Assembly (NCBI GenBank): GCA_018302335.1
Contig: JAGVZT010000046.1
Span: forward strand, 1 to 60,743
Length of the DNA: 60,743 nucleotides
Direction of reading: 5' to 3'
DNA from: Candidatus Woesearchaeota archaeon
GTDB taxonomy: Archaea; Nanobdellota; Nanobdellia; Woesearchaeales; JAGVZT01
Shown here: positions 1-60,743 of the stretch, piece by piece
Layout: each line of letters starts with the position of its first letter
How positions within the stretch are numbered: position 1 is the first letter of the stretch
Position numbers and translations under genes: made by a program
Notes under the pieces: generated by a model
Told to the model about the DNA's origin: nothing
Seen by the model: the letters and a program-made list of their open reading frames with translations, nothing else
Database searches by the model: none

Positions 1-552
1 GAGGTGGGCAAGGTGCGTGCTCGTGAGCGTCATGGGCGATGATGCGATGAGCCTGCGATGGACGTCGAGGATCCTGAGCTCCGCAGCGCGGGTGAGCCCG
101 TACCCGCTCTTCATCTCAGCGGCGGTGGTGCCGTGGGAGAGCATCACCTGGAGGTCCGCGCGGGCCTTCCGCTCGAGAGACGCAGGGGACGCGGCAGACG
201 TCAGCCGGGCAGTACGGTGAATCCCGCCGCCTGCTTCCAGCAGCGAGCGGCTCGCACCGCGGAGCCGCGCCTCGAACTCGTCGCATCGCGTCCCGGCATG
301 CACCAGGTGGGTGTGGCAGTCCACGAAGCCAGGAAGCAGCACCTTTCCGGAGCAGTCCAGCGCAGTCGCCCGCGGGAGGAGCCGGAGTTTCCGTCGCACC
401 TCCTGCGTTGGCCCCGCCGCGACTATCCTGCCCTGGAATGCGGCGACTGCCCCATCTTCGATGACCTGCGCCTTCCGGAACGCGCGTCCGCGCAGCGGCC
501 CCGGGGGAAAGAGGACGAGCTGCCCGTGTTGCGCGAGGAAATCTGCTTCCAT
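1..552 (-). CDS. hutI: Imidazolonepropionase, 3' part cut by window edge
   Basis: Reading the minus strand from the ATG at 552 gives an open frame to the left edge, so the gene is partial and absent from the ORF track. The protein shows the amidohydrolase metal motif PGFVDCHTHLVHAGTR near residue 75, followed by a GGGI segment and EMKSGYGL, the signature set of HutI. The family hydrolyses imidazolone-5-propionate to N-formimidoyl-L-glutamate in histidine degradation. The start codon directly follows the stop of the cyclodeaminase gene, and the two upstream genes act on the HutI product, so this is one operon. HutH and HutU would have to lie beyond the left edge or elsewhere. Confidence 0.9.
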   Translation of the reverse strand, partial: MEADFLAQHGQLVLFPPGPLRGRAFRKAQVIEDGAVAAFQGRIVAAGPTQEVRRKLRLLPRATALDCSGKVLLPGFVDCHTHLVHAGTRCDEFEARLRGASRSLLEAGGGIHRTARLTSAASPASLERKARADLQVMLSHGTTAAEMKSGYGLTRAAELRILDVHRRLIASSPMTLTSTHLAHL

Positions 553-1176
553 CTACATCCGCTCGTGAACGGTACCCAGGATGAGCTTGCGCCGGGCGCT
601 GCTGCGCTCCCGGAGCGAGACTGCTCTCTTCCTGAGCTCCTCGGCCCGTGTGCTGTCGGTGATGGACTTCGCATTGATGTCTACGTTCAGCAGCGCCCCC
701 CATACCGCAGCCTCGGCGAGCAGCGCGGCGACCCCGGCGTCGCTTATCGCATTCTGGTTGCCCACCGGCGCGACGGCTTCGGCGAGCTCCAGCACGCTGA
801 AGCTCAGCTCGGCGCACTCCAGCGGCACGGACGACGCGAGGTGCAGGGCCGACTGTATCGCGGCAGTCCTAGCGGCCTTCTCCTCCTCCGTCCCCTTCGG
901 CAGGCGGTACGCGGCGAGCACCGCGGTGAACGCGCGTGCGTCCTCATCCATCAGCGCCGCGAGCCTGTCCCTGATGCGCACGGCTTCCGCGGCCGCCGGG
1001 CGCACCTTGCCCTCTGCGGCGGCGAACTTCTCCCTTCCGAGGGTGAGCTGGCACACCATGGAGACCAGGGATGCTGCGAGCGCACCCGAGAGTGCTGCCG
1101 CGCTCCCTCCGCCCGGCGCCGGGCTGTCTGACGAGAGCTCTGCGAGAAAATCGTTGACCTTCTTCGATGCCAGCAT
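553..1176 (-). CDS. fchA: Formimidoyltetrahydrofolate cyclodeaminase
   Basis: A 207-residue protein of the FTCD C-terminal / FchA family, recognised by the N-terminal FLAELSSDSPAPGGGSAAAL stretch and the alanine-rich helical body. It converts 5-formimidoyl-THF to 5,10-methenyl-THF and ammonia. In animals this domain is fused to the formimidoyltransferase; here the two are separate adjacent genes, four bases apart, with the transferase upstream. The downstream hutI begins directly after this stop codon. The arrangement argues for folate (not only tetrahydromethanopterin) one-carbon chemistry in the organism; that last point is inference. Confidence 0.88.
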   Translation of the reverse strand: MLASKKVNDFLAELSSDSPAPGGGSAAALSGALAASLVSMVCQLTLGREKFAAAEGKVRPAAAEAVRIRDRLAALMDEDARAFTAVLAAYRLPKGTEEEKAARTAAIQSALHLASSVPLECAELSFSVLELAEAVAPVGNQNAISDAGVAALLAEAAVWGALLNVDINAKSITDSTRAEELRKRAVSLRERSSARRKLILGTVHERM

Positions 1177-1180
1177 CCTC

Positions 1181-2155
1181 TCACCTCATGTACTCGATGA
1201 CCTTCTCCTCGGGGGCGAAGTCTCCGAGGCCAAGGAATGAGATGGCCTCTGCCACCAGCTTCCTCTCGCCTCCCTCGCCACCGGCCGCTTTCCCGGCGTC
1301 CAGCAGCGCCTTCTTCGGGACCAGCCCCACAATCTCGCTCCCGGTCACCTTGACCCCGCGGCCCTCCGCACGGACCTTCACCTCGCTGAACGCGCGATGC
1401 AGACCGGTGATGTGCATGTCCAGCAGGTTCATGGAGACCTGGGTGCTGCCGCGCGTGAGGGCGACTCCCATGGCCTGCACTGCCTGCAGGGCCCCGGGGA
1501 TGCGTTTTTTCGAGCCGTCAGCCAGCGTGATGCTCCTCCCGGAGGTGCGCACCTCGGCGGCGATGTCCTTCGCGACGTCAAGCCGCTGCGTGGCAAGGTT
1601 CACGTTGTACGCGATGAGGAAATCCCTTGCACCGACAACCACGGCGCCGGCTCTGGCGACGCGCCCGCCCCACTCCGCGGGACCTGCGTCCGGGAGCCAC
1701 TCGCCCATAGAAAGCTTCTCCCTCAGGGCCTCGTATTCCCCCTTCCGGATGTCACTCAGCAGGATGCGTCCTGGCCGCGCGCTCTTTCCGTAGAAGTACA
1801 CCGGCACCCCCAGCTCTTGGCCGATGCGCTTTCCCACCCTCCGAGACAGGGCGATGCACTGCTCCATGCTCGCCCCCTCGAGCGGCACGAAGGGGACGAC
1901 ATCCGCGGCCCCGATGCGGGGATGAGCGCCCTTATGCGAGCGCATGTCAATCTCCTCCAGCGCGCGGGAGACGAGCAGGAACGCGGACTTCTCCACGGCG
2001 CGCTCCTCACCAACAAAGGTGATGACCGTGCGGTTATAGTCAGCGTCCGGCTCCACGGCGAGCAGGCGCGCGCCCCCGTTCGCGACGGCATCGGTAATCC
2101 TCCGTATCCTTCCGGCGTCGCGGCCCTCGCTCACGTTCGGCACGCATTCAATCAT
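1181..2155 (-). CDS. ftcD: Glutamate formimidoyltransferase
   Basis: A 324-residue protein beginning MIECVPNVSEGRD, the hallmark N-terminus of the formimidoyltransferase family, with RSHKGAHPRIGAADVVPF and YGKSARPGR further in. It moves the formimino group of formimidoylglutamate to tetrahydrofolate, giving glutamate. Length matches the stand-alone transferase form. It sits seven bases behind a CheC-like gene and four before the cyclodeaminase, so transcription probably starts at the promoter of the CheC-like gene. Together with the two downstream genes it covers the last steps of histidine to glutamate. Confidence 0.92.
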   Translation of the reverse strand: MIECVPNVSEGRDAGRIRRITDAVANGGARLLAVEPDADYNRTVITFVGEERAVEKSAFLLVSRALEEIDMRSHKGAHPRIGAADVVPFVPLEGASMEQCIALSRRVGKRIGQELGVPVYFYGKSARPGRILLSDIRKGEYEALREKLSMGEWLPDAGPAEWGGRVARAGAVVVGARDFLIAYNVNLATQRLDVAKDIAAEVRTSGRSITLADGSKKRIPGALQAVQAMGVALTRGSTQVSMNLLDMHITGLHRAFSEVKVRAEGRGVKVTGSEIVGLVPKKALLDAGKAAGGEGGERKLVAEAISFLGLGDFAPEEKVIEYMR

Positions 2156-2162
2156 CGCAGCC

Positions 2163-2924
2163 TCAGATGACCAGATGCTCGAGCTTCTCCTTCACTGCCT
2201 TGAGCATCCCCACCACCGAATCCATCTCCAGAAGGAGGACAAGACTACCCTTGAGGGGGGTCTTGTTCTTCTGGGTCTCGTAGGTGGTGGAGAATTCTGT
2301 CAGGATGCGCAGGTACAGCGCGTTCTCTTTTCCTGCGAGAACCGAGACGGAGAGAAAGTTGGAGAGCGTCTTCCCACCTGCAGCGAGCAGCCGGAATCCC
2401 GAGGGGTCGAGCTTGAGGTCCAGCAGGGAGCCGACCGCGCTCAGGTACCGCTCGCATAGCTGCCCTCCGTTCGCGACGAGACAGCCCTGGTCTTCGTCGG
2501 CCGCGAGGCTCTTGGTCGTTCCCATCTGCTTCTTCTGCAGGACATCGGCGAGCACCAGGGCGGAACCCGCATCCCAGAGCATCATGATCTCTCCCCTCGC
2601 ATCGCCCTGGACATGGGAGAACACCAGCACCGTCTCCCCGGGAGGAATGCCATCCTTCAGGCCATCCGACATGGAGAAGAACGCCACCTTCGGCTGGCTC
2701 ACGCGGACGATGCTGCCGACGACGCGGGAGAGCTCGCCGCTCGCCCGGCCCGCGCCGATGTGGCCCACCTCGCTCAGGATGTCGCGCTGCTCCGGGACAA
2801 GGGTGCTCCCGCGCTTCACCTTTCCCCCCGCGATGAGCAGGTCAACCACCTCCGGCTCTCCCAGGATGGGACTACCCTTGGAATTCCGCTTGCGCGGCTT
2901 GGGGGAAGGCGGGCTGCGGACCAC
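2163..2924 (-). CDS. CheC-like protein with degenerate phosphatase motifs
   Basis: A 253-residue protein with a CheC/CheX-type fold inferred from ILSEVGHIGAGRASGELSRV (about residue 49) and a second copy NGGQLCERYLSAVG. CheC proteins dephosphorylate CheY-P through paired E-x-x-N motifs. Here the first reads EVGH and the second NGGQ, so the catalytic asparagines and one glutamate are replaced; it may be a scaffold or ligand-binding protein rather than a phosphatase. Start is a GTG with a TATA-like CTTTAAATA centred 27 nt upstream, which fits a leaderless transcript. It heads the histidine-degradation operon; no other chemotaxis gene is in the window. Confidence 0.6.
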   Translation of the reverse strand: MVRSPPSPKPRKRNSKGSPILGEPEVVDLLIAGGKVKRGSTLVPEQRDILSEVGHIGAGRASGELSRVVGSIVRVSQPKVAFFSMSDGLKDGIPPGETVLVFSHVQGDARGEIMMLWDAGSALVLADVLQKKQMGTTKSLAADEDQGCLVANGGQLCERYLSAVGSLLDLKLDPSGFRLLAAGGKTLSNFLSVSVLAGKENALYLRILTEFSTTYETQKNKTPLKGSLVLLLEMDSVVGMLKAVKEKLEHLVI

Positions 2925-2940
2925 AGTCCCCTGTCCACTC

Positions 2941-3108
2941 CGAGGCTATTTAAAGTTTCTGTCATCCAAACGCGCGCTGCTCCTCAGGCGGCGATACGGC
3001 CGCGATGCCCGGCAGGCTCTGCAATGTCTCCCGGGCATCCCGGCTCAGCACCAAGGCCAGGGTTTCCCGCACGTAGGTCACGGCTCCGCCAGAAACACAT
3101 AAATAGCG
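2941..3108. promoter_or_regulatory. Divergent promoter region, CheC-like gene / alaS
   Basis: Minus-strand TATA CTTTAAATA at 2947-2955 lies 27 nt before the GTG at 2924. Plus-strand TATA CATAAATA at 3098-3105 lies 26 nt before the ATG of alaS. Both spacings place the expected transcription start on the start codon. Nothing else is recognisable in the 203-bp gap. Confidence 0.65.
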
Positions 3109-3127
3109 CCCCGGGCCCTTCGACGCG

Positions 3128-5659
3128 ATGCTGACCGACAAGCAGCTGAAGAAGAAGTACGAGGTCGAGTTCCGCAGGAACCCGGAAAAGTACTATCCCG
3201 CGAAGGCGATGCAGGAGCTCGGCTTCACCAGGGGGCAATGCTCGTGCGGCAGGTTCTTCTGGAGTCCGGCAAAGCAGGCTGTCTGCGGGGACCCCTCCTG
3301 CTCCGGAGGCTTCCGGTTCATCGGCGACACCCCCGCGAAGCGCAAACTGGACTACGTCGGCGTGTGGAAGTCGTTCTCCTCCATCCTGCAGAAGCGCGGC
3401 TACACCCCCATCCCGCGCTATCCGGTCGTGGCGCGGTGGAGGAGCGACATCGAGTTCGTCGAGGCGAGCATCGACGACTTCATCCCCTATGTCATCAACG
3501 GCGAGGTACAGCCGCCCGCGAACCCGCTGACGGTGCCGCAGTTCTGCCTGCGCTTCAATGACGTCGACAATGTCGGCATCACGGGCGCGCACTACACGGG
3601 CTTCGTGATGATGGGCCAGCACCGCTTCCATCCGCCTGCGGAATACCGGCCGGACGACTATCTCCTGGACCTGTACAGCTGGCTCAGCGAGGGGATGGGG
3701 CTGGACAAGTCCGAGCTGACCCTCCACGAGGATGTCTGGGCCGGGAGCGGCAATTTCGGCCCCTGCGTCGAGTTCTTCTCCCGGGGGCTGGAGATTGCGA
3801 ACCAGGTCTACATGCAGTTCCGCCAGACCGAGAGCGGATATGAAGACCTGAGGCTCAAGGTGCTGGACATGGGGCAGGGCCAGGAGCGCGCCGCGTGGTT
3901 CTGCCAGGGGAAGAGCACCAGCTTTGAAACCACCTTTCCCACGGTCACGGAGAAACTCTACCGACGCACAGGAATCTCCCCGGAGCCGGAGCTCATCGCG
4001 CGCTTCCTCCCCTATGCGAGCTATCTCAACGTGGACGAGGTCAGCGACATCGAGAAGGCATGGAAAGGCGTCGCTGAGAAGGTGGGTGTCCCGGTGCGGG
4101 AGTTGCGGGAGACCATCCTGCCGCTTGCAGCCATCTATTCCATCGCGGAGCATTCGCGTTCCCTGCTCATCGCGCTCTCGGACAGCGGGCTGCCCTCGAA
4201 TGTCGGAGGCGGGTACAACCTGCGCGCCATCCTGCGTCGCGCGTTGAGCTTCATCCAGCAATACAAGTGGGACATTGACCTCGCCGAGGTCTGCGCGTGG
4301 CACGCGCAGTACCTCAAGCCGATGTATCCCGAGCTCGCGCCCAGGCTGGACCAGGTGCGCGCCATCCTCGAGGTGGAGAAGGAGCGATTCGCAGCGACCA
4401 GGGAGAAGAGCCGCGCGATGGTGCAGCGCCTGGTGCAGTCCGATGTCCGCGAGGAGAAGCTCCTCGAGCTCTACGACAGCCACGGCATCTCCCCAGAGAT
4501 GGTACGCGATGCCGCGCGGGAACTCGGGCGCGACGTGGCGGTGCCGGACAACTTCTACGCGAAGGTCGCGGCGCTGCACGAGGAGCGGGAGCAGGCGCAC
4601 GCCACCCACAAGGAGCGCGAGATGTACCTGACCGAGGTGCCCGAGAGCGAGGCGCTCTACTTCGAGGATTATGCGAAGACGTCCTTTGTCGGCAAGGTCG
4701 CATCGGCCGCAGGCCCGCAGGTTGTGCTGGAGAAGACGTACTTCTATCCCACCAGCGGAGGCCAGGTCAACGACACCGGCTCCATGGAGGGCATCCGTGT
4801 CGTCGACGTGTTCAAGCACGGCAACGCCGTGGTGCACCAGCTGGAGCGCGACGCGCCGTTCGCGCGCGGCGCGAGCGTGCGCTGCGAGATAGACCGCGAA
4901 CGGCGTGTACAGCTCGCCAAGCATCATACGGCAACGCACATCCTGAACGCCGCCGCGCGCCGCGTGCTGGGAGCGCATGTCAACCAGGCCGGCGCGAAGA
5001 AGGCCCCCGACAAGGCGCACCTCGACCTCACCCACTACCAGAACCTCTCTCCCGAGGAAGTCGCTGCCATCGAGCAGGAGGCGAACGCCATCGTCCGCGC
5101 GGCGATACCGGTCGAAAGCTCCTTCCTCGGCCGCGATGTCGCGGAGAAGCGCTTCGGGATGGGCATCTACCAGGGAGGGGCGGTGCCGGGCAAGCGGCTC
5201 CGCATCGTGAATATCGTCGATACCGACGTCGAGGCCTGCGGTGGTACGCACCTCAAGAACACCTCGGAAGCGGGGACGATCCGCATCATCAAGTCCAAGA
5301 AGATCCAGGACGGCATCGTCCGCCTGTACTTCACAGCCGGAGCCGCTGCGCAGCGCACCGAGGGGGAACAGGAGGGGCTTCTGGAGCAGACCGCGGCGCT
5401 CCTCGGCGTCGCGCCGGACCAGTGCCCGGCCCGCTGCGAGGAGCTTTTCACCACATGGAAGCGCATCCGGAAAGCGCTGAAGAAGACGCCGCCTCCGGAC
5501 GCGAAGGAATTCGAGCTGGTCTCTCCTACGCGGTACGTCGGCGATGCCCTGCAGCGCTGCGCGGAGATATTCTCCACGCAGCCCGAGCACGTCCCGAAGA
5601 CCGCGAAACGCTTCCTGGATGAGCTGCGCCGCTTCCGCGAGGAGCTCGCTGCGCGGTGA
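3128..5659 (+). CDS. alaS: Alanyl-tRNA synthetase, archaeal type
   Basis: An 843-residue class II synthetase. The N-terminus has the archaeal zinc-like segment CSCGRFFWSPAKQAVCGDPSC, then the class II catalytic core (TVPQFCLRFNDVDNVG; QHRFHPPAEYRPDDY). The editing domain carries KHHTATHIL near residue 598 and CGGTHLKNTSEAG near 703, the zinc ligands for clearing mischarged Ser/Gly. The C-terminal C-Ala region is short for an archaeal AlaRS (often about 900 residues). Start chosen at the ATG 26 nt after a TATA box. The 920-codon open frame on the opposite strand is a high-GC shadow. Confidence 0.96.
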   Translation: MLTDKQLKKKYEVEFRRNPEKYYPAKAMQELGFTRGQCSCGRFFWSPAKQAVCGDPSCSGGFRFIGDTPAKRKLDYVGVWKSFSSILQKRGYTPIPRYPVVARWRSDIEFVEASIDDFIPYVINGEVQPPANPLTVPQFCLRFNDVDNVGITGAHYTGFVMMGQHRFHPPAEYRPDDYLLDLYSWLSEGMGLDKSELTLHEDVWAGSGNFGPCVEFFSRGLEIANQVYMQFRQTESGYEDLRLKVLDMGQGQERAAWFCQGKSTSFETTFPTVTEKLYRRTGISPEPELIARFLPYASYLNVDEVSDIEKAWKGVAEKVGVPVRELRETILPLAAIYSIAEHSRSLLIALSDSGLPSNVGGGYNLRAILRRALSFIQQYKWDIDLAEVCAWHAQYLKPMYPELAPRLDQVRAILEVEKERFAATREKSRAMVQRLVQSDVREEKLLELYDSHGISPEMVRDAARELGRDVAVPDNFYAKVAALHEEREQAHATHKEREMYLTEVPESEALYFEDYAKTSFVGKVASAAGPQVVLEKTYFYPTSGGQVNDTGSMEGIRVVDVFKHGNAVVHQLERDAPFARGASVRCEIDRERRVQLAKHHTATHILNAAARRVLGAHVNQAGAKKAPDKAHLDLTHYQNLSPEEVAAIEQEANAIVRAAIPVESSFLGRDVAEKRFGMGIYQGGAVPGKRLRIVNIVDTDVEACGGTHLKNTSEAGTIRIIKSKKIQDGIVRLYFTAGAAAQRTEGEQEGLLEQTAALLGVAPDQCPARCEELFTTWKRIRKALKKTPPPDAKEFELVSPTRYVGDALQRCAEIFSTQPEHVPKTAKRFLDELRRFREELAAR

Positions 5660-5660
5660 G

Positions 5661-5735
5661 CGGCACGGCCGCATTGCGGAGAATGCGCGGCATTCTTGCG
5701 GGACATCCTGGAACTCACGGGGATTCCGGCCGGGG
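5661..5735. repeat. GGCCG-capped intergenic palindrome, copy 1
   Basis: Imperfect inverted repeat between convergent alaS and the P1B ATPase: starts GGCCGCATTGCGGAGAATG and ends GATTCCGGCCGG, with CGGGACATCCTGGAAC in the middle. Member of the dispersed family described in the findings. Confidence 0.6.
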
Positions 5736-5782
5736 CCAGGAGACACGAAGCGGCCGGAGTCTGGAAGATTTCTGCGACGCCT

Positions 5783-7765
5783 TCACTCATGCGGTGCGCA
5801 GGCGGCACTCTTGGTCCCATCGGCACAGCAGCCGCAGTCGTCAGCGTCAGAAGTGTTCGCCCTAGTTTCCGACTTTTCTTCCCCGAAGAGACTCAGGCCA
5901 TTGAGCACCACCGCGACCGTGACCCCGACATCCGCAAAAATCGCCAGTGCGAGATTTGCATGGCCAGCGAGGGCCAAGGCCAGGACAGCCGCCTTGGACA
6001 CGGCCGCAAGGATGATATTGCTCCTGACCGTCCGCACCGTGCGCCGGCCCAGCCGTATGCCGTCGGCGATGAGCTGAAGCCTGTCGTTCATGATGACGAC
6101 ATCCGCGGTCTCGATGGCGGTGTCGGAACCCGCGGCACCCATCGCGATGCCCACGGATGCGCTCGCCAGGGCAGGGGTGTCGTTCACCCCATCGCCGACC
6201 ATGGCGACATGACGGTATCTCTCATGAAGCGCCCGCACCCTCTCGACCTTCTCCTCCGGGAGAAGCGACCCCGTATATTCGTCGATGCCCAGAAGGTCGG
6301 CGACCCTCTTCACTGCCTCCTGATTGTCCCCGGACAGGACCACGGTATGCAGACCCTCGGCCGCTAGGAACCGCACGAGCTCTTTGCTTTCCGGCCTGAT
6401 GTTGTCCGAGAAGGCGATGAGGCCTTTCACCCTCTTCGCGTCCGAGGCGACGATGACTGTTTTCCCCGCCTTCTCGAGACCCATGATTTTTTTCACCACG
6501 TCCTCAGGGACCAGATGCTCCTCTGCGATGAACTCCAGGTTGCCGACGCAGTGGTGGGTATCAAAGCAGACGGCGCACGTCCCCATCAGGCCCTTCCCCT
6601 TGTGGAACGTCACGTTCTCGAACCGGTGAGCAGGGATTCCCCCCTCTGCCGCCTTCCGCCGTATGCCTTTTGCGAGGGGATGCTCGGAATACTCCTCGCT
6701 GCCTGCAACGCATGCCAGGAGCTCTTCCTCGCTGACCCCATTCAAGGGCACGATGTCCGTTATTGCAAAGTCGCCCGTGGTGAGGGTGCGTGTCTTGTCC
6801 AAGGCAACCGCCTTCACGCGGCCCAGCTCCTCGACGTACCTTCCGCCCTTGATGAGCATCCCCTTGCGGGAGGCGTTGCCCATCGCGGAGAAGACTGCCA
6901 CGGGGGTCGAAAGCACCAGTGCGCAGGGGCACGCGATGACGAGCAGGGTCAGCGCGCTCTCCAGCCAGACAGCGAACGGCAGCCCGAGAACAAGCACCGG
7001 AACGGCGACGAGCAGCATCGCCAGGAGCATGACCGCAGGAGTGTAGTACCTGGCGAAGCGCTCGATGAATTGCTGGGCCGTGGACTTGTCCCGCAGGGCC
7101 TGCTCGGTCAATTGCAGAATCTTGGCATAGGTGCTGTCAGATGCGGCCCTGCTCACTCTGATTTCCAGAAAACCGTCTCCGTTCAGCGTCCCGCCGTAGA
7201 CGTCATCTCCGACGGTCTTGTCAGCAGGCATGGATTCTCCTGTGATTGCCGATTCGTCCACGAATGACCTGCCCGCGAGCACCGACCCGTCGAGGGGGAC
7301 CATCTCGCCTGGTTTCACCACGACGACCATCCCGGCCCGCACCTGAGCGATTGCCACCTGCGAATCGCTCCGCTCAACCCTCACCGTTGCGACCTCCGGC
7401 TTGCTCTTCAGGAGGTTCTGGAGACTGCTCCTGCTCTTCTGGTGGCCGAAGCGCTCAAGGTAATTGCCGATGGAGAAGAGGATGACGATGATGGCTGCCT
7501 CCTCGAATTCCCGGAGAAAGAGCGCTCCGATGATTGCCACCGTCATCAGCAGGTTGATATCCGAAAAACGGCGCTGCAGGAGGCTCTTCGCGCCCTTCGC
7601 CAGGGTGTCACGGCCGACCAGAAGGATGATGAAGAGAAAGAGGGGCAATTCGACGACAAGGGGAAGATGCATGGAGAAGAATGACAGTGCCTCGAAGGGC
7701 GCCACGAGAAGAAGGAGCAGGACCAACTTCCTGAATGTTGGCTCCCGGAGCAGTTCTGCATACAT
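5783..7765 (-). CDS. P1B heavy-metal translocating P-type ATPase (Zn/Cd-like)
   Basis: About 660 residues with no N-terminal metal-binding domain. Visible elements: actuator TGES, membrane CPCALVLSTPVA, SEHPLA nucleotide-site motif, MVGDGVNDTPAL hinge, and a last-helix DVGVTVAVVLNGL typical of the Zn/Cd/Pb group. The C-terminus CGCCADGTKSAAC is cysteine-rich and may bind metal. The phosphorylation motif reads DKTRTLT instead of DKTGTLT, the Arg codon CGC at 6788-6790 differing by one base from Gly GGC; this would be expected to impair turnover. Start set at ATG 7765, 25 nt after TATA-like CTTAAC; a GTG at 7771 is the alternative. Confidence 0.88.
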   Translation of the reverse strand: MYAELLREPTFRKLVLLLLLVAPFEALSFFSMHLPLVVELPLFLFIILLVGRDTLAKGAKSLLQRRFSDINLLMTVAIIGALFLREFEEAAIIVILFSIGNYLERFGHQKSRSSLQNLLKSKPEVATVRVERSDSQVAIAQVRAGMVVVVKPGEMVPLDGSVLAGRSFVDESAITGESMPADKTVGDDVYGGTLNGDGFLEIRVSRAASDSTYAKILQLTEQALRDKSTAQQFIERFARYYTPAVMLLAMLLVAVPVLVLGLPFAVWLESALTLLVIACPCALVLSTPVAVFSAMGNASRKGMLIKGGRYVEELGRVKAVALDKTRTLTTGDFAITDIVPLNGVSEEELLACVAGSEEYSEHPLAKGIRRKAAEGGIPAHRFENVTFHKGKGLMGTCAVCFDTHHCVGNLEFIAEEHLVPEDVVKKIMGLEKAGKTVIVASDAKRVKGLIAFSDNIRPESKELVRFLAAEGLHTVVLSGDNQEAVKRVADLLGIDEYTGSLLPEEKVERVRALHERYRHVAMVGDGVNDTPALASASVGIAMGAAGSDTAIETADVVIMNDRLQLIADGIRLGRRTVRTVRSNIILAAVSKAAVLALALAGHANLALAIFADVGVTVAVVLNGLSLFGEEKSETRANTSDADDCGCCADGTKSAACAPHE

Positions 7766-7860
7766 GGGCACAGGGGAGGGCGTACAGTTAAGTGTTTTGT
7801 CCTTACGGCATGCAGCGGCGTGGGGAAAACTTCTTAAAGCGCCATCCCCGGGAGAGTGCT

Positions 7861-8145
7861 ATGCCGAACGCGCAGGTCCAGGAGTTCATCGAGCGCGAGA
7901 TGGCCGCAGGAAAGCCACGCGCGAGCATCAAGACCGCGCTGCTCCAGAGAGGCTGGCCCGAGCCGGCCGTGGACCAGGCCCTGAACCTCCTCGGCGCGCA
8001 CCATCAGCCGAAGAAGCACCAGCAGAGGCTCCCCCCGTCGGAGAAGAGCCCGGGGCTGCGCACCACCATCATGCTCGCGCTGCTGCTCGCGCTCATCCTG
8101 GGGGCCGCCCTCTATTACCTGTTCTTCCGGCTGCTCATGCGTTAG
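7861..8145 (+). CDS. Small membrane-anchored protein with helical UBA-like N-terminus
   Basis: A 94-residue protein. Residues 1-45 contain two short helices with a pattern RASIKTALLQRGWPEPAVDQAL that looks like a UBA/CUE-like or linker helical domain; residues 62-90 form one transmembrane segment. Similar small proteins are common in archaeal and CPR genomes, but I know of no assigned function. Start chosen at ATG 7861 rather than the longer track ORF because TTCTTAAAG sits 25 nt upstream. Divergent from the P1B ATPase and convergent with the aldo/keto reductase. Confidence 0.7.
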   Translation: MPNAQVQEFIEREMAAGKPRASIKTALLQRGWPEPAVDQALNLLGAHHQPKKHQQRLPPSEKSPGLRTTIMLALLLALILGAALYYLFFRLLMR

Positions 8146-8176
8146 GTTCTGCAGGCTCTGTGGAAACCCTCAGATT

Positions 8177-8250
8177 CTTCGGCCGCACTGCGGAGAATAT
8201 CCGGCCTGCGAGACACCCCGGAACGCATGCGGCAATGCGGCCGAACGGCG
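8177..8250. repeat. GGCCG-capped intergenic palindrome, copy 2
   Basis: One of the best-formed copies: TTCGGCCGCACTGCGGAGAA at one end, GGCAATGCGGCCGAA at the other, and the shared core GCGAGACACCCCGGAAC between. Lies between two convergent genes. Confidence 0.7.
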
Positions 8251-8266
8251 GTGCTGATTCTCGTCG

Positions 8267-9205
8267 TCAGCGGTAGAAGTTGCGCTCCCAGCGGTGCCGC
8301 GCAAGTTTCGAAAGCTCCTCCTTGCTCAGGGAACCCTTCGCCGCAGCGACATTCTCGCTCACGTGCGACGCGGTGCGCATCCCCGGAATCACCGTGCTGA
8401 CCGCAGGATGGGCGAGGCAGAACTGCAGCGACGCCTGCGCAAGGCTCCGCCCGGGCCTCTCCAGCCATCGCAGCGCCTCGACCTTTTTCACGACCTCCGG
8501 CATCCGCTCCGGGGTGAAGTAGTTCCTGCGCCAATCGGAGAAACGCGTCCTCTCGCTGAAGACCCCGGTGAGAGAGCCCTCGTCGAAAGGGCACCGCGCG
8601 AGGATGCCGACGCCGTGCTTCTTCGCAGCGGCGAGCAGCCGGTCGACGGGAGACTGGTCGAAGATGTTGTAGATGACCTGCAGGGCGTCAATCTTGCCGC
8701 TCTCGGCGAGGCGCACCGCGCTCTCCGGCTGATGGTCGTTCACGCTGATTCCGAAGTGGCGCACGATGCCCGCGTCGCGGAGTTCCGCAAAGGCGTCAGA
8801 CCAGCTGCCTTCCAGCCACTGCTCATGCCAGACATGGAGCTGCAGCAGGTCGATGGGTCGCTGGAGATTCTCATGGCTCTTCTTCGCGTAGGAGAGGATA
8901 TGCCTCTTGGGAAAGACTTTCTCCGGGTCGGGATTGCCTGCAGGCCATTGCCAGTCCATCGGGGGGACCTTGGTGGCGACGACCGCATCGTCCGGAAGCT
9001 CCTCCCCGAGGAGGCGCTCGCTGTGCCCGTCGCCGTAGACCCACGCGGTGTCGAAGAAGTTCACCCCGAGCTTCAAAGCGGCGCGGACCGCCTCGCGGCT
9101 CTTCTCGTCGTCGACAGGGCCCCACATCGCGCCACCGATGCCCCATGCGCCGAATCCGATGGAGGAGACTTTCAGGCCGGTCTTTCCCAGGGTGCGATGT
9201 TCCAT
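8267..9205 (-). CDS. Aldo/keto reductase
   Basis: A 312-residue AKR-family oxidoreductase. The catalytic tetrad can be traced: Asp and Tyr in FFDTAWVYGDG, Lys in VVATKVPP, His in LLQLHVWH. The C-terminal phosphate-binding segment STVIPGMRTASHV fits NADPH use. Substrate cannot be told. The track ORF starts at 9226, but that codon lies inside a TATA box (CTTATAAAAT, 9225-9234); the ATG at 9205 (MEHRTLGKTG) is 25 nt downstream and matches family N-termini, so it is preferred. Confidence 0.9.
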   Translation of the reverse strand: MEHRTLGKTGLKVSSIGFGAWGIGGAMWGPVDDEKSREAVRAALKLGVNFFDTAWVYGDGHSERLLGEELPDDAVVATKVPPMDWQWPAGNPDPEKVFPKRHILSYAKKSHENLQRPIDLLQLHVWHEQWLEGSWSDAFAELRDAGIVRHFGISVNDHQPESAVRLAESGKIDALQVIYNIFDQSPVDRLLAAAKKHGVGILARCPFDEGSLTGVFSERTRFSDWRRNYFTPERMPEVVKKVEALRWLERPGRSLAQASLQFCLAHPAVSTVIPGMRTASHVSENVAAAKGSLSKEELSKLARHRWERNFYR

Positions 9206-9224
9206 GCCGCGACGTACCGGACGC

Positions 9225-9256
9225 ATTTTATAAGCCTATCCGCAACGCTTTTAAGA
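9225..9256. promoter_or_regulatory. Overlapping divergent TATA boxes, AKR / unknown protein
   Basis: CTTATAAAAT (minus, 9225-9234) and GCTTTTAAGA (plus, 9247-9256) are only about 15 bp apart, each 25-26 nt from its start codon. Simultaneous initiation complexes may compete. Confidence 0.55.
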
Positions 9257-9277
9257 CCGCCTGGCATCACGCGGGAC

Positions 9278-9637
9278 ATGACCGACCTCGTCGCGTGCCT
9301 CTCCACCGGCAAGGGGACCTGGACGCACGTCTCGCGGCTCATGGCAGCAGCGGAGTGGAGCAAAGTGTTCCTGGTCTGCACGGCATTCGGGAAGGAGCGC
9401 TTCACCTCGGAGCGGCCGTTCGAATTCGTCGTGGTGAACGACGAGGAGCCGCTGCAGCTGATTGCCGAGAGCATCGCGAGCCAGCTCAAGGGCAAGTTCT
9501 CCGACCTCGAGGTCGCGGTGAATCTCATCTCGGGCAGCGGCAAGGAGCACATGGCGGTGCTCAGCGCGCTCCAGAAGGCCGGCGTCGGCTGGCGCCTGGT
9601 GCTGCTCGACGACGCGGGAAAGGTCCAGGAAGCCTGA
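9278..9637 (+). CDS. Conserved archaeal protein of unknown function
   Basis: A 119-residue cytosolic protein, MTDLVACLSTGKGTWTHVSR at the start and LISGSGKEHMAVLSALQKAG later. The glycine-rich STGKGT and SGSGKEHM segments suggest a small nucleotide or phosphate binding alpha/beta fold, but this is only a guess. I recall close relatives in other archaea without a function. Start at ATG 9278, 26 nt from its TATA box; the much longer track ORF in this frame is a shadow of the reductase gene. Followed by a palindromic repeat. Confidence 0.65.
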   Translation: MTDLVACLSTGKGTWTHVSRLMAAAEWSKVFLVCTAFGKERFTSERPFEFVVVNDEEPLQLIAESIASQLKGKFSDLEVAVNLISGSGKEHMAVLSALQKAGVGWRLVLLDDAGKVQEA

Positions 9638-9658
9638 CGACAGAATACACCAGGCATC

Positions 9659-9723
9659 CGGCCGGAATGCCGGGTTCCGGACTGCTTCACCGGAATGATT
9701 CGCATTCTCCGCATTGCGGCCGA
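9659..9723. repeat. GGCCG-capped intergenic palindrome, copy 3
   Basis: CGGCCGGAATGCCGGGTTCC at the left and GCATTCTCCGCATTGCGGCC at the right, reverse orientation relative to copy 2. Lies between tandem genes. Confidence 0.6.
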
Positions 9724-9780
9724 CTGCCGCTTATGGTAAATTCCGAAAGGAATATAAACTAAATCGAATTATTCTCAGGT

Positions 9781-10335
9781 GTGCTCTACGACCTTCCGGA
9801 CATCAAGCGACTGCGCACCCAGCACGGACTGACCCAGGCGGAGCTGGCGAAGCGCGCAGGGGTCTCCCAGAGTCTCATCGCCAAGGTCGAAGCAGGAAGA
9901 CTCGACCCGACGTTCACCCGCGCGAAGCAGATCTTCTCGGTGCTGGAGAGTCTCGACCAGGAGCGAGAGCAGCTCACGAAGGACGTCATGGTTGCGGAGC
10001 CGCTGAGCTGTCCCCCCGAGCAACCCCTCGGCCAGGCCATCCAGGTGATGAACGAGCGGGGCATCTCCCAGCTTCCGGTGGTCAGCCAGGGCCGCATCGT
10101 CGGGCTGCTCTCCGAAGGCGGCATCCTCGACGCACTCGCCTCAGGAAAACGCAATATCACCTCAGCCCTCGTGCAGGACGTCATGGCCGATGTCCCTCCC
10201 ACGGTCTCCGATACCACGCGGATGAGCGCCGTCGCGCCCCTGCTGCGGCACTTCCCCATCGTCCTCGTCACGAGCAAGGGAGCCCTCCGTGGGGTCATCA
10301 CCAAGGCGGACATGCTCCGGGCGATGTCGCGCTAG
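9781..10335 (+). CDS. XRE-type HTH regulator with two CBS domains
   Basis: A 184-residue protein. Residues 8-60 are an XRE helix-turn-helix (LTQAELAKRAGVSQSLIAKV); residues 66-184 form a CBS pair (two VMAE/VMADV-type starts with ISQLPVV and LRGVITKADML). CBS pairs usually sense adenosine nucleotides or S-adenosylmethionine, so this is probably a ligand-responsive transcription regulator. Start is GTG 9781, 26 nt after AATATAAACT. The 3' end overlaps the convergent NurA-like gene by four bases. This HTH-CBS fusion is a known archaeal architecture; its targets are unknown. Confidence 0.88.
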   Translation: MLYDLPDIKRLRTQHGLTQAELAKRAGVSQSLIAKVEAGRLDPTFTRAKQIFSVLESLDQEREQLTKDVMVAEPLSCPPEQPLGQAIQVMNERGISQLPVVSQGRIVGLLSEGGILDALASGKRNITSALVQDVMADVPPTVSDTTRMSAVAPLLRHFPIVLVTSKGALRGVITKADMLRAMSR

Positions 10336-11276
10336 TACTCCATCGAATCCAGGATGCCGTGCGCGTCCGTATCGAGTTCCTGCCAGAGGCTTCCCAGGCG
10401 GGAAGAGAGCAGGCTGCGGTGAAACTGCCGCTCCTCGTTGGAAATCCGTGCGAGCCGGTCCACTGCGATGAGCCCGTAGGGATAGCCCGGAAACGCGGCG
10501 TCTCTGCTGTGCCGTGCGAGGAGGCCCAGCGCTGGTCCCGAGGATTCGACGCGGAAGACGTGCCGGCTGCGAGGATGGAGTTTCACGGCGTGCACGCGTG
10601 CGCGATGCGCGTCGGTGCGTCCCTCGGCGAGCAGCGCACTCCATGTCCCCTGGGGCGCGCATCGGGAGACCGCCCGCAGCAGGTCCTCCCCTTCCTGGGT
10701 CAGCAGCGAGCAGCGCTTCGCAACCGCAAGCAGGGGTCCGCAGCGGTCGAGCAGCTCTCGCTCTCCGGGATATCTCGCCTCCAGGGTGCCGTCCAGCACC
10801 ATGGTGCCCGCGTGGGACATCTCCGCTGCGAGTTCCAGCTCGTAGATCCTGCGCACCGCTCCGGCGACCGCGCCTGGCTCCGGCCGCCTGCCCTGGACCA
10901 GGAATGCGCTGTCCTCGGGATTGAACGTGAAGGAGCCCTTGCCGAGCAGCTCCGCTTCGTACCGCAAAGCGCCCTGGCGGGAAGCGCGCACCACGAGGTA
11001 GTGCTCCTCCCTGCGCTGCTCCTCTCGCACAATCTCCTTCCCGAAGCGGTAGCGCAGGCAGCATCTGCGCAGCAGCTGGACGCTCACGTGCGGCGCGCTG
11101 AGCAGCTCCGCGCTCCCGCCATCGATGTAGCAGAGCATGCCCTCTCCCTCGGCCGGAAGAGGACGGAACCCCGGGAGATGCAGGTCGTACAGCGCGGCCG
11201 GGAGGTCCGCGAGGACCTCTCCTGAGGAGGGAATCGTGCCAGACAGCGCCTGGCGCAGGGCCTCGGTGACCTCCAT
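10332..11276 (-). CDS. NurA-like 5'-3' nuclease domain protein
   Basis: A 314-residue protein with features of the NurA family: an early CYIDGGSAEL (acid plus DGGS), a central MVLDGTLEARY, a VHAVKLHPRSRH segment, and a C-terminal FPGYPYGLIAVDRLARISN, which matches NurA's closing acidic motif. NurA works with HerA, Mre11 and Rad50 in end resection; a Rad50 gene lies at 55591 but HerA is not in the window. Start ATG 11276; the nearest TATA-like sequence is about 45 nt away and shared with the divergent gene, leaving a short leader. Assignment rests on motif pattern only. Confidence 0.6.
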   Translation of the reverse strand: MEVTEALRQALSGTIPSSGEVLADLPAALYDLHLPGFRPLPAEGEGMLCYIDGGSAELLSAPHVSVQLLRRCCLRYRFGKEIVREEQRREEHYLVVRASRQGALRYEAELLGKGSFTFNPEDSAFLVQGRRPEPGAVAGAVRRIYELELAAEMSHAGTMVLDGTLEARYPGERELLDRCGPLLAVAKRCSLLTQEGEDLLRAVSRCAPQGTWSALLAEGRTDAHRARVHAVKLHPRSRHVFRVESSGPALGLLARHSRDAAFPGYPYGLIAVDRLARISNEERQFHRSLLSSRLGSLWQELDTDAHGILDSMEY

Positions 11277-11347
11277 GCCTGCGAAGAGGCCGGTCGGCTT
11301 TTGTCCGATGCGAAAGCTTTAAATATCAAGAAATTGCATGAGGTTTC

Positions 11348-11623
11348 ATGAGACTACTCAGGGGCCGGAAAGGCGATCTTACGCTCAACACAATCGTCGT
11401 CGCAGCGCTCGTCATCATCGTCCTCGTGGTGATGGTGATGATTTTCACGGGCAGAATCACCTTCTTTAACAAGGGGCTGGGCGATACGGAGAAGAGTTGT
11501 GCAGGAAGGGGTGGCAAGCTCTGCAATAACTGCGCGGGCTCCGAGATCCGGGACGAGAATAATCAGATTATATTCCAGAACGGCAAGTACTGCTGCCAGA
11601 TTATCTATTCCGGAGCCTGCTAA
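11348..11623 (+). CDS. Small pilin-like membrane protein with cysteines
   Basis: A 91-residue protein: MRLLRGRKGDLTLNT followed by a 20-residue hydrophobic helix, then an exported tail with six cysteines (CAGRGGKLCNNC, KYCCQ, final GAC). The RKGDLTLNTIVVAA segment resembles a class III (prepilin-type) signal, so it may be a minor pilin or simply a single-pass anchor. Start ATG 11348 lies 27 nt after CTTTAAATA. No function known. Confidence 0.6.
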   Translation: MRLLRGRKGDLTLNTIVVAALVIIVLVVMVMIFTGRITFFNKGLGDTEKSCAGRGGKLCNNCAGSEIRDENNQIIFQNGKYCCQIIYSGAC

Positions 11624-11654
11624 AGCTTAAGAGCGGAAGCGCGCTCCCGGATTC

Positions 11655-12096
11655 ATGAAGCGTCCGCACAAGGCGAAGCCTCGCAGGCAGCAGGACCTCG
11701 CGAGGGAGCGCATCGCCATCCTCCTCGGCCAGGCTGCTGCGCGCTTTTCCGAAGGACCTCGCGAGGGAGCGCATCGCCATCCTCCTCGGCCAGGCTGCTG
11801 CGCGCTTTTCCGAGGAGCCGGAGCTGTCCAATCGCTACGTGCGACTCGCGCGGCGCATCGCCATGCGCGCGAAGGTCCATCTCCTGCCTGCAGAAAAACG
11901 TCGCATCTGCGCGGGCTGCCAGCGCTTCCTGGTGCCGGGAGCGAACTGCCGCACGCGTCTCTCGGGCGCCAAGGTCACGCTCACCTGTCTTGCATGCGGA
12001 AAGGTCTCGCGCTTCCCCTACCTCAGAGAGCAGCGGACGCGGCGGACCGCTTCCGCAGCTCCTCCGCAAGGAACACGGTCAGCGACACCGCAATGA
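11655..12096 (+). pseudogene. rnp4: RNase P protein subunit Rpp21/Rnp4, frame broken by 61-bp duplication
   Basis: The second half (from about 11814) encodes SNRYVRLARRIAMRAKVHL, CAGCQRFLVPGANCRTRL and LTCLACGKVSRFPY, the helix and zinc-ribbon cysteines of archaeal RNase P component 4. The first half, from ATG 11655, gives MKRPHKAKPRRQQDLARERI in a different frame. Between them a perfect 61-bp tandem duplication shifts the frame by one base. Removing one copy restores a single 126-residue Rpp21-type protein. The subunit is normally needed for tRNA 5' processing, so either the duplication is an assembly or sequencing artefact or the gene is genuinely damaged. The 3' end overlaps the convergent ATPase gene by about 74 bp. 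Confidence 0.8.
11692..11813. repeat. Perfect 61-bp tandem duplication inside rnp4
   Basis: 11692-11752 and 11753-11813 are identical (start AGGACCTCGCGAGGGAGCGC, end CTTTTCCGA). 61 is not a multiple of three, so the duplication causes the frameshift in rnp4. Confidence 0.95.
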
Positions 12097-14734
12097 TGAC
12101 AAGCCACTCCGCCCAGGAAAGGGGCACGGTGTGGAGGACCCGCTCGGCGAATGCGACCTGCACCACGAGCACCTGCAGCACGACGCTGAGAGCGAGAGCG
12201 CCGAGAAGGCTGGGGTTCGAGAGCAGCTGTGAGAGCCCGCTCCTCCTATAGGAGCGGCAGTTGAAGGCGTTGACCACCTGGTACATTACCAGGATGGTGA
12301 ACGCGAGGGTCGTCGCCCGGGCGAAGCCTGGCAGCTGCTCCGCCTCCGCATGTCCCATCCCCAGGGTGAACCCCGACCGGCTCAGCGAGTAGAAGAAGAC
12401 GCCCAGGACTCCGACGCCGATGATGAGGCCCGTGGCGAGCCAGACACGGACGTCGGCCCCATTGATGATGCGGGACTTCTTGCTCTTGGGAGGCCGCTCC
12501 ATGATGTCCGGCTCCGCAGGTTCTACGCCAAGAGCGAGCGCGGGGAACATGTCCGTCACCAGGTTGACCCAGAGGATTTGCACCGCGCTCACCGGCGCTA
12601 CGCCAAGAAGGATGCCTCCAACGATGGCGACGACCTCGCCGACATTGCAGGAGATGATGTACCGCACGAATTTCCGGATGTTCTCGTAGATGGTCCTGCC
12701 CTCGCGCACGGCATTCACGATGGACGCGAAGCTGTCGTCCGTGAGGACCATGTCGCTCGCCTCCCGGGAGACGTCGGTGCCCGTGATGCCCATCGCGACC
12801 CCGATGTTCGCCTCCTTGAGCGCAGGTGCGTCGTTCACCCCGTCGCCCGTGACCGCCACGACCTCGCCTTCGGCCTTGAGTACCGACACGACGCGGAGCT
12901 TGTGCTTCGGAAGGGTCCGGGCGAAGATGACATTGCCGGTCAGCAGGCGCCCGAGTTCGTTGTCCGTCAGCTCGTCCAGATGGGAGCCTTCGACCACCGG
13001 TGTCGCGTCGTCCGCGATGCCGAGCTGCTTCGCGATGGCCCGCGCGGTGATGCCGTGGTCGCCGGTGATGATGAAGATGCGGATGCCCGCGCGCTTGCAT
13101 TGCGCAACCGCCTCCTTCACCCCGTCGCGGGGAGGGTCCATCATCCCCACGAGCCCCACGAACACCAGGTCCTTCTCGAGCTGCTCCGCGCTGGGCTGCT
13201 CCTTGAGGTCGGTCCTCCCGGGCAGCTCGCGGTAGGCGCAGGCGAGGACGCGCAAAGCGCCTTCGGCCATCTCCTGGTTGGCGTGCCGGAGCCGGTCCAG
13301 GTCTTTCGGGGAAAGGGTACGTACGCGGCCGAGCTCCCGGACGGAGACGCTGCGCGCGAGCACCGCATCGGGCGCGCCTTTCAGGTAGAGCAGACGCCTG
13401 CCTCCCACCTCGTGGATGGTGGACATGAGCTTCCTCTCGGAGTCGAACGGCAGCTCCGCGAGCCTCGGATACTCCTTTTCCAGCGCCTCCCGCGAGAGGC
13501 CTGCCTTGCGGCCGAGCACGATGAGCGCTCCCTCGGTTGGGTCGCCGATGATTCCCCATCCTTTCTCCCCCTGCCGGAGCTGGGCGTTGTTGCAGAGGGT
13601 GGCGATGCGGACCATCAGCCCGAGCTCCTCTGCGTCGCCGTCGATCTTCCCCTCTGGGCTGTACCCTACGCCGGTGACGCGCAGGCCCTTTCCGTCGACG
13701 TAGAGCTGCTGGCAGGTCATCTCGTTCCTCGTGAGCGTGCCGGTCTTGTCGCTGCAAATGACGGTCGTGCTGCCGAGGGTCTCCACCGAGGTGAGCTTCC
13801 TGATGACGGTGTTGACCTTCACCATCTTGCGCACCCCGCGCGCGAGGGTGATGGTCATGATGGCGGGCAGGCCTTCCGGCACCGCGGCGACCGCCACTGC
13901 GACGGCGAAGATGACGCTCTGGAGGAACGGCTCCCTGCGCAGCGCGTTCAGGAGGAGGATGAGGACGCAGACGCCGAGAACCACCTTGCCGATGAACTTC
14001 GCCACCTCATCGAGCTCCCGCTGCAGGGGGGAAGCCTCCTCGTGCACGCTCTGGGTGAGGGAGGCGATGTTGCCGAACTGGCTGGACATCCCGGTCTCGG
14101 TGACCACCATGCGGCCGCGGCCATGGGACACCACCGTGCCCATGAAGCACATGTTGATGCGGTCCGCGACGTTGACCTGCACCTGGCTGAGCGCCTCGGT
14201 GCGCTTCCCCACGGGAAGCGACTCACCCGTGAGCGCAGCCTCGGCAGCCTTGAGGCTTGCGACCTCCAGCAGCCTGCCGTCCGCCGGGACGATGTCCCCC
14301 TCCTCCAGCAGCACGACGTCACCGGGCACGAGCTCCCGGGCGTGAATCTCGCGGAGCTCGTTGGAGCGCATCACGCGCGCCTTCTGGGAGAGCATCCCCT
14401 TCAGGGCCTCGACGTCCTTGGACGCCTTGAATTCCTGGTAGAATCCGACCGCGGCGTTCACGAGCACGATGGCGAAGATGAACAGCGCCTCGTAGACCTC
14501 CTCCATGGACTCGTGGAAGATGAGGGAGATGATGCCGGCGAAGATGAGAATCAGGACCATGAGGTCCTTGAACTGGGCGAGCAGCATCTGCAACGGAGTC
14601 TCGCCGACGGCGACGACCAGCTCATTCGGCCCGTACTGCTCCAGGCGCTGGGCCGCCTCCCCCTCGCTCAGCCCGGAGCGGGAAGAGCCGAGTCCCTTCA
14701 GGACTTCTTCCGGGGAAGTGTCGTAGTATGCCAT
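12023..14734 (-). CDS. P2A-type calcium-transporting P-type ATPase
   Basis: A 903-residue SERCA/PMR1-like pump. It has the cation N-terminal domain (GLSEGEAAQRLEQYGPNEL), actuator LTGESLPV, PEGLPA in helix 4, phosphorylation motif CSDKTGTLT, hinge VTGDGVNDAPALKEANIG, and C-terminal ion ligands NVGEVVAI and WVNLVTDMFPALALG. These helix 4, 5 and 6 residues match the calcium-site set, so export of Ca2+ (or Mn2+) is the likely job. It is the intact counterpart to the P1B pump, whose phosphorylation motif is altered. Divergent from the SpoIIM-like gene. Confidence 0.92.
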   Translation of the reverse strand: MAYYDTSPEEVLKGLGSSRSGLSEGEAAQRLEQYGPNELVVAVGETPLQMLLAQFKDLMVLILIFAGIISLIFHESMEEVYEALFIFAIVLVNAAVGFYQEFKASKDVEALKGMLSQKARVMRSNELREIHARELVPGDVVLLEEGDIVPADGRLLEVASLKAAEAALTGESLPVGKRTEALSQVQVNVADRINMCFMGTVVSHGRGRMVVTETGMSSQFGNIASLTQSVHEEASPLQRELDEVAKFIGKVVLGVCVLILLLNALRREPFLQSVIFAVAVAVAAVPEGLPAIMTITLARGVRKMVKVNTVIRKLTSVETLGSTTVICSDKTGTLTRNEMTCQQLYVDGKGLRVTGVGYSPEGKIDGDAEELGLMVRIATLCNNAQLRQGEKGWGIIGDPTEGALIVLGRKAGLSREALEKEYPRLAELPFDSERKLMSTIHEVGGRRLLYLKGAPDAVLARSVSVRELGRVRTLSPKDLDRLRHANQEMAEGALRVLACAYRELPGRTDLKEQPSAEQLEKDLVFVGLVGMMDPPRDGVKEAVAQCKRAGIRIFIITGDHGITARAIAKQLGIADDATPVVEGSHLDELTDNELGRLLTGNVIFARTLPKHKLRVVSVLKAEGEVVAVTGDGVNDAPALKEANIGVAMGITGTDVSREASDMVLTDDSFASIVNAVREGRTIYENIRKFVRYIISCNVGEVVAIVGGILLGVAPVSAVQILWVNLVTDMFPALALGVEPAEPDIMERPPKSKKSRIINGADVRVWLATGLIIGVGVLGVFFYSLSRSGFTLGMGHAEAEQLPGFARATTLAFTILVMYQVVNAFNCRSYRRSGLSQLLSNPSLLGALALSVVLQVLVVQVAFAERVLHTVPLSWAEWLVIIAVSLTVFLAEELRKRSAASAAL

Positions 14735-14742
14735 CGGCCACC

Positions 14743-14791
14743 AGGCTTATATAGGAGAATACCCGGGTCAGGAGTCAGCGCTCTTATAAAG
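14743..14791. promoter_or_regulatory. Divergent TATA boxes unusually close to start codons
   Basis: TATATAAG for the ATPase (minus, around 14750) is 16 nt from its ATG and CTTATAAAG for the SpoIIM-like gene (14783-14791) is 13 nt from its ATG. Everywhere else in the window the spacing is 25-28. Confidence 0.45.
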
Positions 14792-14799
14792 GTTTCCCC

Positions 14800-15648
14800 A
14801 TGGTCCTCGAACTGATTGCGGACCCGGCGGCCGCCGCGCGTCATCCGGGGAGGACGGTGCTGCTCGGCTTCCTCTATTCGTGCGTCGCCATCGTGCTCTC
14901 GCTCTGGATATTCCGGCAGAGCGCGAGCCTGGTCGCGGTGTTCCTCACCGTCATCGCAGCTTTCCCCGTCTTCTACGACACCATCCGGAGGCTGGAGCGC
15001 AAGGAGGAGCAGCACGGCTCCGGACGGCTGCTCTGGAGGGAGCACTCAGCGGCGGTGCAGGGTCTCTTCTACCTGTTCCTCGGCGTCATGGTCGCGTTCG
15101 CGGTGTGGTACACCCTGGTGCCGTCTGCGCACCTGGAGACGCTCTTCAGCTCCCAGACCCAGGCCATCAGCGGCGTCCAGGGATTTGCAACCGCGCCTTT
15201 TGCGGGCGACCGCATGGGATTCTTCGCCGAGGTGCTCCTCAACAACCTGAGCATCCTGCTCTTCTGCGTGCTGTTCTCCTTCCTCTACGGCGCCGGGGCC
15301 GTGTTCATCCTGATATGGAACGCCTCCGTCATCGGCGTCGCGGTGGGGAATTTCATCCGCATGGGGGTCGCGCAGGCCGCGCAGATGCTCGGCGCCGGCG
15401 GGGCGTACTTCCACGTCGTCTCGCTGGGCATCCTGCGGTACGCCCTTCACGGAATCCCTGAGGTGATTGCCTACCTCATCGCTTCCCTCGCCGGGGGCAT
15501 CATCTCGATGGGGCTCTACCGCAGCCGCGGGAATCTCCATGCGACCAAGGAGCTGCTCTCCGACGCCCTGGAGCTCACGGGCGCTGCAATCATCCTGCTC
15601 GTCATCTCCGCCTGGATCGAGGCCTTCGTGAGCACGGCGGTGTTCTAG
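14800..15648 (+). CDS. SpoIIM/DUF95-family integral membrane protein
   Basis: A 282-residue protein with six to seven hydrophobic segments. The family core is visible in the second half: LLNNLSILLFCVLFSFLYGA, then WNASVIGVAVG, then HGIPEVIAYLIASLAGG. In Bacillus SpoIIM belongs to the DMP peptidoglycan-degrading complex; in archaea the family is widespread and its role unknown, possibly membrane remodelling or transport. Start MVLE is shared by relatives I recall, which supports ATG 14800 despite the close TATA box. Convergent with the AMP phosphorylase operon, separated by a palindrome copy. Confidence 0.8.
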   Translation: MVLELIADPAAAARHPGRTVLLGFLYSCVAIVLSLWIFRQSASLVAVFLTVIAAFPVFYDTIRRLERKEEQHGSGRLLWREHSAAVQGLFYLFLGVMVAFAVWYTLVPSAHLETLFSSQTQAISGVQGFATAPFAGDRMGFFAEVLLNNLSILLFCVLFSFLYGAGAVFILIWNASVIGVAVGNFIRMGVAQAAQMLGAGGAYFHVVSLGILRYALHGIPEVIAYLIASLAGGIISMGLYRSRGNLHATKELLSDALELTGAAIILLVISAWIEAFVSTAVF

Positions 15649-15668
15649 CCGTCAAGAGCGGCATCTCC

Positions 15669-15724
15669 TCGGCCGCGCTGCTGATGATTCCCGGCATGAC
15701 AGGCATTCTTAGCATCGCGGCCGA
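15669..15724. repeat. GGCCG-capped intergenic palindrome, copy 4
   Basis: TCGGCCGCGCTGCTGATGAT to AGCATCGCGGCCGA; shorter variant, ends strongly inverted. Sits between convergent genes. Confidence 0.6.
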
Positions 15725-15734
15725 AATCCAGCAT

Positions 15735-17222
15735 TCACCGCACGTCGAACGGCGACGCGGAGAGCAGCGCCCGCGCGTGCCCGAGCTTCTCCGAGCTGTC
15801 CGCGTAGAGCGTGAAAAGCGTATCACCCTTCTTTACCCTATCTCCGACGTGGACGTGGAGGTAGACCCCCGCGCCCTGGTCCTTCGGGGAGCCGAGGGCC
15901 CGCGCGATGCGTGCGATGAACTTGTTGTCCGCGCTGCGGATGGTACCCGGACGCGCCGCGCGGACTTCCTCGGTCTGCCGGCCGAGCACCAGCTCCTCCG
16001 GGCGTGAGGCCCGACGTCCCTGCGCGTCGATGATCTCCACCATCTTGCGATACGCCTTCCCGGAGCGCAGCAGCTCCTCCGCGAGCTTCACTCCCTCCCC
16101 GAGCGGGGCCGCTGAGCCCATCTCGAGCAGCTTGCCTGCCATCATGATACTCTTCTTGCGCAGGTCCGCAGGAGCGCGCTCATCGCCCAGAAGAATCCAG
16201 AGCACGTCACGGGCCTCCAGCGCGGAACCGATGCCGTTGCCGATGGGCTGAGCACCGTCCGTGAGCAGGACGTGGACTTCCATCCCAAGCTGCTTCCCTA
16301 TCCCCTCGAACAGCCCGCGGAGCCGCTCCCCGCGCTCCATGTCCCACACCTTCGCGCCAGCGCCCACGGGAATGTCTATCAGCACGTGCGTCGCTCCGAC
16401 GGAACGCTTCTTGGCGAGGACCGAGGCGATCATCTGGCCCTCGGCATCAAGGGACAGCGGGCTCTCCACGCGGATGATGCGGTCGTCCGCCGGGGCCAGC
16501 GCAAGGGCCCCGCCCCACACCATGCAGGCTCCCACGCGCTTGACGATGTGACGCAGCTCCGGCAGCGGCACCTCCACCCTGGCGAGAACCTCCATCACGT
16601 CCGCGGTCCCCGCGGCCGAGGTGATGGCGCGCGAGCTCGTCTTGGGGATGGTGAGCCCCGCCGCGGCCACGATGGGAACGACCACCATGGTGGTGCGGTT
16701 CCCGGGAACGCCGCCGATGCTGTGCTTGTCCATCACCGGAGGCGGGAAGTCCAGGGTCTCACCGTACTTCACCATCGCCTTGGTGAGGGCCGCGACCTCG
16801 TCCGCGTTCAGGCCGCGGATGTACGTCGAGGCGACGAAATACGCAATCTCTATCTCGCTGAGCTTGTTCCGGGTGATGTCGTACACAATCTCGCCGAGCT
16901 GCTCCTCGCTGAGACACGCTCCATCGAGCTTCGACCGGATGTGCTGCAGGCTCGCAGGCTTCTGCTCGAGCTGCACCTCGATGTTCTGGCCGTCGCGGAC
17001 GCCAAGCTCCTTCACGAGTTCGTCCATCAGCCCGATGACGCCCTGCCGCACCACACCCTGCGATGAGGTGATGTCGAGGATGGCAACGACGCGTCGCTTC
17101 CCGTGCGAGAGCCGGACGCGGTCCTCGAAATGGAGGTCCATCCGCTGGGCGTCGGAAGAGTGCAGCACGGCGATGAGCGGGCCCCCGGTCCCGATGTCCA
17201 GGTCCTTCACCGCGAGTTTCAT
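15735..17222 (-). CDS. deoA: AMP phosphorylase (archaeal DeoA family)
   Basis: A 495-residue member of the thymidine-phosphorylase family in its archaeal AMP phosphorylase form, with the extra N-terminal domain and the core MDKHSIGGVPGNRT and TSSRAITSAAGTADVMEVL. It phosphorolyses AMP (also CMP, UMP) to the base and ribose-1,5-bisphosphate, the entry to the pathway ending in ribulose-bisphosphate and type III RubisCO. Neither the isomerase nor RubisCO is in this window. The track ORF is longer; the real start is ATG 17222, which overlaps the upstream stop as ATGA. It is the last gene of the sppA operon. Confidence 0.93.
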   Translation of the reverse strand: MKLAVKDLDIGTGGPLIAVLHSSDAQRMDLHFEDRVRLSHGKRRVVAILDITSSQGVVRQGVIGLMDELVKELGVRDGQNIEVQLEQKPASLQHIRSKLDGACLSEEQLGEIVYDITRNKLSEIEIAYFVASTYIRGLNADEVAALTKAMVKYGETLDFPPPVMDKHSIGGVPGNRTTMVVVPIVAAAGLTIPKTSSRAITSAAGTADVMEVLARVEVPLPELRHIVKRVGACMVWGGALALAPADDRIIRVESPLSLDAEGQMIASVLAKKRSVGATHVLIDIPVGAGAKVWDMERGERLRGLFEGIGKQLGMEVHVLLTDGAQPIGNGIGSALEARDVLWILLGDERAPADLRKKSIMMAGKLLEMGSAAPLGEGVKLAEELLRSGKAYRKMVEIIDAQGRRASRPEELVLGRQTEEVRAARPGTIRSADNKFIARIARALGSPKDQGAGVYLHVHVGDRVKKGDTLFTLYADSSEKLGHARALLSASPFDVR

Positions 17223-18262
17223 GAGCGCTGCTCCGGGTAGATCTCCAGGACCGCGACCGTCACCGTGAGCGCGAGCGGACCGAAGATGATTCCCGGAAAG
17301 CCCATGAGCGCGACTCCCCCGAGCACCCCGATGAATACCAGGACGGAGCTCACCTGGGCCCTCCCTCCCACGACGATGGACCGGATGACATTGTCGATGG
17401 TGCTGATGACCAGGAAGCTGTAGGCGAGCAGCAGGGACCCGGTCAGGGTCTGGCCGTCGAGGAGCAGCGCCGCGGAGAGCGGAAGCCACACCGCCGCCGC
17501 GCCGACGAAGGGGACCATGGCCGTCACTGTCATCACCGCCCCCCAGAAGATGGGCGACCCGACGCCCAGGAGGACCAGCCCGACCGTGCCCGCGACCCCC
17601 TGCGCAAGCCCCGCAAGGACATGACCGAAGAGCATCGCGTGCAGCGCCCGGTCGACGCGCTTCATCATGAGCTCCTCGTCCTTCCGGGAAAGAGGCACGA
17701 GAAGCCGGACCTTGGCGATGATGCTGTCGCCGTCGCGCAGCGCGGCGAACATCACGAGCAGCATGACCACCAGCGACAGGAGGAACCGGGGCACCGCGAG
17801 GACCACCTGGGGAGCGAGATTCCAGAGCCCCTCGGCGACGCGCTGGAGTGCCCTGTCAAGAAGGGCGCGGGCGCCAGGCTCGATGACCAGGTTGCGGTAC
17901 CTCGCGTTCACCGCGCAGGTGAGCGACTGGTCTTCCGCGCAGTCTGTGGCGAACAGCTCCCCGCTCTTGAGGCGTGAGACCGTGCCGGTGTACGACTCTT
18001 TCGCCTGCTGCACCGCGACCTGGCCGAGAAACCCCAGCGGGAGCAAGACCGCCAGCGCGACGAACGCCACCATCGCCACCGCGGCGATGTTCTTCCTGCG
18101 CACCTTGCCGCGGAGCCGCTCGTACGGCGGATAGAAGATGTACGCGAGGACGAGCCCGCCGATGATGGGCAGCAGGTAGGGCAGCATGATGAGGGCTGAC
18201 AGCGCGATGAGGCCGACGAGCACCGCGGAGAAGGCGTACTTTGCCTGGGTGGCGGTGTCCAT
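17219..18262 (-). CDS. AI-2E family transporter (PerM/YdiK-like membrane protein)
   Basis: About 347 residues, with two N-terminal helices (ALIMLPYLLPIIGGLVLAYIFYPPYERL, the family signature), a soluble loop containing two cysteines (near residues 105-115), and five to six helices at the C-terminus including PIFWGAVMTVTAMVPFVGA. The family includes putative autoinducer-2 exporters and Na+/H+ antiporters; substrate here is unknown. ATG 18262 follows the sppA stop by two bases; a GTG at 18268 that overlaps the stop is an alternative. Translationally coupled to the next gene by ATGA. Confidence 0.85.
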   Translation of the reverse strand: MDTATQAKYAFSAVLVGLIALSALIMLPYLLPIIGGLVLAYIFYPPYERLRGKVRRKNIAAVAMVAFVALAVLLPLGFLGQVAVQQAKESYTGTVSRLKSGELFATDCAEDQSLTCAVNARYRNLVIEPGARALLDRALQRVAEGLWNLAPQVVLAVPRFLLSLVVMLLVMFAALRDGDSIIAKVRLLVPLSRKDEELMMKRVDRALHAMLFGHVLAGLAQGVAGTVGLVLLGVGSPIFWGAVMTVTAMVPFVGAAAVWLPLSAALLLDGQTLTGSLLLAYSFLVISTIDNVIRSIVVGGRAQVSSVLVFIGVLGGVALMGFPGIIFGPLALTVTVAVLEIYPEQRS

Positions 18263-18264
18263 GG

Positions 18265-19257
18265 TCACTTCAGCTCGTAGGCCTGCAGGTCAGGGGCGCG
18301 GAACGGCAGCAGGACGGAACCCAGCCCCTCGAAGAGTCCGCGCTGCCTGCGGAACTCCACGAAGCGGATGCGCTCGACCCCGAGCGTCGATTTGAGGTGG
18401 GCCTCCACCTCCTGCTTCCCTCCCAGCTCGTCCACGAGGCCGCGCTCCAGCGCCTCTTCGCCCAGGAAGAAGATGCCGCTCCGCAGCTCCTCGAGCTGCT
18501 CTTCATCGAGCTTGCGGTTCGCCCCGACCTCGCGCAGGAAATAGGCATGGATGCGGTCGAGCTTCTCCTGGAGGAGTTGCTGCTCTTCTGCGGTCATCTC
18601 CCGATAGGGCGTCCCGATGTCCTTCAGCTCGCCGGCAGTGAGCTTCCGGTACGTGACGTTATAGCGCTGCAGCAGTCCCGCGAACTCAAGCTGGGATGCG
18701 ACCACGCCGACGCTGCCCGTGAGGGACATGGGGGACGCGACAATCCAGTCCGACGCAGACGCAATCCAGTACGCGCCCGAGGCGCCCGAGTCGCGGATGA
18801 GGGCCACGGTGGGCTTGCTTGCCTCCCGGACCGCGCGGGCGACCTCCTCGGAGGCAACGGCGCTCCCGCCGGGGGAATTGATGGAGAGCATGATGGCGGC
18901 GATGCCGCCATCCTCGTCCGCGCTCTCTATCGCTGCAACGAGGTCATCGGAGCTCGCTCCCCCCGCGGAGAAAAGCCCGGCAGAGCTCTCGGACGTGATG
19001 GTGCCCTCGACAGGGATGAGCGCCACTCCGGCCGCGCTGACGCCGGGCAGGTAGGCGCGGGAGAGCGCCGCCGTGATGACCAGGCTGAGCAGGACAAGCA
19101 CCACTATGGTGACGAGCACCGGGACGAGCAGTCCCGAGCTCCTCTTCTTGGGCGCTGGAGCCTGCGGCCAGGACCTTCCTCCCTGAGGGGGGTACGCAGG
19201 TGGTGCGGTCCGATAGGCAGGGGCACGGTAAGGGGGCACCCCCTGAGGAACAACCAT
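18265..19257 (-). CDS. sppA: Signal peptide peptidase SppA-like membrane protease
   Basis: A 330-residue S49-family protease. Residues 1-38 are a proline-rich cytoplasmic tail (PPYRAPAYRTAPPAYPPQGG), then one transmembrane helix, then the ClpP-like domain with NSPGGSAVASEEVAR, nucleophile Ser in RDSGASGAYWIAS and the general-base Lys in YRKLTAGELKDIGTPYREMT. The family cleaves leftover signal peptides and membrane proteins. Single-domain length is usual in archaea. ATG 19257 lies 26 nt after TTATAAATAG. First gene of the operon with the AI-2E transporter and AMP phosphorylase. Confidence 0.92.
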   Translation of the reverse strand: MVVPQGVPPYRAPAYRTAPPAYPPQGGRSWPQAPAPKKRSSGLLVPVLVTIVVLVLLSLVITAALSRAYLPGVSAAGVALIPVEGTITSESSAGLFSAGGASSDDLVAAIESADEDGGIAAIMLSINSPGGSAVASEEVARAVREASKPTVALIRDSGASGAYWIASASDWIVASPMSLTGSVGVVASQLEFAGLLQRYNVTYRKLTAGELKDIGTPYREMTAEEQQLLQEKLDRIHAYFLREVGANRKLDEEQLEELRSGIFFLGEEALERGLVDELGGKQEVEAHLKSTLGVERIRFVEFRRQRGLFEGLGSVLLPFRAPDLQAYELK

Positions 19258-19278
19258 GAGAACGGACCAGACTGCCTC

Positions 19279-19288
19279 CTATTTATAA
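19279..19288 (-). promoter_or_regulatory. TATA box of the sppA operon
   Basis: Minus strand TTATAAATAG centred 26 nt upstream of the sppA ATG, preceded by AATTA; leaderless spacing. Confidence 0.65.
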
Positions 19289-19298
19289 TTAATGAAAT

Positions 19299-19360
19299 CG
19301 GCCGGGCTGAGGAGAATTTCGGCGGGGCAACCGGGAAGCCGCGCGGTCTTCCGGCCAGTT
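19299..19360. repeat. GGCCG-capped intergenic palindrome, degenerate copy 5
   Basis: Starts CGGCCGGGCTGAGGAGAATT and closes CGGTCTTCCGGCC. It is diverged, but keeps both GGCC caps and the GAGAAT piece. It lies upstream of sppA and downstream of the small minus-strand ORFs. Confidence 0.4.
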
Positions 19361-19424
19361 GCATGGACGGCGAACGAGAGTATTCCGACGCGTCCTCGGA
19401 GAGAATGCTGCAGAGTCGAGGGAA

Positions 19425-19535
19425 TCAGAAGAGCTCTTCCAGCTCGGGAATCTCCTCGACAATCACCACTTCCTGCTTCTCGATGCGCTTCCAGACCTTC
19501 TTTCCGGGTATCTTCTCGAAGTACCGCCGTTTCAT
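19425..19535 (-). CDS. Putative 36-residue basic/acidic small protein
   Basis: Too short for the ORF track. ATG 19535 is preceded by GGAGG eight bases upstream, a good Shine-Dalgarno site. The product starts MKRRYFEKIPGKKVWKRI and ends in an acidic, hydrophobic VEEIPELEELF tail, so charge is sharply divided. No family recognised. In the same direction just upstream lie two more tiny open frames (19550-19633 and 19636-19758), of which the last begins with GTG 28 nt from a TATA-like ATATAAAGG. The three may be separate small genes or one decayed gene. Confidence 0.35.
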   Translation of the reverse strand: MKRRYFEKIPGKKVWKRIEKQEVVIVEEIPELEELF

Positions 19536-19549
19536 TCTCGCTTCCTCCG

Positions 19550-19758
19550 TCAGTGCCTTGCATGCCTGCCGAATAACTCAAGCACATGCCTCAGCAGCCA
19601 GGCATTCAACCACCGAACGATGTTGTCCAGCATAGTCAGTTCGCGCTCAGGAGCAACCTGAACACTCCACCGGTGTACATGCTTTGCATCACCACCTGCT
19701 CAGAAGACTCTGCTCGAAGGTGCATGATTTTCATGAGGCGGCGCCGCACGGTATTCAC
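19550..19758 (-). other. Two tiny minus-strand ORFs, possible decayed gene
   Basis: GTG 19758 to TGA 19636 encodes 40 residues starting VNTVRRRLMKIMHLRAESS; ATG 19633 to TGA 19550 encodes 27 residues MLDNIVRWLNAWLLRHVLEL. Frame changes between them and the 36-residue ORF suggest either overlapping mini-genes or a gene with indels. TATA-like ATATAAAGG at 19782-19790. Confidence 0.3.
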
Positions 19759-20095
19759 CCCCTGCTCTTTACCATTCCTTTATATGTTTTTGTATACTGC
19801 TTCTGTGTATATGATAATAGCATACCAAGTATATAAATTTATTCTCGCTTAAAACGAATGGGGCTTCCATCCTATCCCTGCGGAGAACGCGAAACAAGGA
19901 TGCCATCATGGGAGGGAAAGATTAAAGAGCGGGCTATCCGATTCGGAATATGCCGGATACCCGGAAAGGTGCTGCTCTACACCGAAAACTATTTAAAAGG
20001 GTTGCAAACCTTCGTTGCGGTGGTGCCCCGCCAGTTTCTCACGCATGGAAGCGAATGCGCTGTCCATTCCTGCGGGGGTCCTTCTCATGACGCGC
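19759..20095. promoter_or_regulatory. AT-rich gap and promoter of the tRNA-RNA polymerase operon
   Basis: 19780-19860 is the most AT-rich non-coding stretch in this half of the window, with TATATG, GTATATGATA and AGTATATAAATTT. The TATA box best placed for the tRNAs is CTATTTAAAAGG at 19989-20000, leaving a leader of about 75 nt before tRNA-Asp. The track ORF 19858-20280 runs through both tRNAs and is not credible as a gene. Confidence 0.5.
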
Positions 20096-20192
20096 GCCCT
20101 GGTGGTGTAGCCTGGAACTCCTCTCCGAGGAGCAGCAGCTATCATGAAGCCCTGTCGAGGCTTCGACCCGGGTTCAAATCCCGGCCAGGGCG
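20096..20192 (+). tRNA. tRNA-Asp (GTC) with a D-loop insertion
   Basis: Acceptor GCCCTGG pairs with CCAGGGC; anticodon arm AAGCC-CTGTCGA-GGCTT gives anticodon GTC at 20154-20156; T arm CCGGG-TTCAAAT-CCCGG; discriminator G, no encoded CCA. After the D-loop GG (20114-20115) about 22 extra bases precede TATCAT. They fold as CTCCTC-TCC-GAGGAG, flanked by a GAA bulge and CTG/CAG pairing, resembling a relaxed bulge-helix-bulge intron. Excision leaving GGA plus CTATCAT would restore a normal D-loop; exact ends are uncertain. Confidence 0.9.
20117..20138 (+). other. Probable tRNA intron in the D-loop of tRNA-Asp
   Basis: The insertion carries a 6-bp hairpin CTCCTC/GAGGAG. Boundaries were set so that the mature D-loop has standard length; a shift of one to three bases is possible. 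Confidence 0.55.
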
Positions 20193-20241
20193 TCAGGAAC
20201 GCGCTGCCCGGGCTGTCCGGGCAGGGCGCTCTCATGAGTAT

Positions 20242-20346
20242 GGGCCGGTAGCTCAACCTGGTAGAGCACCTGACTTTTAATCAGGTGGTTGCGGGTTCGA
20301 ACCCGCCGCCCAGAGATGAGCGGCGGAGAACATCCCGTCCGGCCCA
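20242..20346 (+). tRNA. tRNA-Lys (TTT) with a T-loop intron
   Basis: 5' half: acceptor GGGCCGG, D arm, anticodon arm CCTGA-CTTTTAA-TCAGG with anticodon TTT, and T stem GCGGG with TTCGAA. The sequence right after does not close the T stem or acceptor. The missing 3' half, TCCCGTCCGGCCCA, is found 31 bases further on (20333-20346). Joining 20301 to 20333 gives T arm GCGGG-TTCGAAT-CCCGT and acceptor GGGCCGG/CCGGCCC with discriminator A. No CCA is encoded. The rpoH start codon follows within about 20 bases. Confidence 0.92.
20302..20332 (+). other. 31-nt bulge-helix-bulge intron in the T-loop of tRNA-Lys
   Basis: Intron folds on CCGCCGC/GCGGCGG (7 bp). Around it: 3-nt bulge AAC on the 5' side, helix TTCG/AGAA, 3-nt bulge CAT on the 3' side, then exon helix CGGG/CCCG. 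Cutting AA^C and CA^T, the usual positions in such bulges, yields exactly the mature tRNA. Confidence 0.85.
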
Positions 20347-20366
20347 TAATGGTCAGCGGTGGAAGC

Positions 20367-20720
20367 ATGGCGGCAAAGAAAATCAAGGCGGCGAAAAAGG
20401 CTCCACGGCCTGCTCGGAAGGCGGTCACGGTGAAGAAGGGCGTGCCCAGGGCGCGCAGGCCGATGCTTCCTCAGATCGACATCCGTCCGCACCAGCTCGT
20501 GCCCACGCACGAGAAGGTCGCGGAGAAGGAGCGTACCGCAATCCTTGAGCGCCTGTTCGCTTCGCTCAAGGAGGTGCCCCGCATCTCCATCAAGGATCCC
20601 GGCATCCGCCACCTCGAGCCCAAGCTGGGCGACCTGATTCGCATCTCCCGAAAAAGCCCCACTGCGGGCCGCACGGTCTATTACAGGGTGGTAAGCCAAG
20701 GGACGGTGAGCAATGTATAA
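20367..20720 (+). CDS. rpoH: RNA polymerase subunit H (Rpb5 homologue)
   Basis: A 117-residue protein. The C-terminal two thirds is archaeal RpoH: HQLVPTHEKVAEKERTAIL, then PRISIKDPGI and GDLIRISRKSPTAGRTVYYRVV. An N-terminal lysine-rich tail of about 40 residues (AAKKIKAAKKAPRPARKA) precedes it and is longer than in typical archaeal RpoH. ATG 20367 has GGTGG seven bases upstream and is preferred over ATG 20349, which is almost against the tRNA-Lys 3' end. Overlaps rpoB'' by eight bases. Confidence 0.93.
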   Translation: MAAKKIKAAKKAPRPARKAVTVKKGVPRARRPMLPQIDIRPHQLVPTHEKVAEKERTAILERLFASLKEVPRISIKDPGIRHLEPKLGDLIRISRKSPTAGRTVYYRVVSQGTVSNV

Positions 20721-22194
20721 GCCCAATATCCTGGTGCAGAAATATTTCGAGCATGAGATGTTCACCCGCTCGGACATCGAGTCCTTCAACACCTTCGTCG
20801 ACGTCGAGCTTCCGCGCATCATCGAGGAGAACCGGGAGATAGAGCCCACCATCATCCCGCACAACATCGACGAGTTCAAGATACGCTTCGACAAGATATG
20901 GATACAGAAGCCCGAGATCATCGAGGCCGACGGCTCCCAGCGCAAGATTTACCCCACCGAGGCCAGGCTCCGGGAGATCACCTACGCTGCCCCGGTATTC
21001 ATCCAGGTCAGTTCCCACATCAACGGAGCCCAGCGCGAGTCCTTCACCACCCCTATTTGCAACCTGCCCATCATGCTCAAGTCGAAATACTGCCACCTCT
21101 ATGGCCTGAGCGCCGAGGAGCTTGCAGGCAAGTGGGAGGACCCCGACGATCCCGGCGGATACTTCATCATCAACGGCAGCGAGAAGGTCCTCGTGAAGAT
21201 TGAGGACCTCGCGGCCAACAAGCTTCTGGTCGCGAAGCAGAGGAGCGGGCCCGCGGGATACGAGGGCAAGCTCTTCTCCGAGCGCGGCTCGTACAAGATT
21301 CCCCACACCCTGGAGCTGATGAAGGACGGCATCCTCTACGTCACGTTCACGAGGATAAAGCGCGTTCCGCTCATTGTGGTCATCAAGGCGCTCGGCATCA
21401 CCAAGGACGAGGACATCATGAAGCTCATCGGCAACGAGCATGTCTTCGACCAGGTCTACCTGAACCTCTACGAGTTCACGGCAATCAAGAGCGCCGATGA
21501 CGCGCTGGACTTCATCGCCAAGAAGAGCGGCATCTCCCAGTCGCGCGAGATACGCGTCGAGCGCATCCGGGGCATCCTCGACAAGTACCTGCTGCCCCAC
21601 CTCGGCACCTCGCCCCAGGAGCGGGCGGTGAAGGCGTACAACCTCTGCAAGCTGATGAAGCGGTATCTCCTCGTGGTCGCGGGAGTGCTTCCGGAGGACG
21701 ACAAGGACCACCTGATGAACAAGCGCGTGAAGATGTCCGGCGACCTGCTCGCGGACCTCTTCAGGGTGAACCTCAAGCTGCTCATCGGGGATGTCCTGTA
21801 CAACTTCCAGCGGATAGTGAAGCGCGGCAAGTTCCCGAGCATCAAGGTCATCATCCGGGAGAAGCTGCTCACCTCCCACATCCACAGCTCCATGGCCACC
21901 GGGTCGTGGGTGGGGGGAAGGAAGGGAGTCAGCCAGCGCATCCAGCGGCTGAACTACCTGGAGATGCTTTCGCACCTTCAGCGCGTGGTGTCCCCGCTGA
22001 GCGCGACCCAGGAGAACTTCCAGGCGAGAGAGCTGCACCCCACGCAGCTCGGGAGGCTCTGCCCCATCGAGACCCCTGAGGGAACGAACATCGGGCTGAA
22101 GAAGAATCTCGCGCTGCTCGCCAGCGTGACGCAGGATTACGCGGAGGAGAGAGCCCTTGCCTCGCTTCGCGAGCTCGGGCTGAAGCAGGTCTGA
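20713..22194 (+). CDS. rpoB2: RNA polymerase subunit B'' (N-terminal half of Rpb2)
   Basis: A 493-residue protein covering the protrusion, lobe and fork regions of the second-largest subunit (QVSSHINGAQRESFTTPICN; GGYFIINGSEKVLVKIEDLA; LCPIETPEGTNIGLKKNLAL near the C-terminus). It pairs with B' encoded two bases downstream. The B split is found in many euryarchaeal and DPANN lineages and absent from others, so it is informative for placement. Confidence 0.97.
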   Translation: MYKPNILVQKYFEHEMFTRSDIESFNTFVDVELPRIIEENREIEPTIIPHNIDEFKIRFDKIWIQKPEIIEADGSQRKIYPTEARLREITYAAPVFIQVSSHINGAQRESFTTPICNLPIMLKSKYCHLYGLSAEELAGKWEDPDDPGGYFIINGSEKVLVKIEDLAANKLLVAKQRSGPAGYEGKLFSERGSYKIPHTLELMKDGILYVTFTRIKRVPLIVVIKALGITKDEDIMKLIGNEHVFDQVYLNLYEFTAIKSADDALDFIAKKSGISQSREIRVERIRGILDKYLLPHLGTSPQERAVKAYNLCKLMKRYLLVVAGVLPEDDKDHLMNKRVKMSGDLLADLFRVNLKLLIGDVLYNFQRIVKRGKFPSIKVIIREKLLTSHIHSSMATGSWVGGRKGVSQRIQRLNYLEMLSHLQRVVSPLSATQENFQARELHPTQLGRLCPIETPEGTNIGLKKNLALLASVTQDYAEERALASLRELGLKQV

Positions 22195-22196
22195 CC

Positions 22197-23996
22197 ATGG
22201 CAGAAGTCTATCTCAACGGGCGGTACGCAGGCACGGTACAGGACGCCGCGGCGTTCGCACAGCGCTTCGTGGAGCATCGTAGGAAGGGCGCCATGCCGCC
22301 GAAGGTCAACGTGCACCTCAACAAGACCGGCGACATCGAGGTGGAGACCGGCGGCGGTCGCCTCGTCAGGCCTCTCATCGTCGTGCGCGAGGGCAAACCC
22401 ATGCTCACCGAGAAGCACGTGAAGCAGCTCCAGAAGGGGGAACTGAACTGGGAGCAGCTCGTGAAGGAGGGCGTCATCGAGTACCTCGACGCTGGGGAAG
22501 AGGAAAATGCCCTCGTCGCGTTCACCGAGGAGGAGCTCTCCCCGAAGCATACCCATCTGGAGATAACGCCGCTGGCCATCATCGGGCTGTGCACTTCCCT
22601 GGTGCCCTACGCGAACTTCTCTCCCCCGGCGAGAGTGAACATGGGCTCCAAGAACCAGAAGCAGGCCGTCGGCCTCTACGTGAGCAATTTTCACCTGCGC
22701 ACCGACATGGACGTCAATATCCTGAACACCCCCCAGACCCCGCTGGTGCGCAGCATCATGCACTCCATCTCCGAATACGACAAGCATCCCGCCGGCCAGA
22801 ACGTCGTGGTGGCGGTGATGAGCTACCAGGGCTACAACATGGAGGACGCCATCGTCCTGAACAAGTCAAGCCTGGAGCGCGGCTTCGGCCGCAGCACGTA
22901 TTTCCGGCCCCTGAAGGCCGAGGAGCTGCGCTACTCGGGCGGCCTCGTGGATGAGATTGGCATCCCGGACAAGGACGTCAAAGGATACAAGAGCGAGCAC
23001 GACTACCGCTACCTTGAGCAGGATGGCATCATCTTCCCCGAGGCCCAGGTGAAGGAGGGCGACATCGCCATCGGGAAGACCTCGCCGCCCAGGTTCCTGA
23101 GCAGCATCGACCAGTACAATCTCTCCCTGGACACGAGACGCGAGAGCAGCGTCGGACTTTCGCACGGAGAAGAGGGCATCGTGGACCTCATCCTGCTCAC
23201 CGAGAACGCAGAGGGCAACCGCCTCGTCAAGGTCAAGGTCCGTGACACCAGACTACCGGAGATAGGGGACAAGTTCACCTCGCGTCACGGACAGAAGGGC
23301 GTGGTCGGCCTCATCGTGCCGGAGGCGGACATGCCCTTCAGCGCCAGCGGCATCATCCCGGACATCATCTTCTCTCCGCACGGCATCCCTTCGAGGATGA
23401 CCATCTCACATCTCATCGAGATGCTCGCCGGCAAGGTCGGGGCCCTGAAGGCCGACTTCGTGGATGGCACGATATTCAGCGCCGAGCCTGAGGACCGGCT
23501 GCGCCAGGAGCTGCTTCGCCTGGGCTTCCGGGAGAACGGCGTCGAGATGATGTACAACGGCCACAGCGGAGAGGCGTACCAGGCCAAGATATTCATCGGC
23601 GATATGTACTACCTGAAGCTCAAGCACATGGTCGCGAACAAGATACACGCGCGCGCCAGGGGCCCCATCCAGCTGCTCACCAGGCAGCCGACCGAGGGCC
23701 GCGCCAAGGAGGGCGGCCTTCGCCTGGGAGAGATGGAGAAGGACACCTTCGTCGCCCACGGGGCGTCGCTCCTCCTGAAGGAGCGCTTCGACTCCGACCG
23801 CACCGTCATCCCCATCTGCGAGGAATGTGGGATGGTCGCGGTGCACGACGCGTACAGGAACAAGTCCTACTGCGTCACGTGCGGCGAGGGGGCGCAGATT
23901 GACTTCATCGAGATTAGCTACGCGTTCAAGCTCATCATGGACGAGATGAAGAGCCTGTGCATCTACCCCAAGCTGGTGCTCAAGAGGAAGTGGTGA
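22197..23996 (+). CDS. rpoB1: RNA polymerase subunit B' (C-terminal half of Rpb2)
   Basis: A 599-residue protein with the hybrid-binding and wall regions: SYQGYNMEDAIVLNKSSLER, GDKFTSRHGQKGVVGLIVPE, MTISHLIEMLAGKVGAL and the C-terminal RQPTEGRAKEGGLRLGEME clamp/anchor segment. The zinc-binding CEECGMVAVHDAYRNKSYCVTCG lies near residue 545. Forms the catalytic centre together with A'. Confidence 0.97.
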   Translation: MAEVYLNGRYAGTVQDAAAFAQRFVEHRRKGAMPPKVNVHLNKTGDIEVETGGGRLVRPLIVVREGKPMLTEKHVKQLQKGELNWEQLVKEGVIEYLDAGEEENALVAFTEEELSPKHTHLEITPLAIIGLCTSLVPYANFSPPARVNMGSKNQKQAVGLYVSNFHLRTDMDVNILNTPQTPLVRSIMHSISEYDKHPAGQNVVVAVMSYQGYNMEDAIVLNKSSLERGFGRSTYFRPLKAEELRYSGGLVDEIGIPDKDVKGYKSEHDYRYLEQDGIIFPEAQVKEGDIAIGKTSPPRFLSSIDQYNLSLDTRRESSVGLSHGEEGIVDLILLTENAEGNRLVKVKVRDTRLPEIGDKFTSRHGQKGVVGLIVPEADMPFSASGIIPDIIFSPHGIPSRMTISHLIEMLAGKVGALKADFVDGTIFSAEPEDRLRQELLRLGFRENGVEMMYNGHSGEAYQAKIFIGDMYYLKLKHMVANKIHARARGPIQLLTRQPTEGRAKEGGLRLGEMEKDTFVAHGASLLLKERFDSDRTVIPICEECGMVAVHDAYRNKSYCVTCGEGAQIDFIEISYAFKLIMDEMKSLCIYPKLVLKRKW

Positions 23997-23997
23997 C

Positions 23998-26571
23998 ATG
24001 GAATACGAAGGCGTCATCAGCAAGAAAGTCGGCAAGGTCGCGTTCGGAGTCCTGAGCCCCACTATCATCAAGAAGATGGCCTCCGCGAAGATCGTGACGC
24101 CAGAGCTCTATGACAAGGAGGGCTATCCTGTCGACGGCGGCCTCATGGACATCCGCCTTGGCGTCATCGACCCCGGGCTCAGGTGCAAGACCTGCGGCGG
24201 CAAGATCAAGGAGTGCGTGGGCCACTTCGGGTACATCGCGCTCGCCCGCCCCGTCGTCCACCTCAAGTTCGTCCCCACCCTGCTCCGCGTCCTCCGCGGC
24301 ACGTGCAGGGAATGCTCGCGCGTCCTCCTCCCCCAGGCAGACATCAAGAAGGCGCAGGAGGAGATGGAAGCAGGGTTCCTGGACGGCGGCGTCGAGGGGA
24401 AGCGGGATGCCCTGCACACCATCAAGAAGCGCATCAAGAACTCCGGGAAGTGCCCCCACTGCAAGGCTGTGCAGATGAAGGTCATGATCGAGAAGCCCAC
24501 CTCGTTCACCGAGAACGAGAAGCGCATCAATCCCATCGAGTTGCGCGCCCGGCTCGAGAAGATTCCGGACGACGACTGCGAGGTCCTGGGGCTCAGCGCG
24601 AAGGCCGTGCGCCCGGAATGGCTGGTGCTCACCGTGCTGCCCATCCCTCCGGTGCCGATGCGGCCGAGCATCACCCTGGAGACCGGGGAGCGGAGCGAGG
24701 ACGACCTCACCCACAAGCTGGGCGATATCGTGCGCATCAACCAGCGGCTCTTCGAGAACATCAACGCCGGCGCTCCGGAAATCATCATCGAGGACCTCTG
24801 GGACCTCCTGCAGTACCACGTCACGACGTTCTTCGACAACAGCGTCCCGCAGCTTCCTCCGGCCCGGCACCGCAGCGGCCAGCCGCTCAAGACGCTGACC
24901 GAGCGCATCAAGAGCAAGCAGGGCCGCATCCGGCACAACCTCGCGGGCAAGCGTACCAACTTCTCCGCGCGCACCGTCATCTCGCCGGACCCGATGATTA
25001 ACCTCAACGAGGTCGGCGTCCCGAGCATCATCGCCATGAAGCTCACCGTGCCCGAGCGCGTGACGCCCTGGAACACGGAGTACCTCCGGGCGTTCGTGGA
25101 GCGCGGCCCGAAGAAGTACCCCGGCGCGAACTACGTCGTCCGGCCCGACGGAAAGAAGAAGAAAATCACCGATGAGACGCAGGAGCAGCTCCTTGAGGAG
25201 CTCCAGCCAGGCTACGTGGTGGAACGGCATCTCCTGGAGGGAGACATCGCCATCTTCAACCGCCAGCCCTCGCTGCACCGGATGAGCATGATGTGCCATC
25301 GCGTCCGCGTGCTGCCGTACAAGACCCTGCGACTGAACCCAGCGGTATGCCACCCGTACAACGCGGACTTCGACGGGGATGAGATGAATCTGCACATCCC
25401 GCAGACCGAGGAGGCGCGAGCCGAGGCGGAGATTCTCATGGAGGTCTCCACCCAGCTCATCTCGCCGAGATACGGGCTGAACGTCATCGGATGCATCCAG
25501 GATGCCATCAGCGGCAACTATCTGCTCACGAGGTCGCTGTCGTACTCCTTTGAGGACGCCGTCCAGCTGCTCGCCAGGGTCGGCATCGAGGACTTCTCCC
25601 GCCTCCCCCGGAAGAAGGAAGTGAGCGGAAAGGAGGTCTTCAGCGCCCTGCTGCCACCGGACTTCAATTTCACGGGCGCCGCCAGGAAAGGCGAGGCGGT
25701 CATCATCCGCGGCGGCAAGCTCACCGAGGGCGTGATGGACCGTCAGAACCTCGGTGAGGGGTCTGGACTGATGTTCCGGAACTTCCACAGGCGCTACGGC
25801 GCGCAGCAGACCCTGGAGCTCATCGGCAACATCTTCCGCCTTGGCAACTTCGTGCTGCTCGACCACGGCTTTTCAACGGCCATCAGCGACACGGACCTGC
25901 CGCAGGAAGCGAAGGAGCAGATACAGCACATTCTCGAGGAGGCCCACCGCGAGGTGGAGGAGCTCATCGTCCTCTTCCGTCAGGACAAGCTGGAAATCCT
26001 CCCCGGCCGGACGCGCAGGGAGACCCTGGAGTTGAAGGTTCTGGAGACCCTGAATAAGGCAAGGAACAGCACGGGCAAGGTGGTGAGCGATTCCACCCAT
26101 CGGGAGACTGCGACGCACGTGATGGCCATTTCCGGCTCCAGGGGCAATTTCCTCAATCTTGCCCAGATGGCAGCCTGCGTCGGACAGCAGGCCATGCGCG
26201 GACGGCGCATCGACCGCGGCTACGTGGACCGGACGCTGTCCGCGTTCGGACGAGACGACCTCACTCCCGCGGCCAGAGGCTTCATTCGAAGCGGCTTCAA
26301 GGGAGGGATGAACCCCTCGGAGTTCTTCTTCGGCTCCATGACCGGAAGAGACTCCCTGATGGACACCGCTCTCAGGACGCCGAAGAGCGGGTACCTCTAC
26401 CGCAGGCTGGCGAACGCCATGCAGGACCTGCGCGTCGAGTATGACGGCACCGTCCGGGACGCGGCCGGAAAGATTATCCAGCTTGTCTATGGAGAGGACG
26501 GCATCGACGTCTCGAAGTCCGAGAAAGGTGTGCTGGATGTGAAGAAGATCATCGCGGAGGTGATTGAATGA
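23998..26571 (+). CDS. rpoA1: RNA polymerase subunit A' (N-terminal part of Rpb1)
   Basis: An 857-residue largest-subunit fragment. Zinc motifs [17 protein letters not shown] and CRECS...CPHCK are in the N-terminal clamp; [15 protein letters not shown] near residue 453 holds the three catalytic aspartates that bind Mg2+. The bridge-helix region follows at [20 protein letters not shown]. Its stop overlaps the A'' start as ATGA. Length is within the usual range for archaeal A'. Confidence 0.97.
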
Positions 26572-27701
26572 AACTTCCCTCCGACCTGAGGAAAGAGTAC
26601 GCCCAACGCCTGCCAGAGAGCGTTATCAAGAGCCTTGAGGAGGAGTTGCCTGACAAGATAGCGCAGGCAAAGGTCGAGAAGATACTCCAACGCACGGTTG
26701 AGGAATACGAGCGGATGCTTGTCGAGGCCGGAGAGTGCGTGGGACTGGTCGCCGCGGAGAGCATCGGAGAGCCGGGCACCCAGATGACCCTGGACACCTT
26801 CCACTTCGCGGGAGTCTCGGAGATGAACGTCACCGTCGGGCTTCCTCGCATCATTGAGATCCTGGATGCGAAGAAGAACATCACCACTCCCATGATGGAG
26901 ATCTACCTCAAGGAGCCGTACAGCAAGGGGAAGGACATCCGGCAGAAGGCGCTTGCCATCAAGGAGACACGCCTCGGGGAGATTGTCAAGAAGTTCGTCA
27001 TCAATCCCATGGAGCTGCGGATGGACATCACCCTTGACACCGAGAGGCTCACCGAACTCGAGATGAGCCCGGCCGACCTGAAGAAGGGGCTCAAGCAGGC
27101 CTTCAAGCAGTTCAACGTCGAGGCCGAGGGGGACCTGGTGGTCATCAAGGGAGGCCGCGGGAAGGCTGACCTCAAGGACCTCTACCGGGTGAAGGAGAAG
27201 TTGCGACAGGCCTTCATCAAGGGGGTGAAGGGTGTCAAGCAGGTGCTGCCCATCAAGAAGGGCGAAGAGTTCATCATTGTCACCGCGGGCACCAACCTCC
27301 GGACGGTGCTGGCCCTCGACTTCGTCGACATGACGCGGACCATCTCCAATGACATCCATGAGGTAGCCGAGGTGCTCGGCATCGAGGCAGCGCGCCAGGT
27401 CATCATGAACGAGGTCCTCAAGGTCATCGACACCCAGGGGCTGAATGTCGACGCGAGGCACATCATGCTCGTCGCCGACACGATGTGCGTCCTCGGAGCC
27501 ATCAAGGGGATCACCCGCTATGGCGTCGTCCAGGAGAAGAGCAGCGCGCTCGCCCGCGCCAGCTTCGAGACCCCCATCAGGCACCTCGTGCGCGCCGCGG
27601 TCATCGGAGAGGAGGATCTGCTCACGTCCGTGGTGGAAAATGTCATGCTGAACCAGCCAGTGCCGGTCGGGACCGGGCTGCCGAAACTCGTCGCAAAATG
27701 A
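26568..27701 (+). CDS. rpoA2: RNA polymerase subunit A'' (C-terminal part of Rpb1)
   Basis: A 377-residue protein with the trigger-loop region [31 protein letters not shown] and the jaw. It completes the largest subunit with A'. The stop codon overlaps the next ATG (ATGA), indicating translational coupling along the operon. Confidence 0.96.
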
Positions 27702-27970
27702 AATCCACAGAGCTAGAGACGGAAATCAAGGGGTACCGCAAGCAGGACAAGCTGTGCTTCGGCATCAGGGAGACAAAGGAGCTCCTCACCCAGGGACAGC
27801 TGAGCAAGGTGTACCTCGCGGCGAACTGCCCTGACGGGACAAAGAGCGACCTCGTGCACTTCGGCAAGCTCGCCCAGGTGCCGGTGGAGACGCTCCAAGT
27901 GCCGAGCGATGAGCTGGGCGTCATCTGCAAGCGGCAGCACACCATCCTGGTGCTGGGCCTGCGAAAGTGA
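27698..27970 (+). CDS. rpl30e: Ribosomal protein eL30-like (L7Ae family)
   Basis: A 90-residue L7Ae/L30e fold protein ([49 protein letters not shown]). The gene always follows rpoA'' in this archaeal operon type and is annotated L30e. It is expected to bind a kink-turn in 23S rRNA. It overlaps rpoA'' and nusA by four bases each. Confidence 0.88.
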
Positions 27971-28380
27971 GCCGCGTCCGATTCGACACGTCGCTGATGC
28001 AGGCCATGGCCCTCTTCGAGCAGACGACCGGCGCGAAACTCAAGGACTGCATCCAGGCCGGCGACGCGCTTCTTTTCGTGGTGGAGCCGCAGGAGATGGG
28101 CCGCGCCCTCGGGAAGAACGCCCAGAAGCTCCACCAGCTTCGCTCGCTTTTTAAGCGAAAGATTAAAATACTGGAATTTGACCCCGACGTTGCGCAGTTC
28201 GTGCGGAATCTCCTCTACCCGCTGCGGCCGAGGGAGGTGGCCATCCACGAAGACGTGGTGGTCATCGACGGCGGCGACCCGGAGACCCGCGGCCGCATCA
28301 TCGGCACGGGGCACCGGAATCTCCGGGAGCAGGAGGAGATAGTGCAGCGGCACTTCCCTGTGCGGCTGAAGGTTGTGTGA
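27967..28380 (+). CDS. nusA: NusA-like KH-domain protein
   Basis: A 137-residue protein consisting of two KH domains without the bacterial NusA N-terminal domain, as is normal in archaea ([37 protein letters not shown]). Likely an RNA-binding transcription factor linked to elongation or termination. Starts at GTG 27967, overlapping the L30e stop as GTGA. Confidence 0.88.
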
Positions 28381-28381
28381 C

Positions 28382-28819
28382 ATGGCGAAGAAGGCATACG
28401 GAATGCATGCGGGCGGCAAACTCCAAGCGAGGAGGCACAAGTTCCTCTGGAGCGACCCCTACTACAAGCGCCGCGTGCTGCGGCTCAAGAAGAAGAGCGA
28501 CCCGCTCGGGGGCGCATCGCAGGCCAAGGGCATCGTCATCGAGAAGACCCAGCTGGAAGCCAAGCAGCCGCACTCCGGGATGCGGAAGTGCGTCCGCGTG
28601 CAGCTCACCAAGAACGGCCGGCAGGTCACGGCATTCTGCCCGGGCGACGGGGCAATCAAGATGATTGACGAGCACGACGAGGTGCTCATCGAATGCATCG
28701 GCGGGAACAAGGGGCGCGCCAAGGGCGACATCCCCGGCGTCCGGTGGCAGGTCATCCATGTGAACGACCAGAGCCTCCAGGCCCTCCTCTCCGGCAAGCT
28801 GGAGAAGGCACGGCGCTGA
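28382..28819 (+). CDS. rps12: Small ribosomal subunit protein uS12
   Basis: A 145-residue archaeal S12 ([59 protein letters not shown]). It acts at the decoding centre. In most archaea with this operon uS7, EF-2 and EF-1A follow; here the next gene is an unknown, so the str part of the cluster has been separated. ATG 28382 follows the nusA stop by one base. Confidence 0.96.
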
Positions 28820-28845
28820 GCCGCTTAAAAACCCTGTTGAAGCCA

Positions 28846-28915
28846 CAACATTTAAAAAGGCAGGGGGGTTCCGCTTATCACTGGCGTTTCTTGCGCCTAT
28901 GGAGCTATTCTCCTC
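28846..28915 (+). promoter_or_regulatory. Promoter and leader of the 28916 gene
   Basis: TATA box CATTTAAAAAGG centred at 28853; the predicted start near 28879 leaves a leader of about 37 nt. A 16-codon upstream frame begins at 28899 and overlaps the gene start, possibly incidental. Nothing else is seen between 28820 and 28915. Confidence 0.5.
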
Positions 28916-29245
28916 ATGTCGACCGAACTTATTGATTTCAGCAAGCCGATGATTGTGTTGCGCGTCGGTGAGAAGCTGCGGAAGCCATACCACAAGAAGC
29001 CTTTCATCTACATCGACAAGAGCACTCTGGGCTCCGAGAAGCACTTCGTCACCTTCCTGAACGACGAGTCCCGGAGCTGGGACAACGGCACCTACATCCT
29101 CAAGGCAGCGCGGCAGGGAGACACTCTTCAGGCCCCGACGTTCGCCTTCGCGCAGTTCCAGCGCGAGGATGGCAAGGTGCGCGCCCTGCAGAATGGCAAC
29201 GGCCAGTACCTCTGCTGGGAGTTCTTCCGGAGGAAACAGCCATGA
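28916..29245 (+). CDS. Unknown protein, 109 residues
   Basis: A soluble, moderately basic protein without signal or membrane segment: begins MSTELIDFSKPMIVLRVGEK and contains KKPFIYIDKSTLGSEKHFVTF and a C-terminal GQYLCWEFFRRKQP. Alternating hydrophobic residues suggest mostly beta structure. I do not recognise the family. It overlaps the next tiny gene by ATGA, so the two are probably co-translated. Confidence 0.55.
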   Translation: MSTELIDFSKPMIVLRVGEKLRKPYHKKPFIYIDKSTLGSEKHFVTFLNDESRSWDNGTYILKAARQGDTLQAPTFAFAQFQREDGKVRALQNGNGQYLCWEFFRRKQP

Positions 29246-29409
29246 GCGTTGAGGACCCGACAAGGAAGCTGAAGCAGGTCGAGCATCGCATCTCCATCCT
29301 CGAGTGGGATGCGGAGATGAACCAGATTCATCCCTTCCGATTGCACCAGCTCAAGGAGCTGAAGGCCGAGGCCGCGCAGCTTCGCGAGCAGTGCGAGAAG
29401 ACGGAGTAG
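29242..29409 (+). CDS. Small coiled-coil protein, 55 residues
   Basis: Too short for the ORF track. ATG 29242 overlaps the previous stop (ATGA) and follows GGAGGAAAC. The product, beginning MSVEDPTRKLKQVEHRISIL, is one long charged amphipathic helix ending in EQCEKTE, suggesting a coiled coil, perhaps with the preceding protein. Function unknown. Confidence 0.55.
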   Translation: MSVEDPTRKLKQVEHRISILEWDAEMNQIHPFRLHQLKELKAEAAQLREQCEKTE

Positions 29410-29410
29410 C

Positions 29411-29462
29411 GTTCCGCGTCGTCTCGCAGTCATGACGATGATGCTCAGCAGTGCGGCCGACA
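29411..29462. repeat. GGCCG-capped palindrome, partial copy 6
   Basis: Contains CGTCGTCTCGCAGTC (the TCTCGC core) and ends CAGCAGTGCGGCCGA. Only one cap is clear. Confidence 0.4.
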
Positions 29463-29487
29463 CTCTTTCTGTCCGCGGCGCAGTAAG

Positions 29488-29589
29488 TTTTAAATATCCA
29501 CTCCGTGGCTGATGGCAGAATCAGAGGGGAAACTCAATGTGGTGCGATATCCTGTGCTACGTATAGTTCTCTCCTCCTGAGGTGAGTCC
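29488..29589 (+). promoter_or_regulatory. Promoter and leader of the adhesin operon
   Basis: TATA GTTTTAAATATC centred at 29493, giving a leader of about 70 nt, and a Shine-Dalgarno GAGGTGA at 29579-29585 before ATG 29590. This is one of the few genes here with a real leader. Confidence 0.6.
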
Positions 29590-31869
29590 ATGAGATTCTT
29601 CGCGCTGCTGCTGGTCGTCCTCGTGCTGCACAGTCTCGCCGCAGGCGCTCTGAGCGTCACCCTGAGCGACCAGGGCACCGGGGTGAAGAGCATCTCCTCG
29701 GGCACGCTGCTCACCACCGGGAATCTCACGGTGCTCATCTATGAGGCTCTCTCTGGTGGGGATCCCATCTACAATGAAACGTTCAACGCCATCGTGAACG
29801 GCAGCTGGAACGTGGTGCTCGGCGGGGGCTCCACCGCCCTCAATCTGGAGTTCGGGAGGGACTACTACAAGGACTACGCCATCAACGGCGAGGATGCGAC
29901 CTTCGCGAACGCATCTGGAGACCCCGTGGACCGGCAGCTGTTCTTCTCGCCGCTCGGGGACGTCGGGAGCACCGTCTTGCTGAGGAGCGACAGCACCGCG
30001 CTGGGAGACTACAACGCCACGCACGTCAACTTCGGCATCAACTCGACGACCGGAACGCTGGCGGACAACACGATTACGTATGCCACCGTGTGCGGCGGGA
30101 ATTTCAACAGGGCCACCGGCAACTACGATACAATAGCAGGGGGAATCCAGAATGTCGCGCAGGGAGGCTACGGCGCAGTGGGCGGCGGCGCCTATAACAA
30201 CGCTTCTGACTTGTACGCGGTAATCTCCGGCGGCGACAACAACCTCGCACAAGGGGAGGCGAGTTCGGTTGCCGGAGGCAGGCTCAATGTAGTCACTGCC
30301 GACCTCAGCTCCGTGGGCGGCGGATTTGCCAATCGCGCGACGGGAGCGGGGAGCACTGTAGCAGGGGGCTACCAGAGCACCGCGACAGGCCTGTACTCTG
30401 CAATCGGTGGAGGGCTGAGCAACAACGCCTCCAATACCCACGCGGCCATCGCGGGCGGCGAGGGCAACAACGCCACCGCGACGTACACCTTCATCGGGAG
30501 CGGCTACCAGAACGTCGTGAACGGCTCGTACGGCGTCGTTGGGGGCGGCTACCGCAACAGCGCGAAGGGCTCCTGGGCGACGGTCTCCGGAGGCACCCAA
30601 AACAACGCCTCGAAGGACTCCTCCACCGTCGGAGGAGGAGACCGGAACCACGCGAGCGGCACCGCAGCGACCATTTCAGGAGGCGCGCTGAACCTGGCGA
30701 ACGGCTCATACTCCGCGATAGGGGGGGGTGGGTCAAACGCTGCTGGCGGATACTCCTCCAGCATAGGTGGAGGGCTCTCCAACGCAGCGCGCAGCGACTA
30801 CTCCTCAATCGGCGGCGGGGCCTACAACAACGCCTCCAACAGTTACGCGACGGTCGCTGGCGGCGACTCGAACATCGCGAGCGGCGCGCGTTCCTTTGTG
30901 GGTGGTGGGCTCACGAACACCGCGAGCGGCGAAGGGTCCTCGGTGGGCGGTGGATCAGGTAACACAGCGAGCGGTATTAATGGCCCTTCGGTTGGTGGTG
31001 GTTATTCAAACACCGCCTCGGGAGCCTCCGCAAGTGTGGCCGCAGGATATCAAAATATTGCCCATTACTCCTTTGTGGGTGGTGGATACGGGAATGACGC
31101 ATATGGCAATTACGCAGCCATCTCCGGCGGGGCCTCCAACAACGCCTCGGGAATCTACGCAGCAGCAAGCGGAGGCTCCTCGAATCGCGCACGTGGGGAT
31201 TACTCTCTGGTGGGGGGACTACTCATGGAGCTCACAGCCTCTGCGGACCGCTCATTCCTGTGGGGGTACAATACCTCGATGGTGTCCTTCGACGACGCCG
31301 ACTCGTTCATCGTGTTCGACTCGAACTTCCAGGTGCGGAACAGCACGAAGGGTTACAGCCTCGTGGTGAACCGCACCACGGGCAACGTGGGCATCGGCAC
31401 CGCCGCGGCGGGCGAACGTCTGAGCGTCTCCGGCCGCATCAACGCCTCGGGCTCCATCACGGGCAACTCCGGCCTCGATTACGCCGAGCGGTTCCCGGCG
31501 AGCAGCCACCTCAGCGCTGGAGATGTGGTGGTGATTGACACGCAACTCGAGGAGTCCGTGCACCAGTCGAGCAGGCCCTACGACACCACGGTCGCGGGAG
31601 TCGTCTCGACCGAGGCCGCATTCATGATAGGCAGCGGCGGCACGCCCATCGCCCTTGCCGGCCGCGTCCCGGTCAAGGTGACGGACGAGAACGGCGCGAT
31701 TGCCACCGGAGACCTGCTCACCACGAGTTCGGTGCCGGGCCATGCGATGCGGTGCGACATCTCCACGCAGGAGGGCAAGCTGCGCTGCTTCGGCGCGGTG
31801 CTCGGCAAGGCGATGGAGCCCTGCGCGGCGAGGCGCTGCGTCATCACCGCCCTGGTCAGCCTGCAGTGA
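29590..31869 (+). CDS. Secreted adhesin-like protein with YadA-head-type repeats
   Basis: A 759-residue protein with an N-terminal signal peptide (about 1-19). Residues ~160-560 are about 26 tandem 15-residue repeats of the form SxVGGGxxNxASGxY, the left-handed beta-roll motif of trimeric autotransporter heads. Many repeats carry NNAS or NxT sequons that could be N-glycosylated. From about residue 600 comes a GNVGIGT segment, then DYAERFPASSHLSAGDVVVID and VAGVVSTEA...GRVPVKVTDENG...GDLLTTSSVPGHAM, a C-terminal domain I know from many bacterial, CPR and archaeal surface proteins. No outer-membrane anchor exists here, so attachment must differ from bacterial YadA. The next gene encodes an anchored surface protein. 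Confidence 0.8.
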   Translation: MRFFALLLVVLVLHSLAAGALSVTLSDQGTGVKSISSGTLLTTGNLTVLIYEALSGGDPIYNETFNAIVNGSWNVVLGGGSTALNLEFGRDYYKDYAINGEDATFANASGDPVDRQLFFSPLGDVGSTVLLRSDSTALGDYNATHVNFGINSTTGTLADNTITYATVCGGNFNRATGNYDTIAGGIQNVAQGGYGAVGGGAYNNASDLYAVISGGDNNLAQGEASSVAGGRLNVVTADLSSVGGGFANRATGAGSTVAGGYQSTATGLYSAIGGGLSNNASNTHAAIAGGEGNNATATYTFIGSGYQNVVNGSYGVVGGGYRNSAKGSWATVSGGTQNNASKDSSTVGGGDRNHASGTAATISGGALNLANGSYSAIGGGGSNAAGGYSSSIGGGLSNAARSDYSSIGGGAYNNASNSYATVAGGDSNIASGARSFVGGGLTNTASGEGSSVGGGSGNTASGINGPSVGGGYSNTASGASASVAAGYQNIAHYSFVGGGYGNDAYGNYAAISGGASNNASGIYAAASGGSSNRARGDYSLVGGLLMELTASADRSFLWGYNTSMVSFDDADSFIVFDSNFQVRNSTKGYSLVVNRTTGNVGIGTAAAGERLSVSGRINASGSITGNSGLDYAERFPASSHLSAGDVVVIDTQLEESVHQSSRPYDTTVAGVVSTEAAFMIGSGGTPIALAGRVPVKVTDENGAIATGDLLTTSSVPGHAMRCDISTQEGKLRCFGAVLGKAMEPCAARRCVITALVSLQ
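30075..31215 (+). repeat. Array of 45-bp coding repeats (15-residue beta-roll units)
   Basis: About 26 imperfect units at 15-codon spacing inside the adhesin, typical unit GGCGGxGGCxxxAACAACGCC. Similarity at DNA level is moderate; protein pattern is strict. Confidence 0.8.
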
Positions 31870-31870
31870 G

Positions 31871-32854
31871 ATGGCACCCAAAGCCGCGCTCTGGCTGCTG
31901 ACGCTGCTGTTCCTCGCAGCCGCTGCTGACGCGACCAACACCAGCAGCTACGAGGTGGAAAGCACGCATTCCGGCGTTGCTGGAGGCACTGGAAACACGA
32001 CCAGCTACGAGATGACTAGCACCACCGCCGCGTATGGCGGCGGCTCGGGCAACTCTTCAGCGTACGAGTTCCGCGGCAGCTGGCTGAACCAGACCTATAC
32101 GATTGCTGCACCTCCGCCGCCCCCGCCGCCGCCGCCACCTCCGAGCGGAGGAGGAGGGGGTGGAGGGGGAGCGACCGTTCCCTCGAACACCAGCACCAAG
32201 CTCTGGACAACCTTCGCTGCGGAGACGGAGCAGGTGATGAAGGTCTTCAGTACCGCGGTCCCGGTCAAGCAGGTCATCCTGGTGAGTGGGGAGGCAGGCA
32301 CCCAGGTGGAACTCAAGGCTGAGCGCCTCGGCAGCAATCCCACCCCGAAGGAACCGGAGGGCACCGTCTACCGCTTTGTCGAACTCTCGCTCACGGGGCT
32401 GGACAGCGCGAAACTGAAGCTCGTGAAGCTCCGCTTCCAGGTGGAGAAGAACTGGACCGCTGACCAGAGCGCCGATGTGAGCCAGGTGAAGATGCTCCGC
32501 TACACCACGCACTGGGCCGAGCTGCCCACGGAATACACCGGAAGCGATGACAACTACCACCATTTCAACGCGACTTCGCCCGGTCTCTCGGTCTTCGCCA
32601 TCGCGCTCGGGCCGCGCGTCGCGGCAGTGGCAGAGGAGCCTGCTGTCGAGATACCCTCCACCGTGGAGATACCTGAAGAGCCCATCGTGGAGGAAACCCC
32701 CCCGCAAGACCAAACAGAACCCCCTGAGGAACCCCTGCCCGCGCCAAAGCGCTCTGCCCTCCGCATCATCATCTCGGTGCTCGCGTTCATCGTGCTGCTC
32801 ACCGGCGCGGGCGCAATGCTCTATACGAGGGCTGCGCGCAAGAGGGCCAAGTAG
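31871..32854 (+). CDS. Membrane-anchored surface protein with PGF-pre-PGF domain
   Basis: A 327-residue protein: signal peptide (1-21), Ser/Thr/Asn-rich region, an uninterrupted run of prolines followed by glycines (about residues 78-97), then a PGF-pre-PGF domain (KLRFQVEKNWTADQSADVSQ; HWAELPTEYTGSDDNYHHFN; SPGLSVFAIAL), an acidic Pro/Glu-rich stretch, and a C-terminal transmembrane helix ending in RAARKRAK. PGF-pre-PGF is an archaeal surface-protein domain. Start ATG 31871 lies one base behind the adhesin stop, so both are probably exported and assembled together. Confidence 0.8.
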   Translation: MAPKAALWLLTLLFLAAAADATNTSSYEVESTHSGVAGGTGNTTSYEMTSTTAAYGGGSGNSSAYEFRGSWLNQTYTIAAPPPPPPPPPPPSGGGGGGGGATVPSNTSTKLWTTFAAETEQVMKVFSTAVPVKQVILVSGEAGTQVELKAERLGSNPTPKEPEGTVYRFVELSLTGLDSAKLKLVKLRFQVEKNWTADQSADVSQVKMLRYTTHWAELPTEYTGSDDNYHHFNATSPGLSVFAIALGPRVAAVAEEPAVEIPSTVEIPEEPIVEETPPQDQTEPPEEPLPAPKRSALRIIISVLAFIVLLTGAGAMLYTRAARKRAK

Positions 32855-32857
32855 GAC

Positions 32858-32921
32858 TGGCCGAGTTGCATTCCCGATATGGCGTGAGACAACCCGGAAC
32901 TCGTACGGCAATGCGACCGAA
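32858..32921. repeat. GGCCG-capped intergenic palindrome, copy 7
   Basis: TGGCCGAGTTGCATTCCCGA on the left, core CGTGAGACAACCCGGAAC, and GGCAATGCGACCGAA on the right. Same orientation as copy 2. Confidence 0.65.
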
Positions 32922-32979
32922 GTCTGTTGCACGAGGCCGAGGGATAAGCTATTTATAACGCACAGTGTCCCCGGAAGGC

Positions 32980-35391
32980 GTGGGGGAGCGCCTGACGCCG
33001 GCGATGCAGCAGTACTTCCGCACCAAGCGCGAGTACCCGGACTGCCTGGTGATGTTCCGCATGGGACGCGCCTCGGACATTCTGGACATCACGCTCACCA
33101 GCAGGGGGGAGCTGGACGGCGAGAAGATACCGCTCGCGGGCGTCCCGTACCACGCCCTGGAACCCTATCTCGCGAAGCTCGTCCGCACGGGGCTCAAGGT
33201 CGCCATCTGCGAGCAGCTCGAGGACCCGAAGCTCGCGAAGGGGGTAGTGAAGCGCGATGTCGTGCGCGTCGTGACCCCCGGAGTGGTGGTGGAGAGCGAG
33301 CTGCTCAACGAACGGAGCAACAACTATCTCATGGCGCTCACCATCAAGGGAGAGCACATCGGCGCCGCGCTCGCGGACATCTCCACCGCCGAATTCCTCG
33401 CCACGGAGCTTCCCGCGAGGGAGCTCGGCGCGCTGCTTGCGCAGTTCTCCCCCGCGGAGATACTCATTCCCCTGAGCGCTGGCGTGGACCGGCAACTGCA
33501 CGAGACGCTGGCGAAGAGCGCCTGCCTCACTCCCGTTGAGGACGGCGAGTTCCAGGGCGCTGCCGAGCGCCTGAAGGCGCATTTTGGCGTCGCGACCCTC
33601 GAGGCCTACGGACTCAAGGACCGGCACCTCGCCACCGCCGCATCGGGAGCGCTGCTCTCCTATCTTTCGTCGACGCAGAAACAGCGGCTCTCCCTGCTCA
33701 CCAGCATGCGCTTCTTCTCCCAGGAGGAGTGCCTCCTGCTGGACCAGGTCACCCTGAAGAACCTCGAGGTGCTGCACTCGGCGCGCGACGGCTCCACGAA
33801 AGACACCCTTCTCTCCACGCTTGACTTCACTCGCACCGCGATGGGAGCGCGCCTTCTCCGGCGCTGGCTCGTGCAGCCCCTCCGCTCCCCTCCGCAGATT
33901 GCGATGAGGCTCGATGCGGTGGAAGAGCTGCAGGGAGCGATGCTGCGTTCCGCTCTGGCGGAGCAGCTCTCCGGGATGGCTGACCTCGAACGCCTCTCCT
34001 CCAAGGTCGCGATGGCCCGTGCGAAACCACGGGACCTCGCCGCGCTCCGCGACGCGCTGCTCCGCCTTCCGGACGCGAAGGCAGCCGTAGGGCAGTCCTC
34101 CGTCGCTCTCCTCATGGAGCTGGGGTCGTTCGACACCATGGAGGACACCGCCGCGCTGCTGTCCGCCGCGATAAGCGACTCCCCCCCTGCGCTCCTCCAG
34201 GACGGCAGCGTCATCCGGGAGGGCTACTCGCCCGAGCTTGACGAGCTCCGCGCGGCGAAGCGCGGGGGCAAGCAGCTGCTCGCGAAACTCGAGGAGGAGG
34301 AACGGTCACGGACAGGGATCCGCGCGCTGCGCGTGCGGTACAACCGGGTGTTCGGCTACTTCATCGAGGTCTCCAAGGCCAACCTGCACCTCGTCCCGGA
34401 GCGATATGTCCGGAAGCAGACCATGAGCACCGGCGAGCGGTACTTCACCGAGGAGTTGAAAGAGCACGAGAGCAAGGTGCTGCACGCCGAGGAGCGCATC
34501 CTCGGCCTGGAGGAGAAGCTCTTCCAGGAAGTCGCCGCGAGGGTCGCGGCGCGCGTGGCCGAGCTGCAGCGCGCGGCGCGGAGTCTCGCGGCGCTCGACA
34601 CGCTCTGCGCGTTTGCCGAAGCAGCCAGCCGCAACCGCTATGTGCGGCCCTCGGTGGATGACACCGATGGCATCGACATCCGCGAGGGGAGGCACCCGGT
34701 GCTCGAGCGCGAGGGGAGCTTCATCGGGAATGACTGCGTCATGCAGCCAGGAGAGGTGTTCATCATCACCGGCCCGAACATGGCCGGGAAGTCGACGTAC
34801 ATGCGCCAGGTCGCGCTCATCTGCCTCATGGCGCAGGCAGGCTCCTTCGTCCCTGCGGAAAGCGCGCGCATCGGGACCGCTGACCGCATCTTCACCCGCG
34901 TCGGGGCATTTGACGACCTCGCCCACGGCCAGAGCACCTTCATGGTGGAGATGGGCCAGACCGCACACATCCTGCACCACGCGACCTCAAGAAGCCTCGT
35001 CATCCTCGACGAGATTGGACGCGGGACCTCGACCTTCGACGGCGTGGCGTTGGCATGGAGCGTCGCCGAGTACATCTACCGGCGCGTCAAGGCCAAGACC
35101 CTCTTCGCGACGCACTACCACGTGCTGAACAGGCTCGCGGAGCAGTGCCCGGGAGTGCGGAACTTCAGCATCGCGGTGAAGGAGCGCGGCTCTGACATCA
35201 TCTTCCTCCGCAAGGTCACCGAGGGTGGAACCGACAAGTCCTACGGCATCCACGTCGCGCGGCTCGCAGGCATGCCCGCCGAGGTGGTGGAGCGCTCCCG
35301 GGAGATACAGGAGAAGCTCTTCGCCGAGGACAGGATGCACCTCCGTCTCCGCGCGAAGCGCGAGGAGGAGCAGCGTTCGCTGCTCGGCTGA
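32980..35391 (+). CDS. mutS: DNA mismatch repair protein MutS, FxE motif missing
   Basis: An 803-residue bacterial-type MutS. The clamp and ATPase domains are intact: Walker [17 protein letters not shown] near residue 597, [14 protein letters not shown] Walker B, and [10 protein letters not shown]. In the mismatch-recognition domain the family reads roughly [22 protein letters not shown]; here it is [17 protein letters not shown], so about 11 residues including the Phe-x-Glu wedge are absent. GTG 32980 is 27 nt after CTATTTATAAC and preferred to GTG 32965. MutL is not in the window. MutS is patchy in archaea, so bacterial origin is likely. Confidence 0.93.
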
Positions 35392-35418
35392 CCGCGCAGC
35401 TTCGTAACCCTCCGATGC

Positions 35419-35489
35419 TTCGGCCGCAATTCCGCATGATATCCGCGTTGTCCTACCGGTCTGCCGATGATTCCCCCCAGCTCGGCCGG
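35419..35489. repeat. GGCCG-capped intergenic palindrome, copy 8
   Basis: TTCGGCCGCAATTCCGCATG through ACCGGTCTGCCGATGATTCC to CAGCTCGGCCGG, just after mutS. Confidence 0.55.
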
Positions 35490-35562
35490 CTGTCTGCCCG
35501 AGCATTTCTATGCGGCCCACGGAGGGGCAAAACCTTTATAAAGAAATAATAGTCTCTAGAGA

Positions 35563-36123
35563 GTGATAACTATGAACGACACACTCTATGAGGATATGAG
35601 CGAGCTGCTCGGGAAGGACACTGCTGACGGCTACCGGAGCTTCTCTGAGCGCACAGGCATCTGGTCCATGTACCAGGAGATGCAGGAGCGGCTCTCGTCC
35701 ATACGGGGAATGGCCTTCGGACAGCTGGCCTGGTATGCGCAGCAGGTCGAGGCCATGCTCCGTCCGGGGGAAGAAAGTGACCGGGAGGCGAAAAACCTGG
35801 TGGCAAGACTCCGCGAGATCCCCAAGCCTGACATCAAGACCTTGCTGGGAGCGCTCGATAATCTCAGGTCGCAGGGGAAGCAGGAACTCCAGAAGGTAGA
35901 GGACGGTCGCGCTGCTCTCGACACGTACCTCAGGCAGAGACGGAATGACCTGAATGCTATACCCATACATGACTTTAACGCCAGCGGAGACCTCACCCTC
36001 CTGCTGAAGCTCGGAGCGCGTGAAGATGATGATGTGTGGCAACAGTACGCGTTCATGACGAAACTCGATGACAATCTCGCCGAACTCAACCGGCAGATGC
36101 TCTTCGCACGGGAGTTCCACTGA
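35563..36123 (+). CDS. Unknown helical protein, about 183-186 residues
   Basis: A soluble, mostly alpha-helical, charged protein (YEDMSELLGKDTADGYRSFS; MYQEMQERLSSIRGMAFGQL; KLDDNLAELNRQMLFAREFH). Helical spacing suggests a coiled-coil bundle. No family recognised. GTG 35563 lies 25 nt after CTTTATAAA, whereas ATG 35572 lies 34 nt after it; the leaderless rule favours GTG, family practice would favour ATG. Flanked on both sides by palindrome copies, so it stands alone as a transcription unit. Confidence 0.55.
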   Translation: MITMNDTLYEDMSELLGKDTADGYRSFSERTGIWSMYQEMQERLSSIRGMAFGQLAWYAQQVEAMLRPGEESDREAKNLVARLREIPKPDIKTLLGALDNLRSQGKQELQKVEDGRAALDTYLRQRRNDLNAIPIHDFNASGDLTLLLKLGAREDDDVWQQYAFMTKLDDNLAELNRQMLFAREFH

Positions 36124-36148
36124 GTGCCCGTTCTCCGTCGGAACCGCT

Positions 36149-36216
36149 GGCCGTGCCTTGTCCAGGGCTCGCTGAGTAGCGGACGGGATTCTGGGTATCC
36201 TCCGCAATGCGGCCGA
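36149..36216. repeat. GGCCG-capped intergenic palindrome, copy 9
   Basis: From GGCCGTGCCTTGTCC to GGTATCCTCCGCAATGCGGC; the right end is almost identical to the caps of copies 2 and 3. Confidence 0.55.
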
Positions 36217-36280
36217 TGACTTTCAGGATTTCGGCGGAAGGCTTCATCTGCACACTGCAGAATATTCATTGGAGATGCTA

Positions 36281-36401
36281 AAGCTATTTATACAACCGTA
36301 TACTGGGAGCGATTAGGTAACTTTATATACCAAAAGACATAAGGTAGTATCCGAGAGAGCGCTTCCCCCGGGGCGATTTCTCGGAGGAATGAGGTGAGAC
36401 G
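36281..36401 (+). promoter_or_regulatory. Promoter with structured 5' leader
   Basis: Two TATA-like sites, GCTATTTATAC near 36286 and CTTTATATACC at 36321-36331. From the second, transcription should begin near 36351, exactly at CCGAGA, which pairs with TCTCGG at 36379-36384 (loop with inner CGC/GCG). The hairpin is followed by GGAGGAATGAGGTGAGACG and the start ATG. A two-codon frame ATG AGG TGA overlaps the ribosome binding site. Confidence 0.55.
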
Positions 36402-37136
36402 ATGTACGCCGAGAGTCCGCGCAGAGCAAACCCGCAGATAGAACGTCTCGCGCAGAAATTGCGCGACAATGGCATCGCAGCGAGCTTCGCTGACGCACTT
36501 TCCCTGGCACAGAGCATCAGCGAGTCGAACACCGCAGAGGAGCGCTACGGTTCAGAGAAAATTCCCAATCGCTACCAGGAGCAACACAGAGGTCCTGGTG
36601 TCATCCAGAATGTCCGCCCCGAGGAATGCGGCACTCCGCTCGCGTACCTCAACCGCGAGCGGCGCGGCCCGGGCAGGATAGAGAACCTTCCCGAAAGGTA
36701 CCAGAAGATGCCGGAGCGGCAGGAGAGGCCTGCCCCCGTGCAGCAGGCTGCGGTCTTCGCTGCTGAGCCTGATGAACGCACCGTACGCGAGCTCGTGGAC
36801 GAGGACGCGAAGCGCGTCTACGCGCAACCTGTCCAACGGCCTGTGGAGACAACGCCTGCCCCGAAGGTGGACAGCGAGTGGTTCAAGCCGGTCGCCCAGG
36901 TCTCTCAGCCTGTTCCCCAGCCAGTCCAACCTGCTCCGGTCGTGCGTCCCGCGACCCCCGAGCAGGTCCAGGCACCTCCGCAGTTCGCCCAGCCGGCTCC
37001 GCAACCCCAGGCCCCTCCCCGAACAGTTTCCCGCCACCCCCCCGGAAGTTCCCCGGAGCAGAGAGGACGCGGCCTCAGCAAGGAAGAGGAGTCCAACACC
37101 GACATCTCGAAGATATTCTACTTCGGGAGACGGTAG
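36402..37136 (+). CDS. Unknown Pro/Gln-rich protein with conserved FYFGRR tail
   Basis: A 244-residue protein. Residues 10-50 form a helical segment (PQIERLAQKLRDNGIAASFA), 50-110 carry repeated GPGxIxN and PERYQKMPERQ pieces, 120-220 are low-complexity Pro/Gln/Val, and the end is TDISKIFYFGRR. I associate the N-terminal helix and the DISKIFYFG tail with a group of archaeal proteins of unknown role; the tail may be a docking peptide. No signal or membrane segment. Strong SD (GAGGTGA) and a hairpin leader suggest translational control. Confidence 0.55.
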   Translation: MYAESPRRANPQIERLAQKLRDNGIAASFADALSLAQSISESNTAEERYGSEKIPNRYQEQHRGPGVIQNVRPEECGTPLAYLNRERRGPGRIENLPERYQKMPERQERPAPVQQAAVFAAEPDERTVRELVDEDAKRVYAQPVQRPVETTPAPKVDSEWFKPVAQVSQPVPQPVQPAPVVRPATPEQVQAPPQFAQPAPQPQAPPRTVSRHPPGSSPEQRGRGLSKEEESNTDISKIFYFGRR

Positions 37137-37138
37137 GC

Positions 37139-37198
37139 TTCCGGCCGACTGCCTTTCGGCGACGTCACCCGGACAACCCGCTGCATTGCGGCCGGCTC
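37139..37198. repeat. GGCCG-capped intergenic palindrome, copy 10
   Basis: TTCCGGCCGACTGCCTTTCG to GCTGCATTGCGGCCGG, directly after the preceding stop codon. Confidence 0.6.
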
Positions 37199-37253
37199 TT
37201 CCATTTCACGTCTCGGCGGAGGCTTTATAATCCGGAAGGCATGAGCCTTGCCC

Positions 37254-37925
37254 ATGCCCCCGGTGATTGAGCTCCGCGACGTGTGGAAGACCTACCGCAT
37301 GTCGGGCGTCGAGGTCCATGCGCTGCGCGGCCTCTCCCTGACGGTTGAGCAAGGCGAGTTCCTCTCCCTCCGCGGCCCGAGCGGAAGCGGGAAGAGCACC
37401 GCGATGCACCTCATCGGATGCCTCGACCTGCCGAGCAGGGGCAAGGTCCTCCTCAAGGGCAAGGACATCGCACAGCTTCCGGAGAGCTCTCTGGCCCGCA
37501 TCCGGGGCAAGACCATCGGCTTCGTGTTCCAGCAGTTCAACCTCATCCCGACGCTCAGCGCGCTCGACAATGTGTGCCTGCCCATGCTCTTCCAGGGTGT
37601 CTCCCGGGAGAAGCGTGAGCAGCGGGGGCGTAGCCTGCTGGAGCGGATGTCGCTCTCGGACAGGCTGCGCCATCTCCCCGCGGAGCTCTCGGGAGGCCAG
37701 CTCCAGCGCGTCGCCATCGCCCGAGCCCTGGCGAACGACCCCGAAGTCATCCTCGCGGACGAGCCCACGGGGAACCTGGATTCCGCTACCGGGAAGAGCG
37801 TCCTGGAGCTCATCGGAAACCTGCACCGGGAGGACGGCAAGACCATCATCCTGGTGACGCACGACCAGGAAATCGCCCGCTATGCCAAGCGGGAAGAGTA
37901 TATTCTCGATGGGAGACTGAGGTGA
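37254..37925 (+). CDS. ABC transporter ATP-binding protein, MacB/LolD type
   Basis: A 223-residue ATPase with Walker A GPSGSGKST, Q-loop FVFQQFNLIPTLSALDNV, signature LSGGQLQRVAIARAL and Walker B VILADEPTGNLDSATG. This group works with FtsX-like permeases in export or mechanotransmission. ATG 37254 is 28 nt after GCTTTATAATCC and is preferred to the TTG at 37248. First gene of a four-gene operon with a surface protein and two permeases. Confidence 0.95.
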   Translation: MPPVIELRDVWKTYRMSGVEVHALRGLSLTVEQGEFLSLRGPSGSGKSTAMHLIGCLDLPSRGKVLLKGKDIAQLPESSLARIRGKTIGFVFQQFNLIPTLSALDNVCLPMLFQGVSREKREQRGRSLLERMSLSDRLRHLPAELSGGQLQRVAIARALANDPEVILADEPTGNLDSATGKSVLELIGNLHREDGKTIILVTHDQEIARYAKREEYILDGRLR

Positions 37926-37929
37926 GAGC

Positions 37930-39186
37930 ATGAGAGCTGCGGTATACATGGTCATCGCGATGCTGCTGGCTGCCGGTGCCGCGGGCCAGATTGTCGTCCC
38001 GCTGGTCTCCAGCGGCCCGGACATCCGGGTGAGCCTGCTCAGCCAGAGCCCCGACCCCGCCGAACCAGGGCAGACTGTGGAGCTGCGCTGGAAAGCGGAG
38101 AATTACGGCTCGGGGAATGTGGAGCGTGTCCTGATGGAGATCCTTCCCCGCTACCCATTCTCCCTCGAGCCCGGCGTCGAGGCCCGCAAGGACATCGGGA
38201 GCCTTTCTGCCCGGCAGAAGGACAACGATGCGGTCACCCTGTTCTACCGGCTGCGCGTGGACCCGCTCGCAAGCCCGAGCGATGAGAAGATGACCCTGCG
38301 GTACTCCATCGACGGGGGCGCCAGCTGGGTCACTCTGGAGGATTTCGAGGTGCGGATCGCAGGCCACACCGCCGTCCTCTCCCTCGAATCCGTCAGCGTG
38401 ACGCCGGAACGCCTCGAGCCAGGAAAGCCTGCGGAACTCGCGCTCAGGCTCAGGAACAACGCCGATGTGCTGCTGAAGAACATCCGGGTGAATCTCCAGT
38501 TCCGCACGGTGTACCAGACCACGACCGCGGTGCAGCAGACGGACCTGCCATTTACCGCCGTCGGCTCCAGCAATGAGAAGGAACTGGCGCAGCTCACCCC
38601 CGGAGCTTCCGGGGAGGTTGCGTTCCGCATCATCGTGGACGGCGACGCCTCCTCCGGGGTGTACAAGGTCCCCATCGGCCTCACCTATCTCGACAGGGAC
38701 GGCAACGCATACAGCGTGGAGGAGACCCAGATAGGCCTGGTCGTCGAGGCCCCTGTCGCGTACGCGCTCGCCCTGAAGGACCGCGACCTCTACACATCGG
38801 GCAACGGCGAGGTCGTCCTGAGCCTCTCCAATGTCGGCCCTGCGGACATCAATTACCTCACCCTGGAGCTGCTCGACGGTGAGCGCTACGAGGTCATCTC
38901 CGCGCGGGAGTCCTACATCGGGAACCTGGAGAGCGACGACTTCGAGACCGCCGCGTTCACCATCCATGCCGAGGGGAGCGAGGAGCTGCAGCTGCAGGTC
39001 CGCCTCCGCTACCGGGACAGCTTCAACGAGCTCCACGCGCGCGACGAAGTCGTGCCGATGCCGCTGTACAGCACATCCGCTGCGAAGCGCCTCGGCCTGG
39101 TGCAGGGCGGCGGCTCCGGATGGGTATTGATTGTCGCAGCGTTGCTCGGCGCGGGCGTGTGGTGGCTGCGCCGCAGGAAGCGATGA
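37930..39186 (+). CDS. Exported membrane-anchored protein of the ABC operon
   Basis: A 418-residue protein with a signal peptide (about 1-19), three to four immunoglobulin-like beta domains of the CARDB/COG1361 kind (PDPAEPGQTVELRWKAENYG; VTPERLEPGKPAELALRLRN; LYTSGNGEVVLSLSNVGPAD), and a C-terminal transmembrane helix with RRRKR. Such proteins often accompany MacB-like systems in archaea and may be the extracellular partner. Follows the ATPase by four bases with GGTGAGA as ribosome binding site and overlaps the next gene as ATGA. Confidence 0.8.
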   Translation: MRAAVYMVIAMLLAAGAAGQIVVPLVSSGPDIRVSLLSQSPDPAEPGQTVELRWKAENYGSGNVERVLMEILPRYPFSLEPGVEARKDIGSLSARQKDNDAVTLFYRLRVDPLASPSDEKMTLRYSIDGGASWVTLEDFEVRIAGHTAVLSLESVSVTPERLEPGKPAELALRLRNNADVLLKNIRVNLQFRTVYQTTTAVQQTDLPFTAVGSSNEKELAQLTPGASGEVAFRIIVDGDASSGVYKVPIGLTYLDRDGNAYSVEETQIGLVVEAPVAYALALKDRDLYTSGNGEVVLSLSNVGPADINYLTLELLDGERYEVISARESYIGNLESDDFETAAFTIHAEGSEELQLQVRLRYRDSFNELHARDEVVPMPLYSTSAAKRLGLVQGGGSGWVLIVAALLGAGVWWLRRRKR

Positions 39187-40364
39187 GAGCGGATGCCCTG
39201 TCCCTCGTCCTTTCCGGGCTGAGGGGCAGGCCTCTTCGCGCCTGGCTCACGGTCCTCGGGGTCGTGATAGGCGTCGCGGCCGTGGTCTCACTCATTGCGG
39301 TGAGCCAGGGACTCAAGCATGCCATCGGGGCGCAGTTCGAGCGCTTCGGGACCAACCGCATCGAGGTCATGCCGCGCGGCTTCGCTCCGCCGGGCACGCT
39401 GAAGGGCCTCACCGTCCGCGATGTGGAGCGGCTGGATGCGCTGCCGGAGTTCGAGTACGCGGTGCCTTACCTGCTCGGCCGCGCGGTGCTCGAGTACAAG
39501 GGCGAGGTCTCCGGAGGGAACATCATGGGCTTTCCCCTGGAGTACCGCAAGCAGCTCCGCGACGATTTCGGCATCGACATCGCGCGCGGCCAGGGCTTCG
39601 GCGATGCGACCTCCGATGCGGTGGTGCTCGGGGACCTCGCGGCGAAGGAGCTCTTCGAGAGCGAGATGCGCATAGGGGACAACCTGCTGGTCGCGGGGAG
39701 GAAGCTCCACATCATTGGCGTGATGGAGCCATTCGGCAACCCGGAGGACGACTACAGCATCATGCTGCCCATGGACGTCGCTCGCGAGGCTCTCGGGGAT
39801 GAGCAAGGGGTGAGCCTCATCGACCTCAAGCTCAAGAAAGGGGTGTCGTCCGCCGCGGGAGCGGAGAGCGTGCAACGTGCACTGGACAGGACCCATCCCT
39901 CCGAGGACTACCAGGTGCTCACCGCGGAGCAGCTCCAGGAGCAGTTCAACTCACTGCTGGGGGTGGTGCAGGCCATCATCGTGGGCATCGCCGGCATCTC
40001 GCTTGTCGTGGGGGGCGTGGGCATCATGAACGCGATGTTCACCGCGGTCCTCGACCGCACCCGCGAGATAGGGGTGATGAAGGCGGTGGGTGCGTCGCCG
40101 CGCTCCATCGCCATCCTCTTCCTCATGGAGGCTGCCATCGTCGCGGCCGCAGGGGGCCTGCTTGGCGTCGGGCTCGGCTTCGGCATCGCGCTGCTCATCC
40201 AGGCCATCGCTGCGGCGTCCGGATTCGGCCTGCTCACCGTCACGATGGAGCCCTGGCTGGTCATCCTCGGCATCGGGTTCGCGATGCTCACGGGAGTGCT
40301 CTCCGGGGCGCTGCCCGCGAGGCAAGCCGCAGCGTTGCAGCCTGTGGAGGCGCTGAGGGCCTGA
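39183..40364 (+). CDS. MacB/FtsX-type ABC permease 1
   Basis: A 393-residue permease: N-terminal helix (RAWLTVLGVVIGVAAVVSLI), large extracellular MacB-PCD domain, then three C-terminal helices with IMNAMFTAVLDRTREIGVMK and PARQAAALQPVEALRA at the end. ATG 39183 overlaps the previous stop; the longer track ORF start at 39120 lies inside the upstream gene. Probably forms a heterodimer with permease 2. Confidence 0.93.
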   Translation: MRADALSLVLSGLRGRPLRAWLTVLGVVIGVAAVVSLIAVSQGLKHAIGAQFERFGTNRIEVMPRGFAPPGTLKGLTVRDVERLDALPEFEYAVPYLLGRAVLEYKGEVSGGNIMGFPLEYRKQLRDDFGIDIARGQGFGDATSDAVVLGDLAAKELFESEMRIGDNLLVAGRKLHIIGVMEPFGNPEDDYSIMLPMDVAREALGDEQGVSLIDLKLKKGVSSAAGAESVQRALDRTHPSEDYQVLTAEQLQEQFNSLLGVVQAIIVGIAGISLVVGGVGIMNAMFTAVLDRTREIGVMKAVGASPRSIAILFLMEAAIVAAAGGLLGVGLGFGIALLIQAIAAASGFGLLTVTMEPWLVILGIGFAMLTGVLSGALPARQAAALQPVEALRA

Positions 40365-41545
40365 TGCGCGACTACCTCCCGCTCGTGCTCGGCGGCATGC
40401 GGCGCCGCTCCCTGCGGAGCTGGCTCACCGTGCTGGGCATCGTCATAGGAGTCGCGGCCATCGTCTCCCTCATCTCCGTGAGCAACGGATTCAAGTTCGC
40501 GGTCGAGCATCAGTTCAGGCAGATGGGGCTCTCCAACATCAGGGTGGCCCCTGCGGACCTGCGCGGCCCGCCGACAGGAAACCTCGGGCTGCCCAACTCC
40601 CTCATCGACCGCCTGGAGCGGGTGAAGGGCGTCGAATACGTCAGTCCCACAGTGATGGCCATGCAGCCGGTGGAGTTCTCTGATGCAGATCGCTTCGTCT
40701 GGGTCATGGGCTATGATACCGCCCTCTCGGACAAGGGCTTCCTGGATATCGACATCGAGGTCCAGGAGGGACGGCTCTTCCGGCCCGGGGAAGGGGACAG
40801 CGCCATCATCGGGGCGAAAGTGGCGGAAGACGCCTTCCCCACCGATGTCCATCTGCGGAACACCCTCGTGCTCGGCGGACGGCATTTCAAGGTGGTGGGC
40901 ATCTTCGAGCGCACCGGCGGCGAACTGGATGAGCGCATCTACATCCCGCTGGACAGCGCGCGCGCGCTCTTCGGGGACCCGGACAGGGTGAACGTCCTCG
41001 TGGTGAAGCTTCAGGACGGCGTCTCCACGGAGGAGGGCGAGGAGCGCATCGGCAACGAGCTCTCCCGGGAGATAGAGAGCAAGGAAGTTGAAGTCTACAC
41101 TCCCGAGGACCTGCTCAGCCAGTTCTTCCAGGTGCTGGACGTGGTGCAGTTCGTCCTGGTCGGCATTGCCGCCATCTCCCTCCTCGTGGGCACGGTCGGC
41201 ATCATGAACGCGATGTTCACGGCCGTTCTGGAGCGCACCCGCGAGATAGGCGTGATGAAGGCCACCGGGGCGTCGAACACCCAGGTCATCGGGCTCTTCC
41301 TCCTGGAGTCCGGCCTGCTCGGCCTTGCCGGAGGTGCCATCGGGCTCCTCGGCGGGATGGTCTTCGCGTTCATCGTCGAGGCTGCGGTGCGCGCTGCCGG
41401 CTTCCCCTACCTGGACATCCGCGTGGAGCTTCCGGTCGTCGGCACCGCCATGGCGGTCGCCTGCATATCCGGAACCCTCGCGGGCCTCCTGCCGGCGATG
41501 CGCGCCTCGCGGCTCAGCCCGGTCGAGGCCCTGCGGTACGAGTGA
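40364..41545 (+). CDS. MacB/FtsX-type ABC permease 2
   Basis: A 393-residue paralogue of the preceding gene with the same layout (RSWLTVLGIVIGVAAIVSLI; IMNAMFTAVLERTREIGVMK; PAMRASRLSPVEALRYE). The stop of permease 1 and this ATG share a base (TGATG). Two non-identical permeases with one ATPase point to a heterodimeric channel. What it exports or senses is unknown. Confidence 0.93.
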   Translation: MRDYLPLVLGGMRRRSLRSWLTVLGIVIGVAAIVSLISVSNGFKFAVEHQFRQMGLSNIRVAPADLRGPPTGNLGLPNSLIDRLERVKGVEYVSPTVMAMQPVEFSDADRFVWVMGYDTALSDKGFLDIDIEVQEGRLFRPGEGDSAIIGAKVAEDAFPTDVHLRNTLVLGGRHFKVVGIFERTGGELDERIYIPLDSARALFGDPDRVNVLVVKLQDGVSTEEGEERIGNELSREIESKEVEVYTPEDLLSQFFQVLDVVQFVLVGIAAISLLVGTVGIMNAMFTAVLERTREIGVMKATGASNTQVIGLFLLESGLLGLAGGAIGLLGGMVFAFIVEAAVRAAGFPYLDIRVELPVVGTAMAVACISGTLAGLLPAMRASRLSPVEALRYE

Positions 41546-41592
41546 GCGGCTGCGCGACTGGCTCTGCGGAACACAGGTAATCCCCGGCCGGG
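41546..41592. repeat. Degenerate GGCCG-capped palindrome, copy 11
   Basis: AGCGGCTGCGCGACTGGCTC ... TGCGGAAC ... CCCCGGCCGGG after permease 2. Diverged; included with low confidence. Confidence 0.3.
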
Positions 41593-41641
41593 ATTGCCAA
41601 CTGATGTTTCGAAAGTTTGAGTTCAGCCGTCCTGGTTGCCC

Positions 41642-41718
41642 GTAAGTATCTCTTATGGTGGAGGCATCTTGCTTACATGTAAGTAATATTTATAAATAAC
41701 CCTGTATACTTACATCTC
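41642..41718 (+). promoter_or_regulatory. Promoter and likely operator of the AbiE-type pair
   Basis: TATA ATTTATAAATAAC centred at 41693, 26 nt before ATG 41719. A perfect 12-bp palindrome CTTACATGTAAG at 41672-41683 abuts the TATA box, a CTTACAT half-site lies at 41709-41715, and GTAAGTA at 41642. Sites flank the TATA box, as expected for autorepression. Confidence 0.6.
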
Positions 41719-42300
41719 ATGAGAGGAGACAAACGGGAAAGAATCCTCCGCGTCATACTGAATAGCCAGGAGAGCCTCAGCAAAAATGAAATCTCCCTGA
41801 AAGCGGGGTGTACCCGGCAATGGGTCATCCTTTTCCTGAGAACTCTTGAAAAGCGCAAACTTGTGAAAGGGACGTCTCCTCTAGACCGGGCAAAGCTCCT
41901 TTGTTATTGGGCTGACTTGGCCGAAAAGCCACGTAATTTCAAGAGTTACATGGTGAAGGAACCGATGGAGCTCTTGAAGGGAGTGAAGATGGATTATGCG
42001 CTCACCACCTACATGGGAGAGAACCTGGTCCAGCATTTCCTGTTCCCTTCCAGGATAGACATCTACATTCGGGAAAAGGACATGGACAGATGGCATAAAT
42101 TGCTGACAGCGAACGGCCTATACGGGAAAGGGAATGTCAGGATTATCTTAGCCGACGAGCACGTCATGTATGGCGCAACGAAGATTCATGGCATCACAGT
42201 TGTATCGGAGCCGCAGCTTCTCATCGATCTCATGAAAGAGGGGGGTCCATGCCAAGAAGCGGCTGAGATGCTCACAAAGAGGATATCACATGTACGCTGA
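41719..42300 (+). CDS. AbiEi-like antitoxin / HTH regulator
   Basis: A 193-residue protein: N-terminal winged-helix domain (ESLSKNEISLKAGCTRQWVI; LRTLEKRKLVKGTSPLDR) followed by a domain with MDYALTTYMGENLVQHFLFP and LIDLMKEGGPCQEAAEML, the plan of AbiEi antitoxins of type IV systems. In known systems the antitoxin represses its own operon by binding inverted repeats. Base composition is clearly AT-richer than the neighbours and codons such as AGA and ATA are commoner, pointing to recent transfer. It overlaps the next gene by 11 bases. Confidence 0.7.
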   Translation: MRGDKRERILRVILNSQESLSKNEISLKAGCTRQWVILFLRTLEKRKLVKGTSPLDRAKLLCYWADLAEKPRNFKSYMVKEPMELLKGVKMDYALTTYMGENLVQHFLFPSRIDIYIREKDMDRWHKLLTANGLYGKGNVRIILADEHVMYGATKIHGITVVSEPQLLIDLMKEGGPCQEAAEMLTKRISHVR

Positions 42301-43060
42301 CTTCGAGACACGGACTTCCTTCCGGTATCTCAGGGAAGTGATACGGGGCCTGAACGACCCAATCTGCATACTCGGAGGCTGGGCGGTTTATTTCCATGTG
42401 AATGAAAGATTCGAGAGAGGGCAGGGAAGGCCGTATCTCGGCAGCAGGGATATCGACCTCGGTTTCTCCATGTCAGGGGACATGAAGGAGTCAGCGCTTG
42501 CCAAGGCTATCATCATACTGAGGGATACACTTGGATTCCGGCCGCTGAGCTTCCGGTTCTTCAAGGAGATTCATACCGAGACCGGAGAAGAAATCCGGAA
42601 AGGGGAGATTGTCCCGTCCTACTACATATTTCCTATGTACGTCGATGTCATAGTGGATACTATACCTGCTGGCTTCAGGAAGGTCTTCGGATTCGACCCT
42701 ATCGATGAGTCTCTGCTCACCCAGGTCTTTGAGAAGAAGGAATATCTCTCCGTGAAAGTGTTTGGCAGGAGAATCCTGCTTCCGAAGCCGGAGCTCCTGC
42801 TGGCAATGAAGGTACATTCCCTTCCGAATAGGGACAAGGAACATAAGCAGGTCAAGGATATCTGTGACGCATTTGCCCTCGCATGGTACACAGGTATCAG
42901 GCTGGACAAGCTCAGTCTCGCAGAGTACCTACCGAAGAAGGATTTCGGCAGATGCCTCAAGGCGATAAGCAGAGAGCGCATCGAGAAAGCATCGGCTTTG
43001 GTAGGCCACGAGCCGGAAGAGATAACGCGGATTCTGAACTTCGTGTGCGAAAAAAAGTGA
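42290..43060 (+). CDS. AbiEii-like nucleotidyltransferase toxin
   Basis: A 256-residue protein with the AbiEii/DNA-polymerase-beta nucleotidyltransferase features: LGGWAVYFHVNER, then YLGSRDIDLGF (GSxxxD-x-D catalytic acids), later PSYYIFPMYVDVIVD and LLAMKVHSLPNRDKEHKQVKDICDAFAL (family K and D motif). AbiEii enzymes such as MenT add nucleotides to tRNA acceptor ends and stop growth, giving phage abortive infection. Overlap with the antitoxin gene and shared low GC support a mobile defence module. Confidence 0.75.
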   Translation: MYADFETRTSFRYLREVIRGLNDPICILGGWAVYFHVNERFERGQGRPYLGSRDIDLGFSMSGDMKESALAKAIIILRDTLGFRPLSFRFFKEIHTETGEEIRKGEIVPSYYIFPMYVDVIVDTIPAGFRKVFGFDPIDESLLTQVFEKKEYLSVKVFGRRILLPKPELLLAMKVHSLPNRDKEHKQVKDICDAFALAWYTGIRLDKLSLAEYLPKKDFGRCLKAISRERIEKASALVGHEPEEITRILNFVCEKK

Positions 43061-43104
43061 CGAAAGGCAGTTATGCCCTTCTTTGTAAGAAAAACTCTTG
43101 ATGC

Positions 43105-43177
43105 CCCGGCCGGGATGCCGTACGGTATCCGGCTTGTCTCGCAGGAATCCCGGAGATGTTCCATGGCACGGCCGACG
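43105..43177. repeat. GGCCG-capped intergenic palindrome, copy 12
   Basis: CCCGGCCGGGATGCCGTACG, core CTTGTCTCGCAGGAATCCCG, end CATGGCACGGCCGACG; reverse orientation relative to copy 2. It lies between the AbiE pair and the methyltransferase promoter. Confidence 0.65.
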
Positions 43178-43232
43178 TGCGCTCCACTCGGGAGATGGCA
43201 GCTTTATAAGGAGCGCTCCACTCCCTTCCTCC

Positions 43233-43967
43233 ATGCCGGAGGAAGTCCTCTTCGCAGGCAAGACCTTCACGGTACCTGACCCCAGGCACACCGCGGTGCT
43301 TCCAGGCCAGCTCGGCTACGAGAAGCGAGACCTCATCAGGCTCCTCGGCGAGCATCTCTCCCCTGATTTCACCGTGCTGGACGCCTATGCCGGGGTGGGG
43401 ATAGGGACCTACCTCTACCTCCGGGCGGGCGCATCCTGCCTTGCCGTGGAGAAGGACGCAGAGATGTTCGCATGCCTTGAGCGCAACCTTCGAGGCGAAC
43501 GGGCAGTCCTGCGGGAACAGGACAACAGGCGCACCCTTGAGGAGCTTCTCGGTCGCGGCGCTGCCTTCGATGTCATCGACCTCGACGCTCCCGGGGATTT
43601 CCATGAGCAGCTGGCGATGTCATTCCGACTCATGGATAGCGGGTATCTCTGGCTTACGACCTGCGAGTACATGCATATCCAACGGAATCTCAACAGGAGC
43701 ACCCTTGAGCGCCGCTACGGGGCCGGGATTGAGGAGCTCTACCTCACCAGGGACAGGTACGCCTTCCAGGAGATGGTCTCCAGGCACGTGGAGGCCATCG
43801 GAAGCACCGCAGGCCATGAAGTGCAGCTGGTGCACCATGCCATCGGCCGCACCGCGGTGCGCCTGCTGTTCTCCGTGGACACGACGGTCCCGCGTGGACT
43901 TACTGATGAGCTTTCGGCGAGGGAGCGCTATTTCGGCCCGCGCCGGACGGGACAAGCCCCTTCATGA
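43233..43967 (+). CDS. SAM-dependent methyltransferase, Trm1-like
   Basis: A 244-residue class I methyltransferase: motif I VLDAYAGVGIGTYLYLRAGA, motif II acidic VEKDAEMF, and the active-site region FDVIDLDAPGDFHEQLAMSF then GYLWLTTCEYMHI. The DxDxPG layout recalls Trm1-type tRNA guanine-26 methylases but the protein is shorter, so RNA methylation is a reasonable but unproven guess. ATG 43233 is 27 nt after GCTTTATAAGG; the longer track ORF is not needed. Its 3' end overlaps the convergent DtxR gene by about 68 bases. Confidence 0.7.
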   Translation: MPEEVLFAGKTFTVPDPRHTAVLPGQLGYEKRDLIRLLGEHLSPDFTVLDAYAGVGIGTYLYLRAGASCLAVEKDAEMFACLERNLRGERAVLREQDNRRTLEELLGRGAAFDVIDLDAPGDFHEQLAMSFRLMDSGYLWLTTCEYMHIQRNLNRSTLERRYGAGIEELYLTRDRYAFQEMVSRHVEAIGSTAGHEVQLVHHAIGRTAVRLLFSVDTTVPRGLTDELSARERYFGPRRTGQAPS

Positions 43968-44403
43968 GCTTCTTCACGCGCTCCTGGCTCCAGGTGGTGT
44001 CGCACTGCAGCAGGGAGTCGCACTGCGGGCAGTAGTGCGGGATTTTGACCAGGTCAGCGAGGCGCATCACCGTCTCCGCGGAGAAGGTGTGCTCCAGCTC
44101 GCAGACCTCCTGGTGGATGCCGTTCGCGTCGCGGCCAAGGGTCTCGGTGAGGAAGAGCGCGATGACCATGTACTTGTACGCGACCATCCGCGCCTGTTGT
44201 TCGCCATCCTTGGTGAGCGCGAGCGTCCCGTAGCGCTCGTGAGAGAGCATTCCTGCCTTGGCGAGCCTGCGGACCATCTCGGAGACGCTTCCGGCGCGGA
44301 CATGGAGGTACTTCGCCAGGGCCTGTGCGCGCACCGGATGATGGCCTGCCTTCTGCAGGAAGAAGACTCCGCGCAGGTAGTTCTCCTCTGCCTGGGTGAG
44401 CAT
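43900..44403 (-). CDS. DtxR/MntR-family metal-dependent regulator
   Basis: A 167-residue regulator: winged helix (AEENYLRGVFFLQKAGHHPVR; RAGSVSEMVRRLAKAGMLSH; YGTLALTKDGEQQA) then a dimerisation/metal domain with EVCELEHTFSAETVMRLADL and CPQCDSLLQC. His, Glu and Cys positions fit Fe2+ or Mn2+ sensing. ATG 44403 is 28 nt from CTTTAAATGG. Stand-alone gene; metal transporter targets could include the P1B ATPase, but no shared operator is obvious. Confidence 0.88.
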   Translation of the reverse strand: MLTQAEENYLRGVFFLQKAGHHPVRAQALAKYLHVRAGSVSEMVRRLAKAGMLSHERYGTLALTKDGEQQARMVAYKYMVIALFLTETLGRDANGIHQEVCELEHTFSAETVMRLADLVKIPHYCPQCDSLLQCDTTWSQERVKKLMKGLVPSGAGRNSAPSPKAHQ

Positions 44404-44456
44404 GAGGGAAGAGGCTGTTCAGCGCCATTTAAAGCTAACGCCGCGCTTTCCTGAAC

Positions 44457-44517
44457 CGCGGTGCCGTAGTTCCGCATTGTCTCGCTGGCATGCCGGAAAT
44501 TCTCAGCACGGCCGATG
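44457..44517. repeat. GGCCG-capped intergenic palindrome, copy 13
   Basis: CGCGGTGCCGTAGTTCCGCA, core CATTGTCTCGCTGGCATGCC, end CAGCACGGCCGATG; upstream of the DtxR gene and downstream of the acidic peptide gene. Confidence 0.55.
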
Positions 44518-44524
44518 TCCACGT

Positions 44525-44548
44525 AACTAGAAGAAAAGAAAAGAAGCA
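44525..44548 (-). terminator. T-rich terminator after the acidic peptide
   Basis: On the minus strand the bases just after the stop read GCTTCTTTTCTTTTCTTCTAG, a run of T clusters typical of archaeal intrinsic termination. Confidence 0.55.
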
Positions 44549-44555
44549 GGCCGAC

Positions 44556-44612
44556 TTACTCGTCGGTGTCGAAGTCGTCGTCGTTGTCGTCCCAGTCGTC
44601 GTCCCAGCGCAT
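44556..44612 (-). CDS. 18-residue Trp/Asp peptide
   Basis: ATG 44612 encodes MRWDDDWDDNDDDFDTDE. It is preceded by a strong Shine-Dalgarno GAGGAGGTC about eight bases upstream, by a TATA-like CTTAATAGG near 44667, and followed by a T-rich terminator, so the unit looks like a complete tiny gene. An in-frame TTG upstream would give 33 residues. The aspartate run might bind calcium or mimic DNA or RNA. The 641-codon track ORF in this frame is antisense to nadE and not real. No family known. Confidence 0.45.
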   Translation of the reverse strand: MRWDDDWDDNDDDFDTDE

Positions 44613-44765
44613 GGTGGTGACCTCCTCGCCCGCTTGGGGCGCACGCGGTTGAGCCAAGCCTCCTATTAAGCTTTTCCCCCAAAAAACCGGAAAAGTGTAC
44701 ATTTCCCAGGAAAAGTATTCGGTATGCCCGTAAAGCTCAACTGCCCCGGCAGCGCTGGAGAGAGC

Positions 44766-46511
44766 ATGCCTCGCATCGCCCTCTGCCAGACGAATCCGGT
44801 GACCGGAGACCTCGAGGGCAACGTGCGTCAGATTCTCCGCGACATCGAGCGCGCAAGACGCTCCGGAGCGGAGATAGCCCTCTTCCCGGAGGCTGCCATC
44901 ACCGGGTACTGCTGCGGGGCGCTCTTCGAGCAGGAGCGCTTCATCCGCGACAATCTCGCTGCTTTGGACGACATCGCTGCCGCTGTCCCCCAGGATATGC
45001 TCGCAGTGGTTGGTTTCGTGGATTGCCGCGGCAGGGAGAAATCCGGGGCGCTGCGGCTGACGAGCAGCGCCGCGCTCCTCCAGGGAGGCCGTAGCATCGG
45101 GGCCTACGATAAGATGCTGCTCGCGAACGAGGCCCATCACGAGGACCGGAAATACTTCACCCCGGGCGATGCCGCGAAGGTCTTCGAAGTGATGCTTCCG
45201 TCCGGACCGATTCGCGTGGGGACTCCCATCTGCGAGGACGCCTGGGCGCACCAACACGAGCGCGACGTCATCGCGGAGATGGTCGCTGGAGGCGCTGAAC
45301 TCATCCTCTGCCTCAACCAGAGCTATTTCCACCACGGGAAGCAGCAGCTGCGTAGGGAACTCTTCGGCACCCATGCGGCCCACAAGGGGGTTCCCGTTGC
45401 CGCGGTGAACGCCTCGGGCGTCGGAGACATCGTGAAGAACATCATGCTCTACGACGGTGGGAGCCTCGCGTTCAACGCCCAAGGAGAGCAGCTCGCGGAG
45501 CTCGCGAGGTTCGCTCCGGACTTCAGTGTCATCTCGCTGGACGGGCCGGCAGTGCGACCAAGAGAGCGGGGGAAAGAGGAGGAGTTGCATGATGCGCTGC
45601 TCTTCGCCCAGCGGGAAGTCTTCCGGTGCCTGGGCATCCCGAACGCCCAGGTGCACCTCTCCGGGGGAGTGGACAGCGCCTTGGTCGCCGCGCTCGTGGC
45701 CGAGGCGATGGGCCCTGAGCATACTGTGCTCATCAGCAATCCGACCGAGGACAATGGCCCGGAGCTGCGGGCGATGGCGCAGGCAATCGCTGACAATCTC
45801 ACTCTGCCGCTGCATTGGAACGACAGCCAGGCGGCGTACGAAAGCATCGTCCGCGCGCATACTGCTGCGTTCGGCGCTGCTCCCTCGCCCAAAGGCAGGG
45901 GATGCATCGAAGCCGTGCTCCGCACCGCCCAGGGGGTCGGGGCGTACCATCACTTCCGCTCGGGCATCGTCGCGACAGGCAACCATACCGAGATTGTCGA
46001 AGGCTGGGCGACATTCCACGACATCGGCTCCATCGGGGTGCACGCCCTCATCGGCGACCTGACCAAGACCGAGGTGTACGCGCTCGCGCGATACGTCAAC
46101 CAGCGCGCAGGGCACGAGATTATTCCCGCGCAGCTGTTCGACGGCAGGATCCGCCCTGCAGCAGAGCTTGCCGATGCCAACGAGGACCCGCTGGACTACT
46201 TTGTCCGCGCAGGAATCTGCGCGGAGCTGGTCCGCTGCGGCAGGCATCCGGACGATATCATCGAGCGCTTCCGCAGGAAGGAACTGGACCCGCAGCTCTT
46301 CCCGGAGGACTGGAGCGGCCGCAGCGTCTACCGACACACGGAGGAAGAGTTCTCGGCCGAGGTATGGGAGGCTTTCCGCAACGCCAAGGCGAGCGTCTTC
46401 AAGTCTGCGCAGGGCGCGCCGGTGGTGCTCGTCTCCCCGAGAAGCCGCGGCTTCTCCTCGCGGGAGACCGTCATCAATCACTATAGCGGTGGCTACCGGA
46501 GGCGCTCGTGA
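44766..46511 (+). CDS. nadE: Glutamine-dependent NAD+ synthase
   Basis: About 581 residues in two domains. The N-terminal nitrilase-type glutaminase has Glu in FPEAAITGY, Lys in AYDKMLLANE and Cys in GTPICEDAW. The C-terminal synthetase has the PP-loop LSGGVDSALVAALV near residue 298. It amidates nicotinic acid adenine dinucleotide using glutamine ammonia. ATG 44766 has GGAGAG six bases upstream and fits family N-termini (RIALCQTNPVTGDLEGN); ATG 44724 would add 14 unconserved residues. It heads the NAD/ADP-ribose cluster. Confidence 0.95.
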   Translation: MPRIALCQTNPVTGDLEGNVRQILRDIERARRSGAEIALFPEAAITGYCCGALFEQERFIRDNLAALDDIAAAVPQDMLAVVGFVDCRGREKSGALRLTSSAALLQGGRSIGAYDKMLLANEAHHEDRKYFTPGDAAKVFEVMLPSGPIRVGTPICEDAWAHQHERDVIAEMVAGGAELILCLNQSYFHHGKQQLRRELFGTHAAHKGVPVAAVNASGVGDIVKNIMLYDGGSLAFNAQGEQLAELARFAPDFSVISLDGPAVRPRERGKEEELHDALLFAQREVFRCLGIPNAQVHLSGGVDSALVAALVAEAMGPEHTVLISNPTEDNGPELRAMAQAIADNLTLPLHWNDSQAAYESIVRAHTAAFGAAPSPKGRGCIEAVLRTAQGVGAYHHFRSGIVATGNHTEIVEGWATFHDIGSIGVHALIGDLTKTEVYALARYVNQRAGHEIIPAQLFDGRIRPAAELADANEDPLDYFVRAGICAELVRCGRHPDDIIERFRRKELDPQLFPEDWSGRSVYRHTEEEFSAEVWEAFRNAKASVFKSAQGAPVVLVSPRSRGFSSRETVINHYSGGYRRRS

Positions 46512-47128
46512 TGGACCTTGGCGTCGTGGGGGTCATCGGACGGTGGAAGCCGCTGCACAACGGCGGCGCGCTCATGCTGGACACCCTCTGCGCAAGGGCA
46601 GATCTCGTCAAGCTCGGCATCGGGAGCGCGAACCGCTACGATGCGAGAAATCCGTTTACCGCAGAGGAGAGCGAGGGGATGCTCCGCGCCTATCTCAAGC
46701 CTGAATGCAACTGCGAATTCATCCACGTGCCGGACTTCGGCCATCTGCCCGAGCACGCGGACGGACAGCGGTGGCGCGAGGAAGTCCTCCGTCTGTACGG
46801 TGAGCTGGACTGCTTCGTCTCCGGGAACGCCTATGTCCGGGAGCTCCTCAAGGACGATTACCGTGTCATCCATCCCGCGGAACTCATCCCGAAGGAGGAG
46901 CAGCTCTGGCTGCGCGCGGCCCAGGTCCGGGTGGAGATGGCGCGCTCCGGCCCGTGGGAATCGCTGGTGCCGGAGGAGGTCTCGCGCTACATCACGTCCG
47001 CCCGGCTGGACGAGCGCTTCCGCAGCGAGTTCGGGCTCCAGACGCTCGGGGAGCTGGTCAGCGACGCCTACCTACGAGGAGAAAGTAGCGAGCAGGAACG
47101 CTCACATATCGGAGGGGAGACACCATGA
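46511..47128 (+). CDS. NMN adenylyltransferase-like protein with altered active site
   Basis: A 205-residue nucleotidyltransferase-fold protein resembling archaeal NadM: GRWKPLHNGGALML in place of GRFQPFHxGH, SANRYDARNPFTAEESEGML (NPFT motif), and WESLVPEEVSRYI. Two catalytic motifs are changed: the second His of HxGH is Gly, and the usual (I)S(T)xxxR segment near the end reads AAQVRVEM. It may have lost adenylyl transfer, changed substrate, or act as an NAD-family sensor. ATG overlaps the nadE stop (TGATG) and its own stop overlaps the kinase start. Confidence 0.7.
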   Translation: MDLGVVGVIGRWKPLHNGGALMLDTLCARADLVKLGIGSANRYDARNPFTAEESEGMLRAYLKPECNCEFIHVPDFGHLPEHADGQRWREEVLRLYGELDCFVSGNAYVRELLKDDYRVIHPAELIPKEEQLWLRAAQVRVEMARSGPWESLVPEEVSRYITSARLDERFRSEFGLQTLGELVSDAYLRGESSEQERSHIGGETP

Positions 47129-47886
47129 AGATAGGGAACTACAAGGTCATACGGCAGATTGGCGAGGGAGGCTTCGCGCGGACGTACGAGGCGGAGCATC
47201 TCGTGCTGGGCAAGAGAGCCTGCCTCAAGCAGAATCTCTCCCTCTCCGACCTCGATGCCGAGGTGCTCAAGGAAGAAGCCGCCCTGCTCTGGGACGTGCA
47301 CCACCACTCCCTGCCGCAGATGAAGGACTTCTTCCGCGCTCCGGACGGGAGCTGCATCCTGGTGATGGACTTTGTCGAGGGCAGGAACCTTGAGGAGCTG
47401 GTCGGCGCGAAGGGCCCCCTACATCCGGAGGACGCGAGCTGGGTGATGCAGCGCCTGCTCCAGGCCTTGCACTACCTGCACAGCAAGGGCATCGTGCATT
47501 CCGACGTGAAACCCCAGAACATCATCGTCCAGCCGAAGCAGCACAATGCGGTGCTCGTGGACTACGGCCTCTCGTCATTCCGGCCTTCGGGGGACACCCG
47601 GCCGCTGGGTTACACCGAGGCATGGGCGGCCCCGGAGCTGCTGCTCGGCAAGCCTCCCCTGCCGGAGAGCGACCTCTACGGCGCGGGGATGGCGCTGCTC
47701 TATGCCCTGGGAGGGGATATCCTCACGAAGAGCATCCCCGACAGCGTGCCCGCTCCGTTGCGGGAGTTCTGCGAATCGCTCCTGAAATACGACGCGAAGG
47801 AGCGGCCGCGCTGGGAGAGCGTGGACCTGGTGAAGAGACTCTCGGATATCAGACAAGAGGCCTTCGGGAGAAGGCACACGAGGTGA
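47125..47886 (+). CDS. Ser/Thr protein kinase, eukaryotic type
   Basis: A 253-residue kinase domain without extra domains. Glycine loop IGEGGFARTYEAE, Lys in RACLKQN, Glu region LKEEAALLW, catalytic loop HSDVKPQNI (HRD becomes HSD) and DYG in place of DFG, then APELL. All core catalytic residues (K, D, N, D) remain, so it should be active. Start ATGA-overlaps the previous gene. With the vWA protein next to it, the pair resembles kinase-vWA signalling modules in other accessory systems. Confidence 0.93.
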   Translation: MKIGNYKVIRQIGEGGFARTYEAEHLVLGKRACLKQNLSLSDLDAEVLKEEAALLWDVHHHSLPQMKDFFRAPDGSCILVMDFVEGRNLEELVGAKGPLHPEDASWVMQRLLQALHYLHSKGIVHSDVKPQNIIVQPKQHNAVLVDYGLSSFRPSGDTRPLGYTEAWAAPELLLGKPPLPESDLYGAGMALLYALGGDILTKSIPDSVPAPLREFCESLLKYDAKERPRWESVDLVKRLSDIRQEAFGRRHTR

Positions 47887-47891
47887 GGGAG

Positions 47892-48854
47892 ATGTACAGC
47901 TGGGGAGACGACACATCGACATGGACAGGACCGGGCAGCTACGACTACGGCTCCGCGCGGCGCGCGTATCTGGACTCGCTGGCGAAAGCCGGTCCGCGGA
48001 CGTACGCGGCGAGGAGCGAGCCGGACATGAAACTCGTGGCTCCGCAGAAGACCATCCGCTCGGAGAGCAAGAATCCCGTGGTCATCGCGGTCGATGTCAC
48101 GGGAAGCATGGCGCACTGGCCCGCGGAGATCTTCGACCGGCTGCCCCTGCTCTACCAGACCCTGACGAAATACCAGCCGGACGTCGAGTTCTGCTTTGCC
48201 GCGATAGGGGACGCGAGCTGCGATGCCTATCCCCTGCAGGTCAACGACTTTGCCAAGGAGACGGACCTCGACGCGAAGCTCAAAGCGCTCTGCGCCGAGG
48301 GCGGCGGAGGAGGGCAGCACTTCGAGAGCTATGAGCTCTTCGCGCAGCACATGGCATCCAGGTGCGAGACGCCCAACGCGACGTCGCCTTTTCTCATCGT
48401 CTTCGGGGACGAGGGATTCTACCCCAAGGTCAACCCGGACCAGGCTGCGCACTATCTCGGAGCAGGGCTGGAGGCCGAGGTCGATTCCCAGGAGCTCTGG
48501 CAGAGCCTGCTCCAGAAGTTCGACGTGTATCACCTGCACAAGGAATACGCGGACCTGCGCCTGGACAAGGAGATTGTCTCCCAGTGGCAGTCCGCGCTGG
48601 GAAAGCAGCGCGTCATCCCCCTCTTCGAGGCGGAGCGTGCGGTGGACGTCGCGATGGGGCTCATCGCGAAGCGCTGGGGCCACTTCGGGGACTTCGAGGA
48701 CAATCTCAGCGCCCGGCACGACGCTTCGGAATCGGCCTCCGTGTACGCATCCCTGCGCCACGTCCCCGCTGCGACAACGGACGGCAAGAGCGCCATGACG
48801 CGCACGGGCACGGCAGGGAAGAGCACGGCGCTGGACGGTGAGGACGATGCCTGA
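47892..48854 (+). CDS. von Willebrand factor A domain protein
   Basis: A 320-residue protein. A glycine/tyrosine-rich N-terminal tail (SWGDDTSTWTGPGSYDYGSA) with Ser/Thr that could be kinase targets precedes a vWA domain with the MIDAS start VIAVDVTGSMAHWP, the later acidic FCFAAIGDASCD and GGGGGQHFESYELF. The C-terminus is Ser/Thr-rich. vWA domains mediate metal-dependent protein contacts. ATG 47892 follows the kinase stop by five bases, with GAGGGAG as ribosome site. Confidence 0.88.
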   Translation: MYSWGDDTSTWTGPGSYDYGSARRAYLDSLAKAGPRTYAARSEPDMKLVAPQKTIRSESKNPVVIAVDVTGSMAHWPAEIFDRLPLLYQTLTKYQPDVEFCFAAIGDASCDAYPLQVNDFAKETDLDAKLKALCAEGGGGGQHFESYELFAQHMASRCETPNATSPFLIVFGDEGFYPKVNPDQAAHYLGAGLEAEVDSQELWQSLLQKFDVYHLHKEYADLRLDKEIVSQWQSALGKQRVIPLFEAERAVDVAMGLIAKRWGHFGDFEDNLSARHDASESASVYASLRHVPAATTDGKSAMTRTGTAGKSTALDGEDDA

Positions 48855-49737
48855 CGCCATCGTCACCGTGCCGCCGCATGCCTCCTTCATCACGGAGGTG
48901 GCGTGCCATCCCCTCGTGTCGGGGCTGCGCCTCAACACCGTCATGCCGGTCAAGGGCTCCCTGGAGGATACGCTGAAGCGCCTGCTGGACACCGGGAAGA
49001 CCATCTACGTCGATCTGAAGTGCAGGCAGCTGCGCGTCAGAACCTTCGGAGTGCCGCCCTTCACCGAGATTGAGCTGACCCATCGCATCGCCGTAGAAAC
49101 GCCGGTCACGGCGTACTTCAGCGGCGGGAAAGAGCGCGCGACGGTGCTGGAGGTGGACGGGAACAGGCTCATCATGGCCGAGGGTCCTCATCGCGTGGTG
49201 GGACCGGGCGAGAGCGTCAACATCCCGCATCCCTCGCTCCGCGTGGAAGGGTACCTCACCGAGCTGGACAGGAGATACATCGAGGCAGGGGCGCGCGTCG
49301 GCGTGCGGGACTACATGCTGTCCTTCGTGGAGAGCGGCCGTGATATCACCGAGCTGACCGCGCTGCTCCCGGAGGCGCGCGTCGTGGCGAAGATAGAGTC
49401 AGCGCGGGGACTAGGGTACATCGCGGCCGAGTGGGACCACGAAGCGCGATTGATGGCCGCGCGAGGAGACCTCTACCTCGAGGTCGAGCGGCCGCACCAC
49501 ATCGCGGCGGCGCTGGACAGCATCATCCGCACCGACGCGAGCGCCATCGTCGCATCACGGCTGTTCGACTCCATGGCACTGCACGCTGAGCCGGAAAGCG
49601 CGGACATCATGGACGCGGATGCCCTGCTCCGCATGGGCTACCGGACCTTCATGCTCGGGGACGAGGTCTGCCTGAAGCGGGAATCGGTCCTGGGAGCATT
49701 GAATCTGCTGGAGGCAGTCGCGGAGCGATACGCTTAA
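48847..49737 (+). CDS. Pyruvate-kinase-like barrel protein
   Basis: A 296-residue protein matching the pyruvate kinase TIM barrel but lacking the C-terminal regulatory domain. Recognisable pieces: TIYVDLKCRQLRVRTF (LDxKGPEIR), VVAKIESARGL (KIE catalytic motif), ARGDLYLEVERP (RGDLGxE), VASRLFDSMA and SADIMDADALLRMGYRTFML (the ATQMLESM and AEVSDVANAV regions). Metal and Lys residues appear kept. It may phosphorylate another substrate or cleave a keto acid. It starts eight bases before the vWA stop. Confidence 0.72.
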   Translation: MPDAIVTVPPHASFITEVACHPLVSGLRLNTVMPVKGSLEDTLKRLLDTGKTIYVDLKCRQLRVRTFGVPPFTEIELTHRIAVETPVTAYFSGGKERATVLEVDGNRLIMAEGPHRVVGPGESVNIPHPSLRVEGYLTELDRRYIEAGARVGVRDYMLSFVESGRDITELTALLPEARVVAKIESARGLGYIAAEWDHEARLMAARGDLYLEVERPHHIAAALDSIIRTDASAIVASRLFDSMALHAEPESADIMDADALLRMGYRTFMLGDEVCLKRESVLGALNLLEAVAERYA

Positions 49738-49766
49738 AGCGGCGGCGTCGCTCCGGAGGGACAGGA

Positions 49767-50264
49767 ATGGCAAAGACGCGGAATCCGCCTACTGCGGTGG
49801 ATGTGGTCATCGAGCTGTACCGTCCGGGAACGAATCTCGCTGGCCCGGAACTGGAAGCGCTGGAGGGCATCGTGCTCATCGAGCGCGGCCGTCCTCCATT
49901 CCAGGGAAAATGGGCCCTCCCTGGCGGCTTCCAGGAGTACGGGGAGTCTCTGGAGCAAACGGCAGTACGAGAGGCGAAGGAGGAGACAGGTCTGGATGTC
50001 GTGCTGGTGTCACAGCTCTCGACTTATTCTGCCCCTGACCGCGACCCGCGCGGGCATGTCAACTCCGTCGGCTATATCGCGCGGGCGACTGGCTCTCCGC
50101 TAGGCGCTGATGACGCAGCGCAGGCGCAGGTCTTCCCGTTGGACCAGCTGCCCGAGCTGGCCTTCGACCATGCGAAGCGAATAGAGGAGGACTACTGGGG
50201 ATGGCGCTCACACCAGTCCCTGCGGAATCTCATCGACCGTCTCTACGGGGGAGACAGATGGTAG
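49767..50264 (+). CDS. NUDIX hydrolase, ADP-ribose pyrophosphatase-like
   Basis: A 165-residue protein with a complete Nudix box (GGFQEYGESLEQTAVREAKE then ETGL). PPFQGKWALPGGF and the RDPRGHVNSVGYIA segment resemble the COG1051 ADP-ribose pyrophosphatase group. It would split ADP-ribose to AMP and ribose-5-phosphate. GGAGGGAC precedes ATG 49767. Overlaps the next gene by seven bases, so the NUDIX and ADP-ribosylglycohydrolase proteins are probably made together. Confidence 0.9.
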   Translation: MAKTRNPPTAVDVVIELYRPGTNLAGPELEALEGIVLIERGRPPFQGKWALPGGFQEYGESLEQTAVREAKEETGLDVVLVSQLSTYSAPDRDPRGHVNSVGYIARATGSPLGADDAAQAQVFPLDQLPELAFDHAKRIEEDYWGWRSHQSLRNLIDRLYGGDRW

Positions 50265-51250
50265 AACGCTACAAGGCGACGTTGCTCGGCTGCGGGATAG
50301 GCGACGCGCTGGGCCAGCAGGTGGAGGGCTGGTCCGCGGAGGAGATTGCGCGGTATGCCGGCCGCATCACCGGACTCATCGGCCAGCCTTACCTTCCCGC
50401 TGATGCGACCGTGCGCAGGCACAACAGGAAGAGAGGCGAATGCACGGATGACACCATCCTCACCCTTGCGGTCGCCGAGTCCATCGTCTCGTGCGGCGGG
50501 CTCAATCTCGAGGACATGTGCGCCCGGCAGCTCCGCGCGTACTCCGCGAGGAAGCGGCCCGACGGCAGCGTTGCCGGAGGCTTCGGCCGCACGACGCGGG
50601 AGGCATTCGAGCACATGCTGCGCGGCATTCCACCGGAGGACGCCGGTGTCGACGGACTTGGCAACGGGCCGGCGATGAAGATGGCACCCGTGGGACTGTA
50701 CATGGCATCCTCCGGGAGGTACGAGGAGGGCATCCGTTTCGCCGCAGCGCTCGGATACACCACGCACCTCGACCCGCGGAGCATCGCCTCGGGGGTGGTG
50801 CAGGCGCACGCCGTCTGCGCCCTGCTCTCCTACGCGACGCGCGATGCATTCCTGGATTCGCTGGTCGATGCGAGCGCCCGCTGCGAGTCCGCGCTCTCGC
50901 CTCCCCGTCAGCTTTCGAACGCAGGAAGCCTCACCGAGCGCCTTGCGTGGGTGCGGGACCACCGCGATGCGGACGCCGATACCGCGCATCGGGTCCTCGG
51001 CTCTTCGGGACTCGCGTTCGAATCGCATCCCTTCGCGCTCTTCATGCTCCAGCGCCACTGGCAGGAGCCGCTTTCGGGCATGCTCGCGACCATCAACGCA
51101 GGAGGAGACACCGACACCACCGGGGCATTGTACGGCGCGCTCTGCGGGGCGCTGCACGGCATGGTCTTCCCCGCGGAGTGGGTTACGCCGCTGGACTGGG
51201 AATCCCTTGTTGCGGCGGGGCAAGGTATTTATGCGCTCCGGAAACCCTAG
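50258..51250 (+). CDS. ADP-ribosylglycohydrolase
   Basis: A 330-residue ARH/DraG-family protein: LLGCGIGDALGQQVEG at the N-terminus, metal ligands in ECTDDTILTLAVAESI, and the C-terminal INAGGDTDTTGALYGALCGALHG that supplies the other acidic ligands. The family removes ADP-ribose from proteins or small molecules. Its ADP-ribose product would feed the NUDIX enzyme encoded just upstream. ATG 50258 is the real start; the longer track ORF is not supported. Confidence 0.92.
   Translation: MVERYKATLLGCGIGDALGQQVEGWSAEEIARYAGRITGLIGQPYLPADATVRRHNRKRGECTDDTILTLAVAESIVSCGGLNLEDMCARQLRAYSARKRPDGSVAGGFGRTTREAFEHMLRGIPPEDAGVDGLGNGPAMKMAPVGLYMASSGRYEEGIRFAAALGYTTHLDPRSIASGVVQAHAVCALLSYATRDAFLDSLVDASARCESALSPPRQLSNAGSLTERLAWVRDHRDADADTAHRVLGSSGLAFESHPFALFMLQRHWQEPLSGMLATINAGGDTDTTGALYGALCGALHGMVFPAEWVTPLDWESLVAAGQGIYALRKP
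51221..51234 (+). promoter_or_regulatory. Internal TATA box before the NAD-kinase-like gene
   Basis: GGTATTTATG centred at 51230, 25 nt before ATG 51255 and inside the end of the glycohydrolase gene; allows separate expression of the last gene. Confidence 0.4.
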
Positions 51251-51254
51251 GGAC

Positions 51255-52082
51255 ATGAGCATGCTCATCGTCGCGCGGCAAAGCAAGTACGAGTGGGAGC
51301 TCGCCAAGGGCACCACGCACCAAGAACTCTGCCAGCGCTTTTCTTCTGCCCCGGAGAAGCTGGAAGCCATCCTGCAGAGCCACGAATCCCAGGTCCGAGT
51401 GCGAGAGGAACTGGCCTCGCTCACCTCGGCCGAGATGCGGATGCTCGGCGAGATTCACGAACCGCTTGCCCACGACCTGGTCATCTCGCTCGGAGGCGAC
51501 AACAGCTTCACCTACGTGAGCCATTACGTCACGGGCGTGCTGATGGGCGTGAACGCAGACCCCGGACGGAGCGCGGGCGCGCTGTGCTCCTGGAGCTCCG
51601 CGGACCTCGGCGCCGTGGTGAGGGCTGCGCAGGGCGAATATCGCGTGGAAGCATGGCCGAGACTCATCGCCGATGTCAATGGCGTCGCGATGCTTCCAGC
51701 GACCAGCGAATATTTCCTCGGGGAGCGCGAGCGCCTGCAGATGTCGCGGCATCTCCTGCGGTACCGCGGCACGGAGTACGACCAGAAGGGCTCCGGGCTG
51801 CTCATCGCGACCGGCGCAGGCTCGACAGGATGGTACCGCTCCTACGGCAGCGCGTTTCCGAGAACCGAGAGCAGAGCGGGCATCGCCCTGACGGAGCCCT
51901 TCATCGCGGCCGGACTGTCCCTTGGGGAGTTGCTTCCCGGGGAAGCCATCGAGGTGGTGTCCCTGAACGACAGCGAGGGCATCGTAAGCTGCGACTCCTG
52001 GCAGAGCGTTCCCTTCCCGAGCGGGGCGGTCGCGACGGTACGCATCGCTGAGACGGCGCTGCGCGTTGCCGTGCCGCGGTAA
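51255..52082 (+). CDS. NAD kinase-like protein
   Basis: A 275-residue protein of the ATP-NAD kinase fold: LVISLGGDNSFTYVSHYV corresponds to the GGDG motif with Asn for Gly, followed by VLMGVNADPGRS, LLIATGAGSTGWYRSYG (TGSTA substrate loop), and C-terminal NDSEGIVSCDSWQSVPFPSG. It is expected to phosphorylate NAD or a related molecule. The N-terminal 70 residues (YEWELAKGTTHQELCQRF) are helical. GGDN is unusual and may alter nucleotide choice. Ends the NAD/ADP-ribose cluster. Confidence 0.8.
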   Translation: MSMLIVARQSKYEWELAKGTTHQELCQRFSSAPEKLEAILQSHESQVRVREELASLTSAEMRMLGEIHEPLAHDLVISLGGDNSFTYVSHYVTGVLMGVNADPGRSAGALCSWSSADLGAVVRAAQGEYRVEAWPRLIADVNGVAMLPATSEYFLGERERLQMSRHLLRYRGTEYDQKGSGLLIATGAGSTGWYRSYGSAFPRTESRAGIALTEPFIAAGLSLGELLPGEAIEVVSLNDSEGIVSCDSWQSVPFPSGAVATVRIAETALRVAVPR

Positions 52083-52119
52083 GGGCGCGGGCCGCGGGGT
52101 GCTCGCCCGGGACTGCACA

Positions 52120-52129
52120 TTTTTATATG
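52120..52129 (+). promoter_or_regulatory. TATA box of the alpha/alpha-toroid gene
   Basis: TTTTTATATGG centred at about 52124, 26 nt before the GTG at 52150. The rest of 52083-52149 shows nothing. Confidence 0.6.
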
Positions 52130-52149
52130 GCCTCTGGCCCTTTCCTTCT

Positions 52150-53244
52150 GTGGGACGTCTCACGTCGTGGAAGCACTGGCCCCTGCTGCTCGGCGCAGTC
52201 ATCGTCGCTGCGGCGGTTCTTGCCGCTCTCCGCATCTCCCCTGAGGAGCAGGGGTACCGCGACGCGCTCCTGCTCAGCAGGGAATGGTACCTCAACAACC
52301 AGGACGACTTCTTCCTCCACTACACCTACTATCCTGAAGAGGACGCGTACAGCAACGAGACCCACAGGCTCCGGGAGGTGGCTGCGCTGTGGAATGTGGC
52401 GACGCTCGCCAATGAGCTCGACGACCCGGAACTGAGGACGCTGGCCCAGCGCGGTTTCTCTTCCTTCGAGAAAAGCTTCGAGTTCGACTCCGAGGGGAGG
52501 TTCTTCTACGTGGACATCACCCCGAAGAGCGTCAAGCTCGGCTACTCCGCCTTCATCATCCTCGCCCTGCTCGAGATGGAGCACCCGCGCAGGGACAACT
52601 ACCTCGACGGCTTCGCAGAGGGCATACTCTCCCTCCAGAACGAGGACGGCTCCTTCGACACCCACTTCTTCTCCAATAGCACGAGCAGCACGGACTATTA
52701 TCCCGGAGAGGCAATGACCGCCCTCATGGCGCTGTACTATCATGACGCCGATGAGCGCTATCTCAGCGCGGTGAAGAGGGCGTTCCCGTACTACATCTCT
52801 TACTGGAGGGGGAATCCAACCACCGCCTTTGTGCCCTGGCAAAGCCGCGCCTACAGCCAGCTGCACCGGACTGTGCCGGACACCATTGTCGGCGATTTCG
52901 TGTTCGAGATGAATGACTGGCTGCTCGAGAGGCACGAACCTTCAGGAGAGTGCAGGTATTTCGCATTTGACGACAGACGCAGCACCGTCGGCGTGTACAT
53001 GGAGGGGGTCGCCGAGGCGTATGCTCTCGCCAAGAGGCGCGGGGACGCCCTGCACGCGAGGTGCTACGGGAACTACCTGCGCGAGGGCGCCGGGTTCCTT
53101 GCCGACATGCAGGTGAAGGCGTCCGAGCACGCTGCTGCGGTCGGCGGCTTTCCCGGTGCTGACGGCTCCATGAGGGTGGACAGGCAGCAGCACGCGGTGT
53201 TCGCGCTCCTCGGGGCGTGCGATGCGGGCGCGATCGAGTGCTGA
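52150..53244 (+). CDS. Exported or anchored alpha/alpha-toroid (six-hairpin-like) protein
   Basis: A 364-residue protein with one N-terminal transmembrane helix (HWPLLLGAVIVAAAVLAAL) and an extracellular body of repeated helical hairpins: LAQRGFSSFEKSFEFD, YLDGFAEGILSLQNEDGSFD, YYPGEAMTALMALYYHDADE, TVGVYMEGVAEAYALAK. QNEDGSFD and GEAMTAL are typical of six-hairpin glycosidases and prenyltransferase-like toroids. Sugar processing at the cell surface is likely. GTG 52150 fits the TATA spacing; the track start at 52066 is upstream of the promoter. Confidence 0.6.
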   Translation: MGRLTSWKHWPLLLGAVIVAAAVLAALRISPEEQGYRDALLLSREWYLNNQDDFFLHYTYYPEEDAYSNETHRLREVAALWNVATLANELDDPELRTLAQRGFSSFEKSFEFDSEGRFFYVDITPKSVKLGYSAFIILALLEMEHPRRDNYLDGFAEGILSLQNEDGSFDTHFFSNSTSSTDYYPGEAMTALMALYYHDADERYLSAVKRAFPYYISYWRGNPTTAFVPWQSRAYSQLHRTVPDTIVGDFVFEMNDWLLERHEPSGECRYFAFDDRRSTVGVYMEGVAEAYALAKRRGDALHARCYGNYLREGAGFLADMQVKASEHAAAVGGFPGADGSMRVDRQQHAVFALLGACDAGAIEC

Positions 53245-53295
53245 CATGATCCTCAACCTATCTCTGCTCTAGTAGCGTGAGGATTTGCAGATGCG

Positions 53296-53376
53296 CTGCC
53301 GCACCGGGCGTGCGGTGTCGGGGGCAGTGCCGCGGCAGGGCGCGCGCAAGCGACGTCCGGAAGACTTCCGTCTTTT
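53296..53376 (+). terminator. Structured region with terminator-like hairpin
   Basis: 53296-53338 can fold as CTGCCGC/GCGGCAG or as CCGCAC/GTGCGG. Then CGGAA-GAC-TTCCG at 53358-53370 is followed by TCTTTT. Probably ends transcription of the preceding gene. Confidence 0.4.
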
Positions 53377-53419
53377 CCCCGCATAGGCATATGAAGGCAT
53401 GCAGCGCCAATAGTCTTAT

Positions 53420-53737
53420 ATGTCTGAACATATTGCTAGAACATATGTTAGCGCATACCGGGGAAGGCTCTACCCAACGAAAGCGGCAGTCAGAGAGCTG
53501 CTGGACCTCGGACTGCGTCTTGAAGACTGCGTAAGGATTCTGGAGGATGGCTATGCACCACGGAAAAGGAAGAAAGGGACGGTCGAGCGCTGGCTGGACC
53601 GGGGGAAGAAGACCTACAACGTCGTTGCTGCGCGAAGTTGCGACGCGCTCGGAGAAGGCATCTGGCTGGTCATTCACGTCGGATGCTTCACGCGGCATCG
53701 TCTGCGTCTGCGGCGCAAGCACGGAGAGGAGCGCTGA
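53420..53737 (+). CDS. Toxin-like small protein of an AbrB-linked pair
   Basis: A 105-residue basic protein (AKTY-like start SEHIARTYVSAYRGRLYPTK; LGLRLEDCVRILEDGYAPRK; RKKGTVERWLDRGKKTYNVV; IWLVIHVG). It matches a family of small archaeal proteins I remember beside CxxC/AbrB proteins and presumed toxins. Start ATG 53420 is about 30 nt after GGCATATGAA; it also overlaps CTTATATG. The last 20 residues, rich in Arg, lie where the antitoxin frame begins and may not be conserved. Confidence 0.5.
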   Translation: MSEHIARTYVSAYRGRLYPTKAAVRELLDLGLRLEDCVRILEDGYAPRKRKKGTVERWLDRGKKTYNVVAARSCDALGEGIWLVIHVGCFTRHRLRLRRKHGEER

Positions 53738-54032
53738 CATCCGTTTCAACGGCTTCGTGACCGGCGGGTGGAAATGCGCGGCCTGCGGCGAAGAGTACGG
53801 GGACCCGGAGAAGACCGAGCAGACGCTTGTCCTCAGCAGGCTCCGGCAGCGCGGCAAGACGCTGAAGCTGAACAAGGTGAGGAGCAACCTCGTCATGCGT
53901 ATCCCGGTCGAGGTCAGCGAGGTCTTCGGGCTGCAGGACGGAGACTCTGTCGAACTCCGCATCGTGGGCGACGACATCGTGCTCCGCACCGCGAAGCCGC
54001 CGCTCGCGTGGATGCGGCGCAAGGCCACGTAG
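53625..54032 (+). CDS. Zinc-finger plus SpoVT/AbrB-domain protein, probable antitoxin
   Basis: In the frame of the track ORF 53547-54032. The convincing part starts around 53700: CVCGAS...KCAACGEEYGD (two CxC/CxxC knuckles) and then TLKLNKVRSNLVMRIPVEVS EVFGLQDGDSVELRI, an AbrB DNA-binding swapped hairpin. No ATG is available between the zinc finger and ATG 53553 deep inside the toxin gene; TTG 53625 is used here as a compromise. Either translation starts at a rare codon or a frame change separates it from the toxin. Stop TAG at 54030-54032. Confidence 0.55.
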   Translation: MLREVATRSEKASGWSFTSDASRGIVCVCGASTERSADIRFNGFVTGGWKCAACGEEYGDPEKTEQTLVLSRLRQRGKTLKLNKVRSNLVMRIPVEVSEVFGLQDGDSVELRIVGDDIVLRTAKPPLAWMRRKAT

Positions 54033-54059
54033 AATCCACAGTCGGCCTCTCGTGACCGC

Positions 54060-54749
54060 TCACCCGACCGCATCGAAATAGGACCGCAGTTCCTCTTTCA
54101 GCTCGCCGATGGAATCGAACACGAACAGCACCTCGTTGAAGGTGGTGATGGCCTTGTCCCGCCTGAGGATATCGTGAATCCTGAACTTCTGCATCTTCGT
54201 ACCGCCGCTCATCACCTTGTCGGTCTCGCTCTTGGAGGAGATGATGCCCGCACCGAAGATTTTCATCTCGTCCTCCTCCATGATGAGGCCGAATTCGGTG
54301 CTGAACCACGCCAGTCGCTTGATGTTCTCCCGCTGCTCCTCGTTCGCGCGGCGGAAAACGGGAGCGAACATGTCCTGCAGCGCGGTGTAGTGAGGCAGGA
54401 CCATGAGCGGCATGTGGCCGAAGATATCATGGAACATGTCCGGCTCCGGCGTGAACTCCAGCTCTTCCCAGCTGCGCATGTAATCCGTGATGAGGAACTC
54501 CTTCTTGATGAAATGGTCGTTGTACCAGGGAAAGGCGTCGGTGTAGCGCACTGCGGTCCTCATGGTCCTCCATCCTGTGCGGGGGGTGATGACCGCGTTC
54601 AGCTCCTCCAGCTGCGGAATCCTGTCGTGAGGCAGCTTCAGGATGTCGAAGCCCCGCAGCCAGTCGCTGCACGCGTGCTTCCTCGCGCGCGGCAGCTGGT
54701 TGGCGTAGAGCCTTGCCCAAATCCTGTGCTGGTCCTCGGTGAACTCCAT
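54060..54749 (-). CDS. phhA: Phenylalanine-4-hydroxylase-like aromatic amino acid hydroxylase
   Basis: A 229-residue catalytic domain. Iron ligands: FHDIFGHMPLM (His-x4-His) and Glu in WFSTEFGLI. Preceding YTDAFPWYNDHFIKKEFLIT and following FRIHDILRRDKAITTFNEVLFVFDS fit bacterial PhhA. It uses O2 and a tetrahydropterin to make tyrosine from phenylalanine (or tryptophan hydroxylation). No ACT regulatory domain. ATG 54749 lies 28 nt after CATTAAAAG; the longer track ORF begins upstream of that TATA box. Such enzymes are uncommon in archaea and imply oxygen contact. Confidence 0.9.
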   Translation of the reverse strand: MEFTEDQHRIWARLYANQLPRARKHACSDWLRGFDILKLPHDRIPQLEELNAVITPRTGWRTMRTAVRYTDAFPWYNDHFIKKEFLITDYMRSWEELEFTPEPDMFHDIFGHMPLMVLPHYTALQDMFAPVFRRANEEQRENIKRLAWFSTEFGLIMEEDEMKIFGAGIISSKSETDKVMSGGTKMQKFRIHDILRRDKAITTFNEVLFVFDSIGELKEELRSYFDAVG

Positions 54750-54770
54750 CCCGGACACTGAGGAACTCGC

Positions 54771-54838
54771 TTCTTTTAATGATTTTCGCCAGCCGACTCC
54801 CTGCTGGATACCGGGTGCGCGGCAAAGCTTATAATCCC
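54771..54838. promoter_or_regulatory. Divergent promoters, phhA / HAD gene
   Basis: CATTAAAAG (minus) centred at 54777, 28 nt from ATG 54749; GCTTATAATCC (plus) centred at 54833, 24 nt from GTG 54857. Confidence 0.6.
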
Positions 54839-54856
54839 TGAGGACAAGATGCACGC

Positions 54857-55459
54857 GTGCGCTGGCTCATCCTGGACTTCGACAATGTCATCTCTCCTAC
54901 GCACTACTGGTTCGACGCGTCCCTCGGAGAGGTCGCCAAGGAGCGGAGCCTCAACACGCGGAAGGCGGTCCTCTTCCTCTGCAGGCACATGCCGCAGTGG
55001 TTCCGCAACACCTGGAACACCTCGACCACCCTGGACAGGATGGGCCGTCATCTCCACCAGACTGTTCCCCTGCGGCTCTTCCGGGAGAAGCTCAAGGGGA
55101 CCCTGCGTCCGCAGCCCGAGGTCCTCAGGGCGGTCGCGGCGCTGCGCAAGCGCGGCGTGAAAGTCGCGGTGCTCACCGACAGCCCGGCCATCCGCATCCG
55201 GCTCATGCGCACGCTCCTCAAGGGCCAGTTTGATCATATCACCGGCTCGGGTTTTCTCGGCCATATGAAACGCGACCGGCGCTGCTTCCGGAAGCTCTGC
55301 GCAAGGCTCCGCGCGAAGCCCGAGGACTGCCTTCTCGTCGACGACCTCGAGCTGAACTGCGCCTCGGCGCGAAAGGCCGGGTTGCAAGCGCTGCGCTTCA
55401 GCATCGCAGAACGTCCTGCAAGGGAACTCGCGGCGAGGCTCCGTTCTCTCCGAGAGTGA
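54857..55459 (+). CDS. HAD-superfamily hydrolase
   Basis: A 200-residue HAD protein: motif I LDFDNVIS, motif II VLTDSPA, Lys in GHMKRDRR, motif IV LLVDDLELNC. Cap of the helical C1 type between residues 20 and 85. Small-molecule phosphatase is likely, substrate unknown. GTG 54857 is the leaderless start. Followed by a palindrome copy. Confidence 0.85.
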   Translation: MRWLILDFDNVISPTHYWFDASLGEVAKERSLNTRKAVLFLCRHMPQWFRNTWNTSTTLDRMGRHLHQTVPLRLFREKLKGTLRPQPEVLRAVAALRKRGVKVAVLTDSPAIRIRLMRTLLKGQFDHITGSGFLGHMKRDRRCFRKLCARLRAKPEDCLLVDDLELNCASARKAGLQALRFSIAERPARELAARLRSLRE

Positions 55460-55531
55460 GCGGCCACATTGCGGAGAATGTCCGCCAGGCGAGACAGCAC
55501 GGAACCTGTGCGGTCTTCCGACCGAGATTCC
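55460..55531. repeat. GGCCG-capped intergenic palindrome, copy 14
   Basis: GCGGCCACATTGCGGAGAAT, core CAGGCGAGACAGCACGGAAC, end CGGTCTTCCGACCGAGATTC. Same orientation as copy 2 and close to it in the first half. Confidence 0.65.
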
Positions 55532-55590
55532 AGAGGCTCCGCATGGAACGCCGCCGATAACTATAAAACCACAGCGCGGACTGCCGGGGC

Positions 55591-57957
55591 ATGCTCTTCC
55601 GCTCGCTCGCCCTGAGGAACATCCGGAGCTACATCGACGAGCGCATTGAGTTCCCCGAGGGCACGGTGCTGCTCGCGGGGGACATCGGGAGCGGGAAGAG
55701 CACGATTCTTCTCGCCGCGGAGTTCGCGCTGTTCGGCATCATGCGCGGCGCGCTCAACGGCACCTCGCTCCTGCGCCACGGGGAGCGCGAGGGCGAGGTC
55801 AGCCTGACCTTCGCCATGAACGGCAAGGACATCACGGTGCAGCGCAAGCTCGAGCGCAGGAAGGAGACGGTAGAGCAGTCCAGCGGCGCGCTCATCATCG
55901 ACGGGCTGCAGCACGACCTCTCTCCCGTCGAGCTGAAGAGCAGGATGCTGGAGCTCCTGGGCTATCCCCCGGGACTCCTGACGAAATCCAAGGAGCTCAT
56001 CTACCGCTACACCGTCTACTGCCCGCAGGAGGAGATGAAGGCAATCCTCACCGAAGCCGCAGAGATGCGGATGGACACCCTGCGCAGGCTGTTCCAGGTC
56101 GAGAAGTACCGCACCGTCCGAGAGAACATCCAGGTGGTCAAGCGCGAGCTGAAGTCGCACATCGACTACCTTGGCGGCGAGATTTCGGATGTTGACGACC
56201 TCGGGAAGAGACTTCAGGAGCAACGGCAGCAGTGCGCCGATGCAGAGAGGGAATCGGAACGCTTTTCGGCCGCGATGGCGCAGGATACCCGCGCTGCCGA
56301 CGAAGCCAGGAGCGCGCTCGCTTCACTGGAAATCCGCGGAAAGGAGCTGGAGGCCCTTCGCGTGGAGGACGCCCGCGTCGGGAGCCTGCTCCATGCGACG
56401 ACATCCCATCATCTCCAGGTCGAGGGCGACCTCCAGCGCATGTCCGGCCGGCTCACGGAGCTGTCGCGCATCCCCGAGGCGGACCCTCGCGCCGAGGAGG
56501 AGTACCGCGAGGGGAGCGTGGCGCATGCCGAGGCGGAGCAGCGCATCCGCTCCCTGCAGGAGAAGCTTGCCCGGCTGGATGGCGAGGTGCGGCAGGCGCT
56601 TGCTGCGAAAGAGGAGCTGGTTCGCATCGCGAGAGAGAAACAGCAGCTCCCTCCCCCTGAGGACGTGAGCGGCCATCGGGCTCCGCTGGAGCGCGAGCTG
56701 CACGCCCTGCTCGCGGCAGCTGCGACGCACGAGCACGCGCGCCTGGAGGCAGGGAAGCTGATACAACGACTAGCGTCCCTGGAGGAATGCCCGCTGTGCC
56801 TGCAGAAGGTCGCTCACGAGCACCGCGAATCGCTGCTCTCCACGGAACGAAGCCGACAGGAGGAGAGCGAGAGGCAGCTCAGCCAGACGAACTCACGGCG
56901 CTCTTCACTCAGCGCGGAGCTTGCGGCGCTCGCGGCAAGGGAAAAGGTACAGGAGAGGGCCCGCACGGCGCTGGCAGCCCTGCTCGCCAACGAGAGCCAC
57001 TATCGGGAGCGGGCCGCGAAGCTGGACACGCTCACGGGAGAACGCTCGGACACCCAACGGGCCCTGGCTGCTGCGGAGGAGGCGCGGAGCGCCCTGCCGG
57101 ACCTCGACGGGCTGAAAAAGCGCCTGCACGCGGCGAAGGAAGCCGCGCGTCTCACCGAGGAGCGCGGCCAGCTCTGCAAGCGGCGGGAAGAGCTTCGGAT
57201 GGAGGGGGAGAGACTTGCGAAGGAGTCGCAGGAACTCCAGCGGAAGCGGAGCCTTCTCGAAGCGGACATCCAAAGGTTTAAAAACCTCCCGGAGGAGATA
57301 GGCGAGGCGAAGGCGCTCCAGGAGCGCGCAGGGCGCGCGCTCCGGGAAACTGCAGCCTCTGCTGCGGCGGCCGGGCAACGGGTCTCATCCCTGAAGCAGG
57401 GGATTGCCGCCCTCCAAGGGCAGCTGGCCGCCAAGGAGCTGAAGCGGAAGCGCCTCGGCGAGATGCGCGCATTGCGCGACTGGAGCGAAAAGGAATTCCT
57501 TCCCATGGTGCATGCGATGGAGCAGCAGGTGATGCAGCGGGTCCACCAGGACTTCACTGAGGGGTTCCAGCGCTACCTGAGCATCCTTCTCGAGGGCGAG
57601 GAGCTTACGGTGCGGCTCGACGGGGACTTCGCGCCCGTGGTCGAGCAGAACGGCTACGAGATGCCGGTGGAGGACCTCTCCGGAGGGGAACGGACCTCGC
57701 TGGCACTCGCGTACAGGCTCGCCATCAACCATGTCGTGAACGACCTCGTGACAGGCATCGAGACCCGCGAACTGATCATCCTCGACGAGCCCACGGATGG
57801 GTTCAGCAGCGAGCAGCTTGACAGGTTGCGCGTGGTGCTGGACGAGCTGGCGGTGCGGCAGGCGCTCATCGTCTCGCACGAGAGCAAGATTGAGAGCTTC
57901 GTGCAGCATGTCCTCCGCGTGAGCAAGCACGAGCACGTCAGCAGGGTGACCGCATGA
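55591..57957 (+). CDS. rad50: Rad50-like SMC-family ATPase
   Basis: A 788-residue protein: Walker A LLAGDIGSGKSTILLA, long coiled coils, the zinc hook ECPLCLQKV near residue 399, signature LSGGERTSLALAYRLA and Walker B LIILDEPTDGFSS near the end. Rad50 with Mre11 processes double-strand breaks; Mre11 is not in the window, and a NurA-like gene lies far upstream. ATG 55591 is 27 nt after AACTATAAAACC. The stop overlaps a zinc-ribbon gene. Confidence 0.93.
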   Translation: MLFRSLALRNIRSYIDERIEFPEGTVLLAGDIGSGKSTILLAAEFALFGIMRGALNGTSLLRHGEREGEVSLTFAMNGKDITVQRKLERRKETVEQSSGALIIDGLQHDLSPVELKSRMLELLGYPPGLLTKSKELIYRYTVYCPQEEMKAILTEAAEMRMDTLRRLFQVEKYRTVRENIQVVKRELKSHIDYLGGEISDVDDLGKRLQEQRQQCADAERESERFSAAMAQDTRAADEARSALASLEIRGKELEALRVEDARVGSLLHATTSHHLQVEGDLQRMSGRLTELSRIPEADPRAEEEYREGSVAHAEAEQRIRSLQEKLARLDGEVRQALAAKEELVRIAREKQQLPPPEDVSGHRAPLERELHALLAAAATHEHARLEAGKLIQRLASLEECPLCLQKVAHEHRESLLSTERSRQEESERQLSQTNSRRSSLSAELAALAAREKVQERARTALAALLANESHYRERAAKLDTLTGERSDTQRALAAAEEARSALPDLDGLKKRLHAAKEAARLTEERGQLCKRREELRMEGERLAKESQELQRKRSLLEADIQRFKNLPEEIGEAKALQERAGRALRETAASAAAAGQRVSSLKQGIAALQGQLAAKELKRKRLGEMRALRDWSEKEFLPMVHAMEQQVMQRVHQDFTEGFQRYLSILLEGEELTVRLDGDFAPVVEQNGYEMPVEDLSGGERTSLALAYRLAINHVVNDLVTGIETRELIILDEPTDGFSSEQLDRLRVVLDELAVRQALIVSHESKIESFVQHVLRVSKHEHVSRVTA

Positions 57958-58049
57958 GCGAGGAGAAACTCTGCCCGGAATGCGGCGCAGAGCTGAAGAA
58001 GCGGGCCGGGGAGACGTACTGCCCCAAGTGCGGCCTGGTGGTGGAGTAG
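57954..58049 (+). CDS. 31-residue zinc-ribbon protein
   Basis: Too short for the ORF track. ATG overlaps the rad50 stop (ATGA). Product MSEEKLCPECGAELKKRAGE then TYCPKCGLVVE: two CPxCG knuckles forming one zinc ribbon, like the TFIIB or Rpb9 type but alone. Could be a Rad50 partner or an unrelated nucleic-acid binder. Confidence 0.65.
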   Translation: MSEEKLCPECGAELKKRAGETYCPKCGLVVE

Positions 58050-58196
58050 ATGGAGAGGCAGCTGCTCCTCGGCATCGCTGGCATCCTCGCCTCACTCTGG
58101 CTCCTGCGGCTCCTGCAGCGCAGGCCGCCCCGCGACGAGGTGTACCACATCCTCACCTCGAAGGAGCACATGGTCAAGGGCAGGTTCGAGGAGTAG
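58050..58196 (+). CDS. 48-residue single-pass membrane protein
   Basis: Too short for the ORF track. ATG 58050 directly follows the zinc-ribbon stop. One transmembrane helix (LLLGIAGILASLWLLRLL), then RRPPRDEVYHILTSKEHMVK as a cytoplasmic tail. No family recognised; third gene of the rad50 operon. Confidence 0.55.
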   Translation: MERQLLLGIAGILASLWLLRLLQRRPPRDEVYHILTSKEHMVKGRFEE

Positions 58197-58201
58197 GCCA
58201 C

Positions 58202-59842
58202 CTAACTAACGAGAACATGCCACCAGGGCAGCTCCATAGCCAAAATGTCCCCATCCTCTGCGCTGACATGCGCCTCAAACACCATCGTAACCGGAATGAT
58301 TGCCAGCAGGCGCCCTCTCCTCGTGGCGCGCACGGCATAAAACGGACCTCCTTCACCGCTCCGTAAGGTTACCTCTTCAGTCACGGCCTGCAGGTAGGAA
58401 CCAATAGCATCTGGAGTCACTTCAATCCTAGAACCCTCAAAGAGTAACTCCTCGTTCACGAGTTTCAGTGTGCCCTCGACACGTGCACTAGCACCTTCCA
58501 CCATGAAACCGCCTCCCTGGACTTCAAGGGTCTTTCCTCGAAACATCGTGCGACCGCAGTCATCAAGACATTCCTCGCCATCCTCGCACTCCTGATTGCC
58601 GCAGAAGGTCACGCAGGAGTTCTCCTCACAGCGCCTGAGAGAAGGGCAGCCGCAATCTGTTGGGCATATGCCGCATCCCTCCACTTCCGAACATACATTA
58701 TCTCCACAGGTTTGGCAGGGCCCGCAGTCCCTCGCGCACGTAGTACAAGTTTCTCCCCCGGAGCAGCGGGCATCCCCGCAGCTCGCACAGTCCTCCGGGC
58801 AATCCTCGCCCGCCTCGCACACCAGATTACCACAGTAGGCGATACAGATACCATCTACGCATCTCCTGTTGCTCGGGCATTCGCCATGAGTGACACATAT
58901 TCCAAATGAGGTATTATACGTTGCCCAGAGGTAATGTTCTCCATCGACGAACGGCTTCGCAAACCTTACGCTCGCAGAGGGCCTTCCGCTTCCATGCCCA
59001 GGTGAAACCTCTTTAACATAGAGAAAGGTTCCATCATCAAAAGCATAGTAGTTGTTGAGAAGGCGCCCAGTTGACATACTCTTTTCGTCATCCGTCAGCC
59101 TGAATTCCCGAGTTTTCACGCCATCGATAAGGAGCACAGCTCGTCGCGGAAGCTCCGAGGGAAAGGCCTCCAAGAGTGTTGCCGTGTGGCTATATCCATA
59201 GAGCGTGAACGTTGAAGTGAATCCCTTGAGGACATCACCCGTCGTCAGGGCAAGCCGACGCAGATTGTAGTCGGTGAGACCTTCTACACCGGGAACGGCA
59301 ATTCTGGGGTGCCAACTCCCCAGCACAGCCTGGCATTTCAGCGAAAGACAATCCATGCCATCCGGACAATCAGCTGCTTGCTCACAAGCTCTCTGCCGAC
59401 AGGTACTCCGGCAGTCCGAACCTACACTACAATCGTCGTCCACCATGCAGGACTGCCCCTCGGTGCTCTTGAGAGACTGTATAGCTGCTACCTCGCCCGC
59501 AGGGAGTGGCGATGCCCACAGATAGAATCGAACGAAACCGGGCTGGCCTTGGTGAATGGATTCTACTGTGAGACGGGAAGCATCAGGCAGGGCATTCCTG
59601 CGTCCCTCCGAAAAGGAGCCATGCAACCGTGCGCTGGTATTGTAGCTCCAGCCTCGAACTGATACTACCGCACTGTCAGTGTTCACAGACTCAACTCTTA
59701 CGGTGAAGAGCTTCCCCTGCAATGAGTATGTTCGGGCGATTCCTTCTGAGAGTTGATCTCTCACTGCGGTCTGTCCTATAGCTGAAGGAGCCCATAACAT
59801 GACAATTGCCACCAATAGCCCTACAAAACTTCTCCATCTCAT
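58202..59842 (-). CDS. Secreted cysteine-rich protein with CGxxxCE repeats
   Basis: A 546-residue protein starting at ATG 59842 (signal peptide MRWRSFVGLLVAIVMLWAPS), which overlaps the upstream stop as ATGA and has GGAGGTC as ribosome site. Beta-rich domains alternate with a cysteine cluster: DCSVGSDCRSTCRQRACEQA, then YCGNLVCEAGEDCPEDCASC, CGDARCSGGETCTTCARDCG, CGDNVCSEVEGC. The FDDGTFLYVKEVSPG and VDGEHYLWATYN segment is shared with the gene at the right edge. Extracellular binding role presumed; AT-richer than neighbours. Confidence 0.65.
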   Translation of the reverse strand: MRWRSFVGLLVAIVMLWAPSAIGQTAVRDQLSEGIARTYSLQGKLFTVRVESVNTDSAVVSVRGWSYNTSARLHGSFSEGRRNALPDASRLTVESIHQGQPGFVRFYLWASPLPAGEVAAIQSLKSTEGQSCMVDDDCSVGSDCRSTCRQRACEQAADCPDGMDCLSLKCQAVLGSWHPRIAVPGVEGLTDYNLRRLALTTGDVLKGFTSTFTLYGYSHTATLLEAFPSELPRRAVLLIDGVKTREFRLTDDEKSMSTGRLLNNYYAFDDGTFLYVKEVSPGHGSGRPSASVRFAKPFVDGEHYLWATYNTSFGICVTHGECPSNRRCVDGICIAYCGNLVCEAGEDCPEDCASCGDARCSGGETCTTCARDCGPCQTCGDNVCSEVEGCGICPTDCGCPSLRRCEENSCVTFCGNQECEDGEECLDDCGRTMFRGKTLEVQGGGFMVEGASARVEGTLKLVNEELLFEGSRIEVTPDAIGSYLQAVTEEVTLRSGEGGPFYAVRATRRGRLLAIIPVTMVFEAHVSAEDGDILAMELPWWHVLVS

Positions 59843-60231
59843 GGTGACCTCCGCGCTGCGAACCGTATCCACCAAGGCCCGCTCTGTCGAATTGTATCAC
59901 CAGACAACGCATTTACCTCCACGGTGAGTTCAGCGCTTCTCGTGATAATACCGAAGAGCTTAACACTTCTTTCAACGTACACCTTGTACCGGGGACCCTG
60001 CTCATCCATCTCAAGGACGATGGAGGAGATATTTCCCTGGACTATTGAAGAGATTTCATCAGGCAGAACCCTCAGCTGCAGTGCCGCGGCTCCTTCGGTA
60101 AGATTGCGGACAAACAGGTTGCCTTCGCTAAGCTGAATTTCGTAAGGGCTCGTCACGGTCACAGAGTCTACTGAAAAATAGCCATCGGCCAGCTCCACCT
60201 CCGTGGTCCTTCCGCTTCTGTTAAGAATCAT
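59839..60231 (-). CDS. Continuation or paralogue of the cysteine-rich secreted protein
   Basis: A 130-residue frame: MILNRSGRTTEVELADGYFS, then a beta-rich body rich in Ile/Ser/Val, ending RFAARRSP. The first 26 residues are identical to those encoded at the right edge. It starts with ATGA overlap on the upstream stop, yet reading the same frame further upstream gives CARDCPI before the Met, exactly the pattern found in the 58202 protein, so it is probably the tail of a larger protein broken by a one-base frameshift. Confidence 0.5.
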   Translation of the reverse strand: MILNRSGRTTEVELADGYFSVDSVTVTSPYEIQLSEGNLFVRNLTEGAAALQLRVLPDEISSIVQGNISSIVLEMDEQGPRYKVYVERSVKLFGIITRSAELTVEVNALSGDTIRQSGPWWIRFAARRSP

Positions 60232-60743
60232 AATTGGGCAGTCTCGGGCGCACCTTCTCCTTCGCTACACTGAGCATCACCGCATCGATTGGAGCAATCT
60301 ACCCAGCACGTTTGCCGCTCTCTAGCATCGCATACATTGTTGCCACAAGAGATGATACAAGCACCCCGCTCGCAGCGCCATCCCTTTGGGCAATCATAAA
60401 CGATCTGGCAGGGGCCTTCAGTCCGATTATAAGTGAGCCAGTTTCTGTACTCCCCCTCAATGAACGGAACCGCAAGCCGGAGCGTGGCTCCGCTCCTAAC
60501 GCTCGGATGTTGGCTCACCGCAACGTCCACGGCGTACAGATACGATCCATCGTCGAATGTATAATTCAGATATCTGCTGTGTCCCCGCACCGTGGCTTCC
60601 TGGACGGACGGGTACAAGGTCCAGTTCAGGGCCCCGTCTACTTCCACGGTCACAGAGTCTACTGAAAAATAGCCATCGGCCAGCTCCACCTCCGTGGTCC
60701 TTCCGCTTCTGTTAAGAATCATAATTGGGCAGTCTCGGGCGCA
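60154..60743. repeat. 99-bp direct repeat ending at the window edge
   Basis: 60154-60252 and 60645-60743 are identical over 99 bases, 491 bp apart, and the second copy stops at the last base of the window. Flanks differ on the inner side. 491 is one short of 492 (164 codons), matching the proposed one-base loss. Confidence 0.9.
60228..60743 (-). CDS. Cysteine-rich secreted protein fragment, open at right edge
   Basis: The frame is open to the window end (CARDCPI precedes the track Met at 60722), so the gene is partial. Body: FSVDSVTVEVDGALNWTLYP, FDDGSYLYAVDVAVS, VPFIEGEYRNWLTYN, then CPKGWRCERGACIISCGNNV and NRCGDAQCSEGEG. It is homologous to residues ~240-350 of the 58202 protein. The frame ends in APETAQL after SEGEG, but one extra base would give CARDCPIMIL and fuse it to the next ORF. 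Confidence 0.55.
   Translation of the reverse strand, partial: CARDCPIMILNRSGRTTEVELADGYFSVDSVTVEVDGALNWTLYPSVQEATVRGHSRYLNYTFDDGSYLYAVDVAVSQHPSVRSGATLRLAVPFIEGEYRNWLTYNRTEGPCQIVYDCPKGWRCERGACIISCGNNVCDARERQTCWVDCSNRCGDAQCSEGEGAPETAQL

Follow-up and report, generated by a model that had tools for sequence, protein, structure and literature searches.

We show that the mutS1 gene of an uncultivated archaeon, located in a stretch of 60,743 nt on contig JAGVZT010000046.1 (hereafter the window), has an in-frame gap of 33 bp that removes the Phe-x-Glu mismatch wedge from domain I of an otherwise normal MutS1 protein. We consider it probable that an ordinary MutS1 gene, with no second MutS detected in the genome, has recently lost these 33 bp and thereby become a mutator-type loss-of-function allele dominating the sampled population. 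The features on which this reading is built are collected in Table 1.

Table 1. Coordinates of the mutS1 gene, the domains of its product and the gap junction in the window.
Feature	Position	Strand	Description	Evidence
mutS1 ORF	32965-35391	+	GTG start, 808 aa, no internal stop or frameshift	NF003810/PRK05399 980 bits (cut-off 480); TIGR01070 903 bits (cut-off 641.7)
Junction of the in-frame 33-bp gap	33061-33069, between 33066 and 33067	+	ATG GGA / CGC, that is M33 G34 / R35	
MutS domain I (mismatch-binding)	32995-33297	+	internal deletion, conserved otherwise	PF01624, 99.6 bits
MutS domain II (connector)	33322-33699	+	intact; high AlphaFold2 confidence	PF05188
MutS domain III (core)	33751-34617	+	intact; surrounds domain IV	PF05192
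MutS domain IV (clamp)	34222-34497	+	inside domain III	PF05190
MutS domain V (ATPase)	34762-35319	+	intact; 0 of 63 columns of 95% conservation altered	PF00488, 284 bits

The codons at 33055-33090 read TTC CGC ATG GGA followed immediately by CGC GCC TCG GAC ATT CTG GAC ATC, and the protein passes directly from FRMG to RASDILDI. In an alignment with E. coli MutS, the gap measures exactly 11 residues and stands opposite DFYELFYDDAK (E. coli residues 35-45), a segment that includes Phe36 and Glu38 and has no equivalent in the archaeal protein. The consensus of the 11 missing residues is DFYEMFYEDAK, which includes the Phe-x-Glu wedge. Besides these two residues, the gap takes out the strand that bears the wedge and part of the helix that follows. 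The initial annotation had described a jump from FRMG over about 11 residues holding the F-x-E motif, a size of 33 bp, and ATPase motifs that were all intact; the alignment and the DNA bear out the first two points, and the Walker A (GPNMAGKST), Walker B (DEIGRGTST) and THYH regions found in the ORF bear out the third.

Judged by its sequence, the product of the ORF is a MutS1 orthologue by descent, a classification that does not extend to its working as a mismatch sensor. Both MutS1 equivalog models score above their cut-offs, as do the five Pfam families that correspond to domains I-V. In our tree the protein falls among archaeal and bacterial MutS1, no MSH4/5 sequence being part of that tree, and its best PDB matches are bacterial MutS. 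It is like the MutS1 family represented by TIGR01070/PRK05399 and by E. coli MutS (PDB 1e3m) in its five domains, its ATPase motifs, its endonuclease-type MutL partner, and its top PDB and HMM matches. These data give no support to the suggestion, made when the gap was first noticed, that the protein may do another job in the manner of MutS2 or MSH4/5. While it scores 903 to 980 bits against the MutS1 models, its score against the MutS2 model TIGR01069 is 173.7 bits, far under the cut-off of 400; MutS2 has core and ATPase homology in common with it but is without domains I and II, both of which the archaeal protein has, and the tree position among ordinary MutS1 and the matching MutL point the same way. 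The likeness to MSH4/5 consists solely of the missing motif. The neighborhood of mutS is archaeal, given that genes for RNA polymerase B'', B', A' and A'' and for an archaeal-type S12, all of full length, lie upstream on the contig. At 29590-31869, also on the + strand, we observed a 759-aa protein with many 'GGG..N.AS'-type repeats, unusual in an archaeon, which we take to be similar to those in the heads of trimeric autotransporter adhesins.

MutS1 proteins were gathered from 353 genomes of the same archaeal order, 103 of which possess one. Of 100 same-order proteins or fragments that were compared, 94 span the wedge site, the rest being cut by contig ends or frame-broken, and the aromatic-x-Glu motif is retained in all 94 (G-D-F-[YF]-E in 93 and G-D-Y-Y-E in one, L127), as is the wedge motif in 23 of the 23 bacterial relatives that span the site. 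Incomplete or broken rows aside, no other MutS1 has a gap of at least four residues in a conserved block, and all their gaps of that size fall in variable loops, linkers or tails. A degenerate DNA pattern for the junction matched a single genome, the contig's own, among 371 genomes of the phylum. Across the genomes compared, this assembly alone has the gap, and a wedge-less clade is ruled out, as no sister shows it. The comparison with related archaeal MutS that had been proposed as a check thus found relatives carrying the full motif, which is one half of the outcome that had been named as refuting the initial annotation, and the privacy of the gap supports the local deletion that had been offered as the other explanation. 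As separate observations on the relatives, the MutS of L127 (G330), in which the wedge Phe has changed to Tyr (GDYYE), sits on a long branch (1.24), and the mutS of L129 (G207:C25:1377-3893) is spread over two reading frames, either because the gene is broken or because the assembly introduced a frameshift.

A gap confined to one genome raises the question of an assembly artefact, which is the main rival to a recent deletion: the organism would have a normal mutS from which 33 bp were dropped in assembly, for example through a chimeric read or thin coverage. We regard this as unlikely, although it deserves serious weight. The gap is known from a single assembly while the motif is present in every relative, as an artefact would predict; the junction itself, however, is clean and in frame, and no local repeat of at least 8 bp is there to mislead an assembler. 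The relatives come from draft genomes too, including the one in which mutS runs in two frames, yet about 94 other mutS genes, mostly draft, are without a comparable gap. Similarly, the perfect conservation of the remainder of the gene is what would be expected if it were truly intact, whereas the RNA polymerase and S12 genes on the contig, being of full length, give no sign of contig-wide indels from bad assembly.

The degree of this conservation also bears on the age of the loss. Among the domain-I columns conserved in at least 80% of relatives, 51 of 52 are retained and one is altered; protein-wide, 2 of the 146 columns conserved at 95% differ, and identity to relatives is in the normal range in each domain, lowest in III/IV. 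On the assumption that all constraint on the protein ended with the loss, the counts of altered columns place a 95% upper limit of about 0.09 (domain I) or about 0.04 (whole protein) on the changes per site since then; the end branch of this MutS1 in the tree measures 0.93. An old loss accompanied by decay is ruled out, no domain having an excess of changes at conserved sites. We infer that the loss is recent because there is no decay elsewhere in the protein, and these comparisons argue that it is either young or not real.

Structure prediction suggests that the gap is disruptive. AlphaFold2, run with a 20-sequence alignment, gave the gapped protein a confident domain II and pLDDT values below 50 at residues 35-50 and 52-57, values which for a gapped sequence are not a measurement of stability, and the wedge-carrying strand and the following helix vanish from the model. 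When an intact bacterial homologue was modeled from the same alignment, AlphaFold2 predicted a strand at 26-30 and a helix at 31-41, with block means of 91-97. The best PDB matches of the gapped model are still MutS structures. The F36A substitution deprives E. coli MutS of mismatch binding but not of G-quadruplex binding (PMC3437207), and FxE mutants are unable to recognize mismatches (PMC12292046). Because of these point mutants and the predicted structure, loss of mismatch recognition by the gapped MutS1 is strongly expected, and the deletion probably destabilizes domain I as well. The initial annotation had pointed to bacterial MutS mutated in this motif, which cannot recognize mismatches, and the expectation that the archaeal protein should not do so either is supported by a private gap in which Phe36 and Glu38 are lost along with one strand and a portion of the helix. 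The engineered E. coli mutants resemble the archaeal protein in that the wedge residue is missing and the other domains are retained, but they carry substitutions, whereas the archaeal case is a natural deletion of 11 residues. A natural parallel is found in plant-lineage MutS1 (Zygnema, Adiantum, Ceratopteris; PMC12292046), likewise orthologues of MutS1 without the FXE mismatch motif; there, however, the motif was lost by substitution in a cyanobacterial-like MutS1, while the archaeal deletion affects the only MutS.

Could another residue have taken over from the wedge, leaving a working mismatch-repair MutS? All other MutS1-defining features are present, MutL included, and a variant wedge, Y-x-E, exists in L127; but the segment after FRMG has no aromatic residue, and the strand that would carry a replacement is gone along with part of the helix, the model having no confident structure there. 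We consider this the least probable of the readings examined.

Under the preferred reading of a recent loss-of-function allele, the removal of the wedge, its strand and the start of the next helix from domain I would leave a MutS1 that is still produced, dimerizes, binds ATP and contacts MutL. Such a protein would fail to insert into mismatches and MutL would not be licensed; replication errors would then stay unrepaired, and the mutation rate would be raised. Provided that the assembly is correct, this mutS carries a disruptive change that is private to it, while the gene is intact in all other respects. As to its origin, the junction has no repeat that points to slippage, and replication slippage between repeats is ruled out, since no direct repeat of at least 8 bp was found near the junction. 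Disruptive mutS alleles are of an already known kind. A precedent is the hypermutator isolate A1 of Achromobacter xylosoxidans, in which a 95-nt deletion in mutS corresponds to a gap of 36 aa (PMC7168687). Both cases are private deletions in a mutS gene that is otherwise normal; the present one differs in that it lies in an archaeal draft genome, is in frame and is centered on the wedge.

The consequences of such an allele depend on the rest of the genome, which contains a single MutS and a single MutS_I match. Its MutL, of 607 aa (L031:793-2616), looks functional because, in addition to the ATPase part, it has the DQHAAEERVLYE, ACR and CPHGRP motifs, which we take to be those of endonuclease-type MutL. 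No further MutS, no domain I outside mutS1 and no NucS/EndoMS that might serve as a backup route was found in the genome, which is 93% complete, so that the remaining portion may still hold another MutS or a NucS. In the order as a whole, a strong NucS match was obtained for 1 of the 103 genomes with MutS1 versus 135 of the 250 without it, a near-exclusion with a Fisher P value of 7e-26, in which kinship is not corrected for. The sole MutS1 genome with a strong NucS match, G144, is a bin with 7% contamination. This pattern fits the alternation of MutS and NucS described for prokaryotes (PMC5290159). In Halobacterium, inactivation of mutS or mutL does not lead to hypermutability, but this is a poor guide here because haloarchaea have NucS too.

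An alternative fate for the protein is repurposing, in which a mismatch-blind MutS has its clamp, ATPase and MutL contact selected for another task, such as binding to recombination intermediates or G-quadruplexes. The full conservation of the ATPase, core and clamp would suit such a role, as would the G-quadruplex binding of E. coli F36A in spite of its lost mismatch binding (PMC3437207); at the same time, domain I near the gap is conserved as in a working MutS1, with no sign of a long wedge-less life, and the gap is found in no relative. The window is rich in G+C (63%), but its G4 motifs are few (4 motif starts), and MutS2 and MSH4/5-type proteins form separate families. We therefore view repurposing as quite improbable, and the particular version in which selection keeps the clamp and ATPase of a mismatch-blind MutS1 to act with MutL on a non-mismatch substrate, the archaeon having no further mismatch-repair pathway that is known, as a shade less probable still. 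If the gap is real, a mutator-type mutS allele would be present in an uncultivated archaeon that seemingly has no backup route, NucS not having been found. Such cases have been described mostly in isolates of bacteria. The protein would, in addition, constitute a natural mismatch-blind MutS with an intact clamp and ATPase. Should the gap stem from the assembly, its value would be limited to a caution on reading function from one draft genome.

Two further features of MutS in this order emerged from the comparison. About half of the C-termini (for example, L056 and L126) end in Q-x-x-L-x-x-[FWYM], which is like a PCNA-interaction box; the C-terminus of the protein studied here (35350-35391) ends in QRSLLG, with the final aromatic residue missing, and variation of the motif among relatives is too great for further conclusions. 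In addition, an in-frame intein lies within the MutS Walker A motif, between GPNMAGK and ST, in L018 (G001, of the same family), L126 (G224) and L128 (G180). These inteins start with CVTGES, CLVGES or CVTGDT and end in HN ahead of the Ser; the one in L018 matches Pfam Intein_splicing (5e-16) and LAGLIDADG_3 (4e-25), and the insertion site is identical in two families of the order.
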